A stretch of DNA of 64,000 bases from Nisaea sediminum (lineage in GTDB: Bacteria; Pseudomonadota; Alphaproteobacteria; Thalassobaculales; Thalassobaculaceae), in assembly GCF_014904705.1 (NCBI RefSeq), contig NZ_JACZCQ010000006.1, forward strand, positions 310,001-374,000, read 5' to 3'. A program made the translations under genes and the position numbers. Each line of letters begins with the position of its first letter. Positions within the stretch are counted from its first letter, which is position 1. This document shows positions 1 to 64,000 of this stretch, piece after piece. The notes under the pieces were generated by a model. The model worked only from the letters and a program-made list of their open reading frames with translations. It was not told the DNA's origin and did no database searches.

Positions 1-25
1 CCCGGCACATGCCGGGCTTTTTTTT
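1..25 (+). terminator. Rho-independent terminator of a gene left of the window
   Basis: A six-pair stem (CCCGGC at 1-6, GCCGGG at 11-16) closes a four-base loop and is followed by C and a run of eight T (18-25). It must end a plus-strand transcript entering from the left. The 160 bases from here to the first gene are AT-richer than coding DNA and probably hold its promoter, but I cannot pick a convincing -35/-10 pair. Confidence 0.85.
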
Positions 26-185
26 CGGGGAAAACCGATCTCGGGGGACACGAACGGAAGGTTGAACAGGCCTTCCTTCATTAGCCTCTTCACACACGGA
101 ACGTCACATGGAAATATGACAACCAGAGCGGGTTTCAAACGTCCCTGATCAATTTTTTTTATATATTTTTGAGAGAGTTATAAAA

Positions 186-1382
186 ATGGGTCTTTATACC
201 GGTCTTTCCTTTGTTCCCGGCTCGACGGTTCACTACACGACGGAGCTGGACTTCACTTTCACGCTTTATGGATTTTACGAGGTCTCTTCCTCGGAAAAGT
301 CGATCGCCCGCTCCGTTTTCGACGAGTGGGAAAGCCAGCTGAACATCGATTTCGTTTTCACCTCGAACACAAACGCCGCCGACGTGTTCGTGATGGAAAG
401 CTACATCGACGGCTATGGCGGAACCCTGGGCGTCAATATTCCCTACGACGGCAACGGCGACGGACTGATCGCGACAGACGGTGTCGATTATGACTTCATC
501 GTCATGGACTACTACGATTCGGGAAATTTTACCGCGACGCTGCGGCATGAAGTCGGGCACGCATTGGGGCTCGACCATGACGAGACTCCCGGCAGCCTGA
601 TGAACAGCTATCTCGGCGACACCGTGACGATCACCGATTACGATATCGCGAAGGCGGCCGCGATCTACGGCTACAACAGGAGCGGGACCACCGGCGCCGA
701 GAACTGGACCGGCAGCCAGACAGCGGACAGTTTCAGCACGCTCGGCGGAAACGATATCGTCCGGGCGGGGCTCGGCAACGACACGGTGCTGGGCGGTGAC
801 GGCAGCGACATCCTGATGGGAGAGTCCGGCACGGACTATCTCTCGGGCGAGGCCGGCGCCGACATCATTTACGGCAATAAGGAAATCGACTTCCTCGCCG
901 GCGGAGCCGGCGACGACACGATCTATGGTGGCCAGAACAGCGGGACGGCGAGGATCGACGCCTACGGCAATCTCCGCCAGCAGGACGGCGTGGAAACCAT
1001 CCTCGGCGGCGACGGCAACGATTCCATCTTCGGCAATTACGGCCAGGACCTGATTTTTGGAGAGGCCGGCAACGACACGCTCTTTGGCGGCCAGAACGAG
1101 GACACGATCGACGGCGGGGCGGGCGACGATCTCATCCTCGGCAACCGCGAGAACGATGTCCTGACCGGCGGTAGCGGCGCCGACACCTTCTTCTTCGCGA
1201 CAGACGCCCAGGGCAACGACACGGTGACGGATTTCAATGCCGCGGAGGGCGACCGGCTGAGCTTCACGACCGCCTACTCGGCCTCGAGCTCGGGTGCGGA
1301 TCTGGTGATTACCCACGGCGGCGGCACGGTGACACTGATTGGCGTCGGATCGACCGGTTTCGACGCCGGGTGGATTGCGTGA
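186..1382 (+). CDS. RTX metalloprotease, serralysin/M10-like
   Basis: 398 residues. Residues 1-165 form a metzincin-type catalytic domain with HExxHxxGxxH at 121-131 (HEVGHALGLDH) and a Met-turn at Met139. From about residue 187 the chain is glycine- and aspartate-rich nonapeptide repeats (GGxGxDxLx), the calcium-binding beta-roll of type I secreted proteins, ending with the DTVTDF-type C-terminal segment. There is no N-terminal signal peptide, as expected for type I secretion, but no exporter genes lie in this window. GAGAGAG at 171-177 supports the ATG. The next gene is a paralog. It is probably an extracellular protease; substrate unknown. Confidence 0.85.
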   Translation: MGLYTGLSFVPGSTVHYTTELDFTFTLYGFYEVSSSEKSIARSVFDEWESQLNIDFVFTSNTNAADVFVMESYIDGYGGTLGVNIPYDGNGDGLIATDGVDYDFIVMDYYDSGNFTATLRHEVGHALGLDHDETPGSLMNSYLGDTVTITDYDIAKAAAIYGYNRSGTTGAENWTGSQTADSFSTLGGNDIVRAGLGNDTVLGGDGSDILMGESGTDYLSGEAGADIIYGNKEIDFLAGGAGDDTIYGGQNSGTARIDAYGNLRQQDGVETILGGDGNDSIFGNYGQDLIFGEAGNDTLFGGQNEDTIDGGAGDDLILGNRENDVLTGGSGADTFFFATDAQGNDTVTDFNAAEGDRLSFTTAYSASSSGADLVITHGGGTVTLIGVGSTGFDAGWIA

Positions 1383-1459
1383 GTTCAACGAGAACGGCTT
1401 GTTAGGCCCATCGCTCAGACAAGTCGGAAACAGACCAGGTCTCTTGGGGAAGATCTTCT

Positions 1460-2686
1460 ATGGCCTACAACGGATATAATGTCGGGCGGGGCGGCGGCTA
1501 CAACTGGAACGCCACCGCGGAGATGAGAGCGCAGGGCTACTACAGCACCTCATACTATCTGAGAGACACAGTCAGCGACGCGTTTGAAGTTTGGGATAAC
1601 GGCGTCAATTTCAATTTCTACGGAACCGATGTATTCGACCAGGCCTTTGTCTTTGTCGGCATAAAAACTGTCGGCAGTTCCACTGCTACCAGCGCGAGAA
1701 CGATTTTCAACGATCCGGATGGCGACGGTCGGCTCGGATGGGAAGACGGCAGTAATTCCGGGGACGGCTCCGCGTACATCTATCTCGATCTGAGTTATTC
1801 GGACCGGACCGACCTTGACAAGATCTACGAGGTCCTCCTGCACGAAGTCGGCCATGTCGTCGGCCTGAGCGACAGCTCCGAAAACGGGAGCATCATGAAC
1901 CCGTCGCTCGACGGCGACCCGACATTGTCCGCGACCGACAAGGCCAACCTGGTCGCGCTCTATGCAAACCTCCCGCCGAACACCGTAACCAACACCACCA
2001 CGACGCCGGAACCGAGCTCGGGCAGGATTACCGGGACGACGGGCAACGACTATCTGTCCGGCGCGGAGATCGCCGACACCATCGTCGGGGGGACCGGAAA
2101 CGACATCCTCTGGGGAAATGGCGGAAGCGATCACCTGTACGGCGGGAGCGGCAATGACCTGATCTATGGCAACAAGGAGAATGACGTCATCAGCGGCGGG
2201 GCTGGTGACGACACCATTTTCGGCGGCCAGAACGGCGGTACGGCGCGCGCCGACGCCTCAGGTCTGATGCGTCAGCAGGACGGCATCGAGACCATTCGCG
2301 GCGGTTCCGGCGACGACGTCATTTACGGCAATTTCGGGTCGGAAATCATCTACGGAGACGATGGCAACGACACGCTCTATGGCGGCCAGAACGAGGACAC
2401 GATCTCCGGCAACAGCGGCAACGACGTGATCTTCGGCAACCTCGGGAACGACACCATGAACGGCGGCCTCGGAGCCGATACATTCGCTTTCGGCGCCTCC
2501 AATCAGGGCAACGATGTCATTAGCGACTTCAACGGCGCCGAGGGAGACCGCCTCGATCTCGCCAACGGAACGACCTATTCCACGACAACGAGTTCGGACG
2601 GCGACCTCGTCGTGGTCCATAGCGGCGGCCAGGTCGAGCTCGACGGCGTGTCTGCCGCCGATTTCAGCAGCGGCTGGATCTTCTGA
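1460..2686 (+). CDS. RTX metalloprotease paralog with HExxHxxGxxD zinc motif
   Basis: 408 residues, paralogous to the preceding gene. The putative catalytic domain (1-175) carries HEVGHVVGLSD at 128-138, so the third zinc-ligand position is Asp138, not His. A Met-turn follows (SIMNP, Met146). The HExxHxxGxxD form is known in snapalysin (family M7), so it may still be active. A Thr-rich linker near 183-190 leads into RTX repeats closely matching those of the upstream paralog, including a shared non-repeat segment. There is no signal peptide, so type I secretion is expected. GGGGAAG lies just upstream of the ATG. The stop codon overlaps the next start by one base. Confidence 0.8.
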   Translation: MAYNGYNVGRGGGYNWNATAEMRAQGYYSTSYYLRDTVSDAFEVWDNGVNFNFYGTDVFDQAFVFVGIKTVGSSTATSARTIFNDPDGDGRLGWEDGSNSGDGSAYIYLDLSYSDRTDLDKIYEVLLHEVGHVVGLSDSSENGSIMNPSLDGDPTLSATDKANLVALYANLPPNTVTNTTTTPEPSSGRITGTTGNDYLSGAEIADTIVGGTGNDILWGNGGSDHLYGGSGNDLIYGNKENDVISGGAGDDTIFGGQNGGTARADASGLMRQQDGIETIRGGSGDDVIYGNFGSEIIYGDDGNDTLYGGQNEDTISGNSGNDVIFGNLGNDTMNGGLGADTFAFGASNQGNDVISDFNGAEGDRLDLANGTTYSTTTSSDGDLVVVHSGGQVELDGVSAADFSSGWIF

Positions 2687-3303
2687 TGCCCTTTGCCCTG
2701 CCCCGTATTGCGCGGGCATTTGCCGCGATTTCGGTGCTCGCAGCACTCGGCAGCGCTCCCGCGGTCGCTAAGGACCCGAAACCGATCACCGAAGCTGAAG
2801 CGCCTCTCTATCTCGCACTCGACCTCCCGCTGGTATATGCCGATCACGGCTGGGATGACGAGTATTCGAAGCGCGTCTTCACAGTCACCTCTATCGCCAG
2901 GACCGGCGTCGACCCTCATGTCGAGGTTGTTCTGGTACGCCTCGCGCCGAACTATTTCTTGCAATGGACCAACGACGCGGAAACGCTGATCGCGAAATTC
3001 CCCTACTTTTCCGGCTCCTACGCCATCTACGGCGCACAGCGGTCGATCACTATCGGCGACCTTCAGGCGACCTACGTGACCGCGCAAACGCATCGACGCA
3101 ATTGCGTCGTCTTCGCCGGAAGTCAGGGCCAGGGCGGCGGGGACAGAAGCACTTCGGAAGGTACGGACTACCTGGCTGGCTATTATTGCCAGCCGGCGGG
3201 CGACGCCCTCGGCGACGAGGCAATCCAGATCGCTCTCGCGGCAATCGGCCTGAAAGACAAGGGAGCCCAAGCGCCGGTCAAGGTACCGGCCCCTCATCCC
3301 TGA
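2686..3303 (+). CDS. Small secreted protein of unknown function
   Basis: 205 residues. Residues 1-28 look like a Sec signal peptide with cleavage after AVA, giving an exported mature protein of about 177 residues. It has two cysteines (RNC and YYC) that could form a disulfide. I recognise no family or catalytic motif. The ATG shares a base with the TGA of the RTX protease upstream (TGATG at 2684-2688), so the two are probably translationally coupled. It could be an inhibitor, chaperone or partner of the proteases, but nothing in its own sequence shows this. Confidence 0.7.
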   Translation: MPFALPRIARAFAAISVLAALGSAPAVAKDPKPITEAEAPLYLALDLPLVYADHGWDDEYSKRVFTVTSIARTGVDPHVEVVLVRLAPNYFLQWTNDAETLIAKFPYFSGSYAIYGAQRSITIGDLQATYVTAQTHRRNCVVFAGSQGQGGGDRSTSEGTDYLAGYYCQPAGDALGDEAIQIALAAIGLKDKGAQAPVKVPAPHP

Positions 3304-3318
3304 TCGGGCCGGAAAGCA

Positions 3319-3344
3319 GCAGGGCCCGCCGAAGCGGGCCCTGC
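3319..3344. terminator. Terminator hairpin between convergent genes
   Basis: Perfect 11-pair stem, GCAGGGCCCGC at 3319-3329 with GCGGGCCCTGC at 3334-3344, closing a four-base loop (TTCG on the minus strand). Neither side has a long T run; minus-strand flank is TGCTTTCC. It lies between the secreted-protein gene and acs and probably serves both. Confidence 0.7.
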
Positions 3345-3351
3345 GTCAGGC

Positions 3352-5292
<1,941 letters not shown>

Positions 5293-5312
5293 TGCTTCCC
5301 CCTCTCTGCTCC

Positions 5313-5334
5313 GATGCGGATTGCTGACCGCATC
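5313..5334. promoter_or_regulatory. Inverted repeat in the acs 5' untranslated region
   Basis: GATGCGG (5313-5319), eight-base spacer, CCGCATC (5328-5334): a perfect seven-base dyad between the candidate acs promoter and its start codon. It could be a regulator operator or an mRNA hairpin. Confidence 0.35.
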
Positions 5335-5355
5335 CGTCGTGATTCGTTGGGCGCC

Positions 5356-5384
5356 ACTATAGCAATCGTAAGCACGGGGTTAAG
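5356..5384 (-). promoter_or_regulatory. Candidate sigma-70 promoter of acs
   Basis: On the minus strand CTTAAC (5379-5384) and TATAGT (5356-5361) are separated by 17 bases. The -10 matches five of six consensus bases; the -35 is weak. It lies about 65 bases upstream of the acs start. Confidence 0.4.
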
Positions 5385-5414
5385 CGATTTTTGTGCGCTG
5401 CGTTGACGCGGAAC

Positions 5415-6020
5415 TCAGGCGCCGCTTGCGAAATCCAATTCCGCTTCGAGCGCCTCGACAGTCTCCGCATCGACCACTTTGGCTGCGATTTCGAACGGGA
5501 AGCCCTGCCGGGCAAGAGCGCCGAGGTCGCGGTCGCGGGTCTCCTCGCGCTTTTCCGCGCTGCGAAAGGGACCGATCCTCCGGCGGCGGGCATATCGGAA
5601 CGCCGCATCGAGCTCGCCCGTCCCCTCTTCGCGCACCGCCTCGAGCGCGGCATCGATATCCGCCGGGGAGACGCCCTTCTCCATCAGCTTGCGCTGGATC
5701 ATCCGCGCAGAACCGCCGCGCGCGGCGAGCGAGCGCGCCCGCGTCTCGGCGAACAGCCGGTCGTTGAGGATACCCGCCTCGCCATAGCGCCGGATCAGCG
5801 CCTCCACCATCTCCGCACCTTCCGCCGGATCGGTGCCGTGATGGGCCGACGAGACCCGCACCCGGCGCATCAGTACGTTGCGGAGATTGGCCGCCGAGCT
5901 TGCATAGCGCTCCATGTACCAGAGCGCGACATTCTTCAGATAGCTCTCGGTGATCCGTTTCGGCACCTTCTTGGCCCGGCGCTGCTTGCCTTTCGCGGCC
6001 TCGTTCTGACTGTCGTTCAT
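5415..6020 (-). CDS. recX: RecX-family regulatory protein
   Basis: 201 residues from the ATG at 6020. An in-frame start at 6125 would add 35 residues of low-complexity sequence and overlap the divergent gene, so I prefer 6020, which has GGAAAC upstream. The protein shows the repeated three-helix RecX pattern (YLKNVALWYMERYASS, then RYGEAGILNDRLFAE, MIQRKLMEKGV). RecX proteins bind RecA filaments and restrain recombinase activity. The basic N-terminal stretch (KGKQRRAKKVPKR) is typical of alphaproteobacterial members. recA is not in the window. Confidence 0.85.
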   Translation of the reverse strand: MNDSQNEAAKGKQRRAKKVPKRITESYLKNVALWYMERYASSAANLRNVLMRRVRVSSAHHGTDPAEGAEMVEALIRRYGEAGILNDRLFAETRARSLAARGGSARMIQRKLMEKGVSPADIDAALEAVREEGTGELDAAFRYARRRRIGPFRSAEKREETRDRDLGALARQGFPFEIAAKVVDAETVEALEAELDFASGA

Positions 6021-6136
6021 CGGGTTTCCGGGCGCCCGCGGCTTGTTTCCCCGCCGGGCATGCCCCATCTGGTTGCTGTCACTCCACTCGGCGCCTATTG
6101 TGCGCGCCGACCGCCCACTCGCCAACGGCCCAGTTC

Positions 6137-6973
6137 ATGACAGACCGCCCGTTCGTCCCGAACGACAACGAGACTTTCGTACCCATTCCCACCGTCCGCC
6201 ATGTCGGCCGGGTGAACTGGGTCGGGGTCTGGACGCTCTACGAGAAGGAGGTGCGCCGCTTTCTCAAGGTGATCACCCAGACCGTCTTCGCGCCTGTCGT
6301 CACCTCGCTGCTGTTCCTCGCGATCTTCACCCTGGCGATGCACCGCTCGATCGATCTCGGCAACGGCATCACCTATTCCGAGTTCCTGGCGCCCGGCCTC
6401 GTCGTCATGGCGATGATGCAGAACGCCTTCGCCAATACCTCCTCCTCGATCATGATCTCCAAGGTGCAGGGCAATATCGTGGACGTCCTGATGCCGCCGC
6501 TCGGGCCGGGCGAACTGCTCGCCGCCTTTGCCGCCGGCGGCGTGACCCGCGGCCTCATCGTCGGCATCTCCACCGTACTCACCATGTCCTTCGCCGTCGG
6601 CTTTCACGCCGCGCACTGGCCGGTCGCGATCTTCTTCGCGATTTCCGCCTCGCTCGCCATGTCGCTGATCGGCATCGCCGCCGGCATGTGGTCGGAAAAG
6701 TTCGACCATCTCTCCTCGGTGACGAACTTCGTCATCCAGCCGCTCGCCTTCCTCTCCGGCACCTTCTATTCGATCGACCAGCTTCCGGGGATCTGGAACC
6801 AGCTCGCGCACCTCAACCCGTTCTTCTTCATGATCGACGGCGTGCGCTACGGCCTGATCGGCTGGTCTGATTCGAACCCGCTGGTCGGCGCGGCCGTGCT
6901 GACGGGGATGAACGCGGCGCTGGTTACACTCTGCTATCTGCTGCTGAAGCGCGGCTACAAGATCAAGAGCTGA
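6137..6973 (+). CDS. ABC-2 type transporter permease
   Basis: 278 residues from the ATG at 6137; an earlier in-frame start at 6098 is possible. A cytoplasmic N-terminus of about 40 residues precedes six predicted membrane segments. The sequence matches the ABC-2 permease family of YadH type, including the conserved loop near FLSGTFYSIDQLPGIW and the following LNPFFFMIDGVRYG. It would form the membrane channel of a drug, polysaccharide or lipid exporter. The usual partner ATPase is not adjacent on either side, so the ATPase must be encoded elsewhere. It is divergent from recX and convergent with the sulfotransferase gene. Confidence 0.85.
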   Translation: MTDRPFVPNDNETFVPIPTVRHVGRVNWVGVWTLYEKEVRRFLKVITQTVFAPVVTSLLFLAIFTLAMHRSIDLGNGITYSEFLAPGLVVMAMMQNAFANTSSSIMISKVQGNIVDVLMPPLGPGELLAAFAAGGVTRGLIVGISTVLTMSFAVGFHAAHWPVAIFFAISASLAMSLIGIAAGMWSEKFDHLSSVTNFVIQPLAFLSGTFYSIDQLPGIWNQLAHLNPFFFMIDGVRYGLIGWSDSNPLVGAAVLTGMNAALVTLCYLLLKRGYKIKS

Positions 6974-7697
6974 CCTCGCGCCGGTAGCGCTCGGCCCAGG
7001 CCGCGCTCTCCGCATCGGCAAGCTTCCCGGCCCTGATCTCCACCCTCTCCGCAATCGCGGGATCGCGGCCGAGCGCAAGGAGCACTTTCGCCAGCTCCGC
7101 TCTCGGATCTCGGCTCAGGTCGTCGTAATCGACGCGCACCGGTTCGATCCCGTGCTCCGCCAGCCAATCCCTCCATCCGGCATCAGCCGCGGTCAGGCGC
7201 GCGACGAGATCCGCGAGCTGCGCGGGATCGTATTCAGCCGGTCTCGGCGGTGCCATCCGTTCGCGTTCCGAGCCGTCGGCAAAACGGTGCCAGAGGCCGG
7301 TCTGCTGCGCCTTCAGGTAGGAGATCGCCTGCGCCACCTTGTCCGAACGGCTCAGATGCACGAAGAGCGTTTTTCCGAAGGCCCGCTCCAGCCGCGCCGG
7401 AGCGTCGGGAAACCCCGGATGGATCCGGTCGAGCGCCGCATCGAGCTCGCCAAACGTCTCCCACATGATGCGCACACCGAAGATACCGGTGTCGCCGGTT
7501 CCCTCGCGGATCGCCGCGTCGAGATAGGTCTCATCGATCACCGGCGCTGGAAGCCCGAACTCCTCCGCGTATTCCGCGAGGGATTCGCGGCGGAAGAAGG
7601 AATGCGGGTTCCCCGCGACACCGGTGCCGGAGAGCAGATCGCAGAGGAGCGTACTGCCCGAGCGCGGGGCGGAGCAGAGAATGAGAGACTGATACAT
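6963..7697 (-). CDS. Stf0-type sulfotransferase
   Basis: 244 residues from the ATG at 7697; a TTG six codons upstream is an alternative. The N-terminus carries CSAPRSGSTLLCDLL, the 5'-phosphosulfate-binding loop of PAPS-dependent sulfotransferases. Overall layout and length (DETYLDAAIR, GVRIMWE, LSRSDKVAQAISYLKA, RVDYDDLSRDP) match the Stf0 family, whose mycobacterial prototype sulfates trehalose. The acceptor here is unknown. Its 3' end overlaps that of the ABC-2 permease by 11 bases on the opposite strand. No PAPS-synthesis genes are nearby. Confidence 0.8.
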   Translation of the reverse strand: MYQSLILCSAPRSGSTLLCDLLSGTGVAGNPHSFFRRESLAEYAEEFGLPAPVIDETYLDAAIREGTGDTGIFGVRIMWETFGELDAALDRIHPGFPDAPARLERAFGKTLFVHLSRSDKVAQAISYLKAQQTGLWHRFADGSERERMAPPRPAEYDPAQLADLVARLTAADAGWRDWLAEHGIEPVRVDYDDLSRDPRAELAKVLLALGRDPAIAERVEIRAGKLADAESAAWAERYRREVSS

Positions 7698-7769
7698 CAG
7701 ACGAATGGCCGCCAACTTTCCCGAAACACCCGCGCGGAAACTGACCCGAACTGGATGTTTGAATCCGGG

Positions 7770-8342
7770 CTACTGAACGTTGAATAGGAATGATGTCGGA
7801 ACGCAGAATACCTTCCGGCCAGACCAGCAATCGTCTCCGAAAGAGCCAGGCAACTTTGATATATCAATTGCGCTGGTGAAATCACAGGAATCGCCGTCCA
7901 CGGAACGGCAGAGGGCAAAATACCCGTCACCGCAGCTTCCTTCGCAAGTGGGTGCGGTACCTCTCCATACGCCGCCTGCCGCCGCGATTGCCGCATAGTC
8001 CTGAACCTGCGGATACTCGCTGACAGGCGAGCAAAATGCCTTGTGTCCCGAAAGACACCCTCCACCGAAGCCTTTCTGATCCGGGATAACAATTTGAGAG
8101 TAGGAGCAATGGTCCCCCAAATTTTTTTCCTCGGCGACGCAGAATGCAAACCGGTCGGAGCCACAGTTAGCATCGCAACTCGGTGCCGTCCCCTCCCATT
8201 TGCCAATTAGAGGACGCTGAGCTTTTTCGGCCGGATCCACTGTGCCTACCGCCTTTTGATTCTGTGCCGTCGCGCTTTCCACAGACAAGAGGGCCAGAAA
8301 GCCGAGCGCCAGCGCCGCAACCAAAAACCTTGCACGGTTCAT
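7770..8342 (-). CDS. Secreted protein with two six-cysteine repeats
   Basis: 190 residues. A clear signal peptide ends near residue 26 (ESATAQ). The mature protein is a tandem duplication: residues about 45-115 and 125-185 each begin with W-x-G-T-A-P-x-C-x-x-x-C and contain six cysteines in the same order, ending in a C-[LW]-S-G-[HR]-K-x-F-C motif. Even cysteine number and export suggest three disulfides per repeat. I recognise no characterised bacterial family; it recalls small extracellular cysteine-rich modules of eukaryotes, but that is an impression. It stands alone, convergent with nothing and divergent from dcd. Confidence 0.75.
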   Translation of the reverse strand: MNRARFLVAALALGFLALLSVESATAQNQKAVGTVDPAEKAQRPLIGKWEGTAPSCDANCGSDRFAFCVAEEKNLGDHCSYSQIVIPDQKGFGGGCLSGHKAFCSPVSEYPQVQDYAAIAAAGGVWRGTAPTCEGSCGDGYFALCRSVDGDSCDFTSAIDISKLPGSFGDDCWSGRKVFCVPTSFLFNVQ

Positions 8343-8601
8343 ATTCGTGAGACCCTCATCAGTATTGAGCTACGTAGCCCGAGCGCATGCCAAGAAGCAC
8401 TAGAGCCAGCATTTTTCTCCGGACTTCATGTGTGAAAGCCTCTGCGAGTTGGCACCAGAAATTCAACTCTTAGGTTTTCCTAATATAAAAAACTTTTCTC
8501 TGGCTGCTTCAATCAGATCGTCGACAGAGCAACAAACCCCTTTGCGCGAAATGATCGTCTGCTATTTTGCGCCGGTTACGGACGATTTGGCGGAAGAGAC
8601 G

Positions 8602-9762
8602 ATGCCCGCAGATGCGACAGCACCCGCGCCGGAAAGCGGCGCAGCGGCCCCGCGCGAGAAGCGCAGCACCGGGATTCTGCCGAGCCAGACGATCCGCGAG
8701 ATGATCCGCAAAGGCGAGATCGCCTCAGAGACGCCGGTGATCGACGGCCAGATCCAGCCGTCCAGCATCGATCTCCGCCTCGGGAAAATCGCCTACCGGG
8801 TGCGCGCGAGCTTCCTGCCTGGCCGGAATGCCACGGTAAAGCAGCGGCTCGACACGCTCTCCATGCACGAGATCGACCTGACCGAGGGCGCGGTGCTGGA
8901 AAAGGGCTGCGTCTATATCGTCCCGCTGCAGGAAAGCGTCTCGCTGCCGGCCAAGGTGTCCGGCACGGCGAACCCGAAAAGCTCGACCGGCCGGCTCGAC
9001 ATCTTCACCCGGCTGATCACCGATTTCGGCGCCGAGTTCGAGAGCGTGCCCGAGGGCTACGAGGGCCCGCTCTATGCCGAGATCAGCCCGCGCACCTTCA
9101 GCGTGCTGGCGCGCACCGGCTCACGGCTGAACCAGCTCCGCTTCCGCCGCGGCAATCCGGTGGCGAGCGACGCCGCGATGCGCCGTCTGCAGGACAGCGT
9201 GAAGCTGGTGCATGGTCAGGACGCGGACATCAAGGAGGGCGTCGCGGTCAGCGTCGATCTGACCGGCGATCCGAAGACCGGCCTCATCGGCTACAAGGCG
9301 AAGCAGCATACCGGCCTGATCGATATCGACCGGCCCGGCGGCTACGAGGTCTCCGACTTCTGGGAGCCGCTCTACCGCCTGCCGAACCGCCCGGCGGAAC
9401 TGGTGCTGGACCCGGACGAGTTCTACATCCTCGCCTCGAAGGAATATGTCTCGGTTCCGCTCGACTACGCAGCCGAGATGCGGGCCTACGACACCCGCGT
9501 CGGCGAGTTCCGGGTGCATTACGCCGGCTTCTTCGATCCCGGCTTCGGCATGCCGGAGGCCGGCGGCGAAGCGACCCGCGGCGTGCTCGAGGTGCGCTCG
9601 CACGATGTGCCCTTCGTGATCACCGACGGGCAGGTCGTCTGCCGCCTGGTCTACGAGCCGCTGACCGAGGTTCCCGACAAGATCTACGGCGCCGGCGGCA
9701 TCGGCTCGAACTATCAGGGCCAGGGCCTGAAGCTCGGGAAGCATTTCAGGAGCGCAATCTAA
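8602..9762 (+). CDS. dcd: Two-domain dCTP deaminase
   Basis: 386 residues from the ATG at 8602, which follows CGGAAGAG at a good distance; the open frame extends back to 8428 but without a comparable ribosome site. It converts dCTP to dUTP for dTMP synthesis. The chain holds two homologous trimeric-dUTPase-fold domains: the first with QPSSIDLRLG (about 51-60), the second with RVGEFRVHYAGFFDPGFG. Single-domain Dcd has about 190 residues, so this is the doubled form found in several alphaproteobacteria. About 23 N-terminal residues are Ala/Pro-rich and probably disordered. Confidence 0.88.
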   Translation: MPADATAPAPESGAAAPREKRSTGILPSQTIREMIRKGEIASETPVIDGQIQPSSIDLRLGKIAYRVRASFLPGRNATVKQRLDTLSMHEIDLTEGAVLEKGCVYIVPLQESVSLPAKVSGTANPKSSTGRLDIFTRLITDFGAEFESVPEGYEGPLYAEISPRTFSVLARTGSRLNQLRFRRGNPVASDAAMRRLQDSVKLVHGQDADIKEGVAVSVDLTGDPKTGLIGYKAKQHTGLIDIDRPGGYEVSDFWEPLYRLPNRPAELVLDPDEFYILASKEYVSVPLDYAAEMRAYDTRVGEFRVHYAGFFDPGFGMPEAGGEATRGVLEVRSHDVPFVITDGQVVCRLVYEPLTEVPDKIYGAGGIGSNYQGQGLKLGKHFRSAI

Positions 9763-9783
9763 CATTGCCCCCTACGTCAGCAA

Positions 9784-9811
9784 GTGGCCTCCTCTCGCAA
9801 GGGGAGGCCAC
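9784..9811. terminator. Hairpin between convergent dcd and lipase genes
   Basis: GTGGCCTCC (9784-9792) pairs with GGAGGCCAC (9803-9811) around a ten-base loop. There is no T run on either strand. Its position between two convergent stop codons suggests a shared terminator. Confidence 0.6.
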
Positions 9812-9838
9812 CTTGACGCGCCAATCCAGACAGAACAG

Positions 9839-11167
9839 CTATTTGTAGGACTGGTAGTTGAAATAGACCAACTCCGAGCCCTGCTGATCCCACATCAAAG
9901 TCTGATAATTCGGTGGAAAATGTTGCCACATCAGCTGGGCAAGGCCGCCTTTGGGATCCTCCTTGTCTTTACCCAGATCGTCGAGGAAGGCCTGAATGAC
10001 ATCCGGCTCAGGCAGGTATCCGTCAAGCTCGACATCGACCATACCGGCCGATGGCCGTGAATAGTGAATATCGTAGATATCCTTGCCATGTTTGCTGATG
10101 AGATCTTCGATGCGTTTCTTTTCCGGCAATTCGGGTCCCGGAACGGCGGGGTCGAGAGGCTTGTGCGGCCAGCTGAAACCGGTCCAGAGATTGTTCGCCG
10201 CCCAGGAGACCATAAGCTCGCCCTGACCGCCGATCGGTGGCAGCCTTCCGAAAGCCGCCGGCACCAGATCCAGCGTGTTGCGCCAGAAACAACCGTATTC
10301 GAATGCCTTCTGCGCGGCAAAACCCGCGTCGCCCGCCGTCGAGGGGGCAAAGGGATGACCGATGACTGTCTGGTCGCCAAACTGCCAGGCGAGATAGGAG
10401 GTCATAACCTGCGTCTGGCAGCCGCCAAGGCTATGCCCTGTAACGATGATCGGAATGTCGTGAGACTTCGATATCGGACTTACGGAGTTCGCCAAGAGGT
10501 CCGCCAATGCGTCCACGAGGTACATCTTGTCGCCGCTGAACTCGTTGCTCGACGGATCCCGCAGCTTCCCCTTCAGTCCGGCGATCTTGTCGAAGCCGGC
10601 AATCGTCCCCGCGGCCACGCATCCGCCTATGTCCGCACGCGATCCCGGGAGCTTCGGGGGCGGACCATAGTGCCGGCATTCCGTCACATCTCCGATTTTG
10701 ACTTCAACATCGACGCCGCTGTTCAGATAAGTCGTCCAGTTCGGGGCCGCAAACGCGTAAAGATCCTCGAAGATCTGATCGAGATCTCCGATCGGTCCGG
10801 ATGACACGTCCGTCCCGCGTATCCCGACGACGAAGAAATAGACCTCGGATGCGGGCGATCGATAGGATGCAATATAGACCAGATTACTCAGATCTTCGGC
10901 GATCCCCGGCCCCCACTCAAGATGCCAGGCGCCGTCAACTTTCCTCAGGTTTTCCTTCTCGTTCACCTGATTTATGTCCGGCAATGAGGGAATGTATTGT
11001 GTGTCCTCCAAAGCCTTCTTGAGATCACGTTCGATCTCAAAGGCCAGCTTGTTTGCAGCGCTCGTATAGGCGGCGTTGGCCAGACCCAGGTACACCATTC
11101 CATAGTACTTTCCCGACAACAGCTGGATGAGTTCATCGGGCGATAAGTCGGTGATCGTGTTCGCCAT
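9839..11167 (-). CDS. Class-3 lipase family alpha/beta-hydrolase
   Basis: 442 residues. The nucleophile elbow GHSLGG is at 244-249 (Ser246) and is preceded by a hydrophobic strand (IPIIVTG). GIRGTD at 115-120 is the expected oxyanion strand of the lipase_3 fold. No signal peptide or membrane segment is visible, so it is either cytoplasmic or exported by another route. The C-terminal hundred residues (ELPEKKRIEDLI onward) match nothing I know. It is divergent from a small unknown gene. The substrate could be lipid or polyester. Confidence 0.75.
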   Translation of the reverse strand: MANTITDLSPDELIQLLSGKYYGMVYLGLANAAYTSAANKLAFEIERDLKKALEDTQYIPSLPDINQVNEKENLRKVDGAWHLEWGPGIAEDLSNLVYIASYRSPASEVYFFVVGIRGTDVSSGPIGDLDQIFEDLYAFAAPNWTTYLNSGVDVEVKIGDVTECRHYGPPPKLPGSRADIGGCVAAGTIAGFDKIAGLKGKLRDPSSNEFSGDKMYLVDALADLLANSVSPISKSHDIPIIVTGHSLGGCQTQVMTSYLAWQFGDQTVIGHPFAPSTAGDAGFAAQKAFEYGCFWRNTLDLVPAAFGRLPPIGGQGELMVSWAANNLWTGFSWPHKPLDPAVPGPELPEKKRIEDLISKHGKDIYDIHYSRPSAGMVDVELDGYLPEPDVIQAFLDDLGKDKEDPKGGLAQLMWQHFPPNYQTLMWDQQGSELVYFNYQSYK

Positions 11168-11272
11168 GCGCTTGCATACTCCGTAAAGGGTGGTCGAGAG
11201 CCGAAACGCTACTATCTTTCCGTGAATTTAATAACGAATATGATATGTCAAATTGTGACGAAGGAGCCCCTG

Positions 11273-11608
11273 ATGCCGGGAACGAACGAACCGCGTACGG
11301 TGAACCTGCCGCTCTCGGGCGGAGTCACTCAAACCATCAACCCCTGGAAATGGATTTTCGACTGGGCCGGAAGCAGTTTCAGCCTGGTCAACGTCAATCT
11401 CGGCCGTTCCGCAGATCCTGAGATGGAGCAGGAGATCCTGACCGAGGTCGGTTCCTACGGGCGCCAGCTCGGGCGCATGGGCGGGGCGATGCAGGTGCTG
11501 GTCGACAGGCTCGACCGCTCGACCCTCACCAAAGAGGAGCGGCATGCGATCGAGGCTTTCGAGGTACAGCTACGCGAGATCGAGGACCTGAAGCGAAAGC
11601 GGCGCTGA
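11273..11608 (+). CDS. Hypothetical 111-residue protein
   Basis: Starts at the ATG at 11273 behind a perfect AAGGAG (11261-11266); an in-frame GTG at 11222 lacks a ribosome site. Residues 1-45 contain a short hydrophobic stretch (WKWIFDWAGSSFSLVNV) too weak for a firm membrane call. Residues 50-111 are charged and helical, possibly coiled-coil, ending in a basic tail (LKRKRR). It is not recognised as a named family. It is divergent from the lipase gene, with about 105 bases between the starts, and shares a terminator with the convergent small gene downstream. Confidence 0.65.
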   Translation: MPGTNEPRTVNLPLSGGVTQTINPWKWIFDWAGSSFSLVNVNLGRSADPEMEQEILTEVGSYGRQLGRMGGAMQVLVDRLDRSTLTKEERHAIEAFEVQLREIEDLKRKRR

Positions 11609-11612
11609 TACG

Positions 11613-11669
11613 AAAAAACAGTCAGCGCAGCCCGGAGATGCCTCGGCATCCCTGAGCGTCGCTGACTGT
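11613..11669. terminator. Bidirectional terminator
   Basis: Ten-pair stem ACAGTCAGCG (11618-11627) with CGCTGACTGT (11660-11669), enclosing a second small hairpin (GATGCC/GGCATC, 11637-11650). The plus strand continues CTTTAT; on the minus strand the stem is followed by six T (plus-strand A run 11613-11618). It serves the two convergent genes at 11608 and 11719. Confidence 0.75.
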
Positions 11670-11718
11670 CTTTATGAAGCTTGAGCAGGCCGGAAGCGGT
11701 TGCTTCGGGCCCTGCCGG

Positions 11719-11889
11719 TCAGACCGTGATGTCGACCCCGCCGGAGGACGCGGCTTGCGCGCCGTTCGACTGGGCGATCTGCTTCGCCGTCTCGACGGCG
11801 CTGCTGACGACCTGGGCCTGAACCAGCTGCTGCTGCTTGTCGGACCGGAACGCGAAGATCGCGACGGTCGACTGCACTGGCGTTGTCAT
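11719..11889 (-). CDS. YjfB-like small protein (putative motility protein)
   Basis: 56 residues from the ATG at 11889, placed eight bases after AAAGGAG on the minus strand. A longer open frame upstream to 12105 has no such ribosome site. The pattern, a short helix rich in Gln/Val/Ala (KQQQLVQAQVVSSAVETAKQ) and a C-terminal G-G-V-D-I-T-V, resembles the YjfB-type putative motility proteins, whose members end in a similar G-x-x-[IV]-D-I-x-[IV]. That match is from memory of the family pattern. No flagellar genes are adjacent, though four chemoreceptors lie later in the window. Confidence 0.6.
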   Translation of the reverse strand: MTTPVQSTVAIFAFRSDKQQQLVQAQVVSSAVETAKQIAQSNGAQAASSGGVDITV

Positions 11890-12076
11890 GGGCGGACTCC
11901 TTTCTGGCACTTCCGCTTTTCGAACCCCCGCACTATAGGGCGCAGGGCTTAAGGAGTCATGAAGGATCGTATTGGATTTTATGGGCTTTCTCACAGAAAT
12001 GCCGTCGACATGCGAGCGCTCGGGGAACGCACGCAAATCCGGTTGCCGGGCCGACGAGACCGTGCGAGAAAGCGGC

Positions 12077-12127
12077 ATGACCACGTGCACCGAAATCCGC
12101 CGCAATTTCTGGTGGCGCTCCTTCTAG
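12077..12127 (+). CDS. trpL: trpS leader peptide with tandem Trp codons
   Basis: Sixteen codons: MTTCTEIRRNFWWRSF. TGG codons 12 and 13 (12110-12115) are adjacent, four codons before the TAG. GAGAAAG lies a few bases before the ATG. The ORF ends 124 bases upstream of tryptophanyl-tRNA synthetase. A short peptide with adjacent Trp codons next to its stop is the hallmark of ribosome-mediated trp attenuators, and the final WWRSF resembles the WWRTS ending of the enterobacterial trp leader. The ORF and its codons are seen directly; a regulatory role is inferred. Confidence 0.65.
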   Translation: MTTCTEIRRNFWWRSF

Positions 12128-12191
12128 GAGCGGCACGTCGTCCATTTCCGTTTTTGTTCGACCCTTGCCGCCGCGATCCGGCTGACAAGGG
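12116..12191 (+). promoter_or_regulatory. Attenuator-like alternative pairings ahead of trpS
   Basis: Three pairings can be drawn by hand. 1:2 is CGCTCC (12116-12121) with GGAGCG (12127-12132), spanning the leader stop. 2:3 is GCGGCA (12130-12135) with TGCCGC (12166-12171). 3:4 is CCCTTG (12162-12167) with CAAGGG (12186-12191), supported by inner CCG/CGG. They overlap in the order expected of an attenuator. The 3:4 stem has no T run after it; the only T run (12151-12155) follows a weaker outer pairing, so transcription or translation control are both open. Confidence 0.45.
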
Positions 12192-12251
12192 CACCACGCG
12201 ACTCTCTCCCGTCTTACCGGTCCGGCGGCTTCCCCAAGAGGAGCCAAACCG

Positions 12252-13271
12252 ATGTCCGAAAATCTTGAAACCCGTCCCGTCATCCTGACGGGCGACCGGC
12301 CGACAGGCCCGCTGCATCTCGGCCATTATGCCGGATCGCTGAAGAACCGGGTCGCGCTGCAGCACACCCACAAGCAGTACCTCCTGCTCGCCGATTGTCA
12401 GGCGCTGACCGACAATGCCGGCGATCCCGAAAAGGTCCGGCGCAATGTGCTGGAAGTCGCACTCGATTATCTCGCCGCCGGAATCGACCCCGAGGCGACG
12501 ACCATTGCCGTACAGTCCGCGCTGCCGGCGCTCGCCGAGCTGGGCCAGCTCTATCTGAACTTCGTCAGCGTCGCACGTCTCGAACGTAACCCCACGATCA
12601 AGGCCGAGATCCGCCAGCGCGGCTTCGGGCGCGAGCTGCCGGCCGGCTTCCTCTGCTATCCGGTCGCGCAGGCGGCGGACATCACCGGTTTCAAGGCCAA
12701 TGTCGTGCCGGTCGGCGAGGACCAGATCCCGATGATCGAGCAGACCGTCGAGATCGTTCGCCGCGTGAACCGCCAGAGCGGCCGGGCGCTGCTGCCGGAG
12801 CCGGAAGCGCTGGTCCCGCCGGTCGGCCGCCTGCCCGGCATCGACGGCGCGGCGAAGATGAGCAAGTCGACCGGCAATGCCATTCCCCTTTCGGCCTCGC
12901 AGGAGGATATCCGCCAGGCAGTGCGCCGCATGTATACCGATCCCGGCCATCTGCGCGCCTCCGACCCGGGCAAGGTCGAGGGCAACGTCGTCTTCACCTA
13001 TCTCGACGCCTTCTCCGACGATGCGGAGGGCGTGGCGGAGCTGAAGGTCCGATACCGTCGCGGCGGACTCGGCGACATGAAGGTGAAAGGACATCTCGAG
13101 GAGATCCTGCAGCGACTGGTCTGGCCGATCCGCCAGCGCCGGGCCGAGTTCGCGAAAGACCCGGGCGAGGTCGTGAGCATCCTTCGCGCAGGTACGGAAA
13201 AGGCGCGCGAGATCACCGAGGCGACGATGGAGGAAGTGCGCAGCGCCCTCGGGCTCTTTCGCTGGGCCTGA
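12252..13271 (+). CDS. trpS: Tryptophanyl-tRNA synthetase
   Basis: 339 residues, normal for the class Ic enzyme. It charges tRNA-Trp with tryptophan using ATP. The HIGH-type signature is HLGH at 22-25 and the KMSKS loop is at 202-206. AGAGGAG (12237-12243) sits eight bases before the ATG. The 360 bases before the gene hold the small yjfB-like start region and then the Trp-rich leader ORF described separately. The last bases of the ribosome site (AGGAGC) could pair with GCTCCT at 12117-12122 inside the leader, another possible point of control. Confidence 0.97.
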
Positions 13272-13433
13272 ACCGGTCCCGCAGGCGCACGAACCAGCCG
13301 AGTCGCGTCATTTCGGCGGATTCCTCGTGGCATCGCCACATTCCCCTTGGCGTTCCCCGGATTCCGTGCTTTTTTCGCTTTCCGGCGGCGCCGGGTATCG
13401 GTGCCGCCATTTCTTTTTCTCAGGAGAGGAACG

Positions 13434-14609
13434 TTGGTTACCACGGTGATGCCCACTTACGGGCGTATAGATATCGCTTTCGAGCGCGGGGAAGGCCCTT
13501 ATCTGTACAGCACCGAAGGCCGACGATTCCTCGATTTCGCCTCGGGGATCGCGACCAACTCGCTGGGCCACGCGCATCCGCATCTCGTCGAGACGCTGAA
13601 GCAGCAGTCGGAAAAGCTCTGGCATGTCTCCAACCTCTACGAGGTGCCGGAACAGCGGAAGCTCGCCGACCGGCTGGTCGCGAATTCCTTCGCCGACACG
13701 GTCTTCTTCGCCAATTCCGGCGCCGAGGCCAACGAAGGCGCGCTGAAGATCGCCCGTAAGTACCAGTGGGAACGCGGCGAGAAGGAACGGCAGGAGATCA
13801 TCTGCTGCACCTCGGCCTTCCACGGCCGCACGCTGACCACGCTCTCGGCCGGCGACAACGAGACCTACCGGACCGGCTTCGGCCCGCGCCCGGAAGGCTT
13901 CCGCCATGTCGCTTTCGGCAACATGAACGAGATGCGCGAGGCGATGGGCCCGAAGACCGCTGCCATCCTGGTCGAGCCGATCCAGGGCGAAGGCGGGATC
14001 AATCCCGCCGACGTCCAGTATCTGAAGGCGCTGCGCCAGGCGGCGGACGAGTTCGACGCGCTGCTGATCTATGACGAGGTCCAGTGCGGCATGGGCCGGA
14101 CCGGCAAGCTCTGGGCCTATGAATGGTCCGGCGTCGCGCCGGACATCATGAGCCTTGCCAAGGGTCTCGGCGGCGGCTTCCCGGTCGGCGCGATCCTCGC
14201 CTCCGAGAAGGCGGCCTCCGGCATGGCGCCGGGCACGCACGGCTCGACCTTCGGCGGCAACCCGCTGGCGATGGCGGTGGCCAACGCGGTGCTCGACGTC
14301 ATTCTGGCACCGGGCTTCCTAGATCATGTCACCGAGATGGGCGAGCTTTTCGCCAAGCGTCTCGGCGAGATCGCGGCACGCCATCCGAAGATCATTTCGG
14401 CGGTACGGGGCAAGGGCCTGATGATCGGGCTCGCCTGCGTGGTGAAGAACGCGGATCTGCAGGGCAAACTGCGCGAGGGCGGTCTCCTGACCGTCGGCGC
14501 GGGCGGAAACGTGCTCCGCATCCTGCCGCCCCTGATCATCGACGAAAGCCATGTCGCGGAAGCCTGCGGCATCATCGAGAAAGTCTGCGCGGACATGGAC
14601 GCCTCCTGA
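13434..14609 (+). CDS. argD: Acetylornithine aminotransferase
   Basis: 391 residues if started at the TTG at 13434, seven bases after AGGAG (13422-13426); the nearest ATG, at 13449, has no ribosome site, and the frame upstream codes for low-quality sequence. It is a PLP-dependent class III aminotransferase of arginine biosynthesis, converting N-acetylglutamate semialdehyde to N-acetylornithine. Visible are the phosphate-binding [12 protein letters not shown], the Asp of [15 protein letters not shown] and the PLP lysine in [14 protein letters not shown]. It is followed by argF in the same direction, giving an arginine pair. It might also serve as the succinyl-DAP aminotransferase. Confidence 0.93.
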
Positions 14610-14616
14610 GGCGCCG

Positions 14617-14642
14617 GGCCGGTTCTCCTCGGGGAACCGGCC
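14617..14642 (+). other. Intercistronic hairpin between argD and argF
   Basis: GGCCGGTTC (14617-14625) pairs perfectly with GAACCGGCC (14634-14642) around eight bases; no T run follows. It lies 30 bases before argF and might attenuate or stabilise the message. Confidence 0.45.
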
Positions 14643-14671
14643 GCTTCCGCCCCCGACGACGGAAATCCAGA

Positions 14672-15574
14672 ATGAGCGATCTCAACCATTTCCTCGATCT
14701 CGACCAGATCGATTCCCTCACCCTTCGGGCCATGGTGGACGAGGGTCTCGCCATGAAGCGCGGCGAGGCGGGCACCGAGAAGCCGCTCGCCGGCAAGACG
14801 CTGGCGATGATCTTCGAGAAGCCCTCCACCCGCACCCGTGTCTCCTTCGAGGTTGGCATGAAGCAGCTCGGCGGCGACGTCGTCGTGCTGAACGCGGCCG
14901 ACCTGCAGCTCGGCCGCGGCGAGACCATCGCCGACACCGCCCGCGTGCTGTCGCGCTATGTCGACTGCATCATGATGCGGACCTTCAGCGCCGAGAACAT
15001 CCGGGAAATGGCTGAGTATGCCACCGTGCCGGTGATCAACGGCCTGACCGACAGTTCCCATCCCTGCCAGCTCATGGCCGACGTCATGGCCTTCGAAGAG
15101 CATCGCGGCCCGATCCGCGGCAAGGTCGTCGCCTGGAGCGGCGACGGCAACAACATGGCCTCCTCCTGGATCCACGCGGCGGCGAAGTTCGGTTTCGAGC
15201 TCCGCATCGCCTGCCCGGCCGAGCGGAGCCCCGACCCGGCCCTGCTTGCCTGGGCCGGGAAGAACGGCGGCAAGGTCACGCTGCTGCACGATCCCGAGGC
15301 CGCGGTCGACGGCGCGGACTGCGTCGTCACCGATACCTGGGTCTCGATGGGCGACGACACCACGAACGCGCACAATCAGCTGGCCCCGTTCAAGGTGACG
15401 GAGCAACTGATGGCGAAGGCGAAGCCGAACGCGGTCTTCATGCACTGCCTGCCGGCCCATCGCGAGGAGGAGGTCTCCACCGCTGTGATCGACGGTCCGC
15501 AATCCATCGTCTTCGACGAAGCGGAAAACCGCCTGCATTCCCAGAAGGCGATCCTGCACTGGTGCCTCTCCTGA
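14672..15574 (+). CDS. argF: Ornithine carbamoyltransferase
   Basis: 300 residues. It transfers the carbamoyl group from carbamoyl phosphate to ornithine to form citrulline in the cytosol. The carbamoyl-phosphate loop STRTR is at 52-56, SHPCQ follows mid-protein, and the ornithine-binding [11 protein letters not shown] is near the C-terminus. The ATG follows CGGAAAT. It forms the argD-argF pair and is followed after 28 bases by hslO, an order I recognise from other alphaproteobacteria. Confidence 0.96.
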
Positions 15575-15602
15575 GGGACATTCTGACGACCGGGGACTCG
15601 AA

Positions 15603-16568
15603 ATGAGCATCGCCGACATATTTGCCGAGTCGGGCCACGATGATTTGCTGCTGCCGTTCCAGGTCAACCCGTTCGGCCTGCGCGGCCGTCTGGTGCGCCT
15701 GAATTCGGCCGTCCATACGATCCTCTCGCGGCACGGCTACCCGGAGCCGGTCTCGCTGCTGCTGGGCGAGCTCATGACCATCTCGGTCTGCCTCGCCGGC
15801 GCGCTGAAATACGAGGGTGTGTTCTCGCTGCAGATCAAGGGCGACGGCCCGGTGCGCAGCATGGTGGCGGACATCACCAGCGACGGCCATCTGAGGGGCT
15901 ACGCGGCGTTCGACAGCGATGCGGTCGAGGCCGCCTCCGCCGAGGGCGATCTGACTGTGCCGCGCCTGTTCGGCGGCGGCTATATCGCCTTCACCGTCGA
16001 CCAGGGCGCCGACATGGAGCGCTACCAGGGCATCGTGCCGCTGTCCGGGCAGACCCTGGTGGAATGCACCCATGCCTATTTCCGCCAGTCGGAGCAGCTC
16101 GAGACCGGGATCAACGTGGCCGTGCGCAAGGACGAGTTCGGGATCTGGCGCGCGGGCGCCCTGATGCTGCAGCGCATGCCGCTCGACGGCGGCGATGCGC
16201 CGGAACCCGGCAAGGCCCGGCCGATACACGACCTGGATGCGCACGAGGATGCCTGGCGGACGGCGGTGGTGATGCTGAGCAGTGCGAGCGCGGACGAACT
16301 GGCCGGCACCCGGATCGCCCCGGACCGCCTGCTCTTCCGCCTGTTCCACGAGTCCGGGATCGTCGCCTATCCGGCCCAGAGGATCGTCGAGCAGTGCCGC
16401 TGTTCCCGCGAGCGCGTCGAGACGGTGCTTGTGTCCCTCACGCCTGAGGAAGTGCAGGACATGACGGTCGACGGCCTCGTGTCCGTGACCTGCGAGTTCT
16501 GCAAGTCTCACTGGGAGTACGACGAACCAGCACTGGAAAAGCTCAGGGCGAAAACTTCCGGGAATTGA
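15603..16568 (+). CDS. hslO: Redox-regulated chaperone Hsp33
   Basis: 321 residues. Hsp33 is a holdase switched on by oxidative disulfide formation. The N-terminal substrate-binding domain (GRLVRLNSAVHTIL onward) is followed by a C-terminal zinc-binding redox switch with CxC at 265-267 and CxxC at 297-300, so all four zinc cysteines are present. An ATG stands behind GGGGACTCGAA. It is likely co-transcribed with argF, 28 bases upstream. Confidence 0.95.
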   Translation: MSIADIFAESGHDDLLLPFQVNPFGLRGRLVRLNSAVHTILSRHGYPEPVSLLLGELMTISVCLAGALKYEGVFSLQIKGDGPVRSMVADITSDGHLRGYAAFDSDAVEAASAEGDLTVPRLFGGGYIAFTVDQGADMERYQGIVPLSGQTLVECTHAYFRQSEQLETGINVAVRKDEFGIWRAGALMLQRMPLDGGDAPEPGKARPIHDLDAHEDAWRTAVVMLSSASADELAGTRIAPDRLLFRLFHESGIVAYPAQRIVEQCRCSRERVETVLVSLTPEEVQDMTVDGLVSVTCEFCKSHWEYDEPALEKLRAKTSGN

Positions 16569-16632
16569 TCACATTGCCGCCCCATATCTTGCGTTAGTAT
16601 GGGTCATCGACCGGTTTTCCGAGGGGGATCAA

Positions 16633-17217
16633 ATGCGGAAACGTCTTGCGCTCTTTCTTTTCGTCCTGATGCTGCCGCTGCTGTCGGCCTGCGAGACACC
16701 GCCCTCGGCAACCTTCCCCGAGCTGACCTTCCGGCATAAACAGCCGGTGCGGCTCGCTGTCGGTTCGATCGAGGTCTTCAACGAGTTCCGCATGCCCTTC
16801 GCGGCGCCGAATGTCGAGCACAAGATGCCGGTGGCGCCGGGCCCGGCGGCCGAGCGCTGGGGCGCGGATGTGCTGCAGGCGATGGGCGGGACGGACAAGC
16901 TGGTGATGGTCATCACCGACGCTTCCGTCACCGAAACGCCACTGAAGAAGAAAACGGGCCTTACCGGCGCCTTCACCACCGACCAGACCGAGCGCTATGC
17001 CGCCCGGATCGCGGTCCGGCTCGAGATCCGCACGCCGGAGAACAAGCGCCGGGCCGTCGCGGAAGCCTTTGCCACCCGCAGCGCGACGATCGCCGAGGAT
17101 GCCTCGCTCGCCGACCGGGAGACGCTTTGGTACAAGCTGACGGAAGAACTGATGGACGATTTCGATACCGCCGTCCGGCCGCAGATCACGGCCCATCTCG
17201 GCGAGTTCCTGCGCTAG
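16633..17217 (+). CDS. Putative outer-membrane or periplasmic lipoprotein
   Basis: 194 residues. A basic N-terminus and hydrophobic core end in the lipobox LSAC (Cys20), so it should be lipidated. The mature part is soluble with alternating strands and helices and no motif I can name; it resembles uncharacterised alphaproteobacterial lipoproteins. GAGGGGGATC precedes the ATG. A 64-base gap separates it from hslO. Function unknown. Confidence 0.8.
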   Translation: MRKRLALFLFVLMLPLLSACETPPSATFPELTFRHKQPVRLAVGSIEVFNEFRMPFAAPNVEHKMPVAPGPAAERWGADVLQAMGGTDKLVMVITDASVTETPLKKKTGLTGAFTTDQTERYAARIAVRLEIRTPENKRRAVAEAFATRSATIAEDASLADRETLWYKLTEELMDDFDTAVRPQITAHLGEFLR

Positions 17218-17232
17218 CGGCAGGAGAGGAAA

Positions 17233-17255
17233 CCGGAGCGGCTCTGCCGCTCCGG
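17233..17255. terminator. Terminator hairpin between lipoprotein and peroxiredoxin genes
   Basis: Ten-pair perfect stem CCGGAGCGGC (17233-17242) with GCCGCTCCGG (17246-17255), three-base loop. On the minus strand it runs into TTTCCTCTCC. It sits between convergent genes. Confidence 0.7.
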
Positions 17256-17271
17256 CTCGTGACGTTCAGAC

Positions 17272-17754
17272 TCAGAGATTGGCGAGCACGTGCTCGGCGC
17301 TGGACACTTCGAAGGCCCGCGGCTCTTCGACGAACAGCTTCGTGACTGTGCCGTCCTCGACCACCATCGCATAGCGCTGGGAGCGGGTGCCCATGCCGGC
17401 GACGGAGACGTCCATCTCGAGGCCGAGCGCCTTCGCCAGCTCCGCATTGCCGTCGGCGATCATGGTGACCGCGTCGCCGGCCTTCTGGTCCTTGGCCCAG
17501 GCGCCCATGACGAAGGCATCGTTCACCGACGTGCAGGCGATGGCATCGACGCCCCGTGCCTTCAGGTCGCCCGCCTTCTCGACGAAGCCCGGCAGGTGCT
17601 TCACGGAGCAGGTCGGCGTGAAGGCGCCCGGGACGGCGAAGAGCACGACCTTGCGGCCCTTGAAGAACTCCCCCGTGTCGAGATCGTCGATCCCGTCCGA
17701 AGTGTTGGTTTTGAGTTTGAGCGCCGGGATCTTGTCCCCAACCTTGATCGTCAT
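17272..17754 (-). CDS. Peroxiredoxin, Prx5 type
   Basis: 160 residues. It reduces hydrogen peroxide and organic peroxides with thiols. The peroxidatic site PGAFTPTCS places the active cysteine at 49, with the Prx5-type VPGAFTPTC context. Cys74, in the AIACTSVNDAFVMGAW helix region, could be resolving or structural. Length and lack of signal peptide fit a cytosolic Prx5 monomer. It lies downstream of and in the same direction as the disulfide reductase gene, with about 94 bases between, so a shared thiol/redox role is possible. Confidence 0.92.
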   Translation of the reverse strand: MTIKVGDKIPALKLKTNTSDGIDDLDTGEFFKGRKVVLFAVPGAFTPTCSVKHLPGFVEKAGDLKARGVDAIACTSVNDAFVMGAWAKDQKAGDAVTMIADGNAELAKALGLEMDVSVAGMGTRSQRYAMVVEDGTVTKLFVEEPRAFEVSSAEHVLANL

Positions 17755-17848
17755 GCCTGGTCTCCCCCTATGACGTTCCTGCGGCCGATGCGGCCGCGGT
17801 AATTCATGCTGCTAGAGATAGGGCCCGCCAGCAGGAATGCCAGCACCC

Positions 17849-19963
17849 TTATCCGCGTGCGTCCCGGATCGCGGCGTCCACCGCTTCCAGGCTCAGAAGT
17901 TCCGGCAGTGCCAGACCCGCCGGTGCCGCCGGGCCATAGACCGCATTGAACGGAATACCATAGCGGCCGAAAGATGCGAGATATTCCGCGATGGCCGGAT
18001 CGGGCATGGTCCAGTCCGCCCGCATCGCCACGATGTCGCCGGACGCGATCCGTTCCGCCAGCGCACCGCTTTCCAGGACCAGCGACTTGTTGACCTTGCA
18101 GGTGAGGCACCAGTCCGCGGTGACATCGACCAGCACCGTCTTTTCCGCCGAGACGAGGCGGGCGATCTCTCGCCGGTCGAACGGGCGCCAGTCCACCGCG
18201 GTTTCCGCCGCCGGCGCAGTGCCGTCGCGCGCCGTCGCCTGCACGCCGACGCCGATCACCGCCACGAAGGCGAGAATAGCGGCGAGACCGGCCGCACGGC
18301 GCCCCGCCCCTTCATGCCGCGCCCGCCAGGCAAGTGCGCCGGTGAGCAGAACCGCCAGTCCAGCGAGCAGGGCCGCATCGAGCGGCGCCGCACTCGCGGT
18401 AAAGACAGTGAAGAGCCAGAGCGCGGTTGCGAACAATGCCAGCGCCAGAATGCGGCGGAACCAGACCATCCAGGGTCCAGGTTTCGGCAACGCGCGCGCC
18501 AGTCCCGGAACGAGGGCGACCAGCAGGTAGGGCGCGGCGAGGCCGAGCCCCATTACGGCGAAGACGGTCAGGATTTCCGCCGAGCCGCGCGAGAGGGCAA
18601 ACCCGACGGCCGTGCCGAGGAAAGGCGCCGAGCACGGCGTCGCCAGCAGGGTCGCGAAGGCTCCGGTCAGAAAATGACCGGTCAGACGTCCCTGTCCGCC
18701 ATCGCCGCCGGCGAGCCCGAGCGCGGCGAGACGTTGCGGCAGGTTGATCTCGAAGAGGCCCGCGAGGTTGCCGGCGAAAAGCACGAGCACCGCCACCATC
18801 AGGGCAAGAAAGAGCGGTTGCTGGAACTGGATGCCCCAGCCGACCGCGAGCCCGGCCTGTTTCAGCGCGATTGCGCCGCCGGCAAGCAACAGGAAGGAGG
18901 CGAGGATGCCAGCGGCGGAGGCAAGGAAGCCGGTGCGGATCGCCGCCTTGTCGGCGCCGCCATATTTGACCGCGCCGACCAGTTTCAGCGACAGCACGGG
19001 CAGCACGCAGGGCATCAGGTTCAAAATCAGCCCGCCGAGAAAAGCGATGCCGAGGATCGCCGCGAGCGCGGCCCAGCGTCCGCTCTCCGCCCCCTCGCCC
19101 GCGGCACCGACGATCAGGCTGCGCTCGAGGAAACGGTCGCCGTCGACCAGCGTCAGCGTCACCTTTTCCTCCGCCAGGCGGCCGCCCTCCGGGACCGAGG
19201 CCGGGACGGTCAGGACCGCGGAGAGCCGGTCCGGCGCGAGGTCCACCTCGGGCTTGCCGAAGGCGAAACCGGCCCGCGCCTCCGGGAAAACATCCGGCTC
19301 TGCCAGCGGAACCGAAGACGTGACCTTTACGGCCAACGAGTGCGGTACCGGCGATCCGACCGCGGAGACCGAGGAGATGTCGAGGCCGAGGCCGCTCAGA
19401 TCCTGCGGCACCCGTGCCCGGAACCGGTCGATCAGCTGCGCGAAGGCCGTCGGCTCCGCCGGGCCGGACGCGATGTCGAGCGCGAGCTTGGCGTTCAGCG
19501 GCACACAGATATCGCTGCAGGCGAGCGCGTTCATGTCGGCACGCAGCGCGAGCGGCGCTCCCGGCGCGGTGAGCACCGCGCGAATCGGGATCACCACCTC
19601 GTCGTGATAGCCGTAGGTCTCGAGCCCGAAGAGGCTGAACCGTTCCGGCACCGGCCATTGCCAGTCCGCCGTCCCGAGATGTTCCGACCCGTCCCAGGCG
19701 ATCTCTGGCGGGAAACCGGCATCTCCGGGCGCGCGCCAGTAGATCTTCCAGCCCTCCGCCAGGCGAAACTGCAGGCCGAGCGGCACGCTCTCACGTCCCT
19801 CGGTCCCGGAAATGGCCGAGACCAGACGGACGTCGGCGAAATCCGTGCTGACCCAGTCCGATGCCCCCGCCGCGCGCGCGTCCGCCGCCGGAGCCGTGAT
19901 TGCCGCAATCAGACCCAGAAGCAGGAGCAGAGTTGGAAAGACGGGGCGCGAAACCCAATTCAT
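17849..19963 (-). CDS. DsbD/ScsB-family thiol:disulfide transmembrane reductase
   Basis: 704 residues from the ATG at 19963 (a GTG two codons earlier is possible). A signal peptide (1-30) leads to a large periplasmic domain with the cysteine pair ACSDIC. The membrane domain has about eight segments, with the redox cysteines in MPCVLPVLSLK and ATPCSAPFLG. It ends in a thioredoxin-like domain with WCLTCK. This three-part layout carries electrons from cytoplasmic thioredoxin to periplasmic thiols. The long N-terminal domain is closer to ScsB than to classical DsbD. Divergent from yqgE. Confidence 0.88.
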   Translation of the reverse strand: MNWVSRPVFPTLLLLLGLIAAITAPAADARAAGASDWVSTDFADVRLVSAISGTEGRESVPLGLQFRLAEGWKIYWRAPGDAGFPPEIAWDGSEHLGTADWQWPVPERFSLFGLETYGYHDEVVIPIRAVLTAPGAPLALRADMNALACSDICVPLNAKLALDIASGPAEPTAFAQLIDRFRARVPQDLSGLGLDISSVSAVGSPVPHSLAVKVTSSVPLAEPDVFPEARAGFAFGKPEVDLAPDRLSAVLTVPASVPEGGRLAEEKVTLTLVDGDRFLERSLIVGAAGEGAESGRWAALAAILGIAFLGGLILNLMPCVLPVLSLKLVGAVKYGGADKAAIRTGFLASAAGILASFLLLAGGAIALKQAGLAVGWGIQFQQPLFLALMVAVLVLFAGNLAGLFEINLPQRLAALGLAGGDGGQGRLTGHFLTGAFATLLATPCSAPFLGTAVGFALSRGSAEILTVFAVMGLGLAAPYLLVALVPGLARALPKPGPWMVWFRRILALALFATALWLFTVFTASAAPLDAALLAGLAVLLTGALAWRARHEGAGRRAAGLAAILAFVAVIGVGVQATARDGTAPAAETAVDWRPFDRREIARLVSAEKTVLVDVTADWCLTCKVNKSLVLESGALAERIASGDIVAMRADWTMPDPAIAEYLASFGRYGIPFNAVYGPAAPAGLALPELLSLEAVDAAIRDARG

Positions 19964-20107
19964 AAGCACAATGTCCGACTTTGTTTCCGGGGGCCTTTCA
20001 CCGACCCGTCAGGGATATATAGTGGACCTCGGGGCGTACGTCGGTCACATTTTCCGGAACCCTGCGTCCCGCAGGACAAGAAGACCGAAACGAGCGGAAG
20101 CGCAAAC

Positions 20108-20698
20108 ATGACGACCACGGTCGCCGACGAAACCGAGGAAGGCTATCTCACCGGCCAGCTGCTGGTGGCGATGCCGGCGATGCGCGATCCGCGCTTTGCC
20201 CGGACGGTGATCTATGTCTGCGTCCACAATGCCGAGGGCGCGATCGGCCTGGTGTTGAACCGTCTCGTCGGCTCGATCGAGTTCACCGATCTGGTCGAGC
20301 AGCTCGACATGAACCTCATGGAAGCGGACATCGTCGCCAACCCGCCGGTGCATTTCGGCGGTCCGGTCGATACCGAGCGCGGCTTCGTCCTGCACAGCGC
20401 CGACTACCAGAGCGAGGAGACGCTGGATATCGACCGGGAGGTCGGCCTCACCGCCACCGTGGACATCGTCCGCACCATCGCCTCCGGCCAGGGCCCGAAG
20501 AATCATCTGCTCGCGCTCGGCTATGCCGGCTGGGGCCCGGGCCAGCTCGACGGCGAGATCCAGGAAAACGCCTGGCTTAATGTCGATGCGGACAACGCGC
20601 TGGTCTTCGACACCGACCTCGACAGCAAGTGGGACCGCGCCCTGAAAAAACTCGGCGTCGATTCCGCCCTGCTCTCGACGGAAGCTGGGCGGGCCTAG
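20108..20698 (+). CDS. YqgE/AlgH family protein
   Basis: 196 residues from the ATG at 20108; the frame is open far upstream but that part is antisense to the reductase gene. The family signature is clear: LLVAMPAMRDPRFARTVIYVC, then EGAIGLVLNR, HFGGPVDTERGF and the GYAGWGPGQLDGEI block. The family function is poorly defined; despite the AlgH name, a direct role in alginate control is not shown. A weak ribosome site (GGAAGCG) precedes the start. The gene is divergent from the disulfide reductase. Confidence 0.9.
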   Translation: MTTTVADETEEGYLTGQLLVAMPAMRDPRFARTVIYVCVHNAEGAIGLVLNRLVGSIEFTDLVEQLDMNLMEADIVANPPVHFGGPVDTERGFVLHSADYQSEETLDIDREVGLTATVDIVRTIASGQGPKNHLLALGYAGWGPGQLDGEIQENAWLNVDADNALVFDTDLDSKWDRALKKLGVDSALLSTEAGRA

Positions 20699-20758
20699 AT
20701 CTCCGTTCCCTGCCTCAAGAAACACTCCAGAACGTCTCATTATCGGGTCAAAGCACGA

Positions 20759-20787
20759 TTGCTGCGCTGTCTCAATTTTGATACGTT
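20759..20787 (+). promoter_or_regulatory. Candidate promoter of the toxin-antitoxin pair
   Basis: TTGCTG (20759-20764) and TACGTT (20782-20787) are 17 bases apart, ending 12 bases before the toxin ATG. Both hexamers are only fair matches. Confidence 0.3.
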
Positions 20788-20798
20788 TGGGATGTAGG

Positions 20799-21119
20799 AT
20801 GAAGTGGGACCTTGAGGTCGACGAGCGTGCGGCGACGGAACTCCGGACTTTTCCGGCCGATATAAGGGCCCGCATATTCCGGGTGGGACAACTCCTGACG
20901 GAATTCGGGCCTCAGAACGTCGGCCTACCCCATGTAAGATATCTGAGACACAAAATCTGGGAGATGCGGGCATCGGGGAAAGACGGGATCGGACGAGCCC
21001 TCTATTTCACCGCAGAGGGACGCCGCATTGTCATCCTCAGTGCCTTCGTCAAGAAGACCCAGAAAACGCCGGAGCGGGAACTCGCTAAGGCCCTGAAACG
21101 GATGTTGGACAATGGCTAA
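20799..21119 (+). CDS. higB: RelE/HigB-like toxin (Gp49 family)
   Basis: 106 residues from the ATG at 20799. The pattern DERAATELRTFPADIRARIF, then VRYLRHKIWEMRASGKDGIGRALYF and the C-terminal VILSAFVKKTQKTPERELAKA is that of phage-derived Gp49-like HigB toxins, which cleave mRNA on the ribosome. The Lys/Arg-rich KKTQKTP motif near the end is characteristic. The stop overlaps the antitoxin start by eight bases, and toxin-first order is the rule for HigBA. Confidence 0.88.
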   Translation: MKWDLEVDERAATELRTFPADIRARIFRVGQLLTEFGPQNVGLPHVRYLRHKIWEMRASGKDGIGRALYFTAEGRRIVILSAFVKKTQKTPERELAKALKRMLDNG

Positions 21120-21396
21120 GAAAATCGCATTCGCAGAGTTGCGGGCGGAACTGCTTCAGGATCCGGAAACCCGCGCCGAATACGAAGCGCTCGAGCTGGA
21201 ATTCGAAGTCGCGCGAAAGATCATCGCAGCCCGCACGAAAGCCGGTCTGACCCAGCAGGCTCTGGCGGAGAAGATGAACACGTCGCGCAGCACCATCGCC
21301 CGTCTTGAGGGCGGGAAGACGCTCCCCTCCCTCGAAACGGTCCGCCGCGTCGCGCGCGCGACCGGAACGGAAATCCAGCTCTCGATCCACGCCTGA
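21112..21396 (+). CDS. higA: HigA-like antitoxin with XRE helix-turn-helix
   Basis: 94 residues. The C-terminal two thirds carry an XRE-type helix-turn-helix (AGLTQQALAEKMNTSRSTIA, then LEGGKTLPSLETVRRVARATG). The N-terminal 35 residues probably wrap the toxin. It should neutralise HigB and repress the shared promoter. It overlaps the toxin gene by eight bases, so translation is coupled. A GACC/GGTC dyad at 21404-21415 follows the stop but is weak as a terminator. Confidence 0.88.
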   Translation: MAKKIAFAELRAELLQDPETRAEYEALELEFEVARKIIAARTKAGLTQQALAEKMNTSRSTIARLEGGKTLPSLETVRRVARATGTEIQLSIHA

Positions 21397-21417
21397 TGGG
21401 AAAGACCTGCAGGTCCT

Positions 21418-22617
21418 TCACGCTGCCGGCAGCAGTTCGTCCACCAGCGCCATCCAGTAGCCGATGCCGAGCGGGATCGAGGCGTCGTTGAAATTGTAGT
21501 CCGGATAATGCAGCTTGCCCGACCTGTGGTCCGGCGCCGCCGTGCCCATCCAGATATAGTTCCCCGGCCGCTCGTTCAGCATGAAGGAGAAATCCTCGCC
21601 CGCCATGCAGGGATCGTGCTCGCGGATCACCTTCTCCGGTCCGACCACGCTCTCGGCGATGCCTGCGGCGATCTCCGCCTCTGCGGGCGGGTTGATCGCG
21701 GGCGGATAGTTCTTGCGGTAATCGATCACCGCCTCGCAGCCGAAGCCCTTGGCGATGCCTTCCGCGAGCGATCGGATGCGCGTTTCCGCAAGATCGCGGA
21801 CCGCCGGGTTGAAATAGCGCACCGAGCCGCCGATCACCGCCTCGTCCGGCATCACGACATAGGCGTCGGACCCCTTGAACATGGAGACGCCGATGGTCGC
21901 GGTCTCGTGCGGCGAGACGTTGCGGCCCGGCACGCTCTGGATCGCGGTGACGAGATGGGCCGCCGCCAGCACCGTGTCGACGCCGTCATGCGGCATGCCC
22001 GCATGGGTGCCCTGGCCGCGCACGGCGATGTCGAAATAGTCGATCCCGGCCATGGTCGGCCCGGCGAGCGGGCAGAAGGTCCCGAGCGGCAGGTCCGGCC
22101 AGTTGTGCAGCCCCCAGACACTCTTGCAGTCGGCCTTCTCGAACAGTCCCTCCTCGACCATCACCCGTCCGCCGCCGCCGCCCTCCTCCGCCGGCTGGAA
22201 GATCAGCGCGACGGAGCCGGCGAAATCGCGGCTCTCGGCCAACAGCTTCGCCGCACCGAGCAGCATCGCGGTATGCCCGTCATGGCCGCAGGCATGCATC
22301 TTTCCGGGGACCGTCGATTTGTAGGAATGGTCGCCGGTCTCCTGCATCGGCAGCGCGTCCATGTCGGCGCGCAGCCCGATCCTCGGTCCGTCCGTCTTGC
22401 CGCGTACGATGCCGACGACGCCGGTCTTGGCGATCCCGGTCAGCACCTCGTCGACGCCGAACTCCTTGAGCTTTTCGGCGACGATGCCGGCTGTACGCAC
22501 CTCCTCGAACCCGGTCTCCGGATGGGCGTGCAGGTCGCGGCGCCATGCCGTGACCTCCTCGTGCAAGGCCGAAATGCGATTGTGGTGGCGGGAGGAAAAG
22601 GCGGGCGTCTGGGTCAT
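21418..22617 (-). CDS. M20 family amidohydrolase (hippurate hydrolase-like)
   Basis: 399 residues. It contains the M20D metal-binding elements CGHDGH (Cys110, His112), the EE pair in QPAEEGGGGG (144-145) and a distal GEDFSFM with the ligand region. Family members hydrolyse N-acyl or N-carbamoyl amino acids, hippurate or indole-acetyl conjugates; the substrate is not decidable here. There is no signal peptide. The LysR gene upstream is in the same direction, with 87 bases between, so joint transcription is possible. Confidence 0.9.
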   Translation of the reverse strand: MTQTPAFSSRHHNRISALHEEVTAWRRDLHAHPETGFEEVRTAGIVAEKLKEFGVDEVLTGIAKTGVVGIVRGKTDGPRIGLRADMDALPMQETGDHSYKSTVPGKMHACGHDGHTAMLLGAAKLLAESRDFAGSVALIFQPAEEGGGGGRVMVEEGLFEKADCKSVWGLHNWPDLPLGTFCPLAGPTMAGIDYFDIAVRGQGTHAGMPHDGVDTVLAAAHLVTAIQSVPGRNVSPHETATIGVSMFKGSDAYVVMPDEAVIGGSVRYFNPAVRDLAETRIRSLAEGIAKGFGCEAVIDYRKNYPPAINPPAEAEIAAGIAESVVGPEKVIREHDPCMAGEDFSFMLNERPGNYIWMGTAAPDHRSGKLHYPDYNFNDASIPLGIGYWMALVDELLPAA

Positions 22618-22704
22618 GGCAATTCCGCAAGATGTCGGCCGTGCCGGCCGGACCGGAGGAAGGAAGACGGAAGGATGCCCCTTCGCCGCGCCGGATTCAA
22701 ACCG

Positions 22705-23598
22705 TCATTCGGCGCGAACGGAGAAAGACTCCGTGCGGATCAGCTCCAGAAGGGGCGCGACTGCCGGGTTATCCGCCTCCCGCCGCACCTTCAGCACGAC
22801 CTCGAGCGTCGGCGCGTTCCTGAGCGGCCGGGCGACGATATCGGAGAGCTGCCCGTCGCAGATCGATTCCGGCACCAGCGCCACCCCGAGCCCGGCGGCG
22901 ACGAGACGGAGGATGGTGTTCTGCAGCTGCGGCTCGAAACGGAAGCGTGGCACGATGCCGTCCGCCGCAAGATAGTCGGCGATTTTCCGACGCAGGTTTT
23001 CGGCGATTTCGGAAGGCGCCGCGATCAGGTCGGCATCCCGCAGATCCCAAGGACCGACCGTCTCGAAATCGGCGAGCGGGTGCGAAAGGGGGGCGACGAG
23101 GCAAAGCCGGTCGGTGACCACCGGCAGGCTTTCGAGCTGGGGCATGGTGCCGCCGGAAAAGGTGATGCCTGCATCGAGATCGCGGTTCAGCAGCTTCGTC
23201 TCGATCTCGGCCGGCGTGGTTTCCGAAAGCGAGACGCGGACATCCGGGCGGATCGCCGTGTAACCGCCGACAAGGCGCGGCACGATGCGATGCGCCGCAT
23301 GCATCATGAAACCGAGGCGCAACTCGCCCTTCTGCCCCTCGGCAACGAGACGGGCATCCCGGCAAGCGGCCTCGAACTGCGCCAGAACCGCCCGGGAGTC
23401 CTTCAGGAAACGCTGCCCCGCCGGGGTGAGCGAAACCTGGCGCGACGTGCGCTCGACCAGCGTCACCCCGAGATCGCGCTCCAGATTGGCGATCTGCCGG
23501 CTGAAGGGCGGCTGGGTCATGTTCATGCGCGCCGCCGCCCGGCCGAAATGCAGGGTCTCGGCCAGGGCCACGAAGTAGCGCATCTGCCGCGTGTCCAT
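22705..23598 (-). CDS. LysR-family transcriptional regulator
   Basis: 297 residues. An N-terminal winged helix-turn-helix (MRYFVALAETLHFGRAAARM, then QPPFSRQIANLERDLG) is followed by a periplasmic-binding-like effector domain. The HFGRAAARMNMTQPPFSRQI wording recalls the CatM/BenM branch. It is divergent from an AEC transporter with 98 bases between starts, the usual layout for a LysR regulator and its target. It may also act on the M20 hydrolase downstream. Confidence 0.92.
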   Translation of the reverse strand: MDTRQMRYFVALAETLHFGRAAARMNMTQPPFSRQIANLERDLGVTLVERTSRQVSLTPAGQRFLKDSRAVLAQFEAACRDARLVAEGQKGELRLGFMMHAAHRIVPRLVGGYTAIRPDVRVSLSETTPAEIETKLLNRDLDAGITFSGGTMPQLESLPVVTDRLCLVAPLSHPLADFETVGPWDLRDADLIAAPSEIAENLRRKIADYLAADGIVPRFRFEPQLQNTILRLVAAGLGVALVPESICDGQLSDIVARPLRNAPTLEVVLKVRREADNPAVAPLLELIRTESFSVRAE

Positions 23599-23696
23599 TG
23601 ATACCTTTATTGGTTTAATTATTGCTCTGATCTGGATTGGATTGTATCGACGGACAGGCGTAGAGAAAAGCCGTTCCGCATCGAAACGCCCCGGTC
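23599..23696. promoter_or_regulatory. Divergent LysR/transporter control region
   Basis: 98 bases, markedly AT-richer than the flanking genes in its first half. It contains an ACC-N6-GGT dyad (within 23603-23616) and T-rich runs close to the LysR start, suiting a LysR binding site and divergent promoters. Confidence 0.35.
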
Positions 23697-24641
23697 ATGC
23701 TCGCCAATCTCCTCGTCGTCCTGCCGATCTTCGCCCTGATCCTGACCGGGTTTATCGCCCGGCGCTCGGGCGCCCTCGGCCCGACCGCGACCCGCGAAGT
23801 GAACCGTTTCGTCGTCTATCTCGCCCTGCCGGCCATGCTGTTCGGCATCATGGCCAAGGCCGACCCCGCGGAGATCTGGCAGCCGGACTTCATTATCGCC
23901 TTCACGGCTGGCTGCGCGCTGGTCTTCGGCGCGACGCTCTGGGTCCGCATGCGGCAGGGTTGCCACCTCGCGGATGCGGCGATCGACGGTCTCAATGCGA
24001 GCTATCCGAATACCGGTTTCATGGGCTTCCCGCTGGTGCTGGCGGTGATCGGCAGTTCCGCCATGGGCGCGACGATGATCGCGACCATCCTGACCGCCTG
24101 CGTGCTCTTCGCGGTCGCCATCGTGCTGATCGAATGCGCGCTGCAGACCGGATCGCGCCGCCGCGACATCCTGCGCCGGACGCTTCTCGCCCTCGTGAAA
24201 AACCCTTTACTTGCCGCTCCCGCCCTCGGCGCGCTTTTCATGGCGTCGGGTCTCTCCCTCCCTGAGACCTTCGACCGCTACCTTGCGCTGCTGGGCGGGG
24301 CGGCCTCTCCCTGCGCCCTTATCGCGCTCGGCCTGTTCCTCGCCGACAATGCCGTGCGGAATGCGGAGCCGGTCGCAGACAGCCGGCTGCAGGCCGCTCT
24401 GATCGCGCTGAAGCTCGTCGTGCAGCCCGCCATCACCTGGGTGGTCGCCGTTCCGATCCTCGCCCTGCCCGCGGGCGTCGCGCACATCGCCGTGCTGCTC
24501 GCGGCATTGCCGACCGGCACAGGCCCCTTCATGCTGGCGGAGTTCTACCAGCGAGAGGCGGTGCTCACGAGCCGCGTAGTTCTGATCACCACCGTGCTCT
24601 CGGTCGCATCCCTGTCGCTCTATCTTTCGATTGCAGGCTGA
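23697..24641 (+). CDS. AEC family transporter
   Basis: 314 residues with about ten hydrophobic segments in the two five-helix repeats of the auxin efflux carrier fold. The helix-break motif ASYPNTGFMGFPL in the middle of the first repeat is diagnostic. Bacterial members move small carboxylates such as malate or malonate. Its divergent LysR neighbour probably controls it. The 3' end lies three bases from that of the convergent acetyltransferase gene. Confidence 0.88.
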   Translation: MLANLLVVLPIFALILTGFIARRSGALGPTATREVNRFVVYLALPAMLFGIMAKADPAEIWQPDFIIAFTAGCALVFGATLWVRMRQGCHLADAAIDGLNASYPNTGFMGFPLVLAVIGSSAMGATMIATILTACVLFAVAIVLIECALQTGSRRRDILRRTLLALVKNPLLAAPALGALFMASGLSLPETFDRYLALLGGAASPCALIALGLFLADNAVRNAEPVADSRLQAALIALKLVVQPAITWVVAVPILALPAGVAHIAVLLAALPTGTGPFMLAEFYQREAVLTSRVVLITTVLSVASLSLYLSIAG

Positions 24642-24644
24642 GTT

Positions 24645-25256
24645 CTAGAACTTTTTCAGTTCGTCGGCGAAGTTCGGATAGAACTCCTCGCGCAGCAGCG
24701 CGAAGAGAATGTGGTCCTGCCAGCGCCCGTCGATCTTCAGGTACTTGCGCGCCAGCCCTTCCTCGGTGAAGCCGGCTTTCCGAAGCACGCCCTGGCTCGG
24801 ATAGTTGCGCGGCAGGCAGGCCGCCTCGATCCGGTGCAGCGCCAGCTGGTCGAAGCCGAAGGAACAGGCGCCGTGTACCGCCTCGCTCATGTAGCCCCGG
24901 CGGGCGAACGGGCGGCCGATCCAGTAGCCTATGGTGCAGGACTGGGCGACGCCGCGGCGCACATTGGCGATGGTGATGCCGCCGACCAGCGCGTCGTCGC
25001 TGCGGCGGTAGATGAAGAAGGAATAGCCCTGGTCGCGGGCCCAGTCCTCCGCGTAGCGCGAGAGGCGGCGGCGGAAGGCGGCACGGGTCAGGGCGTCGTC
25101 CGGCCAGCGCGGTTCCCACTCGACGAGAAAGTCCCGGCTGACGGCGCGGAGCTCCGCCCATTCACTCCAGTCATTCTTGTTCGGTTGCCTCAGATAGAGA
25201 CGCGGCAACGTGACGCGCGGCTCGATCTTCGACGGCGGGAAAAACGTCAGGACCAA
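24645..25256 (-). CDS. GNAT acetyltransferase, RimJ-like
   Basis: 203 residues if it starts at the TTG at 25256, eight bases after AAGGGGGA; an in-frame TTG at 25280 is less well placed and there is no early ATG. The GNAT fold shows LYLRQPNKNDWSEW, GYWIGRPFARRGYMSEAV (acetyl-CoA loop) and a C-terminal RNYPSQGVLRKAGF, as in RimJ/RimL, which acetylate ribosomal-protein N-termini. It is the third gene after thrC and the M16 peptidase, an order I recognise in Alphaproteobacteria. Confidence 0.85.
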   Translation of the reverse strand: MVLTFFPPSKIEPRVTLPRLYLRQPNKNDWSEWAELRAVSRDFLVEWEPRWPDDALTRAAFRRRLSRYAEDWARDQGYSFFIYRRSDDALVGGITIANVRRGVAQSCTIGYWIGRPFARRGYMSEAVHGACSFGFDQLALHRIEAACLPRNYPSQGVLRKAGFTEEGLARKYLKIDGRWQDHILFALLREEFYPNFADELKKF

Positions 25257-25341
25257 TCGGCGATCCCCCTTGGAGTCCAATGCCGGAGATCATTTTTCCT
25301 GCTAACCGTGCGGAAGGCAAGCGGAAGTGCCTGTCGCCCCG

Positions 25342-26613
25342 TCAGTTCAGCCGCGCCCGGATGCTGTCGTAGGATTCGAGCTGCCCGGTCGGGCCGAGCG
25401 CCGCCAGGGTCGGGGTCGAGGCCAGCAGGCGTTTCGCCGTCCGCCGGATCGCATCCGTATCCACCGCGTCGACCTTCGCCACCAGCTCCTCGACCGGCAC
25501 CGGCCGGCCATAGACCAGCATGTGCTGGGCCAACTGCTCGCAGCGGTTCGAGGTGCTCTCCCGGCTCATCAGCAGGCCGGAACGGAGTTGGGTCCGGGCG
25601 CGCTCGACTTCCTGCTCGGTGACGCTCTCCGCCACGTCCTTCAGTTCGTCGCAGACCACGGGCACGAGTTCCGCCGCATCCTTCTCGCCGGTACCGGCAT
25701 AGATCGAGAACATGCCGCCGTCATTGTAGGCGGCGCTGAAGGAATAGATCGAATAGACGAGGCCGCGCTTCTCCCGCACCTCCTGGAAGAGGCGTGAGGA
25801 CATCCCCCCGCCGAACAGCATGGAGAGCACCTGCTGGGCGTAGAAATCCTCGTCGTGGAACCCCATGCCCTCGAAGCCGAGCAGCAGGTGAAGCTGCTCC
25901 AGGTCCTTCTCGACCCGGCTCTCGCCGCCCTTGTAGGCCGCCGCCTCGGTCTTCGCGCCGGACTGCGCCGCGAGTGATCCGAAACCGCGCTCGACCGCCT
26001 CGACCACCCTGTCATGCTCGACATTGCCGGCCGCGGAGAAGACGAGGATATCGCCCGCGTAATTGCCGTTGATGAAGGACATCACGCCGTCGCGGCTCAT
26101 GTCGCGGACGATCTCCGAACGCCCCAGCACCGGCCGGCCCATGGCTTGGTCCGGGTAGGCGACTTCCTGGAAATAGTCGAAGACGATGTCGTCGGGCGTA
26201 TCCGCCGCCTGGCCGATTTCCTGCAGGATCACATGCCGCTCGCGGCTGAGCTCCGTCTCATCGAAGGTCGACTCGGTCAGGATGTCGGAGAGGATATCGA
26301 CGCCGAGCGCGACGTCCTGCTTCAGTACCTTGACGTAATAGGCGGTCTGCTCGCGCGCGGTATAGGCGTTCATATGCCCGCCGACCGCCTCGATCTCCTC
26401 GGCGATCTGCGGCGCGGAGCGGCGCTTGGTGCCCTTGAACACCATGTGCTCGAGCAGATGCGCGACACCGTTTTCGGCCGCCACCTCGTGCCGGGTCCCG
26501 ACATTGAGCCAGGCCCCGAGGGACACGCTCTCGACGCTCGCCATCCGGTCGGTGACGACCCGGATTCCGTTCGAGAGTTCGGTGATGCGGACGCCGTTAT
26601 CGGCGGTACTCAT
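25342..26613 (-). CDS. M16 family zinc peptidase (mitochondrial processing peptidase-like)
   Basis: 423 residues. The inverted zinc motif HLLEH is at 52-56 with the later glutamate (EIEAVGGHMNAYTARE region) as third ligand. A C-terminal M16 half-domain contains the GGGMSSRLFQEVREKRGLVYS signature. It resembles the alphaproteobacterial homologs of the beta subunit of mitochondrial processing peptidase. Cytosolic, without signal peptide. The ATG overlaps the thrC stop (ATGA, 26610-26613), so translation is coupled. Confidence 0.93.
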   Translation of the reverse strand: MSTADNGVRITELSNGIRVVTDRMASVESVSLGAWLNVGTRHEVAAENGVAHLLEHMVFKGTKRRSAPQIAEEIEAVGGHMNAYTAREQTAYYVKVLKQDVALGVDILSDILTESTFDETELSRERHVILQEIGQAADTPDDIVFDYFQEVAYPDQAMGRPVLGRSEIVRDMSRDGVMSFINGNYAGDILVFSAAGNVEHDRVVEAVERGFGSLAAQSGAKTEAAAYKGGESRVEKDLEQLHLLLGFEGMGFHDEDFYAQQVLSMLFGGGMSSRLFQEVREKRGLVYSIYSFSAAYNDGGMFSIYAGTGEKDAAELVPVVCDELKDVAESVTEQEVERARTQLRSGLLMSRESTSNRCEQLAQHMLVYGRPVPVEELVAKVDAVDTDAIRRTAKRLLASTPTLAALGPTGQLESYDSIRARLN

Positions 26614-28034
26614 GCAGCATTCTCCTTGCCGGAAACGATGCCGGCTATGTGGGTACTGACGGTGCCATAGTCATTGGCGAGCACCGTCATCCGCTCCTCG
26701 CGCTCGAGCAGGTCGGAAAGCCGCGCAGGCAGCGCCGGGCGGATACCGGTCGCGGCCTCGACCGCGTCTGGGAATTTCGCTGCGTGAGCGCAGGCGAGGG
26801 AGATCAAGGGCATCTCGGTGCCGATAGCGCCCGAGGCGCGGGCCTTGCGCGCGGCGCCGAGGGAGACGGCGGAATGGGGATCCGTGATCTCGCCTGTTTC
26901 CTCGAAGACCGCCTTGATCGTCGCCTTGGTCTCCGCCTCGTCCGTGCGGTAGCCGTCGAACACGGCGCGCGCTTTCTCCAGCATGCCCTGCGAGATCGAG
27001 AAACTGCCGTCCTTGCGGAAGCCGGTCAGCACCTCGGTCACGGCGGCGCCGTCGCGGTCGTAGAGATCAAAGAGGAAGCGCTCGAAGTTGCTCGAGACCT
27101 GGATATCCATGCTCGGGCTGATTGACGGCATGACGCCCTCGAGCTTCATCTCGCCCGAAGAGAGGAAGCGGGAGAGGATGTCGTTCTGGTTCGTCGCCAC
27201 CACCAGCCGGTCGATCGGCAGCCCCATCTGCTTGGCGGCATAGGCTGCGAAGATATTACCGAAATTGCCCGTCGGCACGACGAAGGAGACCGGCCGATCG
27301 GCCGTTGCACCGACCGAAAGCGCCGAGGTCACGTAATAGACCACCTGCGGCAGGATCCGCGCCCAGTTGATCGAGTTGACGGCGGAGAGATTGTGCCGGT
27401 CGCGGAAATCCGCGTCGTTGAAGAGCGCCTTCACCATGTCCTGGCAGTCGTCGAAGGTGCCCTCGAGCGCGATGGCATGGACGTTCGGGGCGTGCACCGT
27501 CGTCATCTGGTGCTGCTGCACCGGAGAGACCCGGCCCTTCGGGAAGAAGATGAAGATCTCGGCATTGGACCGGTCGCGGAAGGCCTGGATGGCCGCCGAC
27601 CCGGTGTCGCCCGAGGTCGCGCCGACGATCGTCACCTTCTCGCCGCGCTTTGCCAGCACATGGTCGAACATGCGCCCGAGCACCTGCATCGCGTAATCCT
27701 TGAAGGCGAGCGTCGGGCCGTGGAACAGCTCCATCATCCAGAGATTCGCGTCGAGCTGCTTCAGCGGCGCCACGGCGGTGTGGCCGAAGGATCCATAGAC
27801 CTCGTCCATGATCTGCTTCAGCGTCGCGTCGTCGAACGCATCGCCGGTGAAGAGGCGGCAGATCTCGAACGCGGTCTCCGCGTAGGTCAGCCCGGACAGC
27901 CGCGTCAGGTCCGCTGCGCTGAGCTGCGGCCAAGTCTTCGGGACGTAGAGTCCGCCGTCGCGGGCGAGGCCCGTCAGGAGCACGTCTTCGAAGCCGAGTT
28001 CGGGGGCCTTGCCCCGGGTACTGATATAGCGCAC
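26610..28034 (-). CDS. thrC: Threonine synthase
   Basis: 474 residues from a GTG at 28034, giving the canonical MRYISTRG start; the open frame extends further but codes for non-conserved sequence. It converts O-phosphohomoserine to threonine with PLP. The PLP lysine is in LAFKDYAMQVLG (Lys112), and the glycine-rich GATSGDTGSAAI binds the cofactor phosphate. It leads a three-gene unit with the M16 peptidase (4-base overlap) and the RimJ-like gene. Divergent from the oxidoreductase at 28141. Confidence 0.95.
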   Translation of the reverse strand: MRYISTRGKAPELGFEDVLLTGLARDGGLYVPKTWPQLSAADLTRLSGLTYAETAFEICRLFTGDAFDDATLKQIMDEVYGSFGHTAVAPLKQLDANLWMMELFHGPTLAFKDYAMQVLGRMFDHVLAKRGEKVTIVGATSGDTGSAAIQAFRDRSNAEIFIFFPKGRVSPVQQHQMTTVHAPNVHAIALEGTFDDCQDMVKALFNDADFRDRHNLSAVNSINWARILPQVVYYVTSALSVGATADRPVSFVVPTGNFGNIFAAYAAKQMGLPIDRLVVATNQNDILSRFLSSGEMKLEGVMPSISPSMDIQVSSNFERFLFDLYDRDGAAVTEVLTGFRKDGSFSISQGMLEKARAVFDGYRTDEAETKATIKAVFEETGEITDPHSAVSLGAARKARASGAIGTEMPLISLACAHAAKFPDAVEAATGIRPALPARLSDLLEREERMTVLANDYGTVSTHIAGIVSGKENAA

Positions 28035-28140
28035 GTCCGCCGTCTCTTTTCGCTGTCCGAAAGAGCGCAACCTAGCGGTGGGCTGGGGTTCTTGCAACAA
28101 TGCCCGCGGCCAGCACAACTTGGACGACGGGACGGGCTCC

Positions 28141-29037
28141 ATGGCACTCGACTGCATCGCGATCATGACACCGGGGGACATGGGTCACGCCATAGGTCGC
28201 CGCCTCGCCGAGGGCGGGGTCCGGGTGGTCACCAACCTCGAGGGCCGCTCGGCCCGCAGCCGCGCCCTGGCGGAGCAGGCGGGGATCGAGGATCTCGGCT
28301 CCGACGCCCGGCTGCTTACCGAATGCGACGCCATTTTCTCCATCATGCCGCCGGACCAGGCGCCGGGCTTCGTCGACCGGATGATCAAGGCCGCCGGAAC
28401 GGTCGGCGGGGCGCCCCGCGCCATGCTCGTGGATCTCAACGCCACGGCTCCGTCGACCGCGAGGGCCGCGCGAGACCGGGCCGAAGCGGCCGGCATCCGC
28501 TTTCTCGACGGCGGCATCATCGGCGGCCCGCCCTATCCAGGACGGCCGAGCCCCCGGATCTATGTGAACGGCCCGGGCGCGGAGGCCTTCGAATCGCTGC
28601 GTCCGGCGCTCGATATCCGCGTGGTCGCGGGCGAGGTCGGCGCCGCCTCCGCCCTCAAGATGTGCTTCGCGACCCTGACCAAGGGCGTGCAGGCGCTGGC
28701 GATCCAGAGCTTCGTCACGGCGGAACTGGAAGGGGTCGGGCCGGAGTTTCGCGCCGAGATGGAAGGCGCACAGGCGAACCTGCTCAAAAGCCTCACCAAC
28801 AGCCTGCCCGGCATGCCGCCCAAGGCCTATCGCTGGGTCGGCGAAATGGAGGAGATCGCCAAAACCTATGGGGATGCGGGCCTCGGTTCGAAAACCTTCG
28901 AGGGCGCAGCAGAGGTCTACCGCCTCGTCGAGAGCACCCCGCTCGGCAAGGAAGTGGTGGAGAACCGCACCATGGGAACCACGCTCGAAGACCTGGTTTC
29001 GCGGCTCGCCGATGCGCTCAGGACGGAAACCAAATAG
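28141..29037 (+). CDS. NAD(P)-dependent oxidoreductase, 6-phosphogluconate/3-hydroxyisobutyrate dehydrogenase-like
   Basis: 298 residues from the ATG at 28141. A Rossmann domain opens with IAIMTPGDMGHAIGRRLAEGG, a variant of GxGxMG with Pro-Gly-Asp in place of the usual Gly-Leu-Gly. The C-terminal domain (SALKMCFATLTKGVQALAIQ) is of the DUF1932 type found in a subgroup of the beta-hydroxyacid dehydrogenases. The substrate is unknown. The 3' end overlaps that of the convergent GNAT gene by 20 bases. Confidence 0.8.
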   Translation: MALDCIAIMTPGDMGHAIGRRLAEGGVRVVTNLEGRSARSRALAEQAGIEDLGSDARLLTECDAIFSIMPPDQAPGFVDRMIKAAGTVGGAPRAMLVDLNATAPSTARAARDRAEAAGIRFLDGGIIGGPPYPGRPSPRIYVNGPGAEAFESLRPALDIRVVAGEVGAASALKMCFATLTKGVQALAIQSFVTAELEGVGPEFRAEMEGAQANLLKSLTNSLPGMPPKAYRWVGEMEEIAKTYGDAGLGSKTFEGAAEVYRLVESTPLGKEVVENRTMGTTLEDLVSRLADALRTETK

Positions 29038-29611
29038 CGGTACGACGCCGCGCCCGCCATTCCTCGCGCGTGATTTCCCAGAGCTCCATCGGCAAGCGAC
29101 CCGAGACATAATCCTTTTCGCCGGTGGCGATCACGCGCATGGAAGTACGCTCGGAGATCCGCCGCGAGCCCTCATTGGCGACCGCTTTCGGCACGCGCAG
29201 GACCGAACGCCCAAGCGTCTCGAACCAGAAGTCGGTCACGGCTTCCACCGCCTCCGACATGATCCCTTTCCCGCGCCATTCCGGAAGGAGCCAGAAACCG
29301 CGGTTGTTATCCGGCTGATCCATCAGGCCAATCACCCCGATCAGCGTCCCGGGATCGGATTTCGGGCGGATCGTCCAGTTCCATTCGGTGCCGGCGCGCA
29401 TGGCCGGCAAGGCGATATCCCGGACATAGGTCAGTGCCCCATCGGCCGGATAGGGCCATGGCACATGGCTGCCGAGATATTTCACGATTTCCCATTGCGG
29501 GAAGCATCTCTGAAGCACCTCAGCGTCGGCAAGCTCCAGTGGACCAAGTTGCAACCGCTCCGTTTCGAGAGCAGGCGTTGCAGGCGCAGCGGCCGCGATC
29601 TTCCCCGTCAT
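29018..29611 (-). CDS. GNAT family N-acetyltransferase
   Basis: 197 residues from the ATG at 29611 behind GAGAGAAAC; upstream in-frame starts are not supported. The RimJ/RimL-type pattern is LETERLQLGPLELADAEVL, then GFWLLPEWRGKGIMSEAVEAV (acetyl-CoA loop) and RVPKAVANEGSRRISERTSM. The acceptor is unknown. It is transcribed from the Lrp gene side, with 22 bases between them, so the two may form a unit. Confidence 0.85.
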   Translation of the reverse strand: MTGKIAAAAPATPALETERLQLGPLELADAEVLQRCFPQWEIVKYLGSHVPWPYPADGALTYVRDIALPAMRAGTEWNWTIRPKSDPGTLIGVIGLMDQPDNNRGFWLLPEWRGKGIMSEAVEAVTDFWFETLGRSVLRVPKAVANEGSRRISERTSMRVIATGEKDYVSGRLPMELWEITREEWRARRRTAIWFPS

Positions 29612-29633
29612 TGTTTCTCTCGCTAGAGCCAGA

Positions 29634-30101
29634 CTACCCAGCGTAACCCAGCGGCAGTGCCGTCGTGTACTTGATTTCCTCCATCGCGAAGCTGGAGCTG
29701 ACCTCAGCGAGGTCGGCAATGGAGATCAACCGCTTGTAGACCGCGTCATAAGCGTCGACGCTCGGCACCACGATGCGAAGCAGGTAATCGACCGTACCGC
29801 TCATCCGGTAGAACTCCAGCACCTCCGGGATCGCAGAAACCCCTTTGGCGAATTTCTCCAGCCAGACGTCATTGTGCTGGCTGGTCCGGATCATCACGAA
29901 AACGGTGAGCGGCACGTCGATCGCGCGGCGATCCAGCAGCGCGACGCGCTTGCGGATGACGCCTTGCTTTTCGAGATTCTGGATACGGCGCCAGCAGGGG
30001 GTGGAGGAAAGCCCGACCCGGCTGCCGATCTCGGCGACCGAGAGCGCGGCGTCCTCCTGCAGCAATGCCAGGATACGGCGATCGATATCGTCCATCGACA
30101 T
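29634..30101 (-). CDS. Lrp/AsnC family transcriptional regulator
   Basis: 155 residues from the ATG at 30101 (GAGA nine bases before); longer starts to 30140 are possible. The N-terminal helix-turn-helix (DDIDRRILALLQEDAALSVA, then RVGLSSTPCWRRIQNLE) is textbook Lrp, and the rest is the RAM ligand-binding domain. These regulators respond to amino acids. Divergent from the DUF6356 gene with about 130 AT-rich bases between, which probably hold both promoters. Confidence 0.92.
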   Translation of the reverse strand: MSMDDIDRRILALLQEDAALSVAEIGSRVGLSSTPCWRRIQNLEKQGVIRKRVALLDRRAIDVPLTVFVMIRTSQHNDVWLEKFAKGVSAIPEVLEFYRMSGTVDYLLRIVVPSVDAYDAVYKRLISIADLAEVSSSFAMEEIKYTTALPLGYAG

Positions 30102-30230
30102 GCTAAGAAATCTCATTTTGATAGAAAAATATTCCATCATTTTGAGATTTCATATCAAAGATTGCAAACAATTTGCGCTGGATTGGGCTGACAATATCCC
30201 TCTGTTCGTCATTCAGCCGGGAGCCGCGCC

Positions 30231-30491
30231 ATGATCTTCAAACTCTTCACCAATCATCCCGAATCGGTCGGCGAGAGCTACTGGCAGCATTTCGGCTTCG
30301 CGACCTCGACCGGCGCGGCGATGATGCTGGGCGGGCTCGCCTGCATCGCGCACGGACTGTTCCCGTTCCTCTTCACCCGCACCGGCAGCAAGACCATCGC
30401 GCGGCTCTACGAGCGCATGTCCTCGGGCGCCCGCCACAAGGTGATGGCGGTGAACCATGCCGAACTGGGTCAGCAGCAGCCTGCGGAATAA
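30231..30491 (+). CDS. DUF6356 family small membrane protein
   Basis: 86 residues. The pattern HPESVGESYWQHFGFATSTG, then a hydrophobic stretch with GGLACIAHGLFPFLF and TGSKTIARLYERM, matches the uncharacterised DUF6356 family as I remember it. One or two membrane segments (about 25-50). GGGAG precedes the ATG. Divergent from the Lrp gene; its stop is nine bases from that of the convergent carboxypeptidase. Function unknown. Confidence 0.75.
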   Translation: MIFKLFTNHPESVGESYWQHFGFATSTGAAMMLGGLACIAHGLFPFLFTRTGSKTIARLYERMSSGARHKVMAVNHAELGQQQPAE

Positions 30492-30499
30492 GGACGCGT

Positions 30500-31993
30500 T
30501 TAGAGATAGCGCTCGGAGAGATGAGCGAGGAACGGATCGGCGCTGAGTTCGGCGCCGGTTGCCTCAGCGAGTATCTCGTTGGTGAGCGTCGAACTCGCCT
30601 TCCGGTGCACGGTCTCGCCGAGCCATGACAGGAGCGGTGCGAAATTGCCACCGGCGATCTGTCCGTCGAGACCGGGTAGCGCATCCTTCGCCGCCTTGAA
30701 GAGCTGCGCCGCGGCGAGTGCCCCGAGCGTGTAGGTCGGGAAATACCCGAACGAACCGTGATACCAGTGGATGTCCTGGAGACAGCCGTCTCGGTCGTCC
30801 TTCGGCTCGACGCCAAGCGAGGCCTTCATGCCCTCGCGCCACGCGCCAGGCAGGTCCTTCACCTTGAGGTCGCCCGCCAGCAGCGCTTTTTCGAGGTCGT
30901 AGCGCAGCATGACATGGAGCGGATAGGTCACCTCGTCCGCATCGACCCGGATCAGGCCGCGCGAGACCCGATGGCCGAGCCGGTTCAGATTTTCCGGGGT
31001 GAGCGCCGGACCGTCCTTGCCGAGAACGTCAGACGCCAGAGGCGCCAGGAAGCGGTAGAAGGCCGGCGAGCGGCAAGCCTGCATCTCCATCAGCAGCGAC
31101 TGGCTCTCATGCATCACCATGCCGCGCGAGGAGCCGACCGGCTGACCTCGCCACTCCTCCGGCAGACCGTGTTCATAGAGGGCATGACCGGTCTCGTGGA
31201 TCACCCCCATCAGCGCGCGGGTGAAATCCTCTTCCGAATAGCGGGTCGTGATCCGGATATCCTCCGGGATGCCCCCGGTGAAAGGATGCGCGCTCTCATC
31301 GAGGCGGCCATGGGTGAAATCGAAGCCGAGCGCGGCCATGACTTTCTCGCCGAGCGCCTTTTGCCTCTCGGACGGGAACGGCCCTTCCGGTTGCAGCGCT
31401 TTCGGCCCGGCCGCCTGGTGAGCGAAGATCTTCTCCATGAGGGCCGGAAGCTCAACCTTCAGCGTGGCGAAGATCGGATCGATCCAGGCCATGGACCCGC
31501 CCGGCTCGTAGCTGTCGATCAGCGCGTCATAGAGACTGCATCCCAGCTTTTCGGCCTTTACCTGACCGTATTCGCGGGTCAGATCGAGCACACGTGAGAG
31601 CTTGTCCGAGACGGCGGCGAAATCGTCCTGCTTGCGCGCCTCGCGCCACGCATTGACGCAGGCCGACGTCGCCCGCGAGCGCGCCTCCACCAGTGCGGCC
31701 GGGGCAACGGTCTCATTGGTATGGACCCGGCGCATCTCGCGCAGGTTCGCGCGCTGCCAGGGTTCGAGCGCCTGCACAGTGGCTTCGGCCTCAGAAAGCT
31801 CTTCCTCGACCGCGGGATCGGAGAGCAGTTCATGCTGCAGCACATCGAGCACGGCCATCTGCTCGGCCCGGGCCTCGGCGCCGCCGGGCGGCATCATCGT
31901 TTCCTGATCCCAGCCGAGCACGGCGCTCGCTCCGGAAAGAGCGGAGTGGCGCCGGAAACGGGCCTCGAGGGCGGTATAGGGGTTATTGCTCAC
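30500..31993 (-). CDS. M32 family metallocarboxypeptidase
   Basis: 497 residues from a GTG. The zinc motif HETGH is at 266-270, followed by ALYEHGLP and later HESQSLLMEMQ with the third ligand glutamate, as in Thermus aquaticus carboxypeptidase. It removes C-terminal residues from peptides in the cytosol. The start overlaps the 3' end of surf1 by 11 bases, so it is the last gene of the cytochrome oxidase operon here, although no respiratory role is known for the family. Confidence 0.93.
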   Translation of the reverse strand: MSNNPYTALEARFRRHSALSGASAVLGWDQETMMPPGGAEARAEQMAVLDVLQHELLSDPAVEEELSEAEATVQALEPWQRANLREMRRVHTNETVAPAALVEARSRATSACVNAWREARKQDDFAAVSDKLSRVLDLTREYGQVKAEKLGCSLYDALIDSYEPGGSMAWIDPIFATLKVELPALMEKIFAHQAAGPKALQPEGPFPSERQKALGEKVMAALGFDFTHGRLDESAHPFTGGIPEDIRITTRYSEEDFTRALMGVIHETGHALYEHGLPEEWRGQPVGSSRGMVMHESQSLLMEMQACRSPAFYRFLAPLASDVLGKDGPALTPENLNRLGHRVSRGLIRVDADEVTYPLHVMLRYDLEKALLAGDLKVKDLPGAWREGMKASLGVEPKDDRDGCLQDIHWYHGSFGYFPTYTLGALAAAQLFKAAKDALPGLDGQIAGGNFAPLLSWLGETVHRKASSTLTNEILAEATGAELSADPFLAHLSERYL

Positions 31994-32732
31994 GGCCGGA
32001 TCCCTCGCCGCCGTCGGACAGTTCGTCCTCCGGCTTCAGGTGGAAAATGACATAGATGACGATCAGGGTGAGGGCGAGAAGCGCCCAGGTCACCGCATAG
32101 CTCAAATGCTCGTTGCGGACATGGATCTTCGTATCCGCCCCGATCGGCATCCGGAACGGCCCCGGATCGCGCAGACGGTCGACATAGTACGGCAGCACCG
32201 GGCCGAGATCGCGTGCGGCCGCCATCTCAGCCGTGTCGACATAGAGCCAGACTTCGTTCTGCGGCTCGTTCGCGGGAACGAAATAGCCTTTCAAGCGGTC
32301 TTCGCGGATCAGCCCCTCGACGGTTTGCACACCCTCGACATGCATCGGCTTGGTGTCGACAGGTCCCAGGGTCTTGAGCTGGATCCAGCCCCGGTTCACG
32401 AGGATCGTTCGACCGTCCGTCAGCTTCATCGGAGTGATCAGGTGGAAGCCCGCATTGCCTTCGAACGGTTTCCCGGTGATCAGCAGTTCCTTGTCGTGCA
32501 GGTAGACGCCTTCGAGACGCACGCGGCGATACCGCCAGTCCTCGATGTCGTCGATCGTCTGCGGAGGTGCCACCGGCGCCTCGGCCACGCGGGCTTCGAA
32601 CTGCTCGACGATCCCCGTCTTCCAGATCAGGCGCTCGATCTGCCAGTAGCAGAGACCGAGCATGAAAGCGGCAGCGAGGATAGTGAAGAAGGTGGCCCAG
32701 AAGGTGGGGCGAAACCTGCGATTGCCGAGCAT
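31983..32732 (-). CDS. SURF1 family cytochrome oxidase assembly protein
   Basis: 249 residues with a membrane segment at each end (about 10-30 and 215-235) and a periplasmic domain between, the standard SURF1 layout. Conserved WRYRRVRLEGVY, ITPMKLTDGRTILVNRGW and the closing NEHLSYAVTWALLALTL are present. SURF1 helps insert heme a into subunit I of aa3-type oxidase. It follows DUF983 in the oxidase operon and overlaps the M32 gene by 11 bases. Confidence 0.93.
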   Translation of the reverse strand: MLGNRRFRPTFWATFFTILAAAFMLGLCYWQIERLIWKTGIVEQFEARVAEAPVAPPQTIDDIEDWRYRRVRLEGVYLHDKELLITGKPFEGNAGFHLITPMKLTDGRTILVNRGWIQLKTLGPVDTKPMHVEGVQTVEGLIREDRLKGYFVPANEPQNEVWLYVDTAEMAAARDLGPVLPYYVDRLRDPGPFRMPIGADTKIHVRNEHLSYAVTWALLALTLIVIYVIFHLKPEDELSDGGEGSGREQ

Positions 32733-32788
32733 GTTCTAATCCCAGACTGTGCCCGCCGGAGCGGGGCGGCCCGCTCCGTTGACGCCGG

Positions 32789-33163
32789 CTAGGTCCCCGG
32801 CGGGCGGTGCGGTGTCTTGTGCTTGAATTGCAGCGCGATCGTGTAGGCCTTCAAAGGCCGTAGCAGCGCCACGGTGCCGCCGAGAACCACGGCGCTCCAG
32901 AGCACGGCATGCACCCAGAGCGGCGGTTCGAACAGCGTCTCGATCCAGAGCGCGAGGGGCACGACGGTCCCCCCGAGCACGAAAATGATGAAGACAGCGG
33001 GACCGTCACCGCTGTCTTCGTTCTTCAGGTCCAGCCCGCAGTTCGCGCAGACGTCGCGGACCTTTAGAAAGCCCTCGAACAGGCTCCCCTTGCCACAGCG
33101 CGGACAGGTGCAGGAGAGCCCGGTCGATAGCGGGGACAGCGGGGGATAGTAAGGCTCGCTCAC
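32789..33163 (-). CDS. DUF983 family protein
   Basis: 124 residues from a GTG six bases after GGGAGGA. Two CxxC pairs near the N-terminus (CPRCG and CANCG) suggest a zinc ribbon, followed by two hydrophobic segments (about 57-75 and 83-102). The family is uncharacterised but sits between the subunit III and SURF1 genes in many alphaproteobacteria, as here, hinting at a role in oxidase assembly. Confidence 0.9.
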   Translation of the reverse strand: MSEPYYPPLSPLSTGLSCTCPRCGKGSLFEGFLKVRDVCANCGLDLKNEDSGDGPAVFIIFVLGGTVVPLALWIETLFEPPLWVHAVLWSAVVLGGTVALLRPLKAYTIALQFKHKTPHRPPGT

Positions 33164-33197
33164 GCGCTATCCTCCCGCATCGATCCCATACCGGCCG

Positions 33198-33983
33198 TCA
33201 GCCGCCCCACCAGTAGACGCAGACGAACAGGAACAGCCAGACCACGTCGACGAAGTGCCAGTACCAGGCCGCCGCCTCGAAGCCGAAATGATGGTCCGGC
33301 TTGAAATGGCCGGCGCGGCCGCGGAACCAGCAGACCGTCAGGAAGGTCGTTCCGATGATCACGTGGAAGCCGTGGAAGCCGGTCGCAAGATAGAAGGTCG
33401 AGGCGTAGATGCCGTCGGTAAACCCGAAGGCCGCGTGGCTGTACTCGAAGGCCTGCAGCGCCGTGAAAGCCGCGCCGAGCAGGATGGTGATGCCGAGGCC
33501 GAGCTGGAACTGGTCCCGCTTGTTCTCGATCAGCGCGTGGTGCGCCCAGGTCACCGTGCAGCCAGAGAGCAACAGAATCATGGTGTTGATCAGCGGCAGG
33601 TCCCAGGCGTCGAACGGCACGATGCCTTCCGGCGGCCAGACACCGGTATCCGGATAGAGCGAACTGTCGAAGAAAGCCCAGAAGAAGGCGGCGAAGAACA
33701 TCACCTCGGAGGCGATGAAGAGGATCATGCCGTAGCGCATACCGAGCTGGACGATCGAGGTGTGATGGCCCTGATACTCGGCCTCGCGCACCACGTCGCG
33801 CCACCAGAAGAACATGGTCATCATGATCGAGAGCAGGCCGGCGATCAGGATGTACCCGCCGAACGCATATTCATGCATGAACATGACGGCGCCGACCGCG
33901 GTGATGAAGCCGGACATGGATCCGACAAAGGGCCACGGGCTCGGTTCGACGAGATGGTAGGAATGCTGTGGATGTCCGCTCAT
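33198..33983 (-). CDS. ctaE: Cytochrome c oxidase subunit III
   Basis: 261 residues with seven predicted membrane helices. The start [12 protein letters not shown]-like block ([16 protein letters not shown]) and the [11 protein letters not shown] and [12 protein letters not shown] motifs are characteristic of subunit III of aa3 oxidases. It stabilises the catalytic core and the proton uptake path. It follows ctaG in the operon by 47 bases. Confidence 0.97.
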
Positions 33984-34030
33984 TATCTTTCCCCTTCAGT
34001 CCGGCGTTTTGCGCGCCTTCCTCTCCTTGA

Positions 34031-34657
34031 TTATCCCTTGATGTCCGTCGCGCCGCGCGCCCCGGCCCCTGTCTCTTTCAGGGCGGCCTGGTTCCGCGCG
34101 GCTGTTGCTCCGGACTGATCCTGTGCTTTGTAGAAGGTGTAGGACAAGGTAATCGTCGTCACCCCGTCCATCTTTACGTCCTTGTCCATGTCCGGGTCGA
34201 TATAGAAAGAGACCGGCATGTCGACCCGCTGACCCGGTTGCAGCACCTGCTCGGTGAAGCAGAAGCAGTCGATCTTGTCGAAATAGATCCCGGCCTTGTC
34301 CGGCGTCACGTTGAAGGTCGCCGTCCCGACGATCGGCTCGTCGCCGTTGTTCACCGCCTCATAGAAGGCGAGCTTGGTTTCCCCGATCTTGAGTTCGACC
34401 GATGTCTGGACCGGCCGGAAGGACCATTTCAGGTCCGGCTGCACGCTCGCGTCGAACCGAACCGTGACCTTCCGGTCGAGGATCTCCGCATTGGCGCCGT
34501 CCGCGATCTGCGTGGTGCCGCCGAAGCCGGTGACCCGGCAGAACAGGTCGTAGAGCGGAACCGCGGCAAAGGAAACGCCGACCATGCTGAGGACCAGCGC
34601 ACCCAGTGCCAGGCCGACCCGCGCATTGCTCCGCTTACGTTCCGTCGGTTCCGTCAT
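34031..34657 (-). CDS. ctaG: Cytochrome c oxidase assembly protein CtaG (Cox11)
   Basis: 208 residues: one N-terminal membrane anchor (about 12-33) and a periplasmic immunoglobulin-like domain. The copper-binding CFCFTEQ motif is present and is preceded by the conserved PLYDLFCRVTGFGGTTQ. Cox11 delivers copper to the CuB site of subunit I. It starts three bases after the stop of the small CoxF-like gene. Confidence 0.96.
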   Translation of the reverse strand: MTEPTERKRSNARVGLALGALVLSMVGVSFAAVPLYDLFCRVTGFGGTTQIADGANAEILDRKVTVRFDASVQPDLKWSFRPVQTSVELKIGETKLAFYEAVNNGDEPIVGTATFNVTPDKAGIYFDKIDCFCFTEQVLQPGQRVDMPVSFYIDPDMDKDVKMDGVTTITLSYTFYKAQDQSGATAARNQAALKETGAGARGATDIKG

Positions 34658-34660
34658 GGC

Positions 34661-34804
34661 TCAACCCATCTTCAGGATGGTGATGACGTAGAACAGGACG
34701 AAGAACGCAATGATACAAGCCAGAATGGCGAGATTCTTGCCCTTCTTGCGGGCATAGAATTCCTCTCTGGTTTCCGGTTTCTGATCGTCGCTCATCGCAC
34801 TCAT
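34661..34804 (-). CDS. Small CoxF-like membrane protein
   Basis: 47 residues from an ATG that overlaps the ctaB stop (ATGA, 34801-34804). A charged N-terminus ([11 protein letters not shown]) is followed by one membrane helix (about 24-44) and a short tail. Small proteins of this shape stand between ctaB and ctaG in many alphaproteobacterial oxidase operons and are often called CoxF. Function is unproven. It is easily missed because of its size. Confidence 0.7.
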
Positions 34805-35718
34805 GCCCCTGCCGCCCGATCGATGATCAGCAGCGTGAAAATCACGAAGAGATAGAGAATGGAATAGCCGAACAAACGGCGGCAGTTCCTCTCGCTGGCA
34901 TCGCGGAACACGCGCCATGCGGAAAGCGTGAAGACCAGACCGAACGCCGCGGCTGGCAGGCCGTAAGTCAGCAGACCTATGGAGTCGAACGCGGCCGGAA
35001 GCAGGGTGATCGGTACCAGCAGCAGGGTGTAGATCAGGATCTGCTTCTGGGTTTCGCGCCGGCCGGAGACCACCGGCAGCATGGGTACGCCCGCGGCTTC
35101 GTAGTCGCCGGAACGATAGAGCGAGAGCGCCCAGAAATGTGGCGGCGTCCACATGAAGATGATCAGGAACATGACCAGCGGCAGCAGAGTGACGTCGCCG
35201 GTCACGGCGGCCCAGCCGATCACCGGCGGGAGCGCGCCCGAGGCACCGCCGATGACGATGTTCTGCGGCGTGCGGCGCTTCAGCCACATCGTATAGATGA
35301 AGACATAGAAGCCGATCGTGCCGGCCAGCAGCGCGGCCGCGACCCAGTTGGTCGCGAGCCCCATCACCATGACGGAAAAGCCGGACAGGATGACGCCGAA
35401 GGCGAGCGCCTCGTCGGCGCCGACCTTGCCCATGGGGATCGGCCGGCCGCGCGTCCGCGCCATGACGGCGTCGATATCACGGTCGTACCACATGTTGATC
35501 GCACCGGACGCGCCCGCTCCGATCGCGATGCAGAGCACCGCAACGGCCGCCAGGCCAGGATTGAGCTCGCCCGGGGCGAGATAGAGGCCGACGAACCCGG
35601 TGAAGACGACAAGCGACATCACCCGCGGCTTCAGCAGCGACAGGTAGTCCCGGATCGCTTCAGACGCCGAAGCGGCGGTCGGTGCCGCCGCTTTGAGCTC
35701 GATGGAAGTGTCAGACAC
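34801..35718 (-). CDS. ctaB: Protoheme IX farnesyltransferase (heme O synthase)
   Basis: 305 residues from a GTG. About eight to nine membrane helices of the UbiA superfamily carry the two aspartate-rich motifs: [19 protein letters not shown] and the later [17 protein letters not shown]. It farnesylates heme b to heme O, the precursor of heme a for the aa3 oxidase. It lies between ctaD (59 bases) and the CoxF-like gene (4-base overlap). Confidence 0.96.
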
Positions 35719-35777
35719 GCAAGAGAACCTTTCTCGCTTCGGTCCGCTCTGAAATCAGCGCCGCGAGGCGCCGCGGA

Positions 35778-38248
<2,471 letters not shown>

Positions 38249-38544
38249 GGTGTCCGTTCTCTCCGCAATATTCGTACTCGGGGCCGTTTTTAGCGTCAGG
38301 CGCGGCCCTTCACAAGGGTATCGCAATACACCGTCCGCCTCATTGCGTGAAGACAATTCGATCTCCGGCACGGGGCGGTCCAGCGATCCGCGACGAAGTG
38401 ACGCGCCTCTTGCAACGGACGGGCGCCGCGCTCTTCCGCAAGGGCGCACCGTGACTTTCCCGTGCTTGGGACCATATGCTATCGGAAAGATCAAGCCCAT
38501 ACCGGCGCCCCGCACCCGCGCGGGACATTTCAGGAGCGGACTCA
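38249..38544. promoter_or_regulatory. Divergent coxB/tldD intergenic region
   Basis: 296 bases without a supportable gene. It must hold the promoters of the oxidase operon (minus) and tldD (plus). I see no clear hexamer pair or long dyad. Confidence 0.4.
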
Positions 38545-39978
38545 ATGAGCGACCTTGGCAAGACGGACGAACTGTTTTTCGAGCGCAGCGGCATGGATCT
38601 CGACCGGGTCGGCCGCCTCGTCGACGAGGCGCTGCACGGCGCGGACGACGGTGAGCTGTTCCTCGAATACCGCCAGAGCGAGAGCCTTGCTTTCGATGAC
38701 GGCCGCCTGAAGACCGCCTCCTTTGATTCGACCCAGGGCTTCGGCCTGCGCGCGATCGCCGGAGAAGCGCACGGCTACGCGCATGCCTCCGATCTTTCCG
38801 AGGAGGCCATCAAGCGCGCGGCGGACACCGTCTCCAGTGTCCGTCACGGCCATGGCGGCACCCTCGCCGCCCCGCCCGCCGCCAGCAACGCCACGCTCTA
38901 CACCGACGCCAACCCTCTTGCCTTGACGCCGTTTGCCGACAAGGTCGATCTGCTGAAGGAAATCGACGCCTACGCCCGCGCCAGAGACCCTCGCGTGAAA
39001 CAGGTCAGTGCCTCGCTGGCCGGCTCCTGGCAGGCGGTGCAGATCATCCGCGCCGGCGGGCACCGGGTCGCGGATATCCGTCCGCTGGTGCGTCTCAATG
39101 TCTCCGTCGTGATGGCGGAAGGCGACCGGATGGAGACCGGCGGCTGCGGTGCCGGCGGCCGGGTCGCCTACGATCTCTACCTGACGCCGGAGAAGTGGAA
39201 GGCCCAGGTCGACGAGGCGATGCGGATCGCCGAGGTGAACCTCTCCTCCGTCGCCGCCCCGGCGGGCGAGATGGAAGTGGTGCTCGGCAACGGCTGGCCG
39301 GGCGTCATGCTGCACGAGGCGGTCGGCCACGGACTGGAAGGCGACTTCAACCGCAAGAAAACCTCGACCTTTTCCGGAATGATCGGCCAGCGCGTCGCCG
39401 CCAAGGGCGTCACCGTGGTCGATGACGGCACCATCCACGACCGCCGCGGTTCGATCAGCATCGACGACGAGGGCACGCGCAGCCAGCGCAACGTGCTGAT
39501 CGAGGACGGCATCCTCGTCGGCTACATGCAGGACCGGCAGAATGCGCGCCTGATGGGCATGGAGCCGACCGGCAACGGACGGCGCCAAAGCTTCGCGCAC
39601 CATCCGATGCCGCGCATGACCAACACCTTCATGGAAGCCGGCGACAAGGACCCGGGCGAGATCCTCGCCTCCGTGAAGAAAGGTCTCTATGCGGTCAACT
39701 TTGCCGGCGGCCAGGTCGACATCACCTCCGGCAAGTTCGTGTTCTCCGCCAGCGAGGCCTATCTGATCGAGGACGGCAAGATCGGCGCCCCGGTCAAAGG
39801 CGCGACCCTGATCGGCAACGGCCCGGACGCGATGAACCAGATCACGATGATCGGCAATGACCTTGCGCTGGACGACGGGATCGGGACCTGCGGCAAGAGC
39901 GGCCAGGGCGTTCCGGTCGGCGTCGGACAGCCCACGCTGAAGATGACGGGCGTGACCATCGGCGGCACCGCGATGTAG
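38545..39978 (+). CDS. tldD: Metalloprotease TldD
   Basis: 477 residues from the ATG at 38545, after AGGAGCGGA. The zinc motif HEAVGH (HExxxH) and the downstream C-terminal block with GTCGKSGQGVPVGVGQP are characteristic of TldD, which pairs with PmbA/TldE to degrade unfolded peptides or mature RiPPs. Its partner is not in this window. The tldD-coxB divergent arrangement is common in Alphaproteobacteria. Confidence 0.96.
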   Translation: MSDLGKTDELFFERSGMDLDRVGRLVDEALHGADDGELFLEYRQSESLAFDDGRLKTASFDSTQGFGLRAIAGEAHGYAHASDLSEEAIKRAADTVSSVRHGHGGTLAAPPAASNATLYTDANPLALTPFADKVDLLKEIDAYARARDPRVKQVSASLAGSWQAVQIIRAGGHRVADIRPLVRLNVSVVMAEGDRMETGGCGAGGRVAYDLYLTPEKWKAQVDEAMRIAEVNLSSVAAPAGEMEVVLGNGWPGVMLHEAVGHGLEGDFNRKKTSTFSGMIGQRVAAKGVTVVDDGTIHDRRGSISIDDEGTRSQRNVLIEDGILVGYMQDRQNARLMGMEPTGNGRRQSFAHHPMPRMTNTFMEAGDKDPGEILASVKKGLYAVNFAGGQVDITSGKFVFSASEAYLIEDGKIGAPVKGATLIGNGPDAMNQITMIGNDLALDDGIGTCGKSGQGVPVGVGQPTLKMTGVTIGGTAM

Positions 39979-40096
39979 GAACAGATTGCTAAGGTTACCG
40001 GCCCATTAAGTGTATTTTTACGTAGAGTTGCTTAAATCCTGCATCGGTTGAGGCAGGAGTCCTCCGTTCACTTCAGAACTCGAAGAGGAAAGCGAC

Positions 40097-40435
40097 TTGC
40101 GTGACGCGGTCGGTGCGGTGGCATTGTTGATTGTCAGTTCGGCGTTCCTCGCCGGGCTGATGCTTACGGCGCCTGTCAGGTCCGACCAGACGGTCGCGGC
40201 AATTTTTCCTCCCTGGTTCGACAAATCTTCCGTTCTCGGTGCGGTGTCCGAAGCCGGCGGCTCCATGCTGCGCCATGGCGGCACAAACAACATCGCGCTT
40301 GTCCGGCTCGAACGGCCCGACGCGTCCGAACGCCTGCGCAATGCGGGCGCTTGGGCGGTCGTCGATCCCGGCGGGCTCTTCGGTTGCATAGGCGTCAAAG
40401 GCGGCACCCGCTTTCCGCTCCAAAAGGATTTATGA
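40097..40435 (+). CDS. Small membrane-anchored protein coupled to a chemoreceptor
   Basis: 112 residues from a TTG seven bases after AGAGGA (40084-40089). One N-terminal hydrophobic segment (about 6-26) could be an anchor or uncleaved signal, followed by a soluble part with [14 protein letters not shown] near the end, a motif I associate with unnamed alphaproteobacterial proteins. Its TGA overlaps the chemoreceptor ATG (40432-40435). Function unknown; coupling suggests a link with the receptor. Confidence 0.65.
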
Positions 40436-41895
40436 AAATGAACACGCTGGATTCGATCCGCGCCAAATCGGTCAGTTTTCTCGCCCTCTTCATCACCGCG
40501 CACATCGCTTTGATCGCGGGATTGGGCCTTGTATTCTCGGCCCCCCTGCTCGCCCCTCTAGCTGGCGCGATCGCGACGGCGACGGTCTGCGGGCTCGCGG
40601 CATGGAAAGCCAAGCATGAAGCATCCACACGGATGCTCCTCGCCGTCGGGCTCATGGTCATGGTCTCGCTGGTGCTGTTCCAGTTCCAGGGCCATGCCTG
40701 GCAGATCGACGTTCACATGTATTATTTCGCGTGTCTCGCGATCCTGACGACGTTTTGCGACATTCGTGCCGTCGTCGCAGCGACCGCGGCGGTCGCCGTT
40801 CATCATATCGGCCTGAACTTCACCTTCCCCGCCTGGATCTTCCCCGACGGCGCGGATTTCGGCCGGGTGGTTCTTCACGCCGTGATCGTGATCGTCGAGG
40901 CGGTCATCGTCGGCTGGCTGTCGCTGACGGTGGCGAAATCCTTCAGCCTGTCCGACAAGGCCCTCAAGGAAGCCGAGGAAGCCAGGGCGGAAGCCGAAAG
41001 GCTGAGCGCGCAGCAGATGGAGCAGGAACGCCGGATGCAGGCGCAGAAGGCGCAGGAAATGTCCGCGCTTGCCGACACGTTCTCTTCCACGGTCGGGTCC
41101 ATCGCGGCCACTGTCGCCAGCGCCTCCACCGAACTTGGCCGGAATGCCAGCGAGTTGAACTCGGTCGCCGGATCTCTCACAAACCAGTCCCGTGCGGCGA
41201 ACGAGAACACCGCTTCGGCGGCGGATAATGTGCGCACGGCTGCGGAAGTCGCAGGTGAACTTGCCAGATCTTTTTCCGAGATCGGCCAGCGGGTCGCCGA
41301 AGCAAGCAGCGTGACCCGTGTGGCGGTCGATCAGGCCAACCAGACGAACGAAACGGTGTCCGGCCTCGCCGGTGCCGTCGACAAGATCGGAGAGTTCCTG
41401 AAGCTGATCACCGATATCGCCGAACAGACCAACCTGCTGGCGCTTAACGCGACGATCGAGGCGGCGCGCGCCGGCGAGGCCGGCAAGGGCTTCGCGGTGG
41501 TGGCGACGGAAGTGAAGAACCTCGCCTCGCAGACGGCGGAGGCGACGGAAACGATTTCCGCCCAGATCCAGGCGATCCAGCAGGAATCGACCGAGGCTGT
41601 GAAGGCGATTTCCCTGATCGTCGAAACGGTCGCCAAAGTGGACGGAATCTCCGCCGGGATCGCCGCGGCAATCGAGGAGCAGGTCGCCGCGACCAACGAG
41701 ATTTCCAATCAGGTAGCGCAGGCGAGCGAGCGGAGCATCAGCGCCTCTGAAGGCATGAGCGCCCTCAACGCCGAGAGCGCGCGCAGCGGCGAAGCCGCCC
41801 AGTCCATGCTGACGGCCTCCGAGCGACTGGCCCAGGATACGAACCTGCTGCGTTCCGAGATCGACGGCTTCCTCAGCCGCATCAAGGTTTCCTAG
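40432..41895 (+). CDS. Methyl-accepting chemotaxis protein with polytopic membrane sensor
   Basis: 487 residues; a second ATG at 40438 has better spacing to AAGGA and would remove two residues. Residues 1-185 hold about six hydrophobic segments, with [20 protein letters not shown] and a following helix, instead of a periplasmic ligand domain. There is no clear HAMP; a coiled-coil leads directly to the signalling domain whose tip reads [28 protein letters not shown]. It should signal to CheA/CheW. Unlike the later triplet it has no large sensor domain. Confidence 0.9.
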
Positions 41896-42842
41896 GCGCC
41901 TTTACCGTCCGCAGGGGGGCCGTCCGCCGGGGAATCGGGCATAACGCCGGGTCCCTGCGGCCGGCGGCCGAGCCTGGTCTCCCGGTAGCCGATATAGAGA
42001 CCGGCGGCGATCACAATGGCGCCGCCGAGCAGAGTCATCCCGTCCGGCACTTCGGCCCAGATCACGTATCCGAACAGCGTCGCCCAGATCAGCGCCGAGT
42101 ACTCGAACGGCGCGACGATCGCCGCCGGCGCCGCGCGGAAAGCGGAGGTGACGAGAAACTGCCCGCAGCCGCCGAGCAGCCCCAATGCCGCGAGCAGGCT
42201 CCAATCCGCCGGCACCGGCATGACCCAGACCGAGGGCGTGCCGATCGCGCTGACCGTAAGCGCGGCGAGGGTCGTGTAGAAGACAATGGAGACCGCGCTG
42301 TCGGTCGAGGAGAGACGGCGTCCGAGCACCATCGCCAGCGCGAAGCAGAAAGAGGCTCCGATTGGCAGCAGCGCGTAGGGCGAGAACACGTCCGCGCCCG
42401 GACGCACGATGATCAATACGCCGACGAAACCGACCAGAACCGCACAAACCCTTCGAAACCCTACCTGCTCCCCGAGCACCGGCACCGACAAAGCAGTGAC
42501 GAAAAGCGGCGAGGCGAAGGCCAGCGCAACGACTTCCGCCAGCTCGAGCTTGCCGAGCGCGAAGAAGAAGCCGACCGTCGCCCCGGTTCCGGTCACGCCG
42601 CGGGCGAGCTGCAGCTTCCAGCGCCGGGTCCGGAGCTGACGAAGCCCACCGGTCCAATACACGATGGCGAACAGCGGAATCAGCCCGAACAGGGTGCGGA
42701 AAAAGACGATCTCGATGCTCGGATAACCTGCCGACATCCACTTGATCATCATGTCCATCACGGACATCACGAACACGCCCGCAATCATCAGGATGATGCC
42801 GCGCCCGGCCGTAAAGCCGTCCTGTTCGTTTCCGTCGCTCAT
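41892..42842 (-). CDS. EamA/DMT family transporter
   Basis: 316 residues with ten predicted membrane helices in two EamA repeats. It starts at the ATG at 42842 behind GGAAGAC. The repeat signatures [16 protein letters not shown] and the second-half [26 protein letters not shown] are typical. DMT proteins often export amino acids or metabolites. It is the last gene of the rsmE-gshA-desulfhydrase unit, 37 bases from its neighbour, so a thiol or amino-acid export role is conceivable. The stop overlaps the convergent chemoreceptor stop. Confidence 0.88.
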
Positions 42843-42879
42843 TGCTTGTTGTCTTCCGCTTCTTATGGCGGGCCCGAGA

Positions 42880-43875
42880 CTAGTCGCCCCGGACGAGGAC
42901 GGCATTGTAAAAATCGTCTTCGAAGAGAGACGCGGTGCCGCCGGTATGGAGCAGGCAGGCTGGCTCGTCCGGCGCGATGCTGCCATCGGCCAGCATCGAA
43001 AGCAGGGCCGCGGCCGGTTTCGCGGTGTAGGTCTGTTCGAGCAACAGGGCCTCGGTCTCGGCGAATTGCCGGATCGCCGCGACGGCGTCCGGTCCCGGAA
43101 TGCCGTACCCTGGCCCCAGAAACCGGTCGGTGAAGCGGGCGATCGAACCGACCGGCCGATCGGCGGCCCCGAGCAGCAGTTCGAGCCCGGCGAAGATCCG
43201 GGAGACACGCTCCGCCAGCTCCGCGACACCGTATTCGACGCTGACGAGATGGGCTTCGCCGTCGAAACCGCCACGGACCAGGCCATAGAGAAAGCCGGCC
43301 TCGGTCGGCCCCATGGAGCCCGGAAGCAGGATATGTCGGAGCACCACGCCCCGGGCGCGGGCCTGATCGAGCAGTTCCATACCGGCATGGACATAGCCCG
43401 CGGCACCGAGCACCGGGTCTCCCACGAGATACGGTTTACGGCCTTCCCGGCGCAGCTCCTCGACCCTGGCTTCCGCGGCCTGTCTGCGCTCGCTCTCGCC
43501 GACCGGGCCGAGGTAGGAGATCTCGGCCCCGAAAAGATGGCTGAGCCGAAGATTGCCTTCGATGCGCGCCGGCCGGTCAGCATTATGCAGGATGACGCAG
43601 CCGAGACCTGACTTTGCCGCGGCCGCGGCGGTCAGACGGCACTGGTTCGAGGCGGTGTGCCCCGCGACGACCAGCGTGTCCGCGCCGGCTGCGAACGCCG
43701 CGCCGAGCCAGTATTCGAGAGAACGCAGCTTGTTGCCGCCCAGGCCGAGCGGCATTGCGTCATCCCGTTTGATAAAGAGGCGCGGATGGCCGGTCTCCCG
43801 GCCGAGACGCTGCAAGGGCTGGAAGGGCGTCGGCCCTTCCAGCAAAGGGTATCTCGGGAGCGCGTCCAGCTCCAT
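42880..43875 (-). CDS. D-cysteine desulfhydrase / ACC deaminase family PLP enzyme
   Basis: 331 residues from the ATG at 43875, after GGAAAGGGG. The fold type II PLP lysine is in LGGNKLRSLEYWLG, preceded by FIKRDD and followed by HTASNQCRLTAAAAAKSG. Members either degrade D-cysteine to pyruvate, sulfide and ammonia or open ACC; the desulfhydrase reading is more usual outside plant-associated strains, but I cannot decide. It follows gshA by 34 bases in the same operon. Confidence 0.87.
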   Translation of the reverse strand: MELDALPRYPLLEGPTPFQPLQRLGRETGHPRLFIKRDDAMPLGLGGNKLRSLEYWLGAAFAAGADTLVVAGHTASNQCRLTAAAAAKSGLGCVILHNADRPARIEGNLRLSHLFGAEISYLGPVGESERRQAAEARVEELRREGRKPYLVGDPVLGAAGYVHAGMELLDQARARGVVLRHILLPGSMGPTEAGFLYGLVRGGFDGEAHLVSVEYGVAELAERVSRIFAGLELLLGAADRPVGSIARFTDRFLGPGYGIPGPDAVAAIRQFAETEALLLEQTYTAKPAAALLSMLADGSIAPDEPACLLHTGGTASLFEDDFYNAVLVRGD

Positions 43876-43909
43876 CCCTTCCCCTTTCCGGTCCGATAGC
43901 CGCCGCCGA

Positions 43910-45277
43910 TCAGTACCGCTGGTATTCGAACAGCGGATCGATCTTGCCGCCCCACGCGCCGTGATAGAGATCGAGCAGGCGGTCGGCGGGAGACTTGCCT
44001 GATTCGGCGACTTCCTGCAGCCAGTTGAGGAAGCCGGTCTCGTCATTGCCTTCGGAATCGACGCAAGCCCGGCGCTTCAGGCCATGGCGGGAAATCTCGA
44101 TCATGCGCTTCGCCAGGTCCTGCACCGTGCCGTCGCGGAACGGGGTCTGCAGGCCGTGTTTCGGAACCGCAGCGCGCAGCGCTTCCATTTCCTCGATACT
44201 CCAGCCGGCGATCATGTCGGCCGCGGCCTGCTGCGCGTCCTTGTCGTACAGAATGCCGGTCCAGAGCGCGGGCAGCGCACAGATGTTGCGCCACGGGCCG
44301 GTGTCGGCGCCGCGCATCTCGATATATTTCTTCAGCCGGACCTCAGGGAAACTGGTCGTCATGTGATCGGTCCAGTCGCCCATGAAGGCCTCTTCGCCCT
44401 CGTAACCCTCGAGTTTGCCCGCCATGAACTTGCGGAAGCTCTTGCCGGACACATCCTGATACTCGCCGTCGCGGTAGAGGAAATACATCGGCACATCGAG
44501 CATGTAGTCGACATAGCGCTCGAAGCCGAAGCCGTCCTCGAAGACGAAGGGCAGCATGCCGCAGCGGTCCGGATCGGTATCGGTCCAGACATGGGAGCGG
44601 TAGCTCTTGAAGCCGTTCGGCTTGCCCTCCTTGAAGGGCGAGTTGGCGAAGAGCGCGGTCGCGACCGGCTGCAGAGCGACACTGATGCGGAATTTCTCCA
44701 CCATGTCGGCTTCGCTCTCGAAATCGTAGTTCCCCTGCACCGTGCAGGTACGCTTCATCATGTCGAGGCCGAGGGTGCCGACCTTCTGCATGTAGGCGCT
44801 CATGATCACATAGCGCCCCTTGGGCATGAACTCGATCTCCTCGCGGGTCGAGGTCGGATCGAAACCGGCCCCGAGCATGCCGACGCCGAGTTCGTCGTTC
44901 ACTTCCTTGATCTGCGCAAGGTGGGTGTGCACCTCGTCACAGGTCTGGTGCAGGTTATCCAGCGGAGCGCCGGAGAGCTCGAACTGTCCGCCCGGCTCCA
45001 GTGTGATCGCGCAGCCGCTGTGATTAAGCGCGATGACATTGTCGCCCTCGTAGATCGGATCCCAGTCGAACTTGTCGACCAGCCCCTGCAGGATGGCGCC
45101 GATGCCGTCCTTGCCGAAATAAGGCAAGCGCTTGTGGTCGCTGAGGCGGAAGGGGAATTTCTCGTGCTCGGTTCCGATTCGCCACGCGTCGCGCGGCTTG
45201 CAGGCGGATTCCAGATCCTCGACGAGCTGCGCCTTGCTGACGATGGGATCGCCCTTGGCGCCAGGGGGACGGGACAT
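43910..45277 (-). CDS. gshA: Glutamate-cysteine ligase, class 2
   Basis: 455 residues. It makes gamma-glutamylcysteine, the first step of glutathione synthesis. The sequence is of the plant/alphaproteobacterial class: WRIGTEHEKFPF, ITLEPGGQFELSGAPL, TCTVQGNYDFESEADM and MRGADTGPWRNICALPA. Cytosolic. It lies between rsmE (51 bases) and the D-cysteine desulfhydrase gene. Confidence 0.96.
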   Translation of the reverse strand: MSRPPGAKGDPIVSKAQLVEDLESACKPRDAWRIGTEHEKFPFRLSDHKRLPYFGKDGIGAILQGLVDKFDWDPIYEGDNVIALNHSGCAITLEPGGQFELSGAPLDNLHQTCDEVHTHLAQIKEVNDELGVGMLGAGFDPTSTREEIEFMPKGRYVIMSAYMQKVGTLGLDMMKRTCTVQGNYDFESEADMVEKFRISVALQPVATALFANSPFKEGKPNGFKSYRSHVWTDTDPDRCGMLPFVFEDGFGFERYVDYMLDVPMYFLYRDGEYQDVSGKSFRKFMAGKLEGYEGEEAFMGDWTDHMTTSFPEVRLKKYIEMRGADTGPWRNICALPALWTGILYDKDAQQAAADMIAGWSIEEMEALRAAVPKHGLQTPFRDGTVQDLAKRMIEISRHGLKRRACVDSEGNDETGFLNWLQEVAESGKSPADRLLDLYHGAWGGKIDPLFEYQRY

Positions 45278-45328
45278 GTTTCCTCCGTTAGGATCGAAGT
45301 TGCGCGCCTGACGGCCGCGCTCTCGGGT

Positions 45329-46099
45329 TTAGAGATCAAGTCCCTCGGGACGTTTCATGGTCCAATCCCCGGCCAGTGCCTGCCAACAGGCGAGCGCCGC
45401 GAGCGCCGCCGTGTCGGCACGCAACAAACGCGGCCCTAGACTGACTGGTGTAACAAAGGAGCATTGCCGCAAGCGGTCAAGTTCACGATCGGCAAAACCT
45501 CCTTCCGGACCGATCAACAATCCGCTAGGGGTTCCCCCCTTGAAAGGATGCTCCGACAACACATGGGCGATCGGGTTACCGGCCCCCGTCTCGTCGCAGA
45601 CGATCAGAGGGCGATCTTCCGGCCAGGCGTCGAGCAGCGCGTCGAGACGCACCGGTTCTCGGATTTCCGGCACGCTGACCCGTGCTGTCTGTTCTGCCGC
45701 CTCGATCGCGTTCGCCAGCAGGCGGTCGGTCTTCACGCGTTCCACGTTGGTGCGCTCGGTCAGGACCGGCCAGAGCAGCGAGGCCCCGAGTTCGGTCGCC
45801 TTCTGGGCGATGAAATCGATGCGCGCGCGCTTGATCGGCGCGAAGGCGAGCCAGATATCGGGCTCTTCGATCTGCGGACGGCTCTGCTCTCTCAGTCCGA
45901 GCGAGGTCCTACTCTTGCCGATCTCGTCGATCTCCGCGACCCATTCCCCGTCCCGGCCATTGAACAGCGCGACCCTGGCGCCGGCGCCGAGCCGGAGGAC
46001 GTTTTTCAGATAATGGCTCTGGTCTTTCTCGAGGACGACACTCCCGCCGGCGGAGAGATCGGTGCTCACGAAGAGACGGGTTTCGATCTTTTGGCTCAT
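45329..46099 (-). CDS. rsmE: 16S rRNA (uracil-1498-N3)-methyltransferase
   Basis: 256 residues. A PUA-like N-terminal domain (HYLKNVLRLGAGARVALFNG) precedes a SPOUT knot whose LLIGPEGGFADRELD loop binds SAM. It methylates U1498 in 16S rRNA. First gene of the gshA operon and divergent from ubiA with 96 bases between starts, an arrangement conserved in Alphaproteobacteria. Confidence 0.95.
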   Translation of the reverse strand: MSQKIETRLFVSTDLSAGGSVVLEKDQSHYLKNVLRLGAGARVALFNGRDGEWVAEIDEIGKSRTSLGLREQSRPQIEEPDIWLAFAPIKRARIDFIAQKATELGASLLWPVLTERTNVERVKTDRLLANAIEAAEQTARVSVPEIREPVRLDALLDAWPEDRPLIVCDETGAGNPIAHVLSEHPFKGGTPSGLLIGPEGGFADRELDRLRQCSFVTPVSLGPRLLRADTAALAALACWQALAGDWTMKRPEGLDL

Positions 46100-46195
46100 C
46101 CAGCCTCACGCTTCGGCGACGCGGAACCGCGCCAGCCAGGACCTCGCACCCCGGTGCTTGCCCGGGAGTGCCGCCCGGTTTATGCAGAAGCCACC

Positions 46196-47107
46196 ATGAC
46201 CGCAAGCGATATCGCACGCAATGACTGGGTGGACCGGCTGCTGCCATCCGCCGCACGCCCCTATGCCCGCCTGATGCGGCTCGACCGGCCGATCGGGACC
46301 TGGCTGCTGCTGCTCCCCTGTTGGTGGGGCCTCGCGCTCGGCTGGCAGGCGACCGGCAAGGCTCTCTCCGTGCCCGACCTCATCTGGCTCTATGTCCTGT
46401 TCAGCGTCGGTGCGACCGTGATGCGCGGCGCCGGCTGCACCATCAACGATCTCTGGGACCGCGAGTTCGACCGCAAGGTCGCCCGCACGATGGAGAGGCC
46501 GATCGCCAGCGGCGCGATCTCGGTGCGACAGGCCTTCGCCTTCCTCGGCCTGCAACTCGGCGTCGGGCTGCTCATCCTGCTGCAACTGAACGAAACCTGC
46601 TGGCTGCTCGGCGTTCTGGTGCTGGTGCTGGTCGTCACCTATCCGCTCTTCAAGCGGATCACCTACTGGCCGCAATTCGTTCTCGGCCTGACCTTCAACT
46701 GGGGCGCGCTCATGGGATGGGCTGCTGTCACGGGAGATATCCAGCTCGCCAACAGCGTGCTGTACGCCGCCGGGATCGTCTGGACGCTCGGATACGACAC
46801 GATCTACGCCCACCAGGACAAGGAGGACGACGTGCTGATCGGCGTGAAATCCTCCGCCCTCGCCCTCGGCGCCCGGACGGTGCCGTTCCTCTGGATCGTC
46901 TATCCCCTGACCCTCGCGGGGATCGCCGCCAGCGGCGCGCTGATCGGTCTCGGTTGGACGTTCTATCTCGTTCTGGCCGCCGCCGGCGCGCAGCTCCTCT
47001 GGCAGATTCGCACGATCGATATCGACGATCCGAAGGGCTGCCTGCTCCGCTTCCAGTCCAACCGCTATTTCGGCTGGATCGTCACCCTGGCGATCCTCGC
47101 AGGATGA
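46196..47107 (+). CDS. ubiA: 4-hydroxybenzoate polyprenyltransferase
   Basis: 303 residues from the ATG at 46196. About eight to nine membrane helices with the two aspartate motifs NDLWDREFDRKVARTMERP and DTIYAHQDKEDD that bind Mg-polyprenyl diphosphate. It attaches the isoprenoid chain to 4-hydroxybenzoate in ubiquinone synthesis. The TGA overlaps the start of the next gene (ATGA at 47104-47107). Confidence 0.96.
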   Translation: MTASDIARNDWVDRLLPSAARPYARLMRLDRPIGTWLLLLPCWWGLALGWQATGKALSVPDLIWLYVLFSVGATVMRGAGCTINDLWDREFDRKVARTMERPIASGAISVRQAFAFLGLQLGVGLLILLQLNETCWLLGVLVLVLVVTYPLFKRITYWPQFVLGLTFNWGALMGWAAVTGDIQLANSVLYAAGIVWTLGYDTIYAHQDKEDDVLIGVKSSALALGARTVPFLWIVYPLTLAGIAASGALIGLGWTFYLVLAAAGAQLLWQIRTIDIDDPKGCLLRFQSNRYFGWIVTLAILAG

Positions 47108-47817
47108 CGCCGGGCGGAACCCCGTCCGTCACGGCGGAGTTCATTCTCCGCAACACCGAACTTGCTTCCCCGCCGATGGTTCCGGAACTGACGCTTCATC
47201 TCGCGACGGAAATCACACCGCTCTGGGAAGCGACGGAAAGCGAGCTGCAGCAGCTCGGATTGCCGCCACCCTACTGGGCCTTCGCTTGGGCCGGCGGACA
47301 GGCGCTCGCACGCTATGTGATCGATCACCCCCATCTGGTCGCCGGCCGCCGCGTCCTCGATATCGGCGCCGGATCCGGCATCGTCAGCCTTGCCGCCCTC
47401 TGGGTTTCGGCCGCGACGGTCATCGCCAACGACACAGATCCGGTCGCCGGCCTCGCGATCCGGATGAACGCAGAGGCAAACGGTCTCGAGACGGGGCTGT
47501 CCTTCGCCGGACGGGACATGTTCGACGAGCCGACGCTCGCGGAGGACGGCAATCCGCTGTTCGATGTCGTGCTCGCCGGGGACGTCTTCTACGAGCGCCC
47601 CATGGCCGTGCGCGCCGAGGCCTGGCTGCGGCGTCACGCGGCGGCGGGCGCGCTCGTGCTCGTCGGCGACCCGGGCCGGGCCTATCTGCCGAAAAGCGGT
47701 CGTCTGCATTGCGCCACCTATCAGGTCCCGGTTTCCACCGAGCTCGAGGACAGGGAGATCCGGGAAACCTCCGTCTGGCAGATCACCGCCGAGACCGCTA
47801 CCCCAGCAGGATCCTGA
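47104..47817 (+). CDS. Class I SAM methyltransferase, ETFB-lysine-methyltransferase-like
   Basis: 237 residues. The SAM-binding motif I is VLDIGAGSGIVSLAAL, followed by the acidic ANDTDPVA. The preceding YWAFAWAGGQALARYVIDHP is characteristic of the Methyltransf_16/METTL20 group, some bacterial members of which methylate lysines of the electron-transfer flavoprotein beta subunit. Substrate not proven here. Translationally coupled to ubiA by a four-base overlap; its 3' end overlaps the convergent gene by 20 bases. Confidence 0.82.
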   Translation: MTPGGTPSVTAEFILRNTELASPPMVPELTLHLATEITPLWEATESELQQLGLPPPYWAFAWAGGQALARYVIDHPHLVAGRRVLDIGAGSGIVSLAALWVSAATVIANDTDPVAGLAIRMNAEANGLETGLSFAGRDMFDEPTLAEDGNPLFDVVLAGDVFYERPMAVRAEAWLRRHAAAGALVLVGDPGRAYLPKSGRLHCATYQVPVSTELEDREIRETSVWQITAETATPAGS

Positions 47818-48532
47818 AACGCGGGTCTTCGAAGGCGAGCACGGTTTCGGACATCCTTTGAGAAAGGCCCCTGCGGCGCTCCAGGTTCTCGTCGTCAAGC
47901 AGGGAGAGGATCCAGTCCTCGACATCCGGGCGGTCCCCGAAACGTTCGTGCAACAGCGCGAGCTTGGCGGCCTGAGGGAGGCTGGAGAAGCTTCGGTTTC
48001 GAGCCTCGATCTCCGCGAGCGCCACCGGTGCTCCGTCGAGTGCCAGCGCTCCGCGCCGGGTGATGTAGCAGCCGGCGCGCACCACCGGACGCGCCGCACC
48101 GAGGTCGATCGCACTCTCGTCGAAGGTCCCGTAGACGTAGCTTTCCCCGACATTTTCGGTCTCGTGCATGCGCTCGAGCTGCGGCGCCGTCAGCCAGGTG
48201 ACCGCGACCTGGACTTCCGTGCCCGCACTGGTGTGCAGCGTCGCCGGGACGGACCCGTACCCCGCAAGATGCGCGCAATAGACGACGTCATAGCCATGCA
48301 TCCAGCCCCAGGTCACCGGAATCTCGCTGCCCGGACCATCGCCGAACTTGCGCCGTAACTGTTCCGGCGCACGGTTGGAGCCAACCGCGATCACCGGCTG
48401 CCGGCCGGACAGGTCGATCCCGTCGTCAAACGGCTCCGCCCGGCCACGGGCGAAGAGGAAATCACCCTCGGGCGCCGGATAAGGATATCCGTATGCCCGT
48501 CGAAGCCTCGGATTGTCATGCGACGCAGACAT
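47798..48532 (-). CDS. Gamma-glutamylcyclotransferase-like protein
   Basis: 244 residues from the ATG at 48532; an earlier in-frame start at 48607 is possible and neither has a strong ribosome site. AVGSNRAPEQLRRKFG resembles the substrate loop of the GGCT fold (YGSN), and GYGSVPATLHTSAGTEVQVAVTWL followed by HETENV fits the strand and catalytic glutamate of that fold. The first 40 residues and the C-terminal helical part are not explained. Family placement is by pattern only. Confidence 0.55.
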   Translation of the reverse strand: MSASHDNPRLRRAYGYPYPAPEGDFLFARGRAEPFDDGIDLSGRQPVIAVGSNRAPEQLRRKFGDGPGSEIPVTWGWMHGYDVVYCAHLAGYGSVPATLHTSAGTEVQVAVTWLTAPQLERMHETENVGESYVYGTFDESAIDLGAARPVVRAGCYITRRGALALDGAPVALAEIEARNRSFSSLPQAAKLALLHERFGDRPDVEDWILSLLDDENLERRRGLSQRMSETVLAFEDPRFRILLG

Positions 48533-49003
48533 GGGTACGGGACTGTTTCTCGAATTAACGTGAAAGTTGAATATTTCTATACGCCGAAAGGACGTATTTG
48601 CGGGCACGCTACACTCCGGAAATCTTCCGCGAAACCTGAATGTTCAAAAATTTTTTCTTTATCTCAATGTGTTAATATCAAATCTCCATTTAAGCAATTA
48701 ATCTTGCTTTTTAAGTAAATCTTCTTAATTTCCTGAGAACCCTGAACTTTCGATCATTATTTCCCTCCGTATTTTAGGCAATTATTAATATACTGAGAAC
48801 ATGTTCGACTTTGGGAACGGTGTCTCTGGGGAAGATCGTACCTACAGCATTCTTCCGGCTTCGACCGGCAGCAGAGCGCTGCGGGGCGTTGCGGTCGGAA
48901 GCGGCCCCCGAAACACCATTGAACCAGAGAACAAGATCCCGTTCCCGCGCTGGATGAGCGCGAGGCAAGCGGCGGCAAAGCGGACTACCCGGGAGGAAAT
49001 CAA
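48533..49003. other. AT-rich intergenic region before the chemoreceptor triplet
   Basis: 471 bases. The first 270 are strikingly AT-rich (long A/T runs from about 48560 to 48800) against GC-rich surroundings. Short open frames here lack ribosome sites. It must carry the promoter of the first receptor and, on the minus strand, that of the GGCT-like gene. A 14-base sequence at 48910 recurs before the second receptor. No RNA gene recognised. Confidence 0.5.
48910..48923 (+). repeat. 14-base motif, copy 1 (upstream of receptor 1)
   Basis: GAAACACCATTGAA, identical to the copy at 51721-51734; 80 bases before the start codon of the first receptor. Confidence 0.6.
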
Positions 49004-51649
49004 ATGTCGGCAAGTGAACTCACCACGGATGAAATCGATCAGGAAGAGTCCGGTCAGCCCGCTGTCAAACGCAGAGGGATCGGTGTCGGTGGCAAACTCT
49101 ATCTTGCCATCGGTGGAATGTTCTTCATCACCGTGGTGGCCGCAGCCGTTTCCCTTTGGGCGTTCGGCGACCTGAAGCGGGCGATGAACGGCTTCGCTGG
49201 CGAGGCGATCCCGGCGATCAAGAGTTCGCTTCAGATGGCCGCCGAAAGCGCCGCCGTCGCCGCCAAGGCACCGGAAATCGTGACCGCACAGTCCGAGGAG
49301 GAACGCGCCGCGACCGAAGCCGAAATCGCCGCCCTGCTGACCCGGCTGGAAACCCGGGTGACCGGCCTGTCCGCCCTCACAGAAGAACAGAGACAGAAAA
49401 ACCTCCAGCTCATCACCGACTTCCGGACCGGCATTGACTCGCTCGGACATAAGATGCGGGAAAAGGACGAGATCGCAGCCCGTATCCGCACCAACGTGAC
49501 GGCGCTGCTCACCACCCACGAAGAGTTCCTCGGGGAGATCACGCCGCTCGTCGACGCTGCGAGTTCCAGTCTGGCGAAGACCGGCCGGGACGCGGTGGAC
49601 GGTACGTCCAAGATGATCGTCTCCCTGCTCGAGGGAGAAGTCAGCGCGCTCAGGGCCGGACTGCGCCTCAATGCGGGCCTTCGCGAGATCCTGGCCCTGC
49701 TCGCCCGGACCAAGGCGACCGCGGATTTCGAAGCAGTGCCTCCGCTGCGCGAGCGTTTCGATGCAATCGCTGTGGAGATTCTGCAACAAGAGGAACTGCT
49801 GCCCGATACGGAGGCGGCAAATACCCTCAGGACCTATACGAACGATCTCCTGGCACTCGGTACCGGCGAGAACTCCATCTTCGCCGTCCGGACGACCGAG
49901 CTCGATTACAACAAGTCGCTGACCTTCCAGGAAACCCTGGCCCTGCAGGAGAAGAGCGGAGCCCTGAACCAAAAACTCACGGGGCTTGAAGAACAGTTCT
50001 CCGAGATGGTGGAACCGGTGATCGCAGCCGCGAGCTCCAACCTCACCGAAGGCGGAAAGACCCTCACGGATACGATCGGCAAGACCATCAATGGCTTCGT
50101 CCGGGGCGATGTCGCGCGGCTGCGCGCGACGCTGCAGCTCACCGCCGAAGCCAATCTCCTCGCAGGACTTATCAATTCGGGTGCCAGCGCCACCGACATG
50201 CCGGGACTCAATGTGCTGGACGGACGATTCCTGATGGGGAGCGTCAATCTCGACGATGCCGTCTCGGAATTCGAGCAGCATGCCCAGAATTCGCGGGTGG
50301 CCGATCTCGTCGCAAAGATCACGGCATTCGGCGTCGGAGACGCAAGCGTCTTCGGACTGCGCCGGTCGCAGCTCGAGATCGACGAGGCGGCGCTCGCCGC
50401 GCTGGCGGCGAGCCGTGAGACGGCCGCCGCGATCGAGCAGGAAGTCCGCGGGATCGTTGCCGAGGCGGAAAAAACCGCAGCGGCGAGCGAGACCAGCGCG
50501 CTCCGCCGGATCGAGGAGAGCCAGAAACTGCTCTTCGGGATGGTCGCCATCAGCGCCGCGGCCGGCCTGCTGATCGGCTGGCTCATGGTGTTCCGTCAGG
50601 TGGTGCGCCGGGTCAATCTGCTCGCCGACAAGATGGGCGTGATCGCGGACGGCGATCTGGAAACCGACGTGGACACATCCGGCTCCGACGAGATTTCCGC
50701 CATGGCGCGGACAGTCGAGGTGTTCCGCGACAACGGCCGAGAGGTCGAGCGCCTGCGCGACGAGCAGCAGCGCGCCGAGGCCCGCTCCGCGGAGGAGCGG
50801 CGCAAGGCGATGCTGAACCTCGCGGACACCTTCGAGCAATCGGTGAAGGCCATCGTCGACCAGGTCGGCCTCTCGGCCCGCGAGATGGAGAAGAGCTCGG
50901 AGACCATGGTGAGCGCCTCCGAGCAGGTGAAGACCGAGTCCGGCGGCGTGCTCTCCATCGCCGAGACCACATCGAGCAATGTGAATACCGTCGCCGCCGC
51001 GGCCGAGCAGCTCGCAGCCTCGGTACAGGAGATCTCCAACAATATCGGAGAGACCTCCCGTGTGGCACAGCGCGCCGCCGACAAGGCGGAGACGACGGAC
51101 CGCATCGTCGCCAGTCTCGATGCGGAATCGCAGAAGATCGGCGAGGTGGTGAAGCTGATCACCGACATCGCCGAGCAGACCAACCTGCTGGCGCTGAACG
51201 CGACCATCGAGGCGGCCCGCGCCGGCGATGCAGGCAAAGGCTTCGCAGTCGTCGCCTCGGAGGTGAAAAACCTCGCGACCCAGACCGCGAAAGCGACCGA
51301 GGAGATCTCCGCGCAGATCGACGCGGTGCAGGCCAACACCAACCAGGCGGTGGACGCGATCCGCGAGATCGGCACCCTGATCGGCGACATGACCGAGAAA
51401 ATGATGGCAATCTCCAGCGCGGTCGAGGAGCAGGGTGCCTCGACCGACGAGATCGCGCGCAGCACCTCGGAAGCCGCGCAGAGCACCAATCAGGTGAGCG
51501 CGACCATGGACGGCATGATGAGCGTCGCCGGCGAGGCGGGAACGACCGCCGACCAGGTGCTCTCTGCCGCACGGGGCGTCGCCGCGCAGGCGCAGTCCCT
51601 CGACCGCGAGGTCGCGACCTTCCTCAACAAGGTGAGAAGCGGGACCTGA
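49004..51649 (+). CDS. Methyl-accepting chemotaxis protein, triplet copy 1
   Basis: 881 residues, ATG behind GGGAGGAAAT. Membrane helix 1 at about 32-54, a large periplasmic helical domain to about 508 resembling the TorS-type sensor ([23 protein letters not shown]), helix 2 at 509-530, HAMP to about 590, and a signalling domain with the tip [30 protein letters not shown]. It ends in VRSGT, without a CheR-tethering pentapeptide. The periplasmic part is the most diverged of the three copies, while the cytoplasmic part shares a 350-bp identical tract with copy 2. The ligand is unknown. Confidence 0.93.
51050..51399 (+). repeat. 350-bp tract identical to 54003-54352
   Basis: Read base by base, this segment of receptor 1 is identical to the matching segment of receptor 2, synonymous positions included; the flanks diverge at once. 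It covers the signalling-domain hairpin tip. Confidence 0.85.
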
Positions 51650-51690
51650 TCGGCTGACGCCGGTCAGCCGAAAGAGAGCGTCACTGGGCA

Positions 51691-51711
51691 GGCGGACTTC
51701 AACGGTCCGCC
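51691..51711 (+). terminator. Terminator-like hairpin after receptor 1
   Basis: GGCGGAC (51691-51697) pairs with GTCCGCC (51705-51711) around seven bases, followed by CGTTCCCG. Same stem as the stronger terminator after receptor 2. Confidence 0.6.
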
Positions 51712-51720
51712 CGTTCCCGT

Positions 51721-51734
51721 GAAACACCATTGAA
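51721..51734 (+). repeat. 14-base motif, copy 2 (upstream of receptor 2)
   Basis: GAAACACCATTGAA, identical to 48910-48923; just after the terminator hairpin and 220 bases before the receptor 2 start. Confidence 0.6.
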
Positions 51735-51953
51735 GTTGATCAAATTTTCCGAAAATTCTTCTGCAAATTTACCTTTAACGCCATCTAACAACCGAATAAA
51801 AACACTGACTTTTTTGCACTTGCGCTCTATACCCGTTTACCGCTGATATTGCAGTCGCGAATACGTTTGCTGACTTGCCCACTATAGATTATGCGGACGC
51901 GACACCGTCGTCCCGCACACACGTATTAATGGCGAATTCGAAGGACGGTCCCC

Positions 51954-54602
51954 GTGGAAAACGCAGCGCATACCCATGACCCCTCGGTCGACTCGGACGA
52001 AGAGTTGAACAAACCGAAGACGAAGCGCCGGGGTCCCGGTGTCGGAGGCAAGCTCTACATGGCCCTCATAGGGGTCACCTTGGTGACCCTGGTTGCCATC
52101 GGGATCTCGATCGCCGCTTTCACAGGCCTGCAAGAGACCCTCGACCAGTTCACCGGGCGCTCGATCCCGGCGATCAAGAATTCCATGGCCCTCGCCAATG
52201 CGAGCGCGAATATCGCCGCGACCGCGCCGGCACTGGTCAGCGCCCAGACCGACGAGGAGCGGGCGGAGATCGAGAACGGCATGCAGCTCGGTATCGGCGA
52301 ACTGCGCCAGCGGCTCGATACCCTGACCGCACTGCCGGAAACGGAGCGGAACAAGCTCTCCGGTCTCGTCACCGACATCGAAGGCGCCCTCGCCGACTTG
52401 CAGGCGACGATCGAGCGCCGGGAAGAGCTGCGGACCGCCCTCGGCAAGAAGACCGCGGAGATCAGGCAGGCGCACGGCCTCTTCGTCGCGGAAGCGATCC
52501 CGGTGATCCAGCTGGCGAACGAGACCCTGACCTTTCGCGGCGAAGACACGATCAGTTCGTCCGTACGCGCCGTCGAGGAATTGCTCGAGGGCGAGGTTCA
52601 GCAATTGCAGTCCGGGCTGAAGGCCGCCGCCTTCGGTAACGAGATATTGTCGATCATCGCCCTGACGACGACCGCCGGATCGGAAGAGATGCTGGACATG
52701 CTGAAGGATGAGTTCGATCAGAGCTCGAACAAGGTCTACGACGCCGTGAACAATCTGGCGGAGACCGAGAATTCCATCGCGCTGCGAGATGTCTCGCTCG
52801 GCCTCAGTCTGTTCGGTCTCGGCGACAAATCGGTCTTCGAGCTTCGTAAACAGGAACTTACGAAAGGCTCCCTGCCGATCGGCCAGCAGCTGCAGCTCGA
52901 CATCAAGCGTGTCGCGCTCAAGGCCGAAGTCGCGGAACTGTCGAGCAAATTCAAGAACTCGATCGATCCGGTCGTTACCGAGGCGAGTTACAAGCTCATC
53001 GCCGGCGGGGAGAAGCTGGTCGACAACGTGAAGAGTTCCATCACCACGCTCGTCAACGAGGACGCGGGCAATATCAAGACCGCGCTGGAGCTCGTCGCTC
53101 AGGCGAATCTCGTGGCCGGCCTTCTGAACGCGGCCGCCGGCGCGCCCGATGCCGACTCCATCAAGCAGACCGGGTACCAGTTCCAGGCCGCCACCGATGC
53201 GATGAACGCCGCACTGGGGGAGTTCCGCGAACGCGGGATCGACGAGGTCACGGCGGAGAAGGCGGAAATGCTCAACACTTTCGGCACAGGCGACGAGTCG
53301 GTGTTCGAGCTTCGCCGCACTTTGTTGGAAACCGAGGCCGAAGCCGTAGCCGCACTCACCCGTAGCCGCGAAAGCGTGGCGGCAATGACCAGTGATGTGA
53401 ACGCGCTTGTGGCCGCCGCCGAAACCGAGGCGACGGCGAGCGAGAATTCGGCCAAGGACACGATCGTGAAGAGCCGCCAATTGCTCTTCGCGATAGGCGG
53501 GATCGGCGCGCTGGCCGGCCTGCTGATCGGCTGGCTGCTTGTCTCGCGCCAGGTTGTCAGCCGGGTGAACGGTCTGCAGCAGACGATGGCCGAAATCGCG
53601 GACGGCAATCTTGAGGCGGAGGTAAACACTTCGGGCTCTGACGAGATCTCCGCCATGGCACGGACGGTGGAAGTGTTCCGCGACAATGGCCGAGAGGTCG
53701 AGCGCCTGCGCGACGAGCAGCAGCGCGCCGAGGCCCGCTCCGCCGAGGAACGTCGCAAGGCGATGCTGAACCTCGCCGATACCTTCGAGCAGTCGGTCAA
53801 AGCCATCGTCGACCAGGTCGGGCTCTCCGCCCGCGAGATGGAGAAGAGCTCGGAGACCATGGTGAGCACCTCCGAGCAGGTGAAGAATGAGTCCGGCGGC
53901 GTGCTCTCCATCGCCGAGACCACATCGAGCAATGTGAATACCGTCGCCGCGGCGGCCGAGCAGCTCGCCGCCTCGGTGCAGGAGATCAGCGTCAATATCT
54001 CCGAGACCTCCCGTGTGGCACAGCGCGCCGCCGACAAGGCGGAGACGACGGACCGCATCGTCGCCAGTCTCGATGCGGAATCGCAGAAGATCGGCGAGGT
54101 GGTGAAGCTGATCACCGACATCGCCGAGCAGACCAACCTGCTGGCGCTGAACGCGACCATCGAGGCGGCCCGCGCCGGCGATGCAGGCAAAGGCTTCGCA
54201 GTCGTCGCCTCGGAGGTGAAAAACCTCGCGACCCAGACCGCGAAAGCGACCGAGGAGATCTCCGCGCAGATCGACGCGGTGCAGGCCAACACCAACCAGG
54301 CGGTGGACGCGATCCGCGAGATCGGCACCCTGATCGGCGACATGACCGAGAAGATGATCGCGGTCTCCAGCGCGGTCGAGGAACAGGGCGCCTCGACGGA
54401 CGAGATCGCGCGCTCCTCATCGGAAGCGGCACAGAGCACCAATCAGGTGAGCGCGACCATGAACGGCATGATGAGCGTCGCCGGCGAGGCGGGAACCACC
54501 GCCGATCAGGTACTCTCCGCCGCCAAGGGGGTCGCCGCGCAGGCGCAATCTCTGGACCGAGAGGTCGCGACATTCCTCGACAAGGTCAGAAGCGGGACCT
54601 GA
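51954..54602 (+). CDS. Methyl-accepting chemotaxis protein, triplet copy 2
   Basis: 882 residues from a GTG behind AAGGACGGT. Same layout as copy 1: helix 1 near 25-50, periplasmic TorS-like domain, helix 2 at about 510-530, HAMP, signalling domain. The start of the sensor ([20 protein letters not shown]) is nearly the same as in copy 3 and less like copy 1, while the tip DNA is identical to copy 1 for 350 bp and the following stretch is identical to copy 3 for 62 bp, so the gene is a mosaic. It has its own terminator. Confidence 0.93.
54003..54352 (+). repeat. 350-bp tract identical to 51050-51399
   Basis: Second copy of the identical tract, within receptor 2. From 54351 to 54412 the sequence is instead identical to receptor 3 (57338-57399). 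Confidence 0.85.
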
Positions 54603-54952
54603 TCGGCAGGGGCAACAACCCTGAACCGATGCTTGCGAATGGGCGGACCTCTGCAGTCCGCCCGTTCTTTTTGCGCTGCGAAATCATTGATCCGATTAGG
54701 TAATCCGCTTTCTGGATGCGTGTTTATCAACTAATCGGCAAATCCATCTAAAAATTAACCATAAAACTGAGAAATAAGTGAATATTTACAGTGCCTTTTT
54801 CGAACTTGATCTCACCTATCTGGTGACGTCAAAGTGGCCTTGACGCGCTATTTTGCACCGCACAATGCGAGTGCCCCAGCGCCGTTTCGGGGACGCACTC
54901 TCCATCGATCCGTCTTTGGAGGGAGGCAAAGCTTGCAGGGGGATCTCAGGCC
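54603..54952 (+). other. Intergenic region between receptors 2 and 3
   Basis: 350 bases: terminator at 54641-54672, then about 130 AT-rich bases (54690-54820) likely to hold the receptor 3 promoter. TTGACG at 54840 lacks a well-spaced -10. GGGGGA (54938-54943) is the ribosome site. No gene seen. Confidence 0.5.
54641..54672 (+). terminator. Rho-independent terminator after receptor 2
   Basis: GGGCGGAC (54641-54648) pairs with GTCCGCCC (54656-54663) around seven bases and is followed by GTTCTTTTT. Confidence 0.85.
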
Positions 54953-57589
54953 GTGGACCAGTCACTGGAGTCGGACGACGTAAATCTCATTCCGGACGAC
55001 GCGGAAGCCGAACGGGCGGAAGAAGACCGCTCCCGTCCGCGGCGCGGCGTCGGTGTCGGCGGCAAGCTCTATCTTGCGCTTGGCGGCATCACCCTCATCA
55101 CCTTGAGCGCCGCCATCATCTCGATCCTCGCCTTCACCACCCTGCAGCAGGCGCTCGACCAGTTCACCGGCCAGTCCATCCCCGCGATCAAGAATTCGAT
55201 GGCCCTCGCCAATGCGAGCGCGAACATCGCCGCCACAGCGCCAGCACTGGTCAGCGCCGCGAACCAGGAAGAGCGCGATACGATTCAAGCCGACATGGAG
55301 GCCGGTCTCTCCGATCTCCGAGGCCGCCTGCAGCAGATGCCGTCGCTCGACGAGGAAGGCCGGGCCGGTCTGTCCGCGCTGATCGGGGAGATCGAAAGCG
55401 CGCTCGCCGAACTCCAGACCACGATCGGCCAACGCGACGAACTACGTACCGCGCTCGATACGACGACGGCCAATCTCCGCAAGGAACAGAGGCTCTTCGT
55501 ATCCGGCGCCCTGCCCCTCGTGCGGCAGGCAAGCGATACCCTGCGGCAGCGCGGTGAGACTGCGATCAGTTTTTCCGGCGAGGCCGTCGAGAACCTGCTG
55601 ACCCAGGAGCTGGTGCAGCTCGAATCCGGCCTCAGGACGGCCGCTCTCGGGCATGAGATGCTCTCCATCATCGCTCTGGCGGCGACGGCGGGGACAGAGC
55701 CCGATGTCGACACCCTGGAAACCCGGTTCAAGGGTGTCGCCGGTCAGATCCACGACGCCGTGAACATGCTGGACGAGAGCGACGCCGCCTACGATCTGAG
55801 GCAGATCGGCCTCAAGCTGCTGTTCTTCGGCAAGGGCTCCAAATCGGTGTTCGATCTGCGTAAAGCGGAACTTGGCGGAAACGGCGACCCGCAGCGGCGC
55901 GCCGACATCGACGCGGAAGTCGCCGAGCTGACGGCGACCTTCCGGGCCTCGATCGATCCGGTGATCGAAGAGGCGACCGCACGGCTCACCGCCGGCGGTA
56001 CCGGCCTGGTCGACAATATCAAGGACGCGATCTCCAAGCTGATCCACGAGGACGTCACCGTGATTCGCGACGCGCTCGAACTCGTCGCCAAGGCCAACCA
56101 CATCGCCGGATTGCTGAATGCCGCGGCCGGTGCGCCGGATACGCTGGCGGTCGGGCAGATCTCCAGCGAGTTCATCCTGTCGAACAACGGCCTCCTGAGC
56201 GCGCTCGGCAGCTTCGAGAACAAGCTCGATCCTCTGACTCTGGAAAGCGGCAATCTGCTGGTCGGCTTCGGTCTCGGAGACAATTCCATCTTCAATCTGC
56301 GCACCCGGCTTCTGGAGACCGAAGCCGCCTCGCAGGAAGCGCTGGCGAAGAGCCGGGCCGCGGTCGCGACCATGTCGGACAAGGTTCACGAGCTCGTCTC
56401 CGATGCCGAGGCCGCGGCGACGGTCAGCGAGCAGTCGGCCCGCAAAACGGTGACCAACAGCAAGTACTTCATGTTCGCGGTCTGCGGCGCGAGCGTCGTG
56501 CTCAGCTTCCTGATCGGCTGGCTGCTGGTCTCCCGTCAGGTTGTGCGCCGGGTGAACGGCCTGCAGCGGACAATGGCCGAGATCGCCGACGGCGATCTGG
56601 AAACCGAAGTCGATACCGCCGGTTCCGACGAAATCTCCGCCATGGCGCGGACCGTGGAGGTGTTCCGCGACAATGGCCGCGAGGTCGAGCGGCTGCGCGA
56701 CGAGCAGCAGCGCACCGAGGCACGCTCCGCCGAGGAACGGCGCCAGGCGATGCTGAACCTCGCGGACACGTTCGAGCGGTCGGTGAAGGCCATTGTCGAT
56801 CAGGTCGGCCAGTCCGCGGCGGCGATGGAGAAGAGTTCGGAGACCATGGTGAACGCCTCCGAGCAGGTGAAAAGCGAGTCCACCGGCGTGCGCGCGGTCG
56901 CGGAGGCGACCTCAAGCAATGTGAACACGGTGGCCGCTGCGGCCGAGGAGCTCGCCGCGTCGGTGCAGGAGATCAGCGCGAACATCTCCGAGACCTCCCG
57001 GGTAGCGCAGCAGGCTGCGGAGAAGGCGCAGAACACGGACCGCATCGTTGTCAGTCTGGACGCTGAATCGCAAAAGATCGGCGAGGTCGTCAGCCTCATC
57101 AACGACATCGCCGAGCAGACCAATCTCCTGGCCCTGAACGCGACGATCGAGGCGGCACGGGCGGGCGATGCCGGCAAGGGCTTCGCCGTGGTCGCCTCCG
57201 AGGTGAAAAACCTCGCGACCCAGACCGCGAAGGCGACCGAAGAGATCTCGGCTCAGATAGATGCCGTTCAGGCCAACACGAACCAGGCCGTCGAGGCGAT
57301 CCGCGAGATCGGCACGCTGATCGGCGACATGACCGAAAAGATGATCGCGGTCTCCAGCGCGGTCGAGGAACAGGGCGCCTCGACGGACGAGATCGCGCGT
57401 TCCTCCTCGGAAGCGGCGCAGAGCACCAATCAGGTGAGCGAGACCATGAACGGCATGATGAGCGTCGCCGGCGAGGCCGGCAGCACGGCCGACGAGGTGC
57501 TCTCCGCCGCCAAGGGGGTCGCGGCGCAGGCCCAGTCGCTCGACCGCGAGGTTGCAACTTTCCTTAACAAGGTCAGAAGCGGTACATAA
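54953..57589 (+). CDS. Methyl-accepting chemotaxis protein, triplet copy 3
   Basis: 878 residues from a GTG nine bases after GGGGGA. Helix 1 at about 38-62, periplasmic sensor with [20 protein letters not shown] and a second helical module ([21 protein letters not shown]), helix 2 at about 507-529, HAMP, signalling domain ending VRSGT. It differs from copies 1 and 2 in parts of the methylation helices ([17 protein letters not shown]). There is no terminator after it; RidA starts five bases past its stop. Confidence 0.93.
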
Positions 57590-57594
57590 TCTGC

Positions 57595-58020
57595 ATGACT
57601 GAAATCATCCGTATCTCCCCTGGAAACGTCTGGTCGGATCCGGAGTTCCCGTTCTCCCAGGCCGTGGTCGAGCCGTCGGGGCGGCGGGTGCACCTGACCG
57701 GTCAAGTGGCCTGGGATGCCGAGGGAAGGATTGTCGGGCCTGGGGACCCGGGGCTTCAAACCGAAATGGCAATCGACAATATCGAGGCCATCCTGGGGGC
57801 CCTTGGGGGGCGTCTCGAGGACATCGTCTCGACCACGATGTACTATGTCCGGGACCGGGACCTTCCTGCGATCCAGCAGGTCCGCACGAAGCGATTCTCG
57901 AAACAACACGGTCCGGCCACGACCGGAATCAAGGTGGTCGGCCTCGTCGACCCCGACCTTCTGATTGAGCTGACCGCCATCGCGGTCATTCCCGAAGACC
58001 GCTTTCATTCACCGTCGTGA
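57595..58020 (+). CDS. RidA family protein
   Basis: 141 residues. The YjgF/YER057c/UK114 fold is shown by FSQAVVEPSGRRVHLTGQVAWD, the mid-protein DNIEAILGALGG and YVRDRDLPAI, and a C-terminal LLIELTAIAVIPEDRF. The arginine that in RidA proper binds the carboxylate of enamine substrates is not clearly at its usual place (KRFSKQHGPATTGIKVVGL), so it may be another Rid subgroup. It begins five bases after receptor 3 without its own good ribosome site, so it is probably co-translated. Confidence 0.85.
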   Translation: MTEIIRISPGNVWSDPEFPFSQAVVEPSGRRVHLTGQVAWDAEGRIVGPGDPGLQTEMAIDNIEAILGALGGRLEDIVSTTMYYVRDRDLPAIQQVRTKRFSKQHGPATTGIKVVGLVDPDLLIELTAIAVIPEDRFHSPS

Positions 58021-58023
58021 TGC

Positions 58024-58605
58024 CTAGCCGGTGCTCGCCCATTCGCGCGCCAGGATGGCGTAGACGAAATCCTCCGCCCAGGCGCCCTTGAAGAACTCCT
58101 TCTCCCGGTAATGCGCCTCGCGCCGCATGCCGAGCTTCTCCATCAGCTTCCAGGAAGCGGTGTTGCGCACGTCGCAATGGGCGCTGATCCGGTGCATGCC
58201 GAAATGCGCGAAGCCCAGTTCCAGTCCCTTGCGCGCGGCCTCCAGCGCATAGCCCCGGCCCTGATGGCGCGGGTCGAAGACATAGCCGATCTCGCCCTGC
58301 AGATTTTCCCGGCTCAGCAGCTGCAGCTTCAGGTTCCCGAGATAGGCGCCGTCCTCCCGCCGTTCGACGGCAATCTTGAGCTCGTCCCCGTCCGCTTCGA
58401 GGACAGGCGGGATCATGTACCGCGCCAGCGCTTCCGGCGCCTCCGCGCGCGTCATCGGTTCGCCGTAGAGCATCGCGACGACCTCCGGATTGGAGCGCAG
58501 CCGGAAGACATTCTCAAGGTCGTCGTCGCGGTAGGCACGGAGGCAAAGCCGCTCGGTCAGCACCGGCAATTCGAGCGTCGTGTGTTTCAGATCACGGTCG
58601 GCCAC
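58024..58605 (-). CDS. GNAT family N-acetyltransferase, RimJ-like
   Basis: 193 residues from a GTG. Pattern LTERLCLRAYRDDDLENVFRL, then GYVFDPRHQGRGYALEAARKG (acetyl-CoA loop) and DVRNTASWKLMEKLGMRREA is characteristic of the RimJ/RimL group. Acceptor unknown. It starts two bases after the rmuC stop, so it is probably the second gene of that unit; it converges on ridA with three bases between stops. Confidence 0.87.
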   Translation of the reverse strand: MADRDLKHTTLELPVLTERLCLRAYRDDDLENVFRLRSNPEVVAMLYGEPMTRAEAPEALARYMIPPVLEADGDELKIAVERREDGAYLGNLKLQLLSRENLQGEIGYVFDPRHQGRGYALEAARKGLELGFAHFGMHRISAHCDVRNTASWKLMEKLGMRREAHYREKEFFKGAWAEDFVYAILAREWASTG

Positions 58606-58607
58606 GG

Positions 58608-59789
58608 TCAGCTTTCGAGCGGCAGATGTTCTGTAGTACCGAGCAGATCGGCCGCCGCATCGCCCGAGCCCTCGGCAGTCCCGACCTCGATCTCCTCGAT
58701 CAACTCGCCGCGGCGGGTGATCTTGTTGGTCGAGGTGCGGATATCGCGGATATCCTTCTCCGCCTGATTGAAATGCGTTTCCAGCTTGCCGACCCTTTCG
58801 TCCAGCCGTCCGACATCCGTCAGCATGGTGCGCACCTCCTTCTGGATCACGTGCGCCTGCTCGCGCATGCGGGCATCCTTCAGCACCGCGCGCACCGTGT
58901 TCAGCGTTGCCATCAGCGTGGTCGGCGAGACAATCCAGACCCGCTCCTTCCAGGACTGCTCGACGACCTGCGGCAGGTTCGCATGCAGCTCGGCATAGAT
59001 CGCCTCCGACGGCAGGAACATCAGCGCCGATTCCGCCGTTTCCCCCGGCACGATGTAGCGCGCCGAGATATCCTTCACATGCTTCAGGATCGCGGTCGCC
59101 ATCTGCTTACGGGCCGCGGCGCGCTCCGCGTCACTCGAGGCATTCATCAGCGCATGATAGCTCTCCAGCGGGAACTTGGCGTCGATCGCGATGGAACCCG
59201 GCGGGTTCGGCAGGTCGATCAGGCAGTCGACGCGCCGGTTCTCGCCAATCTGCGCCTGGAAACGGTAGGCGTTGGGCGGCAGGATCGAGCTAACGAGATC
59301 GTTCAGCTGGATCTCCCCGAAGGCGCCGCGCGCCTGCTTGTTGGAAAGAATATCCTGCAATCCGACCACCTGGGTGGAAAGCTCGGTGATGTTCTTCTGC
59401 GCCGTGTCGATGATCGCGAGGCGCTGCTGCAGCTCCGAGAGCGAGGTTTGCGCCTTGGTGCTGGATTTCTCCAGGCTCTCGCCGACCTTACGGGTCACGT
59501 CGGCCAGCCGTTCGTCGAGCCTTTTGGCGACCTCCCGCTCCTGCAGCTGCATCAGCTCGGCGATCTTCGCCTGCGCCGCGGCATGGTTTTCGGAGAGCTG
59601 GGTCACCCGTCCCGCGAGTTCGGCCTGTGCCGCGGCGGCGCGCTCCGCCTGCTCCGCCTGGCGCCGGGCCGACTCCTCGAGCACCATGGCGATACGGTCG
59701 TCCCCGCCGCGCCCCCGCATCAGGGCCACGACCGCGACGAGAACCGCGAGGGCGGCGACCGCCGCCAGCACCAGGGTCAGACTATCCAT
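58608..59789 (-). CDS. rmuC: DNA recombination protein RmuC
   Basis: 393 residues from the ATG at 59789 behind GGAAA; a GTG four codons earlier is possible. One N-terminal membrane helix (about 3-22), a long coiled coil (about 30-140), then the RmuC nuclease-like domain (ARGAFGEIQLNDLVSSILPP, CLIDLPNPPGSIAIDAKFPLESY, SPTTLMATLNTVRAVLKD). RmuC limits DNA inversions. Divergent from def, as in many alphaproteobacteria. Confidence 0.95.
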   Translation of the reverse strand: MDSLTLVLAAVAALAVLVAVVALMRGRGGDDRIAMVLEESARRQAEQAERAAAAQAELAGRVTQLSENHAAAQAKIAELMQLQEREVAKRLDERLADVTRKVGESLEKSSTKAQTSLSELQQRLAIIDTAQKNITELSTQVVGLQDILSNKQARGAFGEIQLNDLVSSILPPNAYRFQAQIGENRRVDCLIDLPNPPGSIAIDAKFPLESYHALMNASSDAERAAARKQMATAILKHVKDISARYIVPGETAESALMFLPSEAIYAELHANLPQVVEQSWKERVWIVSPTTLMATLNTVRAVLKDARMREQAHVIQKEVRTMLTDVGRLDERVGKLETHFNQAEKDIRDIRTSTNKITRRGELIEEIEVGTAEGSGDAAADLLGTTEHLPLES

Positions 59790-59941
59790 GCCTGTTTCCA
59801 CATCCGAACCGCTTCTTGCGAATCACTTATCCTACCACGCTCGACGTAGCGCACGCGCCTCCGGAAGGCGCCGCCAAACTTGACCTCGGCAGGGCGATCC
59901 CCTAACTCAGGGGCGGCTGGCAACAAAACCGAAACACCCGC

Positions 59942-60469
59942 ATGAGCAAGCGTGACATCGTCTGGGCGCCGGACAAGGTCCTGAAGACCAAATGCACTCC
60001 GGTCGAGACAATCGACGACGAGATCCGGCAGATCCTCGATGACATGCTGGAGACCATGTATGACGCGCCCGGCATCGGCCTGGCGGCGCCCCAGATCGGC
60101 CTCACCAAGCGGCTCATCGTCATCGACGTCGCGGGCAAGGACGAGGAGCCGCAACCGCTCAGGATCGTCAATCCGGAGATCGTCTGGTCCTCGGACGAGG
60201 TGAGCACCTACGAGGAGGGCTGCCTCTCCCTGCCCGGCCACTATGCCGACGTGACCCGCCCGGCCGCGGTCAGGGTGAAGTATCTCGACGAGACCGGGGC
60301 CGCGCAGGAGATCGAGGCCGACGGCCTGCTCGCCACCTGCCTGCAGCACGAGATCGACCATATCGACGGCGTCCTCTTCGTCGATCATCTCTCCGCTCTG
60401 AAGCGGAACATGATCCTGAGGAAGATGGCCAAGGCGAAGAAACAGCGCGCCGAAGACGAAGCGGCCTAG
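59942..60469 (+). CDS. def: Peptide deformylase
   Basis: 175 residues with all three family motifs: GIGLAAPQ at 44-51, EGCLSLP at 92-98 (metal ligand Cys94) and HEIDH at 136-140. It removes the formyl group from nascent proteins. The ribosome site is weak. It heads the def-fmt-truA series, with 20 bases to fmt. Confidence 0.98.
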
Positions 60470-60489
60470 ATCCGATCGGAACCTCTCCC

Positions 60490-61458
60490 ATGTCCGGGTC
60501 CGCCCAGACCGCCATCACCCCTTACGAGCCCCTCCGCCTCGCCTTCATGGGCACGCCGGACTTCTCCGTGCCTGTGCTGGAGGCGCTGGTCGCCGCCGGA
60601 CACGAGATCGCGGCGGTCTACAGCCAGCCGCCCCGCCCCGCCGGGCGCGGCAAGAAGGAGCGCAAGTCGCCGGTGCACGAGGCCGCCGAGCGCCACGGCA
60701 TTCCGGTCTTCACCCCGGTCTCGCTGCGCAACGCCGAGGAACAGGCGCGATTCCGCAACCTCGCGCTCGACGCCGCCGTGGTCGTCGCCTACGGGCTGAT
60801 CCTGCCGAAGGAGATCCTGGAGGCGCCGCGGCTCGGCTGCATCAATGTCCATGCCTCGCTGCTGCCGCGCTGGCGCGGCGCGGCGCCGATCCAGCGCGCC
60901 ATCCTCGCCGGCGACAGTGAGACCGGCGTCACCATCATGGCGATGGACGAGGGTCTCGATACCGGCGACATGCTGATGGCCGAGCGCGTGCCGATCACGG
61001 AGGAGACCACCGGCGAGACCCTGCATGACACGCTCTCCGCCGTCGGCGCCAAGCTGATCCTGCCGGCGCTCGCCGCGATTGCCGGCGGCTATGTCGAGGC
61101 GAGCCCGCAGCCGGAGGACGGCGTCACCTATGCCGAGAAGCTGACCCGGGAGACCGGCCACCTCGACTGGTCGAAAGGCGCGGAGGAGCTGGAGCGGACC
61201 ATCCGCGCCCTCGCCCCCTGGCCCGGCGCCTGGTTCGAACTCGGCGGCGAACGTTTCAAGGTCTTTGCGGGTGAGGTGCTGAAGCTCGGCCCGCTCTCCA
61301 ACGATCCGGGCACCGTGCTCGACGGAGAGCTTACCGTCTCCTGCGCCGAGGACGCGCTGCGCATCACCCGCCTGCAGCGGCCGGGAAAGGCACCGATGGA
61401 TGCGGCAGACCTGCTGCGCGGCTTCGACGGTCTCGCGCCCGGCACGAAACTCGGCTGA
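60490..61458 (+). CDS. fmt: Methionyl-tRNA formyltransferase
   Basis: 322 residues. The N-terminal formyl-transfer domain carries [14 protein letters not shown] and the [17 protein letters not shown] motif with the catalytic Asn/His/Asp region; the C-terminal domain binds tRNA. It formylates initiator Met-tRNA, the reverse partner of def. Between def (20 bases) and truA (5 bases). Confidence 0.97.
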
Positions 61459-61463
61459 GCCCC

Positions 61464-62204
61464 GTGCCGCGCTTCAGGATCACGATCGAATATGACGGCG
61501 GCGATTTTTCCGGCTGGCAGCGCCAGGCCAACGGACCGTCGATCCAGCAGGCACTCGAAGAGGCGGTGACCGCTTTCTCCGGCGAGTCTGTCGAGGTCGT
61601 CGGCGCCGGACGAACCGACGCAGGTGTGCATGCCCTGGCGCAGGTCGCGCATTTCGACCTGGAGACCGACCGCTTCGATGCGGCCACCGTGATGAAGGCG
61701 GTGAACTTCCACCTAAAACCGGCCCCCATCGTGATCCGCCATACGGCGGAGGCGGATCCGGAGTTCCATGCCCGCTTCTCCGCCACCCGGCGGTCCTACC
61801 TCTATCGCATCCTCAACCGCCCGGCCCCGCCGGCGCTCGATCGCGGCCGCGTCTGGCACGTTCCGCAACAGCTCGATGCCGGCGCCATGCACGAGGCGGC
61901 GGAAGCCCTGCTCGGCAATCACGACTTCACCACTTTCCGGGCGAAGCACTGCCAGGCGCAGTCGCCGGTGAAGACCCTCGATGCCCTGACCGTCTCGCGC
62001 GTCGGCGAGGAGATCCACCTGAACGCCCACGCCCGCTCCTTCCTGCATCATCAGATCCGCAACATCACCGGCACGCTGAAGCTGGTCGGCGAAGGGAAAT
62101 GGACGCGGAAGGACGTGGAGGCGGCACTTGCGGCGAAGGACCGGGCCGCAGGCGGGCCGACGGCACCGCCGGATGGGCTCTATCTGGTCTCGGTCGGATA
62201 CTGA
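61464..62204 (+). CDS. truA: tRNA pseudouridine synthase A
   Basis: 246 residues from a GTG five bases after fmt. The catalytic aspartate is in [11 protein letters not shown] (Asp52). It makes pseudouridine at tRNA positions 38-40. Last gene of the def-fmt-truA unit and convergent with the membrane-protein gene four bases away. Confidence 0.97.
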
Positions 62205-62208
62205 CCGG

Positions 62209-62784
62209 TCAGCTCGCGACGGCGATGCTTTCCAGCAGCAAATAGGCGAGCAGCGAGACCACTTCGTCAGCGAGCACGAACCCGGCCGCCATCAGCCCCG
62301 AGACGCCGAGCAGATCCCGCGCCCAGCGCCAGCGGAGCAGGACAATCAGAAGCCACGGCACGATGCTGAGCGTCTCGAAGATCCCCGCCATGGCACCGCC
62401 ACCCGAGCCAAGCAGGTAAAACAGGCACGTGATGTAGACGAAGGGCAGGGAGAGCCAGTTATAGGGCACGAGATAATCGAGGATCTTATCGAGCGCCCCG
62501 ATCTTCTCCGCGATCAGCGCCGCGACATAGGGGAAGGCGAGCCAGTAGACCGCGTAGCGCAGCCCGAAGCTGATCCAGTCGAAGAAATCGCCCGCGAGCC
62601 ACTCCGCCCGGCCATGCGCGACCTCGGAAATCAGGATCCCCGGCAGCGCCAGCACCGCGGCGAAGAAAGAGCGCCAGAACCCGGCCTCGCTGCGGTCGAA
62701 CAGCTCGATCGCGCCCGGTCGGTTGAGGGCGAGGCACCAGCAGCCATAGAGCGCGCGGACGATCTCGTTCACGCCCGGGATCAT
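62209..62784 (-). CDS. Integral membrane protein of unknown function
   Basis: 191 residues with five or six hydrophobic segments and few charged residues. It has the general shape of the Yip1-like small membrane proteins found near dapE/truA in alphaproteobacteria, but I cannot name the family. It starts four bases after the dapE stop, so it is the last gene of the dapD-dapE unit. Confidence 0.75.
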   Translation of the reverse strand: MIPGVNEIVRALYGCWCLALNRPGAIELFDRSEAGFWRSFFAAVLALPGILISEVAHGRAEWLAGDFFDWISFGLRYAVYWLAFPYVAALIAEKIGALDKILDYLVPYNWLSLPFVYITCLFYLLGSGGGAMAGIFETLSIVPWLLIVLLRWRWARDLLGVSGLMAAGFVLADEVVSLLAYLLLESIAVAS

Positions 62785-62788
62785 CGGG

Positions 62789-63952
62789 CTATCCCCTTGC
62801 CGCGTCGAAAAACTTCCCGAGCGCGGCCTCGTAGATATCGGTCAGCGCCTCGATATCCGAGACCGTCACATGCTCGTCGGTCTTGTGCATGGTCTGGCCG
62901 ACGATGCCGAACTCGACCACCGGGCAGAACTTGCGGATGAAGCGCGCGTCCGACGTGCCGCCCGACGTGCTGAGTTCCGGGTCCTTGCCCGTTACCTCTT
63001 TCACCGCCGCCGCGACAGCGTCGCTGAGCGGACCCGGCTCGGTCACGAAGGCGTTCGAGGTGCATTCGACCTTGAAGTCGTAACGCCCGCCAACGGCGTC
63101 GAAGATCTGGCGGAACTTCGCCTCGAGGCTCTCAGCCGTATGCAAGTCGTTGAAGCGCGCGTTGAAGGTCGCCGAGGTCTTCGCCGGGATCACGTTGGTC
63201 GCCGGATTGCCGGTATCGACCGTCACAATCGCCACCGTGGAGGGCTGGAAATGCTCCGTGCCCTCGTCCAGCACGCCCGCCGTAAGCGGCTCCAGCATCT
63301 TCACGAGGCGATGGATCGGATTGTCCGCGAGATGCGGATAGGCACTGTGCCCCTGTGTCCCGTGGACCGTCAGATAGCCGGTGAAGCTGCCGCGCCGACC
63401 GATCTTCATCATCTGGCCGAGATAGTCCGGATTGGTCGGCTCGCCGACGATGCAGGCGTCAATGCTCTCGCCCTCGTCCGCCATCCAGTCGAGCACCTTC
63501 GCGGTGCCGTTGATCGCCGGGCCTTCCTCGTCACCGGTGATCAGGAAGGAGATCGAACCGCCGAAATTCGCTCCGCGTTTCTCGACGAAACGCGCCGCCG
63601 CCGCCGCAAAGCAGGCGACGCCGGATTTCATGTCGGAACTGCCCCGTCCGAAAAGCTTTCCGTCGCGAATCTCGCCGGAGAAGGGCGGCACGGCCCAGTC
63701 GGCGGCGTTGCCCGGCGGCACCACGTCGGTATGACCGGCGAAACAGAGATTCGGGGCCGCTGTGCCGATACGGGCATAGAGATTCTCGACATCCGGTGTG
63801 CCTTCATGCCGGAAGGTCAGGCGCCGGCAAGTGAAGCCAAGCGCCGTCAGTTCCTTCTCGAGCAGCACGAGCGCGCCGCCCTCGGCGGGGGTCACGCTCT
63901 CGCAGCGGACAAGGCCCTGCGTCAGCCGGACCGGATCGATCTGGGTGCCCAA
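62789..63952 (-). CDS. dapE: Succinyl-diaminopimelate desuccinylase
   Basis: 387 residues from a TTG at 63952, two bases after the dapD stop; GGGAC upstream is a fair ribosome site and no early ATG is present. Metal-binding elements of the M20A family are visible: [21 protein letters not shown] and GDEEGPA. It cleaves N-succinyl-LL-diaminopimelate in lysine and peptidoglycan synthesis. Confidence 0.96.
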
Positions 63953-63954
63953 GA

Positions 63955-64000
63955 TCAGTCCCGAAGCAGGTCGTTGATCGAGGTCTTGGAGCGGGTCTGC
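63955..64000 (-). CDS. dapD: 3' end of dapD (tetrahydrodipicolinate N-succinyltransferase), partial
   Basis: Only the last 14 codons and stop lie in the window: [14 protein letters not shown]. This matches the conserved C-terminus of DapD and fits its place directly before dapE, whose start follows the stop by two bases. DapD makes the substrate chain that DapE later desuccinylates. The rest of the gene lies beyond the right edge. Confidence 0.75.

Follow-up and report, generated by a model that had tools for sequence, protein, structure and literature searches.

A leader RNA with tandem tryptophan codons precedes an auxiliary tryptophanyl-tRNA synthetase gene in Nisaea sediminum and may control its translation

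Introduction

The attenuator of the Escherichia coli trp operon (trpL) combines tandem Trp codons near the stop codon of a leader peptide with a 1:2, 2:3 and 3:4 topology of RNA pairings. In translational attenuators of the ermC type, a drug-bound ribosome stalls in the leader and frees a Shine-Dalgarno (SD) sequence that is held in a hairpin. Attenuation of an auxiliary trpRS gene of Streptomyces was reportedly studied by experiment by Vecchione and Sello in 2010. In the available portions of the papers cited here, candidate attenuators before trpS genes of Streptomyces, including S. avermitilis trpS2, were predicted in 2005 (PMC1262725), and a Trp leader of S. lividans, trpL2 (MMTRTCTQLWRAA), is annotated before trpS (PMC8079986). 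In Sinorhizobium meliloti, the trpL transcript begins at the trpL ATG (PMC7298713). Resistance to inhibitors and a role under stress have been discussed for a second tryptophanyl-tRNA synthetase (TrpRS) (PMC9437257, PMC6804068).

Here we describe a leader region in a 64,000-nucleotide stretch of N. sediminum DNA (hereafter, the window). An initial annotation, made from the letters alone, had inferred a Trp leader with attenuator topology before a TrpRS gene; the element turned out to be conserved and covarying in relatives, and its output may be translational. The locus shares with E. coli trpL the tandem Trp codons near the stop and the 1:2/2:3/3:4 topology, but it has no Rfam match (E ≤ 10) and no U tract, and its SD lies in a hairpin. 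As in ermC-type systems, a leader stall is proposed to release a hairpin-held SD; however, the input would be Trp-tRNA and not a drug-bound ribosome, and the opened state is itself a proposal. The Streptomyces trpS leaders, in the parts of the papers available, likewise place an attenuator and a leader peptide with Trp codons ahead of trpS. By description, they differ in belonging to another phylum, and the locus in the window is without a U tract but carries a long-range helix (P3) and an SD hairpin. Finally, S. meliloti trpL-trpE(G) is also an alphaproteobacterial Trp leader, with an ATG-first transcript of the kind predicted for the window, but its described target is a biosynthesis gene and its described output a transcription terminator (PMC7298713, available portion).

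Results

The leader peptide and the controlled gene

The features of the region are collected in Table 1. The 16-codon ORF with two adjacent Trp codons that had been placed 124 bases before the synthetase gene was confirmed: it starts with ATG, ends with TAG (12125-12127), and the 124-base gap leads to the trpS2 ATG at 12252. The region thus has the short leader ORF of trp-type attenuators, with its tandem Trp codons for regulation.

Table 1. Features of the trpS2 leader region (positions in the window)
Feature	Positions	Strand	Basis
Promoter-like site: TTGCCG (12043-12048), 17 nt, GAGAAA (12066-12071) at the conserved -10 place; transcription predicted to start at the leader ATG or next to it	12043-12071	+	profile of 69 leader upstream regions
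Leader peptide ORF, MTTCTEIRRNFWWRSF then stop	12077-12127	+	sequence; kept in relatives
Tandem Trp codons TGG TGG (nearly certain sensor)	12110-12115	+	WW in 69 of 82 elements
P1 (1:2) hairpin CGCTCC/GGAGCG, overlaps leader stop	12116-12132	+	98.4% of cells paired; 4 of 6 pairs changed on both sides
P2 (2:3) GCA (12133-12135)/TGC (12166-12168) and GTCG (12137-12140)/CGAC (12159-12162)	12133-12168	+	84.3% and 93.2% of cells paired; 4 of 7 pairs changed on both sides
P5 (3:4) hairpin CCCTTG...CAAGGG, without U tract	12162-12191	+	local fold z < -1 in 60 of 64 elements; window z -2.4
P3, long-range helix between segment 3 (12169-12178) and the bases next to the anti-SD (12218-12227)	12169-12227	+	90.0% of cells paired; 8 of 10 pairs changed on both sides
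P4, SD hairpin GGCTTCC (12227-12233)/GGAGCC (12240-12245), contains SD GAGGAG	12227-12245	+	79.6% of cells paired; 5 of 5 pairs changed on both sides
trpS2, auxiliary TrpRS (TrpRS II type)	12252-13271	+	TIGR00233; structure relatives; second genome copy

The trpS2 product (339 amino acids) matches TIGR00233 with 234 bits (cut-off 177), and its closest solved relatives are 1yi8 and 2a4m, of which 2a4m is named TrpRS II. The E value against 2a4m was 1.7e-120, versus 3.6e-70 for the next group. The same genome encodes a second, canonical-like TrpRS that is 34% identical to the trpS2 product. Therefore, the controlled gene is the spare copy, being closer to TrpRS II than to the canonical type and accompanied by a second copy. 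The initial annotation was thus right that a TrpRS gene lies behind a Trp leader, but the gene, named trpS there, encodes an auxiliary TrpRS II, and the canonical-like trpS lies elsewhere. The covariance model described below had no match at the canonical-like locus, and autoregulation of a housekeeping trpS was therefore rejected. Within the genus, trpS2 is patchy (two of five genomes, the window's included) and all five genomes have a copy that is only 33-35% identical. A classical leader at this genome's trpE was also looked for: one TrpE-type locus was found, with no short ORF containing at least two W codons within 300 nt upstream.

Across 82 elements, the leader has WW in 69, an aromatic residue near a single W in 11 and another single-W form in two. 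By script, two to five residues follow the last W in 81 of the 82 elements; the leader of L018, which lacks an ATG start, has four. Upstream of WW, the peptide shows no clear conservation (131 synonymous versus 264 non-synonymous changes in the 82 elements), and by these counts we rejected the idea that the peptide is kept for its own sake. The sister species in the genus (L083) has YW in place of WW together with a mismatch in P1, which counts against our best explanation.

Distribution of the element

Relatives of trpS2 were confirmed at 431 loci in genome contigs, and the best 80 were kept (44 from Moraxellaceae including Acinetobacter, and 36 others). Among these best 80 of 431, the element precedes the auxiliary trpS at 32 of the 36 loci from outside Moraxellaceae, being missing from four Cupriavidus loci, and the model matched at none of the 44 Moraxellaceae loci. 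Thirty of those 32 leaders have WW; L018 and L027 have one W. This recurrence of one architecture before the auxiliary trpS of relatives (32 of 36, best 80 of 431) is the strong evidence against a chance arrangement.

A covariance model (R1) was built from 26 sequences, the window included. In the window's genome, it found the window with E 9e-21, and the next best match had E 0.79. Its matches were in two of 36 genomes of the window's order (both in the window's genus), 15 of 386 genomes of the class at E ≤ 0.01 (six strong and nine probably chance), 14 of 397 of the phylum at E ≤ 1e-4, 24 of 397 of the order of genome G511 at E ≤ 1e-5 and 14 of 369 of the order of genome G573 at E ≤ 1e-5. 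The matches at L095-L103 (E 1.9e-4 to 0.0073) and L141 (E 2.8e-5) were taken as chance; none adjoins trpS2, and those at L095 and L141 fall inside other genes. When the same 386 class genomes were searched with the trpS2 protein, 36 matched at E ≤ 1e-60. The element was found in all seven genomes with a 67-100% identical trpS2, the seventh (L108) carrying a terminator-bearing variant, and in none of the 29 with a 39-59% identical trpS2 (23 of these loci were rechecked with the model). Duplicates were omitted (L158 and L159, equal to L157; L143, L145 and L150, equal to L012, L035 and L019). L165, L169 and L171, which had no model match, are outside the statistics; on visual inspection, a leader with one W was seen in L169 and one with WW in L171.

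On plasmids of Klebsiella and Deinococcus (L191, L192), trpS2 has WW leaders and, by eye, terminator-like hairpins; R1 matches the Klebsiella leader weakly (16 bits) and the Deinococcus one not at all. At L135, trpS2 matches in two overlapping pieces, apparently in different frames, so that the gene may be frameshifted, and its leader looks intact. In L190, which is labelled Streptomyces and is AT-rich, a scan of 320 nt revealed no short ORF containing W, and the locus did not serve as a Streptomyces control.

RNA pairings and covariation

Three pairings had been claimed in the initial annotation, and they are complementary at the given bases (CGCTCC/GGAGCG, GCGGCA/TGCCGC and CCCTTG/CAAGGG). 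Its 1:2 and 3:4 hairpins proved to be conserved; the P3 helix and the P4 SD hairpin had been missed, although it had suspected that the trpS SD takes part, and the SD indeed sits in the covarying hairpin P4. P5 competes with P2 and P3 for segment 3, and the TGG codons fall outside P1-P5. Thus, mutually exclusive 1:2, 2:3 and 3:4 pairings are present, P1 and P2 covarying and P5 being conserved. Seven of the ten model pairs of P3 form in the window. The absence of a T run was borne out as well: no terminator-like site was found in 11500-12600, so that an intrinsic terminator with a U tract at 3:4, as in trp-type attenuators, is missing from the window; it is present in a minority of relatives. 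The fold of 12040-12270 beats shuffled sequences (z -2.99; two of 200 as good); that of 12117-12254 alone is unremarkable (z -1.48; 15 of 200 as good). Rfam models (T-box, Trp leader and others) gave no match over the window at the gathering score, nor in 11950-12300 at E ≤ 10, and a T-box or other Rfam RNA was ruled out on this basis.

Covariation was measured on an alignment to R1 of 65 rows, namely 64 chosen loci and one spurious reverse-strand row (L009). This row is counted in the covariation of P1-P4, of the segment 2/anti-SD pairing and of the 6-bp 2:3 pairing; it is absent from the calculations on P5 local folds, on transcripts ending before the SD, on P3 in the window and on forced states. 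Six terminator-bearing or odd elements of 70 (L033, L093, L094, L108, L138 and L164) were left out, and 12 elements found later, in the search of the order of G573, are outside the alignment. For P1-P4 together, 89.8% of cells were paired and 21 of 28 pairs had changed on both sides. The number of cells changed on both sides was 160, versus 47.4 ± 5.6 in shuffles (0 of 500 as high) and 28-61 in slid controls. These figures lean upwards, since the rows had been aligned to fit the structure, the sequences share ancestry and six elements had been omitted. In a first alignment of 26 sequences, 13 cells had changed on both sides versus 6.1 in shuffles (1 of 500); covariation was weaker there (seven pairs changed on both sides, equalled by 54 of 500 shuffles), and RNAalifold gave a poor structure. 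Conservation of WW and compensatory stem changes in relatives, on which the initial annotation could be judged, were thus both found.

The 6-bp 2:3 pairing of that annotation is complementary, but it is near-invariant (91.7% paired versus 90.2% in shuffles); therefore, covariation says little for or against it. A pairing of segment 2 with the anti-SD likewise has little covariation of its own (86.5% paired versus 84.8% in shuffles; score equalled by 30 of 500). The local cost of opening the SD averaged 7.1 kcal/mol versus 4.9 kcal/mol in shuffles, with p ≤ 0.05 in 16 of 70 elements and p > 0.5 in eight of 70. In the window, it was 8.6 versus 5.9 ± 2.0 kcal/mol (p 0.08). A target SD held in a hairpin, as in ermC-type systems, is therefore seen in the covariation of P4 and in this group effect. 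Terminator-like signals were found by a loose rule in 23 of 82 elements, the window not among them, and about fourteen were judged convincing; plain intrinsic terminators in P5 occur, for example, in L093, L094, L108, L164, L180, L182-L185 and L187.

Folding with and without a stalled ribosome

With the usual value for the ribosome footprint, arithmetic places the edge of a ribosome that has either Trp codon in its A site at about 12122-12125, where segment 1 is covered and segment 2 is not. In transcripts ending before the SD, the probability of the segment 2/anti-SD pairing exceeded 0.3 in 35 of 64 stalled and in none of 64 released cases; the window had 0.27. Folding with and without a stall had been proposed along with the initial annotation, and on whole leaders the outcome was divided. 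Compared with the released state, a stall at the last Trp codon lowered the cost of SD opening in 28 of 62 elements and raised it in three, but compared with the ribosome at the stop codon it was lower in 13 of 62 and higher in 10. These summaries (n = 62) leave out eight terminator-bearing elements.

We also computed mean SD opening costs in forced states of 64 elements. These were 6.65 kcal/mol for P1+P5, 4.35 for stalled P5 and 2.70 for stalled P2+P3; with segment 1 free, P1+P2+P3 gave 5.88 and P1+P3 gave 3.41. Therefore, masking of segment 1 contributes no less than P2+P3 does, and much of the fall in cost is due to the removal of that segment. In the stalled state, P5 was favoured in 55 of 64 elements and P2+P3 in four (window: P2+P3 -24.0, P5 -40.8). 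Stalled P2+P3 is thus not the equilibrium state, least of all in the window, and would have to be held by a kinetic trap. The change of SD opening on stalling that was computed for the window itself varies with the boundaries chosen, from 5.4 to 4.5 in the whole-leader calculation versus from 3.3 to 5.4 in the forced-state one.

Start of the leader transcript

In a position profile of 69 leaders, numbered from the ATG, TTG is seen at -36 to -34, TG-n-[T/A]-A-T at -15 to -10 and C at -1, with no SD-like signal upstream of the ATG. The GAGAAAG that had been read as the SD of the leader is doubtful in this role: it sits where relatives carry the -10 element, and the 69 leaders are without an SD-like signal. 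In the window, the resemblance to a -10 element is weak, and the promoter scan did not list the site. Judging from the aligned upstream sequences, the leader mRNA is probably leaderless, with transcription predicted to begin at the ATG. The trpS2 leader is not alone in its intergenic region, which also belongs to a divergent small ORF on the minus strand (11719-12105) that has a promoter-like site (11960-11932).

Other genes behind the element

The 24 matches in the order of G511 comprise 16 before trpS2 and eight before an isochorismatase-family gene, with trpE, as far as seen, not among the targets. The isochorismatase-family assignment is by tblastn in eight of eight and by Pfam PF00857 for one, and these leaders read YWRF. 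The loci concerned (L152-L159; L172:670-1329) come from two families of that order, and all eight proteins end in -DVC. In the order of G573, the 14 matches comprise eight before trpS2, five before trpG and one before a TrpRS-like gene. Four trpG genes were identified by tblastn and that of L137 by NCBIfam TIGR00566. The trpG loci (L137, L177, L178, L179 and L181) have WW leaders, with trpD downstream by eye in L137; about 90-225 nt separate the end of the element from the trpG match, which leaves room for an extended N-terminus or a short ORF in between. L188 has an element with a FWYRSYT leader and then a diverged TrpRS-like ORF, whose match to trpS2 is confined to two pieces of about 38% identity. 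At L138 and L174:692-1204, an element with a YWRSFT leader precedes a GNAT acetyltransferase gene whose product ends in -IDVC.

Discussion

We consider it rather probable that the element is a ribosome-mediated attenuator whose input is tRNA-Trp charging, whose target is the spare trpS2 and whose output, in the window, is translation. The role of the Trp codons as the sensor is nearly certain, and a translational output in the window is likely. When Trp-tRNA is ample, the ribosome would pass WW and reach the stop codon, P1 and P5 would form, and the trpS2 SD would stay shut in P4. When Trp-tRNA is scarce, the ribosome would wait at WW and cover segment 1, leaving segment 2 free for segment 3, with loss of P5. 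Segment 3 could then pair beside the anti-SD (P3), and segment 2 could also pair with the anti-SD itself. The SD would thereby be eased open and the spare TrpRS would be made.

The same Trp-codon sensor might instead act on transcription, with P5 as a terminator that is unusual or assisted by Rho, and with a secondary role for the SD hairpin. We regard this as unlikely, though it deserves serious weight: P5 has a stable local fold in most elements (z < -1 in 60 of 64) and contains a plain intrinsic terminator in some relatives (23 of 82 by the loose rule), and the available portions of two papers describe transcription attenuation at S. meliloti trpE(G) (PMC7298713) and predict a candidate attenuator ahead of S. 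avermitilis trpS2 (PMC1262725). However, P5 of the window is not followed by a U tract, and the SD hairpin P4 covaries. The missing U tract also counts against a joint action at both levels, in which a termination-prone P5 and SD closure would be mixed in proportions that vary by lineage; by eye, L005, L180, L184 and L185 show a terminator-like P5 together with an SD hairpin, and for the window we think such a mixture improbable. Least credible, and very improbable in our judgement, is a structured leader without Trp sensing, in which WW would be retained merely as bases that the RNA structure needs. Thirteen of the 82 elements do lack WW, and the peptide before it is not clearly conserved, but the two to five residues that follow the last W in nearly all elements, the position of the TGG codons outside P1-P5 and the mostly Trp-related targets found (trpS2, trpG) all speak against it.

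The initial annotation had allowed that the mechanism might be otherwise new. Trp leaders before trpS are known in Streptomyces, from the available text of PMC1262725 and PMC8079986; the SD hairpin and P3 are new as far as we searched. In a literature search of open-licence papers, mostly at the level of titles and abstracts, we recognised no report of a trpS leader in Alphaproteobacteria. Within the scope of these searches, the spread in Pseudomonadota, the lineage-dependent output and the extra target genes are new as well. A wider reading, which we put forward tentatively and hold somewhat less probable than not, is that of a portable sensor of Trp charging. One leader-RNA family would stand before auxiliary trpS, trpG, isochorismatase, acetyltransferase and TrpRS-like genes, its output switched between U-tract termination in 3:4 and SD closure via the conserved long-range helix; the YW variants may read Tyr and Trp charging.

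With this leader and its RNA, the spare enzyme is probably produced only while charged tRNA-Trp is scarce. If this is true, the second TrpRS in Pseudomonadota would have a clear control logic, the spare enzyme being switched on when Trp-tRNA is short, whatever the cause. Moreover, one leader family would have two outputs by lineage, and the change from a terminator to SD control would be directly testable.
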